From assembly GCF_040436345.1 (NCBI RefSeq), contig NC_133232.1:35568265-35632264 (forward strand): DNA of 64,000 nucleotides, read 5' to 3'. The DNA comes from Pagrus major (lineage: Eukaryota; Chordata; Actinopteri; Spariformes; Sparidae). How positions within the stretch are numbered: the first letter of the stretch is position 1; each line of letters begins with the position of its first letter. The notes beneath the pieces are model-generated. The model saw only the letters and a program-made list of their open reading frames with translations. It had not been told where the DNA came from and ran no database searches. This document shows, piece by piece, positions 1-64,000 of this stretch. The translations under genes and the position numbers were made by a program.

Positions 1-867
1 AATTGTGTTCCAATCTAATGAATGATGTTTTAATATTTGTTTAAGTGGTATTGTTTGCATGTGGCACATAAATCTCATTTGCACTTAATTAGCTTCGTCT
101 CCTGGGATTTTGAAAATGAAGAACAACAAGAGCCAGCAGCCTGGTAGAGACTAATGCATGGTAACTAAATTGGAAATATGTAAATAAATAAAAGCAGTTC
201 ATTAGTGGATACTGAATAAATACATATAAATATTAGAATCTGACATGCACATGACTTTTCACACATTTACGTGCATGCCAACATACACACACACAAGGTG
301 CCCCACCCTTCGCCTGGATAACATGGCCACACAGTAGCTTACCATGGCTTTGTTAATAGGGGTGGGAGATTTGCTGTGGGGGAATGAGGGAGGGCTTTTT
401 TTTTTCTAGGGGAATCCTTAGCTTACAAAGACTCACAATCCCCCCTCCTGGCTAGGCGTGTTCCTGTCTGTGCTTCCAACAAGGCACTGACCCCCCCTCC
501 CCCCGCTGCATCCCCTCGCCTTCGCCACCAGAGCTTCCTTCACACTGTGGGCACCAAGATGATGATAGGAACAAATCGGCAGATGGTGAAACACTTTCTT
601 AGGGCATTTCAGGCTTCCTCGGTCTCTAAGACCAGTCGCCTGACATGTCAGATTTTTCATCACAAATTTGCTATCTTTGTTTTGTGCATGAATGCAATTA
701 ATATTTATCATCACAAACAAACGTGCTTGCATAATTTTTTGTAGGCATGCACGTGCAGGTTAAAATCCTGCAGTCACTGCCTGTGCTCATGACCAACAGA
801 AGGAGCCAAAGAAGCTCACAGTAAGCTTATTAATGTCTCCTGGTCGCTCTCCAGTATGGGCTTGCTA

Positions 868-881
868 GTTGCCATAGCAAC
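868..881. promoter_or_regulatory. RFX X-box motif (perfect consensus)
   Basis: The 14-mer GTTGCCATAGCAAC matches the RFX-family X-box (GTNRCC, two-base spacer, RGYAAC) exactly in both half sites. RFX factors control ciliary genes. No gene start is recognised beside it, so the target is unknown. Confidence 0.55.
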
Positions 882-947
882 CAGGCCCTAGATATTGTTC
901 AGCGAGAGAGAGGCGTGTGGACGAAGAATAAATATAAACATCACGAC

Positions 948-961
948 GTAACCATGGCAAG
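948..961. promoter_or_regulatory. second X-box-like motif
   Basis: GTAACCATGGCAAG has a perfect left X-box half site and a right half site with one mismatch (final G instead of C). It lies 66 bp from the perfect X-box at 868-881, so the two may form a paired RFX element. Confidence 0.35.
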
Positions 962-3900
962 TGCTTTTTATGTAAAGCAGCCAATCTTATTTGTGATTAT
1001 TAGTGTTTACAATGGATTGTAAAAATTAATCTGTCGTACACAGTACATTTATTATTTTGCATTTGCATGGTATCTCCTGCAGCTGACTGTAGTTGTGCCT
1101 CAGAGTCTGTTTTGTTTTTAGTAAAAACCAGCGTATCCGAATGTGAGGCTCAACACTGAAAATCCAAATTCTGATGCTCATCACCCAGTGCCTGCAGAAA
1201 TCAACAGGCGTCAGTGCTCTGTGTCTTAAGTGCTGATGTGTGTTCACGCCCAGTCAGGCTGAGAGAAATCAAAAGACGCTGAAAGATTAAGGAGGTCAGG
1301 TTTTACAGCTCCAAGGAGGGAGGCAGGGAGAGAGGCTTCAACAGCCATTGACTACCAGGGAAAAAGGATGGGCTGCTTTCCAAGGGACCACGAGATATAT
1401 TATAGGCTGGTCAGATGTCAGATAGCCACACTTACCCCCATGAAGTGCTTGATAGATTGATATTTATAAAAGGGTTATGGTTCAACTTTTTGTTTCCAGT
1501 TTAGCACGGGCTCTTGTAATAGTTTATTTTTGCATTTGACCCAAATGTTTCGCTCCCCCACAACATGTTAAAGAGTCAAATTCCAGTGTATCACTATGGC
1601 AGCATTAAATCTAATGGTCATCTGTGGCTAATAGTCTGTTGTGGCTGTGCAGAGATCATATCACACAGCATTGTCCAATCTCTATTGAAAGCCCAGGCTC
1701 TTAGACCACATGAGAAGCCAGGCAGGCAGCCAGAAACACTTATCATCCCGTCATCCGTTTTTCACTAGCTTCACAGCTCAATTGTACTGTACACTGAGCA
1801 TCCACGAGTGCTGGGAGATTTGGGGCCAATGGAGTGATCTCAATCTAAGTGAAGCTGAGTGGCTCTGGCACCAGAAAAATACTGAATAATGTTCTCCACT
1901 AAGTACGCAAAAATAAATAGACAATGGAGAAAACAATATTATTTGTTTTGCAAATGTGTGTTATTCTTCTGCCACAGATTATCATGGTTAGAAATAAACA
2001 GGGATAGAAAACTATACACTTAAAGGACAAGTCATTCGAGTCCATCGACCAAAAAGTAACGAGTTGTTAGTAAATGTAGTAAATTGAACACAGCTCGTAT
2101 GTCTGTGTGTATATCTGTACATTTGTTTGCCTTTTGAGGGAACAATAAAGTATAAAAGCATAAACACATAATTTCAACTTCAACCTAAATGTAACTTTAT
2201 TATCCTTGAAGATAAATTGCGTATTGCATATGCCAAGTTGAAAGGAGCTGTTGTCGCATCCCTTCACATAATCACCGACCTCGAGCAGAATGTCTCCTGT
2301 AACTGGCTCACAATGACTAAATAATTAAAATCATAAAAATGTGTCTCTCGGGCCGGAAACGTCTGAAGTCATTTCCATAAAGAATGCACAAATAAGATGA
2401 TCCAACAGTCTTGAGGTGAAAGGGCACAACATACGGTGCCATTAATGCTGACACACTGCACTTTACCTGTCAAGTAATCAAATATCCATCCAGAGAACCA
2501 GGATAATAATATTACCCTGAAGTTTGGTGGATAAAATATAAGACTGGACTATATTAAAACTAAGGGAGAAAATTAAAAAACAAGTGTCATCCTTGGGCCC
2601 TTAAGATGCTTAGAAATTAAGTCATGGTAAGCATAAACATCAGGAAGAGCCCCTATTCAAGTATGTGAACCACGAGTAATCTAATACAAACCCCTCATCA
2701 TTAGTTTTGCTTTTTTTTTTAATTCTGTCATAACCAGTGAAGTGATGGAGAGAGCAATACTTCATTATCAAAGATATGGGAGTTATTATGGCCCACAATT
2801 ACAACTGTTGTTCTTCTTCTGCTTGCTACTCTCGATGTGAAAACGAGTCAGCACATTTAATTCGTGGACAGTTTTGCTGAATAATTCACAGAAAAAATGC
2901 AGAACATCTTGAGCCTTTGGCCTTGGATTTCAAAGGTGTTGATCACCAGAGAGTCGCCACTCAACATTCCCAACTCCAACTCAATTTATTCAACCAGTGG
3001 CGAGAACATTTTGAACATTATTGAGAAAAAAGCTTTCATGTTTACATGTCACAGTGACTGGGTCCAAATCTAGCAAGCCAATTTATAAATCCATTATCAG
3101 GATTAGTTACCCAAGGGGGCATCTACCACAGCGGAAGTAATGAGCTGCAACATATATTTACCAGCGTTTGCCAGGTGGCTGATCATCATTTCTGTCTGAT
3201 ACCTCAGTAATGGTTAAAGGAGGGAAGATACATATTTAACACAGCGAGCAACACAAACAGATCAACAGTGTGAGGCCAGTCGATTTACCTGCGTCGACTG
3301 ATTTATTTCCTCTTTTGTCAATGGTGCACCTGCAGCAGTGGACTTAAGTCTCTAACCAGCGAGGAGAGCTCTGCTCATGACTCAATGCTGCCACCTACTG
3401 GTGCAAACAGGCATCGCTAAAACATGATGGAAGATGCACTGAAAAGTTACACAAGCCTTGAGAAACATTACGTCATCTGTCTTTCAAAACAAATTATACT
3501 CTGGTAAATATTTGTGTGGCATAATAGTTAAAAATAGGCTGTTCTGTTACATAAGTGTGAAAAATGCATCAATATCACTACATCATGTGACACACACACA
3601 ATGCAATAAGAGAGCTCTTCATGCAGTTAATTTAATATTTAACCAGGGAGCGTCTGATAGGCTGGTGCACCTTAATCTCCTTATAGGAAACAGCTGCTCT
3701 CCTCCATGTTGACGAGGAGCACGACTCTGAAAGGGAAGAAATTATAAAACATATCGGTTAAGTGCAGCTGCAATTACATTTAGATCAATACATCATTTGG
3801 TCTGTGCACAAGGTGTTTTGGCACAAGGTGAAGAAGTAACTTTAATTATTTACAGCATGAATTCAATGACCATCGGTCTTTGTCATTGCCTTCAAATTAC

Positions 3901-4061
3901 AGAATAAAATATTACCTTTTATATGTCCTCTGAGGAAATGTATAACTGAGCACTGAGTAATTCCAGTTATTCCTTATTTAAGTATATTACTGTATATCAC
4001 AATTTGCCTCAAACATTAGAATCTGCTGTACCCGAATGATGCATGTGAGCACATTACACAA

Positions 4062-4225
4062 TCAAAATTCTCGGCTCATTCCTACTGAGAGACCAAATAA
4101 TACTCGACACATACTTGATGCTGTGTCCGCAGATGAAGGGCCGTCACTGCACTCATCACCGCGGCTCGATGACACAAGATTTTTGGCTGCCAGCTGTCCT
4201 AGATTAGGCTTCACTTTAAAACGTC
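4062..4225 (-). CDS. spata4: spata4 exon 5 (terminal)
   Basis: Acceptor TTGACAG; encodes GRFKVKPNLGQLAAKNLVS, resembling the family's FDVKPT block, then a Ser-rich variable tail ending at TGA (4064-4062). Only the first 20 or so residues look conserved. Confidence 0.8.
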
Positions 4226-7200
4226 CTGTCAACAACACGGAGAAACAGTCAAAATTCGGAGAAAAGCGACGTATGAGGTATAGTTGCAGAGATTGTTAAA
4301 GATTTTTATATCTCATTTTTCTCAATTTTGTATGCCAACATACTGTCAGTCCATATGACTTGTGTTTACAACTCTTGCATCATTGTTACAACGAAGCACA
4401 GTGCTTCGGTGTGACGTTCTTTGACATGATTTGGACTAAAGGTAAAAACAGAAACGTTATTATAGCACCCTATACTTGTCCCCCAACAGAAAGCTGCATA
4501 TCTCACCAGGGTAGAGAACCCTCTCTGCTGCTTGGTGCTCCAGGTGTCTGTGGAGGATGACTTCTGCCTTCCTCTGGTTTGTGCTGATGTCGGGCTCAGC
4601 CATGATCTCCGTCATCGTCAGGTTGTTCTTGATGGCCTTGGACGCGGTGGAGCGGGCCACTGTGGGCAGAAACTCCTGGTACTCCCGGTCAGTAAAATCT
4701 GACTCTGGGCCCTGAACATTTCTGATGCTGAGAAGGGAGAATTAAAAAGATGAGAATACCTGCATGATTCTGTTGTTATATTTATAGATTGAATCAATCA
4801 ACGTTGTGCTAACAGCCTCTTCTGGGAGGAAAAGTTGTGGTTGATTTGCATTGCAGATGTGAAACCGTCAGATTTGTTTGTTTCTGTGTCTGAAAAAGTG
4901 AAAAGATGCATAGTTACACACAGGGTCTGACCTATCTTCACTTCTGAGCGCTTAATTTATGTGTTGTGTGTCCTTTACAAACCAAATCTACTCAAGATGG
5001 ACATCTCACCGCCGGTCGGACTAACTGCTAGTTTTGGGTAAACTCAAGCTGTCGTTTTCTTAACAGGTAAATTAGTTCTCTGCACAAACATTAGAGAAAG
5101 TGTTATTAATGAGATATGAAGGCATTAAACATGCATTTTTGATTTACTTTGAAACGACAACATGAAAAAAGAGAATTAAATTGTAAGTAAACTACGCGAC
5201 GCAGGGTTTCCTACCTGGAAGTTATTTTTAAACACACTATGTGATTGGTTTATAGATCATTTCTACACTGTGCACTGAATACCAACTGACTGCATCCTTC
5301 TGTGTGCACTAGAAGCCATTTAGTGGGATGTTGATGACTTTCTTTCACTGCCCACATGTTGTAATTAAGACATCTTTATGATCCAGATGTAGTCATTGCA
5401 GATTGGCAGTTGGCAAATCAACTTTAAAAAGGTGCATACCGCCACATACTGTGTGTAAATGCTGCACTTGTTAAGTCAACTAAAGCGGTTTGGCTTTGTA
5501 TCATCGGTTCTGTTTAATGGCTATAATTTCTATATCTGCCGATAACTGATAATGTACATTTTCCATTATCGGGCTGATAATTTATCTGTCCAATATATAT
5601 TGTGCATATAGTTTTTATGGATCCTGGGCATAAGCTAAGGAATATAAAACAGAGCTGACAAAAAACCTAAACACTGGGAAACTAATATCACTGAAGCTAG
5701 AGTGCCTATTGTATCAATGTCAAACTAAAACAACTTGTTTTCCAGCCTCTTGTAATGGTGTACGAACCTGTCTGCTTGGGAAGGAAAGAAAGGAGCAAAT
5801 GAAGTTTGGAATCACTGACTCAAACTATTATTTCCTGCCCTGCTCCCAGTCAAACCTGAACCTTACCTCCTGTTAGTTAAAACAGTATAAACCTCCTGCA
5901 CCAAGAGCTCAGCTGCTCCTGGTTTACAGTGGATGGTTCCATCAATGACCTCTTTTATCAAGTGCAGATTCTGCTTCTGCTTCTGCAAAGACTGAGACAG
6001 TAAAAACTTTAAGTGATTATCCGACTCTAAAATGAGAACTTGAATTTGTTCTCTGCTCATTATATTTGGGGATGTTTCCCTCCTCTCACCCTCTCTATCT
6101 GGCTCCAGTTCCTCTGTTTGGCAGAAAGTGCTGTTCCTCTGTCGTATGAATGAGCTGAAAAGTCTTGAGGGTAATAATGAGAAAATATCTCTGCCATAAG
6201 GTAACCATTGGAAAAATCTCTGGAAATAAAACGTAGGGAAAACAGACTGAGCATATTTACTCTACCAGTGAATCCACTTTGTACAATTTGCAGTGTTGGC
6301 AGGATCGGAGAGCCTTAATGTTTCTGTTGTGTAATCTTTAATTATTCTTCCTGTCAGGGCTGCACAATATGGACAAAGAATCGAATTACAATTATGTTGA
6401 CAGATGTTCATGATTCATGACTGACTGGGATAATCATTTTAGCATCACAGTTTTCATTTCTACTGAAAAACTGTTGTAATAATGATGATGATGTGACATT
6501 TGTTGGTGTTTGTTACATCTGGAGAACACGATTATTAGGCCAGAACCTCTCTGGACCAGAACAACACTTCATTATAACCCTGTTTTATCACTCATTTTAC
6601 CTTTATCAGAAAAATGCAGCTTATGATTTGGATATTGCACATATTGAAATTTTAATTGTGCAGCCCTGCTGTCTATTCACATAATCTACATTAGGGTTGT
6701 TCATTATACAGCAACTTTAAAGTGTTTTAATCTCACTGAGGTCCAATCCAGATATATGAAGTTATCAATACATGGAAGACACTGAAGAAGTGAGGAAATG
6801 CTAACTATTGACCATTTGTTTCAGGATTAAAACTTCTAAACTAGTGAGAGTTGTTAACTCATTTGGAGATGTTACACGTTAACAGACAGCTAACCAGATG
6901 TTCAGCTTCAGGTAAAACTGAGTTAAATCTGACTTTCGTCTGCTTCATATGAAAATAGGCAGCTTCATGTATCTATGAGCCTTCTCCAGGTTAGCTAGCT
7001 ATAGTGACTAGTCAAGCTAGTTAGCCAATTAACTTTAGCACTGAGACAACGACTTTATGTCAGTAATACCAATAATATTGCCTGTAAACGGACTTTTCAA
7101 CTCAATATATCCCGGGTTAAAGTATGGACATGGACCTGGTGAACGTCATCAGTGCTTACTGCGAGCTGTGCACTGAAAGTTAGCTTAGCTTAGCTTAGCT

Positions 7201-7321
7201 TAGCTTGACTGATAGTTTACCTGCGGACATTCTTCGGATAAAATGACAAGTCGAGGCCGTGCAGCCATTTCACGACTTCTCGTGGCAGTCCTGTCTTTAT
7301 GGGCGCGTGTTCATAAGACAT
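4062..7321 (-). CDS. spata4: spermatogenesis-associated protein 4 (five exons)
   Basis: Spliced coding sequence: 7321-7221, 6219-6090, 5991-5867, 4721-4507, 4225-4062, giving 244 residues plus stop. The product starts MSYEHAPIKTGLPREVV and continues with KWLHGLDLSFYPKNVRRDF and NGYLMAEIFSHYYP, the calponin-homology-like (CLAMP/SPEF1-type) domain of SPATA4 at about residues 10-110. GTIHCKPGAAELLVQEVYTVL and a serine- and threonine-containing TVARSTASKAIKNNL block follow, as in mammalian SPATA4. Family members are testis- and cilium-associated; a direct biochemical role is not established. All junctions are GT-AG and in frame. The ATG at 7321 is chosen because it begins the conserved block and has an RFX X-box 99 bp upstream. 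The gene lies downstream of asb5 on the same strand, as in mammals. Exon 3 has two in-frame acceptors 9 nt apart. The tail after about residue 205 is poorly conserved and less certain. Confidence 0.9.
4507..4721 (-). CDS. spata4: spata4 exon 4
   Basis: Encodes NVQGPESDFTDREYQEFLP, then VARSTASKAIKNNLTMTEIM and the AEPDISTNQRKAEVILHRHL helix found in SPATA4. Donor GTGAGA, phase 1. Confidence 0.9.
4722..5866 (-). other. spata4 intron 3
   Basis: Non-coding. A short stretch at about 5490-5600 (CGATAACTGATAATG, ATTATCGG, ATATTGTGCAT) resembles the interior and end of the hAT-like element seen intact at 33538-33868, so it is probably a decayed copy. Nothing else recognised. Confidence 0.5.
5867..5991 (-). 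CDS. spata4: spata4 exon 3
   Basis: Encodes (SLQ)KQKQNLHLIKEVIDGTIHCK through YTVLTNR. The acceptor can be CTCAG (exon to 5991) or TTGCAG nine bases downstream (exon to 5982); both keep frame. The longer form fits the family length slightly better. Donor GTAAGG, phase 2. Confidence 0.85.
6090..6219 (-). CDS. spata4: spata4 exon 2
   Basis: Acceptor TTTCCAG; encodes RDFSNGYLMAEIFSHYYPQD through WSQIER, the second half of the CH-like domain. Donor GTGAGA, phase 0. Confidence 0.92.
6355..6668. mobile_element. hAT-like miniature inverted-repeat element (314 bp)
   Basis: Perfect 14-bp terminal inverted repeats CAGGGCTGCACAAT and ATTGTGCAGCCCTG bound a non-coding 314-bp AT-rich core. GGGCTGCA-type ends are common in non-autonomous hAT elements of fish. 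No clean 8-bp target duplication is visible, so the insertion is probably old. It lies in spata4 intron 1, 135 bp upstream of exon 2. Confidence 0.7.
7180..7206. repeat. (TAGCT)n short tandem repeat
   Basis: Five uninterrupted TAGCT units in spata4 intron 1, ending 14 bp beyond the exon 1 donor. Confidence 0.9.
7221..7321 (-). CDS. spata4: spata4 exon 1
   Basis: Start codon at 7321-7319; encodes MSYEHAPIKTGLPREVV through KNVR, then a split Arg codon (phase 2). Donor GTAAAC. Confidence 0.92.
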
Positions 7322-7419
7322 GCTGGTGAAACGATGAACTCCAGAAGCCAAACGATGCTTTTACTGTGAAAATCTTGAGCCTGATGTCTAAAGCGTCCAG
7401 CAGTTTCCTCTTTGTTTAC

Positions 7420-7433
7420 GTTACCATGGCAAC
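7420..7433. promoter_or_regulatory. RFX X-box in spata4 promoter
   Basis: GTTACCATGGCAAC is an exact X-box (GTNRCC-AT-RGYAAC) whose near end is 99 bp upstream of the spata4 ATG. X-boxes 50-150 bp from the start are typical of RFX2/RFX3-driven ciliary and spermiogenesis genes, which fits a sperm or cilium protein. Binding is inferred. Confidence 0.7.
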
Positions 7434-8315
7434 GACTCAACACACCTCTGCACTGACTGACCTGCAGAGGATGCGACATCAATGACAATGATCACTGAGG
7501 AGCGTTGCCAGGATACAACAGGCCAATTAAACCGACTATTGAGACAATAGGATTCATAAATGTATCAATATATATGTTCATGTGTAATATGATGATGAAA
7601 CTGAAACAATCCATGTGAAATCTCACCTCAGTGTTATGAAATGTTACTTAACACGACCTCTTTCGTCATATGATTATTTTATTGTGTCTTGGGAACTTTA
7701 TTTAAACGCGGTGTTGGAAACGAACACTTGCTGCCCCCTGCTCATACTTTCCATGTGGGATTTTCCAAATAGGTCAGCCTCCTCCAGTTGTCATTGCTCA
7801 GTAATCCAAGCTTAAACTTTTCAACTATATTTGTTTTCAACATTTTTTTTAAGTTAATAATTCTCAACCATCATTAATTACCAACACTGCATATGTACAT
7901 AGTGACAACATATTGTGGAATGCACCGGGTTTCAAAACAGTTTAATCATCTAGTCGTGAGCACTGCATTAAATAACAAATGTGAATACTCACTCACATAT
8001 ACTGTGCATTTATAACATTGTGCATCACTCTCTGGTAGTTACTGCCTTAACTTTTAATGAAGGCATCTTCTAAATACAGCACACCGGAACTGAAAATAAT
8101 AATTTATATATTATGTTTATAAACCATAGTTTATCCAGGAAAGGCTAAGGTTATAAACCCCCTGCAGGCCAGCTCAACACTCTGCACTGTCCACTCTGTG
8201 ATTAAAGTCAATTAACTCCTATAACTGCATTAATGAGTAACTAAAATCAAAGGTAGGAAGAGTTCATGGAGCTGATGTGCTCTCTGTGTCAGAGACAGTT
8301 TGGCTGGTCTTCCTG
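7434..8315. other. spata4-asb5 spacer
   Basis: No coding potential. It must hold the asb5 3' UTR (the asb5 stop is at 8316 and transcription runs toward lower coordinates) and the distal spata4 promoter. A TTTAAT at 8053-8058 reads ATTAAA on the minus strand and is a possible asb5 poly(A) signal, unproven. Confidence 0.45.
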
Positions 8316-8443
8316 TCATTGATACTGCAGGTAGTTCCTGAGCCGGTTGGGCAGAGGAAGGTGGGATAGAAGGTGGAGTCTGTCACGGCCGACGCAGTTC
8401 CTGATGCACTGACGACACATCTGGCTCAGCAGTCGTGGTGTAG
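8316..8443 (-). CDS. asb5: asb5 exon 7 (SOCS box)
   Basis: Encodes TPRLLSQMCRQCIRNCVGR, then HLLSHLPLPNRLRNYLQYQ and TGA (8318-8316). BC-box and LPLP Cul5-box are both intact. Confidence 0.93.
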
Positions 8444-11400
8444 CTATGAAAGAGACAAACAATCATTACATAAGCTGGCTCTCATGTGTAGATTACGTGC
8501 AAAAAAAGACAAACAAACTGGAGCTTTTTTGGAAGTGGCATGCCACTAGCTCAGATAAAAGGACACCTTATCTCTAAACGAAAGTCTGCACTTGCTTACA
8601 AAAGCAACTTTGTACCTTCATAGAGCAGCAGGAAGCCCTCTGTTAAACTGCTGGGTGGAGCCACGTCGACTGGCCTCTGAAACTCTGTGTTCCTGGCATT
8701 AATGTCTGCACCAAAGTCCAGCAGCAGCTTCACTACAGCTGTGCTGTCTTTTTCTGCAGCTGCGTGTAAGGGTGAATCCAGGGATCTGCCTTTCTGGACG
8801 TTTGCACCTGTATGCAGGGAAATCCATTCAAGACAATCAGATACTTTCACTGCTAAATATCATCCATAAATGTTCTTCACTGTAATCCCAGAGTTAATTT
8901 GTGACTATGTTTTCTTATTTACAGCACATTTTGTATTTACCTGTCTCCCCTGCTGCCCTTGTCTACCTATCAATTTCCTACATTTCCCATAAATTGCTTT
9001 CAACAGCTCTGAAAGGACGTGAACTTGTTACTTTCAATCATGCAACAAATATCAGCATACAAATAACTTTGAAATTGTGGTCAGTCGGCTGTGGGCGATG
9101 TGTGACAGCTGTGCCACTCCATCCTCAAATTGAATTGTCCTTATATGATCTCTAGAATAAGACTGAGCAGTTTTGGAAAAGAGCTGACAGACTAACATCA
9201 CTACTGATATTTACCCTTGCACGGATGATTTACATAATTGCTAAAATATAGAGCTGTTGCCTCTGGGCTGGAAATGCCTGTCAAGTAATTTGCAATTAGG
9301 TACTTCATCAGGAAAAGTGACTGTACTCCAACTTAAGGCCAAACAAATGTGTTGTTAAAAAACTCAAATAATTGAATTACTTTGTTTAATGCAGAATTCT
9401 TGTGTGTCAAGGTCTAAATGGTTTTTCAGAATCTTTTGAAATCCACCATGCATTCGTATGTGTCAGCATATTTACATTCTCGTCTGTGCACAATAAATGT
9501 GTTTGTGTGTCTGTGTGCGTATGTTCATACAGGATGTCTGCCTGTCTGTATGGCGATGTAAAGACACACACTGTGCTGCGCGCTGACCTTCCCTCAGGAG
9601 CTTCCTGGCACACTCCAGCTCTTGGCAGACGCAGGCTGTATAGAGCGCTGTGCCCAGGTGAGGAATGTCCATGTCCACATCTGCCCCCCAAGTCACCAGA
9701 GCCTCCACACAACCGTAATGACCTGCGGGAGTAATGGAGCATGAAGACAGTAATCAGTAAGTGACAATACGAGATAATTCTCCAAGCTGTCTGCTCAGGT
9801 CATGTTGGGATTTATTTTTAAAGCTGTTTTGTCACAGTGCGGGTGTGGAAGGAAAGTGCTTTATGGCACAGCAAAGGACAAAAACGTACAGCTACTGTAA
9901 GATATAACTGCCAGAGTTAGGATGATAAATCGCTTCATGCTGCCGAGTGTTAATGTTGTAATGTCAGGATGTTGAATATCAGCAGCTAAGAAGGATAAAT
10001 TAGTAATGGCGAGTTGCATTAATGACATAACTTGATCCTGAACTTACTCACTGCCGCACAACACTGTTAAGATGTCCAATGCTTTAAACAAATCTAAAGA
10101 AAGCTACTTGATGTATTAGTTGATGCATTTTGTCATATATGCAGAATATCTTGTCATAATTACCTTTACTTGTAGCTTCGTGGATGGGCGACGGATCGTA
10201 TACAAGCCTCTGAGGTTTTGCTCCATTTTCCAATAAGATTTCAGTGCATGCCACACTTCCCACTGTACAGGCGTTGAACAGAGGGGTGACTCCATCAATT
10301 GTAGAAGCATTGACCTGTAAACACATTTTTTTTTAATTGTTATTTTTGGGCCTTGTTTAAGTATGCAAGTTGACTAATAGCAACCGCCTGAGGGAACAGT
10401 TGAAGGGGAACAACAGCTTAATAGCTCTACAGTGACTTATAGAAGAAGATCAGTACATTGCTCATTTGCTGCCCCAACCCAGATTTTCTCATCCGTGGAA
10501 ATGACATTTGACCTGTGCAGCGTACCAACATTAAAGGCCAATACGTGACTTACATTTGCTCCTGCATCAATGAGAGCTCTAGCACAAGCGACATGGTCTC
10601 CAACACAGGCCTCGTGAAGGGGTGTCACATGGTCTATGGTCAGAACATTCACACTGTGACCCTGGAAACAGCCACAGACATTTTGATGTTTTTGATTAGG
10701 TGAAACATGACCTCTGTCAACCTCTATTGGTGTACACCATGAACTGCAAGAACAGTACTGAGGCTTATCTCCTTTTTTACAAAACAGGCCCTCCCTCATG
10801 GTTGTGCTATGGAGTTATGGTTGTTAGTAATTGACTACAGTATGCAATACAGTCACATTTGAACAGAAGTGATAATAATAAGCAATAAGTAATAAGCATG
10901 ATAATTAAAGTGCAGAATCAAATGCTGGTCTGGTAAAAAGCTAATCACCATATAAAATGCTGTCATGATATAACTGCTCTGTCTTGAGCTCGACTGAGTT
11001 GAGAACAAGGAAATATTGTCTTTGTAGCTAAAATGGCTTCCTCACTTGAAGCACATCCTCAATCTGTGAGCATTTGAAGATGCAAGAGGGAGAAGAGATT
11101 CTTCCAATCTCCTTTTTATGAGTTTTTAGTCTTTATTTATTTATTAGCCAGATATAGCATAATGGTTATTATGTGCATAATAGCTACCAAGATTTATTAG
11201 TTTACTTCAAAGACTTGTTTTAGTGCCGTATTATTTAAGTTGGTAAGTCATGCTATTGTAAGCTGCTTTTCATAAGTGGCTTTTCACCAAACATTTACAT
11301 AGAGCAAGTAGAAGGAACTTTTATTTAGTGTTGATACCACCGGCCCCTGTGGACAAAACAACCCTCGCTGTAAAGATCCTACTTTGTCTAGGACGTGTGT

Positions 11401-13529
11401 TTGTTTTTGGAGCAAGTAAAAGGAAGATGCAACTTATTTCTAGGAACTGTTTTTCAAACTGAAGCCTTGACTTAAATGTAGGAATGCCAAAAGTTAGTGC
11501 TGAGAATGAATGGAGGTGTGAAAGGGCAAATTAGAGGAGTGCAGGTAATCCCAGATAATCCTCCTGACTCTTTACTTTCATCTCAACCTATTTTCTTCAA
11601 CATCTAGACCAGGAGGCACTGATACAAAGTGTATTTCCCAAGGGACAGTTACATCAGACCCCATGTGTACAGATGAGTTGATGCACATGACTCTCCCAGA
11701 GGATTGTGTTCTCATCACCTGTAAAATGAGGGTCCTCAGAGCCAGGAGGCGGCCGTGACTCGCAGCGTCGTGGAGGGGTGAGCGGTCCGCCCATGATCCT
11801 GCAGCGAGAATAAGACATTCAGTGCTTACTTCCATTTACATTTATTATTGCCATTAGGTTGATGCACTTATCTGGAACCATTTACAATAATTGCAACAGC
11901 AGAATAAGCCTCAAGCTACTAACAGTACAAGATGATAATATTCAGAACCTCTGTAGTACATGCACAGACAAATATTCTGTCTTCCCTGGAGTAATAATGA
12001 CAGAGAAGTACTGGTACATTCAGTAGATATGTGCAGAGAATATTTAATGCATTCACTACCTTATAATAAAGTCATTTAAGTGTTTAACTAAGAGGCTTGC
12101 AGACTCCGTTGTAAAATACTTCCTATTTTGTTACGTATATCAAAGTCATATTTCAGCCTCCCGGGCCATGTTTTGCCCTTCATCACCCAAGTTAATGCAC
12201 GGGGCAGCAGATTATGACTAATGGTGCTTTAAAGTCCTTGTGCAGTAAACTGAGCTGACTCACTTTACATTTACATGACAAATTAATATCAACTTGAAAA
12301 ACTGTCTGTTTTATGTAATTTTGGAAAAAACAAAACAAAAACAAATGCTCACTAAGCACACCTGAGTCAATGTCCAGAATAACAGCCGATGCATTCCACA
12401 CGTTATCATCATTATTGTAATCTTCGTCCACTTTAATCATATTTAACAGTTAATAATCGACCTAATGTTTCCAATGAAATGCACGCTCCTTAATTCATGC
12501 AGCCTATTTCCCCCCCGATTGACATGAATGTGAAATGCGGATATTAAACACCCAGCTGCAGACATCAAACAGATTTCTTAGAACAAGGAAGACCATATCT
12601 GCAGGACTGTGACTAATACCCTCAGCTTGGCTAATTAGTATTCCATGCAGTGGGTCCACTTTAAATTAAACATCCCCCTTGAATGATAGATACAGATTAT
12701 GTTGTCGCCGTGTATTTCTTTTCCCCAGAATGTGCCTTCGAACCGCCTGTTCCTGAGAATGTGGAGGGTTGTTTTGGTTGCTGTCTGAGTGTTAAAGGGT
12801 GCACTGCATAGCTGGGAATGGAAACTAGGGCAGGATGGGGGCGAGGGAGGGAGGACGGGGGGGATATCATGACTGTGTTCTATTAATACATTAGAGAAAA
12901 AAAGGCTGCCAGCCTGCAGTGTCTTCATTTAATATTGAATATACGGTGGAGGATTTATAAGAAGCTATTAAACTAATGAAAGAAAAGTCGGCTATCATTT
13001 ATATCTACAGTATACATTAATGTGAATACAGTTAATGGCTCTTATATTGATTGGATTAGTAATGCAGTATTTATAGCTCATTTGTAAACACGGAAATTGT
13101 GAGCGCGTCTTTGAGCAGGAGGGGGTACTTCATTCTAGAGTAAACAATATCAATATTTTCTACCTATGACCTTATACGCCTGAGGTCAGATATGTGGCTT
13201 GTTGTAAACACAGAAATATATATGCTGGTAATGATGCCGTGTGTGGAACAAAGACACCACTTGAAGGATTTAAAAAACTCCAACTCGACAAGGCTTTTTA
13301 TGTTTCTGAGTTCAGAGTACTCACTGTGTTGTTGACCATAATCATAGAACTCTGCTGATATCCTGGCAGCTTCTTTACGGTTCCCACGAACAATGTAGAA
13401 GTATGCCAGCAAGTTGAGAGAAATCTTAACAAAGAGCTTAAAGCAGAACAGTGCCAAGATGCTGAAGTAAACATTGGACAACTGGGCCGCAAAGGGCTTG
13501 TTGGTGAATTCCCCTGTTGGGTCTGACAT
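8316..13529 (-). CDS. asb5: ankyrin repeat and SOCS box protein 5 (seven exons)
   Basis: Exons 13529-13325, 11798-11719, 10661-10554, 10314-10164, 9722-9588, 8807-8616 and 8443-8316 join in frame to 332 residues, close to mammalian ASB5 (about 329). The hydrophobic N-terminus (AAQLSNVYFSILALFCFKLF) is typical of ASB5. Six ankyrin repeats follow, e.g. DRSPLHDAASHGRLLALRTL, DHVTPLHEACVGDHVACARAL, DGVTPLFNACT, DSPLHAAAEKDSTAVVKLLL. The last exon encodes a SOCS box: a BC-box (LLSQMCRQCIRN) and the Cul5-box LPLP. Family knowledge: ASB proteins are substrate receptors of Elongin B/C-Cullin 5 ubiquitin ligases; ASB5 is linked to muscle and vessel growth. The ATG at 13529 is chosen over a longer frame that lacks an upstream ATG; it has A at -3. 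Head-to-head with ctso, upstream of spata4. Confidence 0.95.
8616..8807 (-). CDS. asb5: asb5 exon 6
   Basis: Encodes (G)ANVQKGRSLDSPLHAAAEK, then LLLDFGADINARNTEFQRP: last ankyrin repeats and linker to the SOCS box. Donor GTACAA, phase 1. Confidence 0.95.
9588..9722 (-). CDS. asb5: asb5 exon 5
   Basis: Encodes (G)HYGCVEALVTWGADVDMDI, then PHLGTALYTACVCQELECAR: fourth and fifth ankyrin repeats. Donor GTCAGC, phase 1. GT-rich sequence lies at 9497-9530 in the intron just beyond. Confidence 0.93.
10164..10314 (-). CDS. asb5: asb5 exon 4
   Basis: Encodes VNASTIDGVTPLFNACTVG through PSPIHEATSK: third ankyrin repeat and start of the fourth. Donor GTAATT, phase 1. Confidence 0.95.
10554..10661 (-). 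CDS. asb5: asb5 exon 3
   Basis: Encodes GHSVNVLTIDHVTPLHEACV through LIDAGAN: second ankyrin repeat. Donor GTAAGT, phase 0. Confidence 0.95.
10662..11718 (-). other. asb5 intron 2
   Basis: Non-coding; nothing recognised beyond ordinary AT-rich intron sequence. Confidence 0.6.
11719..11798 (-). CDS. asb5: asb5 exon 2
   Basis: Encodes (R)SWADRSPLHDAASHGRLLAL through LILQ: first ankyrin repeat. Donor GTGATG, phase 0. Confidence 0.93.
11799..13324 (-). other. asb5 intron 1
   Basis: Non-coding. About 11858-11900 (TTGATGCACTTATCTGGAAC, then TTTACAATAATTGCAA) looks like the scattered fish repeat containing 'acttatccagagcgacttacaa', heavily decayed. Nothing else recognised. Confidence 0.45.
13325..13529 (-). 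CDS. asb5: asb5 exon 1
   Basis: MSDPTGEFTNKPFAAQLSN through NRKEAARISAEFYDYGQQH; contains the N-terminal hydrophobic segment. Donor GTGAGT, phase 1. Confidence 0.93.
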
Positions 13530-13743
13530 TTCCTCCGACACGTTACAGAGGAGCTTGGGTTATGATGAAGGCAGATCAGATGCCACTCCGAAAAGCACAA
13601 GACTAGCCTACTTTTTCTCCCAGTGTACGGGCTGATTGGCTGGTCCTGACAAAGTACCGGCTGGAAAAAATGCTTTGCAGCTGCTACTGTTACTGTGCCT
13701 GAGAGCAACAACTGCAGCAGTAGTGTACTATGTGTGGGGGCGT

Positions 13744-13745
<2 letters not shown>

Positions 13746-13786
<41 letters not shown>
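13746..13786. repeat. (GT)n microsatellite
   Basis: About 20 uninterrupted TG dinucleotides, roughly 220 bp upstream of the asb5 ATG. Confidence 0.95.
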
Positions 13787-13787
<1 letters not shown>

Positions 13788-13851
13788 TCATGAGTTATGA
13801 ACTTTTCCACACACTGGTACCTGCAAATGTGACAATTATTTTCTTTTTTTA

Positions 13852-14420
13852 TACATTTGAACTCGTGATAGCTTTAATTCTGGATAGTTGGAATATTTAG
13901 TTTTTTTTAAATAAATAATTTCATTAATTTCGAATCAAAATATTATACAATTCTAGATAAAGAGCAAAAATAAATAAATAAAAAAAACATTTGAACAAAC
14001 AATATTTTTAGAATGATTATTAGCATCAATTTCAAATCAAGATATTGTTTAATTCTTGATAAATTACAATAAGAAAAATACCTGTAGATACATTTACACT
14101 CATGACAGTATTGGATTTTAGATAAATTAGATAACAAAAAATCTTTAAAAATGATTATTTACACCAATTTAAAATCCTGAAGTTGTTTAATTCTAAATAA
14201 ATCACATTAAAAAATACCTTTAGGCACATTTAAACTCATCTAATTTAATAAATAATAAAAAAAAAAGACTAATTGCACTAATTTCAAATCATGATCAATC
14301 AAGATATTATCTAATTCTAGATAAATTACATTAAAACATATTTTTAAAAATACCTGTTGATACATTTATGATAGTATTACATTTTGGAAATATTAAATAA
14401 AAAATAATTTTAAAAAACCC
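13852..14420. repeat. decayed AT-rich tandem array, unit about 130 bp
   Basis: About 4.5 diverged units. Each begins near (T/C)ACATTTA-A-CTCAT and carries, in order, TTTTAAA-type A/T runs, 'ATTA-CA-CAATTTCAAATCA', 'AGATATT-T-TAATTCT-GATAAATTACA' and 'AAAAATACCT-T-G'. Unit starts fall near 13852, 14087, 14227 and 14363, with one unclear start in the first copy. Copies differ by many substitutions and small indels. No coding potential. Confidence 0.65.
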
Positions 14421-14584
14421 ATCAAGCTTAAAATCTAAAGATTTAAAATCTAGATTTATAAACATGTTATAAACATTACATTCGTTTTTAATGAAGTTAT
14501 TAGAGTATACATCACCTCTCAGTGCCTCCCTCCTCCTCTACCTTCATTTTACTTTCTGTTTCCAAGGAAGCGCCCTTCGGTCGC

Positions 14585-14595
14585 TGCGCATGCGC
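14585..14595. promoter_or_regulatory. NRF1-type palindrome upstream of ctso
   Basis: TGCGCATGCGC is the core of the NRF1 consensus and lies 96 bp upstream of the ctso ATG in the G/C-richest part of the spacer. NRF1 sites are typical of broadly expressed vertebrate promoters. Confidence 0.65.
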
Positions 14596-14690
14596 TGTGG
14601 ATTATCCCTCACCTTTTCCGCGAACATCACTTTTGAATTTACTCCTGTTTTCATATCTCTGAATGTCTTTAACAGGCAAGTCTCCGTCCA

Positions 14691-23836
<9,146 letters not shown>

Positions 23837-23891
23837 CAAGATCTTGTGTATTTTTGTCTCTTCTCTTGTCTTGTGTATGTGACTGTGTGAC

Positions 23892-23916
23892 TGTGTGTGT
23901 GTGTGTGTGTGTGTGT
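23892..23916. repeat. (GT)n microsatellite
   Basis: About 12 GT units in the ctso 3' untranslated region, 56 bp after the stop codon. Confidence 0.95.
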
Positions 23917-24003
23917 AAGATTTAAATCACCTTTTTGCTGGCAAATCTCACTTTAAATAATGTTTTTTTATTGAAATGTCACAATTGTACATCACTAAAA
24001 CAA

Positions 24004-24009
24004 AATAAA
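24004..24009 (+). terminator. candidate ctso poly(A) signal
   Basis: Canonical AATAAA, the first one after the ctso stop at 23836. Use is inferred from position only. Confidence 0.5.
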
Positions 24010-25258
24010 TCACTTTACATGCTGATGAATGTTGGATCATACATGAGAAATCAACACACACAACACACAAAAAATGTCATAATAAGTATAGATGAACTGT
24101 ACAAAAAAAGTATCTTATTAAATATATAAGCTAGATACATATTATATGTGATATGGCTCATAAATTTATGTATACAGCGATCACATCAATCACTGCATAA
24201 ATACATAACAAAATTGATTTTACAGCATACTATACAAACATTATCACACAACTACATTATTAACATTATGTACACATTATTTGGCCTCCATTTTATAGTG
24301 TCACTTTGCAAATTTTTCTATTTTAGAGGTTTATTGTCTTTTTATGTGCTCCCTCTTGCATCAAAACCACATCCCAGTAATCCCTCGCAGACACCTTCCC
24401 CATGCTGACATGAAGGATAACGCTGTTGTAAAAAATCCATCATCCCGACCAGTTTGATCACTGCTCTCACCGATCTATTTGCTTTCAGGTCAGTCGCAGT
24501 GAATTTGCATAATTTTATTGGAAAACATCTAAGCAAATCCTATCAAGGAGCCATCTGCTTTACTTTGTGACCAGTCAAGATTAGAGATTAGAGTAAAATA
24601 GTGTAATTTGGCCATTTGATTTATTCAGGGTCAGACGCTGCGTCACAAGTTTCTGTACTACGGCCTGATGAAACTAATGAGCTTGTAATTTTCTATTCTC
24701 TTCTCTGATAACATAATTTGAGGGTATTTGCTTTTAGTGTCAGATGAGATGAAAAAAGATGTTTTTCACCTTTTTTGACATTAAAATTAAGATTTTCTTT
24801 CATATTTCTGTATTTACATGTCACAATCCCAATAAGATATACTGAAAGGCCCACCCAGTATTACCATCATGCTATCTAATGCCTCTTATGTAATTTCTGT
24901 GTTTATGTACATTTTCAGCCATTTTAAATGGTCCGTCCTTGTGCCATGTTTCACTACATCTTTTTTTTACCTGAAAAAACCTGAAGGTAGTAAGATGCAA
25001 GATGCTTCAAAACTACAGCTTATTTCCGTTATCATCATATGTAGTATTTGAGTATTTTGTGCAGATGTATAGACTTTCTCAGGTACATCAACCTGATGTC
25101 ATGCATATCTGAAAACTGTGTTCGTAACGAAATATTGCATGTTTTGATGGCCACCTATTCATCCATGCGCCTGTCACCAAATCTTTTTTTTTAGCTGTGC
25201 AGGGGATCTGTTGTGAGGTCAGTTACAGTGAAAGGCAGGAAGCCAGGACAGACGTCTC

Positions 25259-30168
<4,910 letters not shown>

Positions 30169-32104
30169 GACTTTTCCAAATCAGTTGCAGCAACGATGTG
30201 TTCTTCTTCCTCGACTAATATTTACTAAGATTGTCTTCAAAGCAATCCAGATTTTTAAAGACTCACCTCATCCAATCATTCATGAGGATGCAGTCACCAT
30301 CCGGCCCGCCTCTATTTGCCCCATGGAGCTGTTGTTTATCTCGAACTAGGACCACCTTCTGGACTCGAACCTTGACCTGCTAAAAGTACGGTCACAGGAC
30401 CTTTTTCAAATAATACAATGAAAAACAACAAATGCCAAATACACACTACTTTTAAGCAAAACATCAGACTGAAATAGATTATAACTCAAGAACCTTCAAA
30501 CTATCAGAACAAATATTGTGGTCATATTGTGGTCTTTGCTGTGGACGTTGCTGTCTCAGGGTTTCTTCACATTGTTTGCTCTCAAGGATTTGCTGTTTAT
30601 ATCTGTATGTACTGTCTGTTACAAATAGCGAAGTTGGTTACGTAAACGTCTGACTGAGAGGAGTGGGATTCTCATGTGTATATTGGCATCGCAGACTTTG
30701 TTCCAGTTGGCAAACCTGATATGCACTTTCTGTCTTTTGTATTTCGCCATGCCAAGTTTCTAATCAATACATTTAATTTTAAAAAAGACGAAGAAAATGT
30801 GGAAAAATCAATGCTGTGAAAAGATGAGCTTCTTTTCAACCACAAACTCTTGAGAGGTTTGATTATTGTTTGATTAAGGACACATCCTGAAATTAGACAG
30901 AAAAATCACAGAAAAATGTGGGTGAAATGGACTGTTACTTTTGTTAATGTTATTATTTTTTGATCAGGAACTCTTATTTTCACGGTCTTTACCCACTGCA
31001 GAGACAGAGACACTTAGTCAGAAGCATAACAACTGTGAGTCATAATAAGAAACATAATGTAAGGTCTCTGAGTATCGTTGATGCCTCACTATGGGTCATT
31101 GGACTCATCTGTAAATATTTGCAATTTGGTTAATATTTTATTCAGCCTCAGTGAGTTACCATCATTTGAGACGTGTTCCAAGGCCACTGAGAGCGAGTGG
31201 ACAGCACATATGTTCTTAGTGAGCTGGTGTTGTTTGTTCCTGTGACAAACCACATAAACATACAAACCTTTAGAGCTGACCGTCCGAAGCATTTTGGGAA
31301 CTGAGAATGTCCTTCCTGTCAGGACGTGTTAACAGCTGTGTTATTCCCTCAGATAATTACAGGGTTGTCTCTTCCTACCACCTGAACCACAACACACTGT
31401 CAGTCACAACAAAGGTTAGGGGTTCAGGTTTTTGTCTTTGAACGACAGTTAGCCCAGTTTCATCAGTTTAAGACTCAGAATCCACAATCCACCCTCTCTA
31501 AATCCCTCCAAGATCATTAGCGCTCTTGTTTTTCACCCACACTCTTTGTAGACTTCTCAAGTACAGTCCCAACAGCCTGTGCAACTGTCCTCAGAAGATC
31601 AGAGGGATGATAACGAGCAGCTATTTCTGAATCGGGACATGGTACAAGTCTAGCTATATAATGCTGCAGACTGAACATGAAGAGCAGAAGCAGCACCGAG
31701 ATTCTTTGTTCTTGTTCCCATTTAGCTGGGATGAATGGGATGCTAGTGAGGGGGAGGTGGTCAGGGCTGCAGTGGATGAGATGCTTTAGACTAGATAATA
31801 CCGTCACTGTAAATCTTCGAGGCCTTAACAAACGTGTCCATCTCACTGATAGGACGCACGTGTCAATACGCATTATTTCCAAGGTCTGAGTGAGTCACTG
31901 ATTAAGAGAAAGCAGGGATGTGACCTCTTTTCACCTCACTGCCATGTAAAACTCCCAATGAAAGTTAAACTGTTTTCCTCTGTGCACGCCCCTTGTCCTC
32001 GTGTCGTTTGTTTGTTTGTCAATTGTCAGCCGAGCCGTCGCTACATCTGACTTCTTCTCTACATCACTTTTGATTTGAGCCTTTTTGTATTCTCGAAAGA
32101 GAGC

Positions 32105-32760
32105 ATGAATAATGTATTTATCAGTAAAGTCTCAGAAAAGACAGAACAATTGGACAAAAAGCGACTAAATATGTTAATAGTAAGATCTGCACTTCAGTCT
32201 TTCTGCTTCGACCCATCCTATTAGCATTAATAATTACAGAGGGAATTATTACACACTGTAATAATGAAGCGTTCTTGAATGATAATTATGATCTCGACGT
32301 TACTTTGATTAACCCATCTTCTCGCAATCAAATGGTGTTTTTCCAGTATTACATCCGAGGTTTAACTCTCCCTGTTATGAAATCCTGCAGAGAGACGCTT
32401 TTTTGGTTTTCTGTCACATGCCTTAAAATCGAATTTACCCCAACAGGTCCTGCTGGAGAGAAAGTCCACGAGTTGTCAGCTGAAGGTGAGCAAACGCAAT
32501 AATGAACACTATCACCACGTGTGCATGTGAGAATCTGTCTAAGAGTTTCAGAAAATAATTAATTTCAAACATAATTAATGTATTTTTAAAAAAAGAACAA
32601 AAATCTGAAAAAAAGCACCTTAAAATGTCAACAGTGAGATCTGCACCGTTACACACATGAGCTTTAAAAATTACAGAGGAACTGTACTGTTTTTTAATCA
32701 TAATTATGTTCTCAACATAACTTTAATTAACTCATCTTCTTGCAGTCGTTAGATAACTAG
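32105..32760. repeat. local tandem repeat, period about 454 bp
   Basis: The text around 32184 (TAAGATCTGCAC, then AATTACAGAGG, GATAATTATGATCTC, TTAACCCATCTTCT) recurs around 32638 (GAGATCTGCACC, AATTACAGAGG, CATAATTATGTTCTC, TTAACTCATCTTCT), offset about 454 bp. The second copy breaks down after about 32760. Confidence 0.6.
32447..32485 (+). other. exon-like module, copy 1
   Basis: A 39-nt segment between CCCCAACAG and GTGAGC contains GAGAAAGTCCACGAGTTGTC. It repeats at 34150-34199 with its flanking splice-like signals. Upstream GAGGTTTAACTCTCCCT (32357-32373) and CTGTCACATGCCT are also shared. May be a duplicated non-coding exon or part of an unknown repeat. Confidence 0.35.
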
Positions 32761-33537
32761 ATGTTTGGAAAAATGTTTCAAGATTCTCATGTTTTAATAT
32801 AATCGACGGATCAATTATAATCAAAGAAAAACATTTTTGCACTCTTCTGCTTTTTCTGTTTGTGCAGTATGTTTATAGTAAATACATACTTCAATTATCT
32901 TGTCTCATATCATTTTTAACATTAATTTTACAATTATTGTAGACTTTTTGTTACATTAGGTTGAACTAATTTAAAATAATGTATGTTTTGTTGTAGGTAA
33001 AAAGACAATCAACCAGAGATGTTATATGTTTGAACTGAAGTCATTATGTTGGGGAACATTAATCTGCATCACGGAAATATTATTATATGTTATAATAGTA
33101 TTACAATAACCTATGGTGGCAGGAAATTAATTACAAACGCTATTATATAGGAATATTACATTATTACACTGTTGCAGCAATTTCAGGCTATAAACTAAAT
33201 GCCAGTGTGAGTAGTAGGTCATATAAGTAGTTGTTGTATGTCTACTGCTTCTAGAGGATCCACAAGAAAACAGATGTTGTGTCAAAGCTCAGAACGAAGC
33301 TGTTTATGTCGAGATCACAGAAAAATTCTGTAGCACAAGAAAAACGGAGCCTGTTGGCCCGTGTTGATGTGTGGATTTCAAACATTACCTCCGTGTTAGG
33401 AGAACATTTCAGCAGTTTCCTTCATGTCGGCTCCTTTTTGTGTCAGAAACCTCTGGACAGAAATAGTGTTTATTTTCCTTCTCAGTAAATGTACCATAAA
33501 TTGGTTTATATAGAAGGCAGTATTTAACAAATGAATT

Positions 33538-33868
33538 TAGGGATGCATGATATGGATTCTTTTCAGCCGATACAATAACAGTTAATTACCTGCATCTGAT
33601 GGCCCATACCACTAAGATAACCCTTTTTTTTTTTCTTCACATTTTTGTGTTTTAAAAGAAGTTTATAACCTGTAGTTACTGCACACCTGAGGGTGTAAAG
33701 GCTCAGTCAAGTTTTAACATAACAAATCTTACCTTTTTCTCTTCCTGAGAACATTTGAAAAACATGTATTGCATGCTTTAGGCCATGAAAGCAATTTGGA
33801 TTTATATTATCTTCGATATTTATCAGCTACATTTTCACAGATACTGATAAATATATTGTGTATCTCTA
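33538..33868. mobile_element. hAT-type miniature element (331 bp) with 8-bp target duplication
   Basis: Ends are TAGGGATGCATGATAT and ATATTGTGTATCTCTA, inverted repeats matching at 12 of 16 positions. The element is flanked on both sides by AATGAATT (33530-33537 and 33869-33876), the 8-bp duplication expected of hAT transposases. No coding capacity. Confidence 0.75.
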
Positions 33869-34149
33869 AATGAATTACAAGGTCATGAATGCAGGTGGTC
33901 AGTTTTCTTTTTGAAGTACTTTCAAACTGAACCTTCAAAAGTTTATTTTTGATTCATAACATCCAAACAGATTTGGTTAAGAAACCAAATGGAATTGGGA
34001 GCAGATGTATTATTGCTGAGAGAAATGGTGTTTTTATTATATAAAATATGAGGTTTAACTCTCCCTATTTTGACTCACTGCACAGAAATACTTTGGGGAT
34101 GGAATTTTGTTTTTCTGTCACATACCTCAAATTGAATGTACCCCTACAG

Positions 34150-34199
34150 GTCCTGTTGATTCTGCGTCGAAGAGAAAGTCCACGAGTTGTCAGCTAAAG
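34150..34199 (+). other. exon-like module, copy 2
   Basis: A 50-nt segment between CCCCTACAG and GTGAGC, sharing GAGAAAGTCCACGAGTTGTC with copy 1 but carrying 11 extra bases, so reading frame is not preserved between copies. Upstream GAGGTTTAACTCTCCCT is at 34050-34066. Confidence 0.35.
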
Positions 34200-37100
34200 G
34201 TGAGCAAAAGCAATAATGAACACCGTCACCTTGTGTGTGCAATTGAGAATCTATTAAGACTGGCTGCCAAAAAAAGTAGGTCTGATAAAATCCACAGAGG
34301 GACATCCACACTGAGATTAGCTTTATATAAAATAACATACAGAATATCTGTTGGAACCATCAGGGGAAGGGAATGTCATTTCAAGATTTGCAATGTGGGA
34401 TGCCCTTGGAGAAGCAATCAGCTCCACACTGTTATTTTATTTACTAGAAGCTCATTAGAGAGCTCAATCTGGTGACTATTCCATGTGTTTGTAATTATCT
34501 AATCAGCTCGGTTGATGCACTTGATCACACATTTCTAATGTCACATCACTGATTTGCTGTATCTACTACTGTAAATTCAACTTCACTTTAAATTACTGTC
34601 CCTTTCGTTCACTCTCAGCCCTACGTCATGTCATCTTAATTCAGTATGACTGGAGTAGCTTTAAAAAATTCAGAACTCCAGTCCAAGCTTTTCTTAAATC
34701 CCCGCAGCCATCGATTTGAGCCTGCGTGGATGCAACATCTAAAGTTATAGATATAATTTCACGTCATTAACAACCATTTTGACATGAGGCCACTGTGCTG
34801 GAGTAAACGATTCTGAGGAAAGATTGTTGATGTTTGAAACGGCAAACCAGATACACCCCTTCTTCAGACGCTACGCACCCCAAAGTCATAGACGTACTGA
34901 CTCTAACAGCTGGGCTATAGTTATATATAACAGTATATAAATGACTAGAAGAGGACATCTTCTGCCTGAGGCTTGGCTAGCCTCAACGCAATACAGGCAA
35001 AAATGTGTAACTCTAAGGGAAAGAAAGTGAGGTCTGCTGTCGCAAGTTGTCTCTTTTAAACTAAGTTGGCGAGTTATTATCTCTGATGTTATTTACATTT
35101 CATTACTATCACGGTGTAGCTCCGTTACTCGTGGGCGAGGACAGTGTTGCTGATTGGCTGGCATAGTGTTGTGTGGTTTTTCTCCATTTACGAAGCCAGG
35201 GCTGTGTATGAATACCAACATTTTTTTTTTCCAGCACACACACAGATTAGCAGATTGTGACGAGATATGCGCTGAATTAAACCAAAAGTTTGCTGGATTA
35301 GAATCGCTGACTGCAGCTTCTAATCCATGCGGTACGACCTCAAACTCAATCCTCATATATGATGTATAACATCCCCTTCAGTGCTCCTGTGTTTTGTGAT
35401 TGTGCGTCCAAGATGGATTGCAAATGTATTTCATGTTTCCATGTGTGATTCCATGTGGCCACCTTTATGTTACGTGCGTGAAATGAGGTCCAATTGAATT
35501 ATGAAACGTGCCTCATTTTTTTCCATTTCTCTGATGTGGCTATTGCATGATGCTTTCGGGTCTTTGATGTTCTTGCAAAGTCGTGCCATCTCTTTTATAT
35601 GAGGCTTTGAAGTAGGTCTAGTTATGCTGCGTAGTGATATGCCGCACTGTTTCTTTGGCAGTGCCGACTGTGGTCACAGTGTGATACTGCAGCAGTACTG
35701 CGGATCATTCTGAATTACTGTTTTATCTATTCTATTTGATGTCTCTTTAAATTAACCCGGAGTGTCCAGAAGTGATTTTTGAACTGATTTATCTGAAGTA
35801 TTTTTCTGACCCCCCTTAAAGTTCAGGTATGACTCTGTTATAATGAGTGCGTAGCCACATGATGATGTAGATAAACAGTCAGCTGGATGACTTTGTGAAC
35901 TATGACTTTGTACCACTAGGGAGCATCAGAGGACTTTTAAGAGAATCAAAGATTTGAATGCTTTATGTTTTGCAGAGCTGAGTTTATATTTGAAGATTTT
36001 TCAGCAGGGTTTTCTTGGGGTTTGACACTCTTTGTATGGATGTATCAAAACAAATGGGGGTTCGTTTAAGTTCACTGTAATTTCAGTGTGAAGAAACAAT
36101 AGACAATGGCTCACAGGGGAGCTTTATTAAGACATTTCATTATAGGTTGGTGAGGAATGGGGGTGGTATATCCTGAGGGAGTCTGATGAGAACTTTGATG
36201 GAATGTATTTGAGATTTCGAGCTGAGCAACATTCAAAGAGATGTAGCTTTTTTTGAGCTCTATATGTCATAAAGCATTCCTTAAATTTCTGAAACCATAC
36301 AAAGAATCTGTGAGATGCTGCACAGGGGGTCAAAAAACAACAGCATAAAACAACTTTTGTGCAAAGAATATTCTGCTCCCATTTGGTTTGAAATGCCGTT
36401 TGAAGTTTACCATGAAAAAGAAATCACTTTCATATGAAGGGGTTGTTTTCAGAGTTATGCATTCCATCATCACAAGTCCTCTGTGCTTTGATGAATAACA
36501 CTTAATTCAAGTGTGGGAAAAGCTGATCACAACCCAAATGTAGTTTTAAAAACTGAGCCATCAAATGTTCAAACCTAAAATCCTTTTTGATGCTTACTAA
36601 GTAGATTGCTTTTAGCCAACTCTCTATATTAAAGGTTAGTTACACTTGCACTGTCTTCAGCTACAATTAACACACTTCAGAACAGCTTCAAGCAGCCAAC
36701 TTAAAATTAATGCTGCATTTGTCTTGTTTCGCTTTGTAGTTCAAAGGATGCATTTTTAATCATTAATGTACTTTGTCATTTTGATTTTTTTTGGAATACT
36801 GAGGCCATGCATACATAACTATTTGGAGATACTTTAAAGCACTGGTGATATCTAAATGAGTTCATTACCGGCTGGATAATACCTCATTTTCTGAACAGTT
36901 GACTTTTGAGAAAACAACAAAAAAAGGCAGAACTTTGTCTAATTCTTAAAAAAACAACACACCAAAAAGAACCCCAATATCATTTTAATCCATGAGTGCA
37001 TTTAACATTCAAAAGAATCATACCTACCGAGAACATGGATGTGATCTATATTTGGATCCACTGCAACCTTGTTTATGTGAGATGGGTTCATGAAATATTT

Positions 37101-37374
37101 GTGTTGATGAAATATTCATTGGACAGTAAGCCAGGTCAAAAGGCATTATGCCCAATAAACATTAAATTTAGTGGAAATAATAGTTGACTGCATGTTATAG
37201 ATACATCACCACTTGTAAATACTTGTCACTACATGCACAGGTTTCTGTTAATTACTTAAACAGAGCATTGTGAAGAAGCCCCACATTAGCCACATTAGTA
37301 ACGTAACTTTAAGAACAGAAAATAAAAAATGCATGTCTGAAAAATAAAATAAAAAAAATCAAACTCAGCTGGAC

Positions 37375-37380
37375 TTTATT
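37375..37380 (-). terminator. tenm3: candidate tenm3 poly(A) signal
   Basis: TTTATT on plus, AATAAA on minus, with a T-rich downstream stretch (minus strand TTTTTTTTATTTTATTTTT). Confidence 0.5.
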
Positions 37381-38277
37381 CGTCATGTATAAACACAACA
37401 TAAATTACTGGTAATATGACTAGTACAGACATTTACTCAATTTCTTAAAAAAACGACATAAAACTCTTGCATAATTTACAAAACATGGTGTCCCTGTGCT
37501 ATCCAAGACACGTTTGTGCCTTTCCCCCCCAACAGAGTTCTTCATTCTTTCACTGTCCTTTTTTCCACAATGAATATTGGGTATTTAAACATGGAAACTG
37601 TTTCTTTTTTTCTTTTTAAAAACATCTCAAAGAGAATAAGACATTTTGATGTTTTTGATGTTTACAGTGCTAAATCTGGTATACATAGTGGTTGTTTGGT
37701 GAGGATATCTCTAACGTCAGAAGTCTCTGATTTTAAAAACAAACATTCGCTCAAGGACACTGCTCGCTCTGGGAGTGTGAACTCTCGAGCCCCGAACTTC
37801 TAAAGAAGTGCAGATATGCATAATGTAAACATTTCCTTTGCTCCTTTAATACTGTCGGTTGAGCCGGACTCTTCTTGATGAAAACAACAACAAAAAAAAT
37901 CCCAAAAACATAAAACACCAAAATTAGCTGTCTGTTTCTCCAAAGACACCAGTATTTCTCTGCTTCAGAGTCCAGAGTCCAAAAGGCTTGTGCAACAGAG
38001 GAACTGACCTGTAATTGCCATGTTAAGGCTTGGTGTAGTTATACATTTACTCTGTAGTCCCTGGGCCACAATGCACAGCATTGCTTTTGACCCCTTGTTT
38101 TTTTGTTCTTTTTTCTTTCTACTTTTTTCTTTCTTTTTCTTTTTTTTTTTTAATACAAAAACACATTGACACTCAGGGTAGATAACAGCAACCTTAGATT
38201 ACAGTTGCTTTTCATTTTGTCCGCTAGTGTGTCTCTACCAAACTAAGTCTCTTTGGCAGAAAATGCACCTCGTATTG
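37375..38277 (-). other. tenm3: tenm3 3' untranslated region (inferred)
   Basis: Follows the TAA at 38280-38278. The first canonical AATAAA on the minus strand is at 37380-37375, followed by a T-rich stretch, giving a UTR of about 0.9 kb. An earlier variant ATTAAA lies near 38148. The minus strand is strongly A/G-rich at 38095-38160. Confidence 0.5.
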
Positions 38278-38409
38278 TTACCTTTTCCCAATTTCACTTT
38301 GCCGCAGAAAGTGGATGTTATTAGCACTGTCTGCTAACTCTGGGTACTGCTCAATGGAGAGCACATAGTAACCATCATACCCCAAAACCTTTCCACTACT
38401 CAGGAGCTG
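38278..38409 (-). other. tenm3: teneurin C-terminal associated peptide (TCAP) region
   Basis: The last 43 residues begin with Gln right after a dibasic KR (TEGEKR), and end in Ile-Gly-Lys-Arg. This matches the TCAP layout: dibasic cleavage, pyroglutamate-prone Gln, and a Gly-basic-basic amidation signal, with about 40 residues between. The [18 protein letters not shown] core is closest to TCAP-3. Release as a peptide is inferred from the family. Confidence 0.75.
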
Positions 38410-39030
38410 CCTCTTCTCCCCTTCTGTCCAGGGGCGGACCCCCTCCTCGCCATCTCGCACTCGCTGCTGTTCTCTTGCCCAAGCGCCTGCGAGGGCGCGC
38501 TGACGAGCGAGCTCAACAACTCGCGCTTTCTCTTCGTCCACTGTGGATCCATAGCGGATATGAAGAGCGAGAGCACCAGCACGAATCTCCACATCTGCAA
38601 AACGCCGAGTGCGACTATCCATGACTGTGGTGGACTGAGAAACAGTCACATTAACACCATTCTCCAGGGTTTTGTGTCCACTAGTGAGGTGCAATGCAGC
38701 AAGGTCGGCATCTGGAAGGCCTGGCTTGACAAAGTAGTGTGTGTCCCGCCCTTCTATAGTGAAGTGGAGGTCTTCCAAATAGAAAGCATTGTTGAGGATT
38801 GTTGCGACCTTGATACAGTCCTCACTGGCCACGTTGAGTGTGTGAGTGTGAACGCTGCCCTTGTAGATAGCAAACATAACAGCCCTTCCAATTGGAGACA
38901 TTGCTGCTGAGAACCACAGCCAAGACTTTTCACCTCTGCGACCTCGAGTGAGATGGACCTCTGGCAGCCGCTCGAATGACAAGAGAGAATGCGCTTGTCT
39001 GGTTACTTCCTGCTGGACCCCAGAGATAGA
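38278..39030 (-). CDS. tenm3: tenm3 last coding exon (Tox-GHH-like fold and TCAP)
   Basis: Begins [20 protein letters not shown], includes [20 protein letters not shown], then [19 protein letters not shown] and [19 protein letters not shown], and ends at TAA. This C-terminal domain shares the fold of bacterial Tox-GHH nucleases but catalysis in animals is not expected. Confidence 0.97.
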
Positions 39031-42000
39031 CTGTAGGAAAAGTGCAGTGAAACGTTAACGCCTGAACATGGCAGAACCTGACTCTCCAGGCCATTTAGAA
39101 CCAGCTTCTGCTCTGCTTCAAAGAATTTTTCATCCCCGTCTAAGATAATGGTGTTTTCAAGCTGTGTTCTCAAGCCAAAAGTAGATAAATCCCCCATGAC
39201 AATTTTACAGCAACACTTTTTGTGTAAAGGCCTAAGAAGAGACCAAAGCATCATAAATAGCTTCAAAAGATTGTTTTAACAGTAGGAACACCAAAATATT
39301 ACATATAAAGTTAGACAGTGTTCTAATGTGTTCAATTGGTAGATAAAACAACAAGACAGAGGAAAGAACACGTTATGCTTATTTGGCGTATTATTATGCA
39401 AATATTGCCCAATTAAAATTGATTTTGTATGAAATACATCGCAGTCCAATTAAGAGATGGCAGCTTGAAACTTCTGACATCAGAGAAAAACAATGAAAAA
39501 CAGAGCATTTGTTTTGGTGCCTGTCCGAGCCTGTACACTTTCAAAAGCATAGTGTCTGTCGGCTGGAGGAGTATAACAGTTGTGTTTGTGTTCAATATGC
39601 ATGAGAGATATTAGTGCTACCCACCGGCAGATCATCCCAGAGCTGACTCTTGCTTAGTTCATAGGACGGCATGCTCAAATCGAACTTTGGGACTGGAAAC
39701 CCAGGAATGGTGTTGTGCAGATGAAAGCCAAAGGTTACGAGCCAGCTGTTCACATCTGTGCAAGAAGAATAAATTAAAGACAGAAAGTTCACGAGTTACA
39801 ACATGAGTAGCAGCGTACCAGATGATACATTTCTATTTGAAAAACTTCTGACAAGAACGTTTGAAGAAGGTTCTGACAAACTTTCTTGAACAGTCAACGC
39901 TGAGCATTGCTAATAATTGCTAATTATTACAACACAAACAAAATTAAATAAAACCCAGATATGAAACATCCGATTAGAAAAGGATAAAGATTTAATATGC
40001 AAATTATCAGGGATTTTCTCTACTATTTTCCGACAATTTAAATAATTCATGGAGAAATTCATCTGCAGAAAAATGGGTAATGAAAATAATCATTAGTTGC
40101 GGCCCTTATAATCATAATCAAACGTATCAGAAGCTTTAACCATGATATCTCTTACCTGCAACATATTCTCTCACTTCATGGACTTTGCTGATGGGGTTGT
40201 TATTTCTGAACATGTATAAATTAAAAGGAGCTGGCTCTTTGCCAACTTTTTTCCACGTAGAGACATCTGGAACAGTCCACCTTCCAGACATTATATCGTA
40301 ATCCTGCTCCCCGAAGTGCAGCAGTTTGGTCAGGGGATCATACAGTCCTCCGTGAAACCCGAGCACAAGCTGGAAGTCTGGGTTTGAGTCGAAGTAGACC
40401 TCCCCGTATGCCGTGTACTGGAGCTGTTTTACCAGGAGGCCGTTGCTCGTGAAGACAGCCAGAGGTGTGCCGGTGTTATCACAGGCGATGTAGAACTCCT
40501 CTCCGCTGCTGATCTCCATTGCAAACAGGTGTCCTTGGAGGTCGTAGTAGAGCGAGGTGATCTCTGAACTGGAGTGGTTATATACATGTGTAATCCTGGC
40601 TGGGTAGCTCAGGTCTGCGTAGAAATATTGCAGGTGTTGGCCCAAGCTCGTCTTAGTGGACACTCTGCGGCCGAGTCCATCATAGCGATACTGAATCGTC
40701 CAGCCATTGCTCTTGCTGTAGACCCGCACCAAGAGTCCTTTGGAGTTGTACTCAAAAATTTCTGCTCCCCTCTGACGGAGGAAACCATCTTCATCCATTC
40801 TGTATTGGATATCTCCAAGGCGGGTGATGCGGTCTCTCAAGTCATAGCGCAGAGGAAGAAGTCTGGCACTGTTTCCTGCGTTCAGCAGGTGCAGATTTCC
40901 ATTAAGGTCATATGTATAGCGCCACATCACTTTTTCATTCAGATACACAGTCTGGAGCTGGCCATCCACATCATACTCATAGCTGTACTTGGTGGTGTTG
41001 GCAAAGGGGCCGATCTTGATCTCTCGCCTGATGACTCTGCCCACATCGTCGTACTGGAAAGTGATCCAGTACATGAGCGAGCGGAATATCTCATACTGGA
41101 TCTCCTTGATGCGACCATGTGCATCGAAGTGTTTGGTGTAGGTCATGACTGCGGTGGATATGATTTGATTTATATCGTAGTAAATAACCCCGAACTTCCC
41201 AAACTGTTCTACCTTTCCTGAGATGTCATCAAACTGGTACAGATCGATGGGTAGTGGTGTTTCGTTGATGACGCCTTGCACGCTGGTGACACGCAGGCTG
41301 CTGTCATAGGTGTAATCAAAGCGTGCATTGACCATGCCATCCTCACTGAAGCGGAAAATCTGCCGGTCCACCAGGGGACCCACTTGGCGATAGCGGATGG
41401 AGCAGATGAAACCTTCATTCTGCAGGTTGACCGTCTTCAGCACACCTGCCGTCTCGTCGTAGGTGAAGCTGACCCTTGTGCTGTCATACAACATCTCTGA
41501 CAGTTTGTTCTGCCGGCGGTACCTGTACAGGACCCTACGGCCTGTGCCAAGGTGAGCTACTCTCAGTAGGAGGCCATCTTCGCTGTAGTCCACAGCCACT
41601 GAGGCGTTGCTCTCTGGGGGATGATAAAGGTTCCTGTAGTAGCCCACTGAACGGATGGTCTGCATGGTGTAGCGGGCTACGCTTGGCATCGTGACAGCAG
41701 AAAGCCGGTCCAGGGAGTCGAAATCAAATATGTACTGCCGTTGACTGTGGAGCAGGAGAACCATGGACTAGAGGGAAAAGAGCAAAATAGCAAGTGTTTT
41801 CTTAAGTTGTGTAATATTTATACATAATATATGTGTAATGACAGGCGGGTTGAGTGCAGTCAGAGTGAGTAGAAACAGGGTATATGAAAAATGCACTGGG
41901 TAGAGTTAGCTATCAGATTGTCTGATCTGTTAATGCAGAATACAGTATACAGCTTTAGTTTCAGTGTTATAAGTACTTTGAAAATGATATATTGATGTTT

Positions 42001-45000
42001 AATACCACATAGAGCTTCTGTCATGAACATTTCCTGAGAACCCTGGTGTGGAGGACAATTTGTTCTTTTAAACACGTTCAATTATTTAATGACTGTCTGG
42101 TGGTCAAAATACTCGACCATCTGGCACAAGTAATGTTTTCTTTGAAGTCCGTTTCTCCACAAAAACTAGTTTATTTTAAAATATATGCAGATTAGACTGT
42201 GGTCTGTCTTCTGAAGGTTTACCACCCTTCCTGTTAAAATGTCATGCTCAGTCATCCGTTGCTACAGAGGTTGCTTGTGCTCCCTGAGCTCTCCGTGTTC
42301 CTTATGTCAGAGTGTTGACATGGCCTCTCCAGGTCACGCAATGAAAGGATGCAGCCAGGAGAGGCTGAGGAAATCTCTGCATGTATTTTTGTAGCTGAGC
42401 ATCTCAATGCAATCTTAACTACACTCTAAAAAATGTCTAAAATATAGCAAATATTTTTTGTCGGAGAGATTGATGCAGCTCAAGAGAGATAAATTGCTGT
42501 TTGACACGATGGAACAGCAAAATACAAAATGTTATTTAGGTTTAGATTTGTTTTGTATGTGTGCCACTCTTTATATCACTATGTGCATAATTTAGCCTCC
42601 TATATCTTCTTAAGAATACTCCAGGAGCAGACCTGAAGACTACCTGAACATACAAGGACTGTACAGATCACAACTATTTCCTGAAATCTATTTTTAGTCT
42701 TGCCAGTCAGAATGAAGCACATATTTAACAATTGAGTAAATACAGTTATTAAAATTGTGAAAAAATGTGCTCTTGCAGGGTTTCATATAATCATAGCCTG
42801 CCAGTCGCCCAGTGTGTTGACTCTGTATTTACCCAGTCTTTCAATTTGTACTCCTTGTTGGCCACCATCACTAAAAACCGGTTGAACCAGTCCTCAAGTG
42901 CAGGGTGTCCATTCTTTGTTATGTTTCAGCTATTCATTCATTTATTTTTGTAAGAGGACCATGAACAATATTTAACATTTTGTTAGCATTTGATGGATTG
43001 TACTAATTTTCATCTTCAGTCTCCTGGCAGGTCACAATTAAACCACTCACGCAGTCACAGCACAGCACTAAACAAACAAGACAGGACACACGATACAAAA
43101 TTACATGCAGCAGCACATAACATATTTAGTCTTCAGGCTTTACATACAGTGATTTAAAGACTGTACTGTGTTTTTGCAAATGTACTGTATACTCTACACT
43201 GCTGCCAATGCACTCTTTCCTTGGTTAAACCTGACACACTGCAGAAAAGCAGATGGATACACCAGGTTACACTTTATGTCTTCCTTCAGAATTTTCATTA
43301 CTGGGTCGAGGGTTAGGTACATCTTGTGCATGCAATCCTTCTGAATATGTTTATATCCAACGCGTATAAATAATGCTTAGAAGTCTGCAGTTAATCTAAA
43401 ATGATGACTGTGTTTTGCCTCTGTAAGAAGCAGAATTATATGCATGGGGCTGGTGATTATTGCGAAATAAGCCTCTTCAGGGTGACCGCTGCTACATGTC
43501 AGGGTCTTCAGTCATCCTGTGGCGATAATGACTAGCATGCTGCACACTATATCTTACATATTGCTTCCTCTGGTCATGTTATTTTCTCACCTGCTCCAGG
43601 TAGGTGTAACTCCATATCTTCCCATCAGCAAACACCCTGGACACCAGGCGGCCCTGGCTATCATACTCAAGTCTCTCAGTGGTGGGACCTCTCTGCAGGG
43701 CACTGATTTGCCCGCTGCTAGTGCGGCTCACATTAACCGGCAGTAGCTTACTGCTGGGCACCCAGAGCACTGGGTGGCCTGCTGTGTCGTATATAATCTT
43801 TAAGAGGAACTTCCTGTGGTCATCATAAATCTTCTCTGTCCTCAGGGTGCGATCATAATCAACGGAAAGAATGTTTCGCCCGTTCACCTGTGGAAAGACT
43901 TGATTTAAGAATGTGTAAGACAAAAAACGACAACTCCTACAACGGCTACTACGAGTGATAATATCTAACAGATAACTCTTTAAAAAATTATACAGTGAAA
44001 GTACACTGATTATACAATCATACAATAGCAAGAAGAAATCCTTGCTTTTTATAACACCTTTGTCTGGATGTCTCTTTAAACTGTATTCACAATGATTTTC
44101 ACTACAGTTGTCACAGAGATTAACATCCCCTTCACGGGGCTCATTAAACTGAGAGACACTCTGGCGATTGTTCAGGTTCACTTAAATTACAACCTCCTGA
44201 ATTTAGTGGAGATGAAAATTACTCAGAGGCAAAGTAACCACCCAAGTTAAGTTCATGAAGTACCGTAAGTCATAAATCTGAGTGTCGGATTCTAAGAAGG
44301 TGGAATAAGAAGAGGTGGGCTTCTGTACAGTGTTAGAATAATGATAACTCTCTATATCAGGAATTTAATGGTGATGTGATTCTATCATTTAAATGGAAAG
44401 AAAGAATTTTTGGAAGGTTATAAAAAGGGCAGTGACACAGCTACAGACATAAACCAACAGATGTCTTTACTTGGACAGTTTAATCATATTTTTCTGAGAA
44501 GTAACCTTGTGCAACTGATCACTGTCCCCAGAAGTGTCACTTCCACAGTCTATCTAGCACTGAGGTAAGCAAGGCCACAGGAGAAATCCACTCTTGGGGT
44601 GTTGATCACTTGCATGTGCTGCAAGGAAGTAAGAAAAAAAGAAATCAAACATACCCTAAGCTTGCGTCCAAACACGATAACTTTCCCTCTGGCTTGTTCT
44701 TTGCGGAAGCGCCACTCAACCAAGTTTTGCCCACTCTCCCCTGGCAAGCTCATGTTGCGTCTGGCTACAGTTGGATTGGCAGCGCCTGCCAGGATGTGGG
44801 GCTCTGTCTGGTAGTGGGTGTCCATCCCGTTGGCATAGGTAATCCTTAGCGAGTTGTCAAAGCCCACTTGATAGCTGCTTCTACACTGGTCTGTTGATAG
44901 TAAACAAAAAAATGAACAAAATGTACATTTTAGAACAGAGAAATATGTCATTACACATGGGATTTCATGTTATTGACAGTCTCCTCGTTGAACCCGGTTG

Positions 45001-48000
45001 TGGTTTCAGTCTTTAGGATTTTTATTCAGCTTTTCTCGCAAAAAAGAATGAACATGAATGATGTGCTGAAATAACTGGACCATCTGGCTCTGGCAGCGAG
45101 TAGAAACCATTTAGATACAAGGTTGAACTGACACGCCAAAGCCTGCACACTGACAGAGTAATCATTTACACTGTCGTCTGTCAGACCCTCTGAGCTGTAA
45201 TGATACACGACTTAAGCTTACTCAACATTGCCCCGACGACCCCCGAAACAATGACAAATAACGGCTTACAAAATAGCTGCCTGAGTCGGGAAGAAGAGTT
45301 GTGGCCCTTACCCTGAGCCAGAGTGTAGAAGGCACGGATGGTCGAGGTGTTCGTGGTGATGCTGATTTCTTCTTCCGTCATGGAGCTTTCGATGTCCACG
45401 GTCAAAGCGCTGTATATGTCTGTGTACAAGTTATTCACCATTCCAGTGGGGAACGTCACATTCATTAGCCGTCCTTCACTGTCGTAGCTGTTTGACAAAA
45501 ACATCAGGAGACAGAAGCACTGATGTGTATGAGAGCTCTCAATGCCACAATGCATTGAATTATCAGCTCTTTTATACTTGTTGAATAAGACCATCAACAT
45601 TATTCTAATTAAAATGTCACTTTTCTTTCATATTTTTTTCTTTTTCCAGTTTCCAGAGCGTAAGTGACACGACGTCTGTATCAACCCAGAGCGCAGTCCA
45701 AATATTTGATATGTGAGAATGACACATTTCATCAGCTATCCGTTTCATATGAACTTTATATTAATGGATTGGATTCTTTGGATGATTGATGTGTCATTAT
45801 AATTTAAACTGAATGCTTTGCTTTTTTTTTAGTTATAGTGAGGATATCATTCATGGCATAATGCGACATGACAGCAAATTACACAAGGGAGAAAAATTCA
45901 ATCACTGAGAGGGCATGCTATTGTGACCATGTTATGGTGGCTTATTATTGTAAAAAAAAATACATAATCATGGGTGGATTTTGTTTAGCTTTCCTCTTTT
46001 TAAATGTATTTATGTCAGAAACAACATCACATTGTAACCAACACTTATGCTGCTTCTTCACTCATGGTTTATTCAAGAAACGGTAAAAGTAGAAGAAAAA
46101 GTAGCATACGTTATGGATATGGAGTTATTAAAGTCTAACTAGGCTATTTTACAGATCTGAGGCAAATTTTATAATTAGGTTTCAATTAAATGTGCACCCT
46201 AAAGCATTTTGCAGGTAAGTACGGTTACCATTTATAGAGTTAACTTGTACTGAGCTGTGAGACGAGAAGGAAGAAGCACAGGGTCACACACATGCACATG
46301 TCCATGTCCATACACAGCAAATATTTTTGTCCTTGTAACTCATGAGTTGAAAAACGCAATAAACATCCTGGCGTTGTCCCTCAACTGTAAAGCCTCCTGA
46401 TCCATGAGAAGCATGAATACTTTCTCTTTTTTAATTCCAAAACATAAAATGATCTGCCAACGCCAAAGTGTATTTGTTTACATCATTTGAATTAGTATGC
46501 ACAAAGGAGGAGGTGTTTTTTAATTTGTACAGTGGGCTGGTTCCAGATGCAAAAGGCCTACATTTAATTGCAAACTAAATCAGTCTGACTTTCCAGAGAA
46601 TGAACTTGCCAGTCTCCATTATACTTACTCGTAGAAAGTTGTCCAGCCAATCTCGGATGTCTTTGTAGCCAGCAGGCCGTTGTTGCCATGGTAAGTTAGA
46701 AGCACTAGCTCCTGGCCCTGCGCTGTGAGTGTTTTCAGCCCGCCGTTGGTGCTCATGCTCAGCCAGATCACCTGGTTGTCAGGGGCGACGATACGCACAG
46801 GCGTGCGGTTGGGATCCCTACGGATTCTCAAAGTGTTGCCACTGCTGTCCGTAACAGCTGTGATGTCATTCTCTGTGCTGTAGCTGAAAGTGTATTTCGA
46901 GTCGCCAGTGAGCAGGCTGGCAGTGTGTTGGTGGGTGCCATTGCTGTCAAACATATACAGCTCCTGCGCATCGGGGGACGCCACTTCATATGTACCGGCA
47001 CTGGAAGTCAAAGTTGGCCCATTTCGAGCGATGGCCCGGATGCGGATGTTGCCCAGGTCTGCCACATAGAGTGTTCCATCTGGGGCTGCCACTAAAGAAG
47101 ATGGAGCATTGAGCCGAGCATCTTTGGCATAGCCGTCGCCTGTCTGGTAACAGTCGCAGTTGGCATCATTCTTGCAATCACAGTCGGAGAGAGCCCCGGC
47201 CAAATGAGTTATCTCACCATCCACAGAAACCTTTCGGATCCTGCTCATCTTTCTCTCATCTGTCTCCGCTATGTAGATGGCCCCATGGTAAGAAACAGCA
47301 ATGGAAACAGCTGATTCGAGAGGGGTTAACTGAGCCCTTTGACCGCCGGCCAAGCCACGGTCCAGTCCAGCCAGCGGGCAGTGGATAGGTCGGCCAGCTG
47401 CAATGCTCACTTGACCGTTCTCTGTGATGCGCAGCACAATGTTGTTGTCCAGGACATACAGCGAGTTGTCCATGGGGCTAACTGCTAGGTCTGTGGGCCA
47501 CTCCAGAATCACCTGAAATACAGGACATCATTAGATTGGCTGCTGTTTTTTTCACTGGAGATCAACACACTGGAAAAGATGCCACTTTGGAAAGAAGTAA
47601 AAAAAAAAACAAGGCACAGGAGGTGTTTTTCTTGGCTGTAAAAAGTCCCATTCATCTCACCAGAATGCTACTCTCTAGGTGATTTTGTGTTATATTAAGT
47701 GTAATAAGATGTTTTGGAATCGAAATGAGATATTCTTGGTAAGATTGTGAGTTTTTAAACATTTTCAATTTAAAACAATAGCTGATTACTCAAAGTAATC
47801 ATGACCACAAATCAATTCATGGGCTCATGAACAATAAAGCACCTTCCAAATTCTCAAGGTCTAAATCAGCAAGAATAGAAAAAAAATAAATAAAAAAAGC
47901 AGTGATGCTGTAACATCAACAACATGACTGTAATGAATAAATCTTCAGTGTAGTCACATTGTGGCTGATATCGAGAATACCTTGAGCTGTGAGGAGGCTG

Positions 48001-51000
48001 TAAACAGACACAGCTCAGCTATCCTCTGTTCCACCAGCCTTGGACTGGCAAGTTATTCCCTCATGGAAGTTGATTTTCTATCATGTCCTCTCTCCTTTTA
48101 AACATTTAAGCTATATCGTGCTGCCATTGAGATTTCAAACTAAGTGGAGTATACTGTAAGATGTTTATCCCCTGAGTGGCTTATAGTATAGCTGCAAAAA
48201 TAACCCTCAGTGTGCCCTTCATACCTTCACGTAGGCACCACTAACTGGTGCTGCAACCTGAGAGAGAAGTTTTTCGCTTTTGGGTGACCAAGGAAGTAAT
48301 TTAAATTGAGTGAAAAAGATATTTCAGACGATAAAAATAAAGACAGCTGTGTTAACCACATTTTGGAAAAATAACAAGTATTACAATCCAAAGCTTTAAC
48401 CCCGGCCAACCATTACAGTCTGCTTGTCAGAAATGTGTCAGTGAATAAAAAAGCTCCTTGTAACAGCACAAATGACTGGCCTGGCCTTCAAATACATAAC
48501 TGTGTCATTAAAACTGTCAAAATGCTCCCAAACTGTGCTTTTCCACAGAGCGATTAATAATAAAACACGCTGCGTTTAAGGCTGCCACTAGTTAAACTGC
48601 ACTGAGCCAATTCTCTAGCTGGGATGCCTGAGGATCCTACTGTCTCGCCAAAACCATGTCTTTATTGGCTCAAACCAAATGACTTGATAATTAGCAAAAA
48701 GTGACAAGCTTAATCCTTTGTCTTTATGTTCATTTATGTTCGTCCTCCTTCATGTTCACCACCCACCCACCTACACACACGAACAAAAGATTGCATTATC
48801 TTGTGTTTACACTAAGAAATATTCCTACGCTGCCAAAAGCACCTTTTAATTCTCCCCCTCGCCTTTATGGCTGCATTTCTATTATTTAACCTCTCAATAG
48901 GACACAAGAATATCTATTATATCTTCTGTCAGGGTCATTTTGTTTTGACTGTTTCAGCCTTCCCTCTCTACTCTTGAAGTGTTTTGTTTGTAGTCTTGTC
49001 GTCTCTCTTTTTGTAAGCTGATCTGCATTAAAACATAAGAAATCTAATTAAAATGTAAATTGGTTAGTTAAAAAACCCAACCAAAAAAAAAAAAATACAG
49101 TTGTCTGCTGCACACAAGTGAGAGGTGGGAGAACCTGATCCTGCAGCAATTTTATTCTCGACAGCCGAAGCACTTAAGAATTCACTGTCTGCAGAAACAG
49201 AAAATAGATGCTGTGAATGCATCAATTTTCATATGATAAAAGCCCTTTTTTAGTTTTTATTTTTCTTCATTATTCATACTAACTCAGATCTGAAAGAAGT
49301 GAAGAAGAAGCGAAAAGAGGAGAGATTAATGTTTAAGCGCAGGGAACTGCAGCTCTGCTCTGTACGAAGTGGCACGGTATTGTAATGCCGTGACCTATTG
49401 TGTACAGACAGGGCGCCGCTTTTATGTCACCTCATTCACAGGTAGATGCCAGGCAAAGCGGTCCGTCGCCAGTCGCTGCAGAAGAAAAGGTTTTATGTGC
49501 ACCAAGCCGAGCACTGCTTCATTATCATGTATGGTATAAGTGTCCTCAATCCCGAGTATTTCTAGTGGAACACTAAACACTAATTCGGCTCCAGCCACAT
49601 CAAAACAAGCCCCCCAAACTGAGTAATTATTCTTCCCTCCATATCATCTGCCGTGACCTGAAAACTCATCTCTTCAATAAACACTTCATGTCTCCACTTC
49701 CTGCCTGAATCACATCTTCCTCCTACCACATATTTTCCTCCTGTACTTTGAGAGAAAATGCTCTGCACTTGTGGAGTTGAGAGCAAAAAAACAAAAAACA
49801 AAAAAAACACATTTTCTTCGTCTCTGCTGTTTCTTCACCAAGCTGCTTACAAGGTTTGGTGTTCTAGGAAATGGAGCTTATTCAGCTGATGTAACTGTAT
49901 TTTCTTGGAATAGGATCCATCCATTAAGTGTCTATTTTAAATTTAACATTTATTCAATAAGGAGATCCTCACTGAGATTTAAATTCTCTTTTTTTATGAC
50001 TGTTCATGGCCAAGACAGACTGACAGCAATAACAAAACAACTGACATCATCCAGGGGATAACAGAAAAGAAATCCTACAAGATCAGAATTTAATAAAAAC
50101 TGAATTACAAACAATAAATAATTAAAAAAATAATAACGTCAAAGATCACATCCTTGATACAAACAAGAGTCACTTTAAAAGCAACCTCAGGGCTATCTAA
50201 AACCATTATAAAGATAAGCAAGATGATCAAGTGTTATCAAACAATAAATAAATTAAACTGAAACATCCAGATTCAAATATTTCCCCCAAACAGAAGCCAG
50301 AAGGGAGCGTGTACACTTTCTGCAGCACTGATTTAAATTCCCGGAAAGAGACCAGTTTTTGCAATTTCAAATTTAATTGCAGAAGGTTCCAGGCGGAGGG
50401 AGCAGCTTGTAAAAAAGCTCTTTTAACCACTTCACTGAAGAGTTTGGGAACTGTTAATAATAACATAGATGGTGAGGTAATTTAAAAAAAAAATGTCCCA
50501 GCATATCTTGGTCTAACTTGAAGACCAGTTCCCTGAAAAGATTATCATTCATGAAAAGATATGAGCATATGTAATATATATGCAGTTATATAATGCTGCA
50601 TATCAATGATGAGTCATAGGTGAGCAAACTGAAAGAGGGCCAGAGGGGGTGGGGGGGCACAAGGTGGCGCTGTGACATGCTCTGTGGAAGCCCACAGGCA
50701 GCGTTAACAACTGTCTGGCACTTGAGAGTAGAAGTCACCTGATTGACATCCATGCTGTTGTCGCAGGTCAGAGGGCGAGCCGATGTCAAGTCGTTGGAAC
50801 CGAGGAAAGTTGATATGATGCCGTTCTGGTCCACCTTTCTGATTGTGGTGCCATCAACAAAATAAATCAGGCCATTCTTGTCCACAGTGATGCCTGTTGA
50901 CATCAGGTACGAGGGGGTAAAAGGAGCAAAGAAGAGAAAGAGGGGGAGGGAGAGAAAAAAAAAAAAACTTGTGATAACAGGAAAACATGGTAGATATGCG

Positions 51001-54000
51001 GCATCTCTGCTTGCATGACTCAGTGGACAGAACACGATGGATACATGTGTCAAGCTTGCCTTCCCATTATTCAGGTCACTGCAAAAAGCACAGCCGTCAA
51101 TAATTCAAGGGCTGCTTTTCTGCTATTAAATTATTTCTAAGGCAGAAGTGGGAAAGGCTGTATTCATACGGTATATATGCACTTGGTGCATCTTGTAACC
51201 CTCCTCTCTAAAAGAGGACCTCAGGAGGTGGGGGTGTCAATGAGGGGCGAGTCTGGGCGATTTTTTTGACATCGGCAATCATCAACAATCTGCACACCAT
51301 TTGAGAAATGAATGAGCGAGGGAGCGGAAATGACAGCTTCGGCCAATTTTAGATGAAAGGGGTGAAAGACAGGCAGTTGCCATGGTGACAACTGTGGACT
51401 AAATTGTCTCAATGATTGAGTGTCAGCTCAGAGTTGTAAGTTGCAGCCAAGCCAGTGTGGAGTTGCAATAACCATTTGTCCCAAACTGGGAAAATACATT
51501 AACGGACCACGGCAGCCACCACATCGCTCTCCGTGTCACCGTGCTGCTTAATAGAGACCAGCACCTATGGGAATTCAATCATACCTCACATGCAAGCAGA
51601 CTGATATTTATTCACCGCGATGCCTTCAGCATGCTGTGGTTTTGGCTTGAATTCAAAAGACGGAGACCCGCTGATCTCAGGAACATGTATGTATAGTGAA
51701 AGAGATTGGGAGGATTTAAAATGTTTTGAATGCGCTTTAACTTCTGCCTTACCTCCAGCGTATGATTTCTTTTTCAATGAAGTCTTTAAAAGCTTCTATG
51801 GAAGGTGAGTGGTTTGGTTTGACCTGTGGCTAGGTCTGCACAAGATTGCTTTCTGCTAAAACATTGACGAGCCCAGGGAGCCCACGGTGAATCCTTGGGA
51901 GCTGGCTATTTGACAGTCTGAGATTCTCAGACAGATGAAAAGTGTCACATTTGAGCAGAGTTCACCAAATGTCTGAGGGGAGGGGAAAAAAATGGAGCCA
52001 TCTGCTGTTTCTTCTCTGGTCTCGGCTTCCACCCACTCCATCATTAGAGTCGCTCCCTCAGATTGCCTTCACTCAAGCCTTTATCACCCAGCTGAAGCTG
52101 TGCTATTGCAGTTGGCATTCAGAGTGGGCAACAACTAGCGCAAAACAATTCATCTTGGCCTTTTCATCCAGAAGAATTTATGGAAAAGTGAGCAATCCAT
52201 GCACAAATGGCCATGTGCTATTTGAATATGGACTACTGGATGTGCACAACAGGTAATTTGTGAATTGCTTTTACTTTAATCTTTAAAGGCCTGCAGACTT
52301 TCACAAGAGCTGTAAGAAAAAAAAGTTACAGTTCTTCAAGTAAACATGATTATTTAGTGGAATATCCAATTATGCAAAAAATAAATTATGCATTATATTT
52401 CTGGAGGTTAAAACAACATCTTTTTTTCAGGCAGCAGCTTTACGCAGCTTTAATTTACAAAAGGATCAGTTCTCTTATTCGACAGTCACTGCTTACTTTA
52501 ACTTCAACACATGAACCACAACTCACATTCATCCATTAAAAAATCAGTCAGCCAGCAGCTGGCACCGACCCCAGTGGCACACATAAATTTAAATTTAGCA
52601 GTTGCCACTCCTGACTGAGAAAACCCATCACCGCGTCCCGCCCCTCCATTTCAGTCCCACATCTTCATTAGTTTTAAACCATACCTTTGGGCCCAGTGAG
52701 AGAGGCCTCTGGAGCTTTGCCTCCGTCACCACAGTGGTTCTCATCAAAGGGCAGACAGTGTTCCCCAGTTCCTGCCATCACCTCTGCATTGGACTGCAGG
52801 TCCTTGGTCCCGGTTAAGGTTTTCGGGCGGTAGATCCTCCGGGAGTTTGTGTCTGACACGTACAGCTGGCCACTTACTGGATCAGTGGCCAGGTAATACC
52901 GGTGTGCCGGGTTGTTACTGCATTCAAGACAATAGCTTGGTTATATATTATTTAATGTGCCTTTAGTTTGCAGACCAGCAGAACTTTTCTTTAGATGCTC
53001 TTTCCTTTACAGTGCAGCCAAATAGTCCTTTAATGGTGCTAATTTATACTAAAGTAATCTCATGCAATAATCTCTAAAATAGCTGTGGACTATAAACCCC
53101 CAACTGACCCCTGATGAAATTTTGCCTCATTTTCCCTCTGAATAAAACAGTTAGAATCAAGAATATTATAGCGAGTTTTGTGCATTATGCCTCTCCAGAG
53201 GTTACATGTTTTGAGAATGCGTTAGATTTTGAAGTTGTGTCGACAGAAAACACAAAAACATTCCTTTCATAACAATGAAATGAATATAGACAGGTGCATT
53301 GTTTTAATTCTAACAGCACGTCCTGCGTCCTTCACACATTGTTTCAAGTGTAATGTAACAAAGGAGCCGTCTTCAGACTATTGTTTAAATTGCATTAAAA
53401 GAAATGACAGGAAGTTAATGCCAATGTTCAATCAGGTTTTGTTATTAGCATTTAAGCTGTCGTGGTATTTTCTAAAACACACACTGTAAATGGCTTATTA
53501 AGTGTCATTTCTTTTCCAGTCCAGTTGCTGGTGAAAATATAAACCTTATTATCAATTTTAAATCAGCAGCAACATCGTCATTTATGTGGTTAATGAACAG
53601 TAGAATGAAATAATGATGTTGAAAAATTTCCACAGCAGAAAAAATAAAGAGTGTTTGTGAATGAAAAATAAAAGACAACGTGAAAGAGAGAGGGATGAAA
53701 AGATGGAAGTCAAACAGAATTGAACAGGATACCGCAGCAGTGGGCTCCCAGCTTACAAAGCAGAAACGACAAATTGTCAGCCAGATCACTTCATCTGTTA
53801 TCACTCCCCTGTGGCGAAAAGCCTTTGGGAATTACAAAAAAAATGACTGGCTTATGTTAACAAAGTGCAACAACTAATGGCACTGCATCTAGTTCTGTCT
53901 CATAATGGATCTGACCCCAAATCAGTGAGCAAATGTGTCAAACACTAGGAATCAAAAGACTCACAGCACATCGTTGACTGATTTAGATTTGAGGAAATTA

Positions 54001-57000
54001 AATCATTTTATGTGACTTTCAAATAAACTCAAAATACTAAAAAAAAAACTATTGACCTCTTCTATTAATGCAGAGTTGATACATAGCGGGTGCTTAAGCG
54101 CCATTAAAGAGCTAAAAACAGAGGCAGTTAACATGAAAAATAGCTTGCTTTACAGTGCAGTCGTAAACATGGCTTCTCTGCTTGTACTCCAGCTTAATGG
54201 TACCTCAGTCAATACTGGTTGGCTTTAGAAGTGGGATAATGTGACGGCAAAATAAATGTGGCAATGAAACATCTTTGTAAAATGATGAAGATGGAGCCAT
54301 AAAATCTGACAGCTATTATGAGTCAAAGTAAATGGCCAAAATAGGAAGCTGCTATCAACTTCCTATAAAGAATTCAGCGAGACGCACATTAGAAACCCTT
54401 TCTTTTACAGTCAACCTTTAGGGGGTGGACACAATAAATGAAACACCTGTATGACATTATGCAGTCCAATATAACAGCCCTGCAATAAAAATACATTTGT
54501 GGAGTTGTAAGACTTTATTACGTGGTCTTCTTTTGAATATTTTGTTTACCACTTTGCTTATATATAACACCACCTCAAACTATGGCCTGAAACACCTGTC
54601 AGTACCAGAACCACATCTCATTTGACCACTAGATCAGACGTTAACTGTGGCTTGTTAAGGTTTAATGCATCTGTGATTAGCCTACAAGCGTTCCATCATT
54701 CTTGCCCCAAGTTGTGAAGCAGGTGCCAGTCACGTCCTGATTGGACTGTCACAATGTCCTGGTTGTTGTGCAGGCAATCAGAAACATCCAACTGATCCAG
54801 AATTCAGCAGCCCTCATAGTAACAACCTGCTCAAGCTTGGCATGTCAATCTGCATCTCTGCTCCCTTCACTGGCCTCATGTAGTGGCTCACTTTAAATTC
54901 AACACCTTGTTGCTGGCCTACATGTACTCCTGCCAAGAATGGAATATCACCTGACTACCGTCGGTCCACAGTTAAACCGGGCCCTGCAGCAGTCTCTCCT
55001 CAATCTGCTTCTCTGTCTAGCTGGAATTATGCTTCTGCGAACCTACACAGAGGAGGTTGTCATGACTCAGAGACGGGTCAATGTGCACACCTCACGAGTC
55101 TAAACATTGTGTCGCGCTGACCTGCGCGCCAAGCAAGCGGATCGGTTTATACAAGTCTTGTTGGGAAGCAAGCTTGAAACCTAAAATGAAAAGTAAAGAT
55201 TATGCGATACATCAATCGAAAGAAAATTGATCGTCAACCATTATGGATTAAATGTTTTAGTCATTTTTCAAACAAAAATGTCAAACATTTGCTGATTGCA
55301 GCTTCTTAAATGTAAATATTTGCTGCTTTTCTTTGTCATTTCTGATAGAAATCAAAGAGTCTTTGGGATTTAGACTGACAAAAGACAAAGAAGCAATTTC
55401 AAGATGTCCCTTTGGACATTAGATTTTGATGAGCATTGTCACAATTCTTTTTAAATGATTAATCAAATACTGGTAGATTGATCAATAATGAAAATAATCA
55501 TTGGTTACAGCCGTAGTTGTTTTAACACAGGTTTAAAAGAAACAGCTGAATAAGCATCTTTGAACGAGTCCCGTGCTCTTTCATCTGCTGAAGCCCAAAG
55601 AAGCATGTCACCAGGTTCTTTTGAATTATGCATCAGGACCAAATTTAGTTCTCTTTAGAGTGGTTACGCGTACACCTGTCGTTTGTTTCCTTCGGTCAGG
55701 ACCAAAAAACGTCCAGTCCATTTCTCAAAAACAAAACTAAAAGGAGACATACAGTGAGTCACATGGACTGACAGTGGTCAGTCGTGGACATCTATCCTCC
55801 ATCGTCTACACGGATCGTTAGAGGAAAATCAAAACTACAAAGTTTATTCTGGTGACAGATTACGAGTCATGATGCACTTCACTGCACTGGACAGCTTTAT
55901 TTATCTTCTCTGGTGGGTGTGCGGAGCTTACAAAAGAAATTCTCAGATACAGGCATCGATCAAAACTGTACTGCATCTGATCCGAGCTGCTGGAATCAGA
56001 TGAGGAGGAGACAACATATCATGAAGTCAAACAAAGAAGGAGGAAGCTGCTGCAGCGTCCAGGAGACGACTGAGGGAGAGTCTCTTCAGGCCCACTGGAT
56101 TACTCTTTTAGAAGGGCAAGATTTAACAAGAGTTATAAAACAATGCAATTATTTATTTATGTTTACTCTACTTTGCTTATTAGTTTTCACAATTGAAAAG
56201 GAAACATTATGCATTTTAATCTTAGAGGATAGGTGTATTCTTAATAACACAAAGTTGCATTTAACATTTTCTTTTTATTAAATTTGACTCTGCCTGGATT
56301 AAAACTGTAATGAAATAAGAGCTTCTGTGCTTAACATCAGACATCACAAACGAACGGGCTAATCACCCCCGTAATGAAACGATCAAAGGGCCATATTGAG
56401 GTTGTTACAGGGCCGTGTTCGACCCACAGCCCGCCAATTGAATAGTTGTGGTTTGGATTTTAAATTCACACCAAAGTCACATTTCCATATCACATAATCC
56501 AGCTGCCACAGCAGAGACGACACCACCTTAACAGAGTTACTCCAGTTTACTCTGTGTAGCACCTCTGGCGGCTACGGTCCAGTTAATCACTGGGACAACC
56601 TAATTGCCACCAATGTGCATCCTCAGTTGATCTGATGCTGTAGTCTTAATCATGAATACAAAGCAGTTGTGTAAGCCCCTGTGGATAAGAGCATCTGCCA
56701 CCAACACTATAAATGTAATTATAAGATTTAGACTGGCACTGTTTATTGCAGCAGCATTGTAGTGGACTGCATTGCACTTGGTACATTACTGTCAGTGTTG
56801 ATATATATATTTACATGACTTATTTTTTTATATTTATACTTAGAAATACTTTAAATGTCGCAGTGTACGTCGTAGCCATTTCGTCAACAGCCACATCGCA
56901 CTGATTCTGACGGACTGTCGTCTTCACTCTTCCTCTTGTTTAGATGTAATCAAGCTATAATTGGTTTGTTATAATTACACATGGTAATCACTGATGCTAA

Positions 57001-59447
57001 AGGCGACCGTAAAAGAAAGAGTTATTCATAGACTTAAAAGGAGAGGATGATACAGATGGGGATGTACGAGGAATACTAAATCACGTGCACTGAGATAGCA
57101 CACCTACCTGTGTCTAAAGTCTTTGTTTCTACGACAGGGAACAGAGGAAGCAGGAAAAGAGGGAGAAGGAACAAAGACAATGAAATTTGTAATTCTCAAA
57201 AGGATACTTTTACTATTCATTTCAAGGTTGTTATTAGACAGCGTTCTTGTCATAAAAATGACTTACTGGCTTGATTTGTTTTTTTTGCCTTTTGCTAAAA
57301 GCCTTCTTATTCCTCATTGAAACCACGAGGAATAATTGCTGACAAGGACTCAAAGTCTAGCCAAAAATGCACTGCCTCCTCCCCCCCTTTACAGTTTCCA
57401 GTGAGGAAAAACAAACAGCTAAAACTCAGAAAGTCAAAGTATCCCCTTGAAGAATCAACACAGCCACTAGAGAAAGTCGCAGGCAATGACGATCAGTTTG
57501 GCAGAAAGACGAGAAGCGGGACTGTGGTCGAGAGATACAACCCACAGAGAGGAAAATATGTACTGCTATCTGCATACAGCCCCGTCCTGCATTACCATTG
57601 TTTCTCTCAATTTGACCACTCATACTGAAATATTGATTCTGCCACTTGTTATATTGGCCACTGAAGCCAGAATCTAAACACAGACTTTATGCTAACAGCA
57701 GTTGAGAGAGGTCCAGGGAATCTCAAATGAAGCATTTGGACTTTTATATAACAGGCATTCATCACACATACCAAAAACTGCAACCACTTTAGTCTTTGAT
57801 TGTTTGGAGGAAACTAATATCAGATACAAAATAAGCAATTTTCAGCAAGAAATGAAGTTATTGTATATCATTTTGACCGTATTGGTTTAAATCTGCACTG
57901 CAGCCACCGTCTGATGCAAACTACAGCGTTCCTTGGTGTTTCTTTTATGTCAGATGAAACTTAATTTGTCTAATGCGAGCCTTCATAGTAGTGTTTTGTG
58001 CTTCTCTCCGTGTAAACAGAGTAAAACAGTTGCTTGGAGACATGAACCATTTCTTAAACCATTATTTATCTAGGGAAGCGTTGCTGAGCATGCAAACTCC
58101 TTTACAGCAGCAGGCTGCCTCCCATTCACACTGCTGCACGCTTTCCCACACGATAACTGCCCTGTAGTGGATGATCACTGCGCAGGTACATCGGCAGTAG
58201 AGGAGCAATAATTAACTGATTAAATGAATCAACAACTATTTTGATTTTAATCAGTTTGAGTCCTTTTTTAAACCGAATATTTTCTGGTCTCTTCACTCCT
58301 CCATTACAGTAAACTGAATATCTTTGGGTTGTGCACAAAAACAACTTTTTTGGACTTCATGTTGGGCTTTGGAAAACATTTTATAGATCAAAAAAACTTC
58401 CAATTAATCAAGAAAATAATTAACAGATTAATCGCCAGTTTAAATAATTATTTGCAGCCCTAATTGGCAGGTTTATGAGATGGAGAGCAATGTTTTAAAT
58501 CACTCAACCCTCGTAATCTTAATACTAAGTAACAAGCCACGTAATGCACAACAAGTGTGCTGACCTGTGTCCTTTCAAGGCAGTTTTCATATGTTTGCCA
58601 TGTATGTGTCTCATGAAAGATGATGGCCCAATGTACATTTAATCAACATCTGCCACTATGAAATAAGCCAACTGGCCGAATCAGAGTCATTGCTGGGAGA
58701 AGCCAACTTGGCATGAGGGCGTAAATCATCCCAATTACACGGCGAAGACAGGATGTCTTTCCTAATTATGGAGATGGATAGGGAAAAGATTTCAAATTTC
58801 TATGGGTAGTGGAAAGACGTGTGTGACTGCAAGTCTGTCCACCATGCCATTTCAGTCTCCCTCACCACATGGAGGACTAAATGTGGGAATGTTAGGTGGG
58901 GTCCAAAATCTTAAACTGGACGTATTTTTTTTTAGGGGTCATCTACAGTTTGTTGTGTGTTTTTATTTGTTCTTGTACTTTTAAGTTGGAAAAACATCCA
59001 TATAATACATTTAAAGCACAAAACACTATAATGAAATATCTTTATCTTTGATACAAATGTAAAGGTTAACACTTTCCTACCATTTGGCGAAGTGACAGAG
59101 ATAAAGAGTCAACAGGTTGTACAATAAATCCTGTTTTCTTTCTTTAAATCAGCAAACTAGTTGTTACATACTCATATAAGAGAGGCCTCGATCTTACCTG
59201 AGCTCCATGATACTTGTGACATTCCCAGATGGGTAGATACGTCGGATGTAGTTGAAATCTCCGACGTACAGACTTCCGTCGATGCCCCACGCCAGAGCCA
59301 CCGGCGCCAACAGCTTGTTGCCTTGGGCCTGCCCGTTACAGCTGGGGCACGAGATGCTTCTGCGCCGCCCGTTACCCATGACGGTAGAGATCACAGGAGG
59401 CTGGAGAGAGATGAACTGGTTCTCCCCGCTGCCTTTGTATAGAATGC
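38278..59447 (-). CDS. tenm3: teneurin-3, 3' half (eleven exons; 5' end outside window)
   Basis: Eleven exons join in frame to 1,581 residues plus stop, out of roughly 2,700 for the family. Teneurins are type II transmembrane synaptic adhesion proteins that dimerise and bind latrophilins and FLRTs. In order: NHL beta-propeller (59447-46629; e.g. [58 protein letters not shown]); YD-repeat barrel (45487-40156; [48 protein letters not shown]); RHS signature near [12 protein letters not shown]; and the C-terminal Tox-GHH-like fold and TCAP peptide (39030-38278). The intracellular region, membrane helix and EGF repeats lie to the right of the window. Paralogue call rests on residue pattern ([40 protein letters not shown]) and linkage to other human 4q genes. 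No disabling change; a microexon at 57108-57128 is probably alternatively spliced. Confidence 0.93.
39625..39755 (-). CDS. tenm3: tenm3 exon (C-terminal linker)
   Basis: Encodes (D)[19 protein letters not shown] then [19 protein letters not shown]. Donor GTGGGT, phase 0. Confidence 0.95.
39995..40110. mobile_element. fragment of a GCAGCCCT-ended dispersed repeat
   Basis: The end AATGAAAATAATCATTAGTT followed by GCGGCCCTTA is the usual edge of a very common fish element; only one end is present. It lies in a tenm3 intron, close to the exon at 40156. Confidence 0.55.
40156..41767 (-). CDS. tenm3: tenm3 large YD-repeat/RHS exon
   Basis: 1,612 nt, from [20 protein letters not shown] to [16 protein letters not shown]. 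It carries most YD repeats (e.g. [37 protein letters not shown]) and the RHS-core signature ending GRWTVPD. Donor GTAAGA, phase 1. Confidence 0.97.
41768..43590 (-). other. tenm3 intron
   Basis: Non-coding; no repeat or exon recognised. Confidence 0.6.
43591..43887 (-). CDS. tenm3: tenm3 YD-repeat exon
   Basis: Encodes [20 protein letters not shown], then [20 protein letters not shown] and [17 protein letters not shown]. Both borders phase 0. Confidence 0.95.
44655..44890 (-). CDS. tenm3: tenm3 YD-repeat exon
   Basis: Encodes (D)[19 protein letters not shown], then [20 protein letters not shown] and [20 protein letters not shown]. Donor GTATGT, phase 0. Confidence 0.95.
45312..45487 (-). 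CDS. tenm3: tenm3 YD-repeat exon
   Basis: Encodes [20 protein letters not shown] through [10 protein letters not shown]. Donor GTAAGG, phase 1. N-glycosylation motif NVT present. Confidence 0.93.
46629..47512 (-). CDS. tenm3: tenm3 exon: end of NHL propeller, start of YD barrel
   Basis: Encodes [20 protein letters not shown], the Cys-rich [37 protein letters not shown], and the first YD-type repeats to IGWTTFY. Donor GTAAGT, phase 2. Confidence 0.97.
47513..50738 (-). other. tenm3 intron
   Basis: Non-coding. About 50230-50460 (GCAGAAGGTTCCAGGCGGAG, then 'GCAGCTTGTAAAAAAGCTCTT') resembles the dispersed repeat noted at 15085-15440. The rest is unremarkable. Confidence 0.5.
50739..50893 (-). 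CDS. tenm3: tenm3 NHL exon
   Basis: Encodes (G)[19 protein letters not shown], then [20 protein letters not shown]. Donor GTGACT, phase 0. Confidence 0.95.
50894..52684 (-). other. tenm3 intron
   Basis: Non-coding. Contains an imperfect X-box-like GTTGCCATGGTGAC (51376-51389). Nothing else recognised. Confidence 0.5.
52685..52917 (-). CDS. tenm3: tenm3 NHL exon
   Basis: Encodes [40 protein letters not shown] and [20 protein letters not shown]. Enters in phase 2, so it can splice either to the microexon or directly to the exon at 59198. Donor GTATGG, phase 1. Confidence 0.95.
54770..55020 (+). mobile_element. probable LINE (L2-like) remnant
   Basis: Forward translation with stops reads IQLIQNSAA then a degraded HWLP-like region, resembling the end of an L2-type reverse transcriptase ORF (LIQNSAARLLT...). 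Very decayed; low confidence. Confidence 0.35.
55200..55515. mobile_element. decayed GCAGCC-ended dispersed repeat
   Basis: Starts with inverted-repeat-like AATTGATCGTCAACCATTAT and ends ATCAATAATGAAAATAATCA, GGTTACAGCCG. Same family as the pieces at 39995 and 58190. Confidence 0.55.
57108..57128 (-). CDS. tenm3: tenm3 21-nt microexon (NHL splice insert)
   Basis: A 21-nt exon with acceptor GTCGTAG and donor GTAGGT. Joined in frame it adds seven residues, giving MEL-RNKDFRHS-NNPAHR; skipping gives MEL-S-NNPAHR. The insert matches the known NHL-domain insert of teneurins (splice site B), which affects adhesion and dimer shape. Both flanking introns are phase 2, so inclusion or skipping keeps frame. 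A pyrimidine-rich tract with a TGC 22 nt upstream of the acceptor resembles SRRM4-regulated neural microexons. Confidence 0.9.
57129..59197 (-). other. tenm3 intron 5' of the microexon
   Basis: Contains the pyrimidine tract and TGC next to the microexon acceptor (57129-57170), and a dispersed repeat at about 58190-58462. No further exon recognised. Confidence 0.55.
58190..58462. mobile_element. GCAGCCCTA-ended dispersed repeat
   Basis: Contains TTAACTGATTAAATGAATCA at one end and AATAATTATTTGCAGCCCTA at the other, the typical edges of this fish element; interior non-coding. Confidence 0.6.
59198..59447 (-). CDS. tenm3: tenm3 NHL exon (first in window)
   Basis: Encodes (x)[39 protein letters not shown] and [20 protein letters not shown] through MEL. 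Enters in phase 1 from an exon outside the window. Donor GTAAGA, phase 2. Confidence 0.96.
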
Positions 59448-60169
59448 CTAGGAAACAAAGCAGCAGTTATTTGCGAGTGTGAAAACATAATTAGAGTTTG
59501 TCACTAATAGCAAATACCGGTCTCATTATCCAGCAAGGACGTCGTCATACATCTCTTTTATAAGAGAGGCACAGAAAAGGAAAATGCATTCATTCAATTT
59601 ACAAAAACAATGTTTAACATTGTGAAGAAACACAAACAGATTTCATGTGTACAAAAAGGAAAAGCAAAGGTCTCAGAGTATAAACAGTATATGAGTTGAG
59701 ATGAGAAATTTCACAAGACTCACATTTCTGCGTTCTAAGTTTAGTTTGGATCCAAACTAACATGTAAAAGTCTCACAACACCACGACTGACTGAGGCAGC
59801 GGTAGACGAGCGTCTCCTGTCTTCTGCAAGGTAAAATAGCTGTTTTTCTTAAAGGAGTCTGGTGGCTTTGAAGAGAGCAGCTTTAGGTCCCCACCATTAA
59901 AGGCTGTCTGACAGCAAGGTTAAGTGGTGAAGATATTCTAAATATAGCCCACATCTCAACTGATCATTTATTTTTCTTAGGTGGATAAAATACATTCTGC
60001 TGCTGCTTCCTTGTCTGCAGCAGGGCATTGCTCAGCTGCTGTCCTGGTCTATTTCTCCAAACTGGAGGTGTGCCAACCACCATCTACTGTCGGTAATACA
60101 CTGACTTTGCAGTGCCTCGTACAACCTCGCCTCAAAAAGTCCAAATTAAACCTTTTAATACAGAGTTGG

Positions 60170-60385
60170 AGCTAAGCGGTGATTAGCTTAGCTTGGTATC
60201 CACCTGAAGGGAGGGGAAACACCTCGCCTGACTAAAGTTCAAAATTAAGCTTATCTAATTAAAGTTTTGTTTCACTTGTTTAATTTTTGTGCAAACAATC
60301 AAAAAATGACAAGTTGTGGTTTTAGGTACTGTTTCTCCCCCTTTTCCTCCAGTCTTTTTGCTAAGCTAGGCTAACCATCTCCTGG
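60170..60385. mobile_element. decayed AGCTAAGC-ended teleost repeat
   Basis: GAGCTAAGCGG and TTAGCTTAGCTTGGTAT at one end, AAAAAATGACAAGTTGTGGT inside, and GCTAAGCTAGGCTAAC at the other end follow the order of a very common fish repeat (recalled, not searched). Confidence 0.55.
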
Positions 60386-60386
60386 T

Positions 60387-60399
60387 TATATATATTTAT

Positions 60400-60463
<64 letters not shown>
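60387..60463. repeat. (AT)n microsatellite
   Basis: About 77 bp of TA repeats with TTT interruptions. Confidence 0.95.
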
Positions 60464-60466
<3 letters not shown>

Positions 60467-63442
60467 CTGAATCTGAATTTAAACTTGTGATTTCTGACAT
60501 TTTATAGATCAATAAAATTGGTGTATAAAGCTTAATAGCCAGAATATATTGAGGCATTTATCTCACTTTAGTTCTCAACACCCATAAAGTGTGCTGTAGC
60601 TGTCTGAAGTTATTGCAGTCCAAGTGTCATTTCACAAACTTGAAAATGGAGGTGAAAGCAAGGTGATTACCTTCCTTTGGATCTACGAACACTAACCAGG
60701 CACCTTTTATCACAACTGCCAAATGGATCCTCGTCCATCAGCAGGTCGATTATAGTTCAGAGGTGTGGAAGGTTGCCGTCAGGACACACCAGTAATATAT
60801 TTTGAATAAAAGTTAGGAAATGAATTGAATTAGTTTTGTTTGTTATTGTGAGCGGAGGTAAGATAATGATCTGATTTAAATGCAGTAGTAGCAGAGCCAG
60901 CACGCAGGCAACAAGCTGACCATCAATCCAGCCGAAATACCCTAATACTTTAGTCCTTTGTATTGTTATTATAGAGCCGCTCAGGGGATCCTGGAAACTT
61001 TTTCTCAAAGCTCAAATAAATTTTATGTAAAATAACATCCTTTCAACTTGACAGAGAGCCGCATCTCCCCAAGTCACACAGAGGTGGTAAACATACGTAC
61101 ATCACAGTGTACCTCCAATAATGGTGCATACATTTTCAGGGAGGACTCGCCAAATTTTGGTGAGTCACTACAGATTAATAATTTAACAAGAAGCAGATAT
61201 AACTGGCTTTTTAGGGGAGGGGGTGGTACTGATATAGTGGGACTCTCTTCAAAGGGGAAAAAGACACATCAAAGGGAAGAAGTGCATGCTGGAAGCCCTT
61301 AATTATTCACATCAAGCAACTTGTTTGAATTCACACTGCCTCTGTCCTAATTAGTGAATCTATGGCGCTGCTGAATGGCCACATAATGTCGTTCTCTCAC
61401 AGCGTTATCCCGTAAGCTATCGTAACCCTCGATGTATGTGAAATCGAGCGTGCCGCCATGCTGCTTGTCCCTTCTCTGATTAGTTCCTTTCATTGATTTA
61501 ATTGATTGAAGGGCAAATTCAAATGAAGGCACGGTCCGGCGAGACTCGTGACAGGACGATCTGACCAATCCGTCTTTTGTATCCGAGAGCATTACACATG
61601 AGCCTCTAACAAAGACAAATAGGTCCGGGGGACGGCTTTATGCGTGACGCCATCAAACGCGCGACCTTGGGACTCTAATTGAACTGTGATCCATGCGTCT
61701 GCTCACTGAATGAAACACATGGCGTGATGAGAGCTCTCGCTGAGCCGGAAGGTTGACGCTGCACCCAGGAACATAGCTACAAATAACAAATAAGCTTTGT
61801 AATCTGCCTAGAATTTCAATGTCTGTTTGTGTAATAGCTCCTTAACATTCTCCGGAGTGACAGAGACGCTTGTAATATCCAGGAGCCTAATGCAGTGTGC
61901 AGGACATGGATCAGCTGCAGCGGTACAGCAGTCTAACAGTTTGGCTGACGTTCAGCTTTCAAAAAAAAAAAAAAAGGAAAACACATTTAATGCTGAGGTC
62001 ATTTTGGCACAGCGCTGCGGTCCGCTCTATTTACACTTCCATCATAGTTTACTGTACACACACGTCTTACCATAGGCTATTAGACAGCGTAATGGAAGGG
62101 ATTAAGTACAATAATTAATCATCAGCTGCCCCCCCATGATCACGGCACACTCGGTATGGACACTATACTTTTTCACTTTCATTTTCTCACACACACAAGT
62201 TCAACTGGTTCGACTTTAAAGTGAGTGGGCAGATTAAGGTTCAGCTTTCTTCCCTCAAGGACACTTGGTCATGACACATTACTGCTGATGATTGTTGCAA
62301 GGATCAAGCTTGTGACGTCTCAGCTGGAGAGCTGCACTGATGGGAATTTGGCTTCCGACTATCCAGGGCCCCGGGCTGAACAGGAGGGACTCCTACAGAG
62401 TGTGGACTAAAATGACTTTGGAGACACTCAACATATCATATTTTCTACTTTTACCCTGTCTGAGTCAAAGCCGAGGACATTTATGAAACTGTAAGCAACA
62501 CTTTCTCGCAAATAAGATACAGCTAACCTTATGTGAGACAAGCAGAAGTGAAATTTATACAATTTGGCCAAGTTTTGTTTTCCTCACAGTTTGAAACGAG
62601 CAGCGCTCCCTCGACAGATTTTGCAGAGGAGATTTCAAGTCAAAATAAAAATACAGCAGCTGAGTGGATCAACCATTAGGGACGTGTCTGCTCATTGATT
62701 AGCAAACGAATGTGTGGAGGCGTGCTTGAGTTTTTCGGTAGACGTTGGTGAAGGGGGGGGGGGGATCCCTGTTTTTTGCTTGGCCTAGGGGGAAAAAGGC
62801 TTTTTCAGAAAGTCTGAGAATCTGTTGTCTCTTTTGCTCCGAGATCACTCCGATGCTGCTCCATCTAGCAAGCCCGTAATGTAATGTAACTGCATGTCAC
62901 GCAGCTTTTAGCACATTATTAAACACTCAGACACAGTTAGACTCTGGCAGTAACACGGAATTTGCCAAGGGGATATTGAAAACCATCCAAAAAATGATAG
63001 TAATTGTGAGTGTAGAGATGTGGATCAAACATGAAGGCCATTTTCTATCCCGGAAAATAAAGCAGAAAAAGAAAAGAAAAGTGAGTCATTACAGAAATAT
63101 TTGAGCGAGGAGAGAAAATTGCTGTTGTTCTGCTTTATTCACACGCGCTGCCTACCTTCCGGTGTGTAGAACTGATAATTCACCTTTAAACATCGCCCAA
63201 ATCTGCAAGGCCACCTTTCCACCTCCTCGCATATTCACTAATTGATGACCGTTATTTCAATTGATTCCTTAGAATTACTCCAGAAGGTAATCATTTGTTT
63301 GATAAAGGCTAATTTGAGACATGTACAGTAGTAGGAAAAAAAAGACTTCATTGCCAACATCACAGCGTCCATGATGATTAATGGTACAAACGCAAGGCCG
63401 AGCCTCCATACCTGATAAAAAAAACTCGAGCGCCCTGAGCAA

Positions 63443-63458
63443 TGTCACCTTGGTGACA
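63443..63458. promoter_or_regulatory. 16-bp perfect palindrome
   Basis: TGTCACCTTGGTGACA is a perfect 16-bp inverted repeat in a tenm3 intron and resembles an RFX-type double half site. Function unknown. Confidence 0.3.
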
Positions 63459-64000
63459 CAGAGAGAGTACAGAGATTGGTGAGGGAGGAGCGGGAGAGTG
63501 TCTTAATTGCACCCTGTCCTTCTTTGTTCTCCTCTGCACTGTGTCATTCTCTAAGATACCACACAGGCTCCCACTGATTCACTGTGATAGAGGCTAAAAG
63601 TGGGCAGGAAACCTCTCAGTGCTTCAGAATGTACCATGTGCGTGAGCTGTTCTGTAAGTACACTCTGAGATTCTGAACTCTGGCTGTGTCCAATAAGAAT
63701 CAGCTATGTTACACTAGATAGAGACGCACTTTAGATTTAGGGGACGACATATCCCCACTTGTAATGAAGAAAGGAGTGGCAGGAGGACACAACTAAAGCA
63801 CAGACACCAGCAATTTGCCTTATCTAGCTTGACAGGCTCTGGAGTGGAGGCTGAGAGAGAGATACTGCCTTTGCTTGGGTCCTTTGCCACAAACGATGAG
63901 AGAAAAAGTCCTCAGATGTTGGAAGTGGTGCAAAAAAAATGAAGCGGGAGTCACAACGCGGAGCGATAGCAAATTTCTGGAGCTGAACTGCTGTGCAGCT

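Follow-up and report, generated by a model that had tools for sequence, protein, structure and literature searches.

A 21-nucleotide exon in the tenm3 gene of Pagrus major is very probably the orthologue of the vertebrate teneurin-3 splice-site-B microexon

In a 64,000-nt stretch of Pagrus major DNA (hereafter, the window), the 21-nt segment at positions 57108..57128 of the minus strand is very probably orthologous to the splice-site-B microexon of vertebrate teneurin-3. It reads (AG)A-AAC-AAA-GAC-TTT-AGA-CAC-AG(T), that is, RNKDFRH plus S. The exon as such is not novel, since site B is well documented among mammals and the literature already includes a tenm3 B0 line of zebrafish (excerpts of PMC12626420); the finding is the orthologue of an already known exon, which the original prediction spotted correctly.

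We characterized the segment by its borders and reading frame. On the minus strand from 57139 to 57102, the intron sequence ...CCCTGTCGTAG is followed by the exon, AAACAAAGACTTTAGACACAG, and then by the 5′ splice site GTAGGT (57102..57107), so that the exon is bordered by AG and GT. Its neighbors, likewise on the minus strand, are two exons that match the Pfam family TEN_NHL (PF25021). The upstream NHL exon (59198..59447) ends with ...GAGCTCAG, its donor GTAAGA coming after ...CTCAG, and the downstream NHL exon (52685..52917) starts with TAACAACCC after the acceptor TGCAG. The gap between them measures 6,280 nt and consists of an intron of 2,069 nt before the microexon and one of 4,190 nt after it, in agreement with the prediction of a 21-nt exon standing alone in an interval of about 6.3 kb. 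Both borders are in phase 2, and no frameshift arises whether the microexon is included or skipped: the joined exons translate to ...MELRNKDFRHSNNPAH... with the microexon and ...MELSNNPAH... without it. Inclusion places RNKDFRHS where a single Ser would otherwise stand, again as had been predicted. A Pfam search with the joined protein returned the teneurin NHL domain (PF25021) with an E-value of 7e-74. An Rfam scan of the whole window at gathering thresholds gave no matches, and no tandem repeats were found in 52917-59200.

We assign the host gene to tenm3 because both its NHL stretch and its YD-shell score highest against Ten3. When the joined NHL stretch was compared with the Protein Data Bank, the best scores were 333.5 bits for mouse teneurin-3, 305.2 bits for teneurin-2, and 297.1 bits for teneurin-4. 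The first 187 amino acids of the YD-shell open stretch (40136..41767, minus strand) scored 352 bits with Ten3, 316 with Ten4, and 280 with Ten2. Mouse Ten3 chain 8r50 contains ELRNKDFRHS exactly, and chain 8r54 is seven residues shorter across that stretch. The portion of PMC11058771 drawn on here gives RNKDFRH as the mouse Ten3 splice insert B and places it between NHL blades 1 and 2. The peptide of the fish exon is that insert and the gene scores best to Ten3, which upholds the earlier claim of a teneurin-3 NHL site-B insert. Several features of site B were found in this segment: a position between two NHL exons, a length of 21 nt, frame neutrality, an RNKDFRH-type peptide, and a teneurin-3 host.

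The genome searched comprised 786 Mb in 25 contigs, and a protein search placed five teneurin genes among the matches listed (11 exon matches). Five genes, with a second tenm3-like copy among them, are not unusual, since zebrafish has six teneurins, whose extra copies are tied to whole-genome duplications (excerpts of PMC6428715). A degenerate DNA pattern that included the splice borders, searched over the whole genome with up to one mismatch, gave four matches, all with zero mismatches; the reversed pattern used as a control gave two. The four matches (C18:35.63M, which is the copy in the window, C18:19.41M, C2:6.41M, and C1:37.59M) all lie in homologous teneurin introns and all encode RNKDFRH, and the six bases that vary among them all fall within the seven third positions (hypergeometric p = 1.3e-4). 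In the fifth gene (C18:18.88M), the same intron contains GAACCGGGACACCAGACACAG between AG and GT, which encodes NRDTRH and scores 30, the next candidate scoring 5. Judged from these sequences, the B microexon is under peptide constraint across the paralogues of this fish. By Protein Data Bank scores, the C2:6.41M gene is Ten4 (341 versus 309 for Ten3), the C1:37.59M gene is a second Ten3-like gene (231 versus 204 for Ten2), and the C18:19.41M gene is narrowly Ten2-like (314 versus 312 for Ten3). The C18:18.88M gene is near none of them (254 for Ten3, 249 for Ten4, and 247 for Ten2, with no Ten1-named chain in the list) and is taken as tenm1 because the other paralogues are eliminated. Mammalian Ten1 carries an NKDTRH-like insert.

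The teneurin genes also vary in arrangement and exon structure. The tenm1-like and tenm2-like genes share a chromosome with tenm3 and are separated from each other by about 0.5 Mb. In the second tenm3-like gene, two introns, one of 155 nt (L015:4426-4580) and one of about 870 nt (L007, about 641-1507), split both NHL exons, each of which is continuous in the remaining four teneurin genes; the reading frame picks up again after each intron. Window positions 46625-47527, in tenm3, form a long single open stretch that is also unbroken in tenm4. In each of the remaining three genes its counterpart is interrupted near residues 31-36 and 96-102, and the C1 and tenm1-like genes show additional splits. 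Another long single open stretch of tenm3, 40136-41767, has a counterpart that is split in the tenm2-like gene. Either intron loss or intron gain could account for these differences. Elsewhere in the window, an open frame on the minus strand (10437-10814) contains an ankyrin repeat (Pfam PF00023, E-value 3.3e-05) and is perhaps an exon of a neighboring gene.

We consider it exceedingly improbable that the segment is never spliced in and represents either a chance match or a relic without function. Strings of the form AG-N21-GT are common enough, the 6,280-nt gap having 27 of them (the microexon included) on its coding strand, but among the open candidates in a 7.1-kb region the insert is encoded by the microexon only (41/41; next 11). 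Likewise, when 1,286 open AG-N21-GT candidates from 224 kb of two teneurin loci were scored on both strands, the two that reached the full 41 were the tenm3 microexon and the copy in the other teneurin gene, with the runner-up at 19. Silent differences alone distinguish the four exon copies that share the peptide, which also speaks against a relic. A small exon that this fish includes constitutively, and that hence provides no switch, would fit an acceptor tract and a donor that both look usable. We nevertheless regard it as very unlikely, given that the frame survives skipping, that mouse Ten3 is documented both with and without the insert in the literature excerpts used here, and that tenm3 B was one of 45 microexons deleted in zebrafish in work on developmentally regulated ones (excerpts of PMC12626420). 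Our preferred reading is that of a site-B microexon that would be alternatively spliced.

How its splicing would be regulated is a separate question, on which the sequence before the acceptor AG (57130-57129) bears. There, a pyrimidine-rich tract on the minus strand (57131..57194) runs for 64 nt without another AG and is 90% pyrimidine over 40 nt; it includes a TGC (UGC in RNA) at 57150..57152, positions -24 to -22, as a possible SRRM3/4-type element. The long pyrimidine tract and the TGC 22 nt before the acceptor that had been predicted are therefore both present, and the arrangement has the layout of SRRM3/4 microexons as given in excerpts of PMC12626420 (an exon of 3-30 nt with UGC and a polypyrimidine tract just upstream). 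UGC occurred within 40 nt upstream of 5/5 paralogous microexons versus 12/36 rough control acceptors from two teneurin genes (Fisher p = 0.008), and the AG-free tract of the five microexon copies spanned 54-140 nt versus a control median of 31 (p = 0.003), both p values being indicative only because the controls are rough and include false sites. These controls were chosen near tblastn ends by pyrimidine content, sites below 0.55 pyrimidine being dropped, and several are clearly false, for example those with an AG-free tract of 0. Because one third of the controls also carry UGC, its enrichment is suggestive only. The neural-type splicing context proposed originally is consistent with the sequence: UGC is present in all five copies and the AG-free tract is long. 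The context is suggestive of, and consistent with, SRRM3/4-type control. It is rather unlikely, though a possibility of some weight, that the exon is alternative but mainly under other factors (for example, PTBP, RBFOX, or QKI), so that the UGC-based label "neural-type" would be misplaced; this alternative bears on regulation alone and leaves the site-B identity intact. The frequency of UGC among the control acceptors favors such factors, as does the tenm1-like copy, in which one TGCATG, a word of RBFOX type, lies no more than 30 nt from the donor. PTBP binds pyrimidine-rich tracts, and the tract found here would suit it as well. Conversely, UGC accompanies a long AG-free tract in every one of the five copies, none of the four exact copies is followed by GCATG within 400 nt, and 42 of the 95 microexons conserved between mouse and zebrafish have the UGC plus UC layout, with 44 more similar, according to excerpts of PMC12626420.

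As a cassette exon, the site-B microexon would, upon inclusion, put seven residues into the loop between NHL blades 1 and 2 while keeping the frame. Neural SRRM3/4-type factors acting at the upstream UGC and polypyrimidine tract may favor inclusion, a step less firmly supported than the identity of the exon. As in mouse, the B1 form would then mediate homophilic trans-adhesion and the insert-free form would not, an effect that the identical peptide makes probable in this fish. Because of this presumed difference in homophilic adhesion, the B microexon would tune partner matching, and one may reasonably infer that this fish retains isoform-dependent synaptic matching. In the mouse experiments described in excerpts of PMC11058771, insert-free Ten3 formed no homophilic clusters, A0B1 clustered most, and the effect of B was large only if A was absent; in chick, ventral retinal axons were attracted by the monomeric B1 head. 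The literature, as far as the excerpted texts go, disagrees on the function of insert B. PMC7195488 reports that the Ten2 insert abolishes binding to latrophilin-3 in trans but not to the soluble protein, with restricted access as the proposed cause, and PMC6978801 reports that the NHL loop without the EGF insert promoted no homophilic interaction and that latrophilin was bound. In zebrafish, removal of microexons resulted in mostly minimal larval phenotypes (excerpts of PMC12626420).

The partner site A has a different distribution: B was found in five of the five teneurin genes and A in two of the five, the C1 gene having been examined for A partly. A site-A pattern searched over the whole genome with up to three mismatches gave two matches, as did its control. 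One of them, with a single mismatch (C2:6426743-6426773), encodes AHYLDKVVK inside the EGF7-EGF8 interval of tenm4. The other, on C14 with three mismatches, is at the level of the control (two matches). Less securely, the short EGF7-EGF8 interval of the tenm1-like gene contains a putative site A, a 30-nt segment, flanked by AG and GT and in the correct phase, that encodes VTHDLDVVVK; its score of 25/43 barely exceeds the background maximum of 23, so the assignment depends chiefly on location, phase, and borders. The EGF7-EGF8 interval of tenm3 (C18:35650929-35656122) lies beyond the window end, and the stretches covering it contain no N. A pattern for a 27-nt AHYLDKIVK-type exon, allowing up to eight mismatches, had its sole match at the tenm3 locus outside that interval, with seven mismatches, and three eight-mismatch matches at the tenm2-like locus, one of them inside the EGF7-EGF8 interval without a GT border. 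When all AG-N27-GT candidates were scored, the best values were -2 in tenm3 and 4 in tenm2-like, and the any-frame peptide score reached 14/43 in each of the two intervals, the tenm3-locus background being 14 to 23. At the two ends of the 17 kb EGF7-EGF8 interval of the second Ten3-like gene (C1), the best score was 23/43, equal to background, and the site-A patterns with up to three mismatches had no match in the interval.

Site A may have diverged or be differently placed in tenm3. We tentatively consider another possibility, somewhat short of an even chance, that tenm3 and the tenm2-like gene lost site A and kept B, so that B alone would act as a binary switch of homophilic adhesion and only the 1/4-type genes would retain A. 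In tenm3 of this fish, B may be the only short switch, because A is not recognizable there and the effect of B in mouse is large only without A. If this is true, an off/on choice between A0B0 and A0B1, the latter being the strongest clustering form in mouse according to the excerpted source, would replace the mammalian four-isoform code. If site A is truly gone, tenm3 would also provide a natural test of the B switch alone, a switch for which mouse studies have used isoform constructs. Among the papers that a literature search listed for teneurin microexons and EGF7/EGF8 splicing, no title or abstract opening reports a loss of site A in fish, and the main texts of PMC12626424 and PMC13281805 do not mention tenm or teneurin.

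Among known systems, the closest is insert B of mouse teneurin-3 (excerpts of PMC11058771 and PMC5851990; PDB 8r50/8r54), which has the same seven residues, RNKDFRH, in the same gene and at the same place in the NHL domain. The fish exon differs from it in being known from genomic sequence alone and in that insert A (AHYLDKIVK) is not recognizable in fish tenm3. The zebrafish "tenm3 B0" line (excerpts of PMC12626420) concerns the same gene and site, a likeness drawn by gene and site and not by exon sequence; its existence tells against the objection, raised as a refuting condition at the outset, that the segment is not conserved in other teleosts. The teneurin-2 insert NKEFKHS (excerpts of PMC7195488) has the same site and length and switches adhesion and latrophilin binding in trans; it belongs to a paralogue, and NKEFKH and NKDFRH differ in two of their six positions, where E replaces D and K replaces R.
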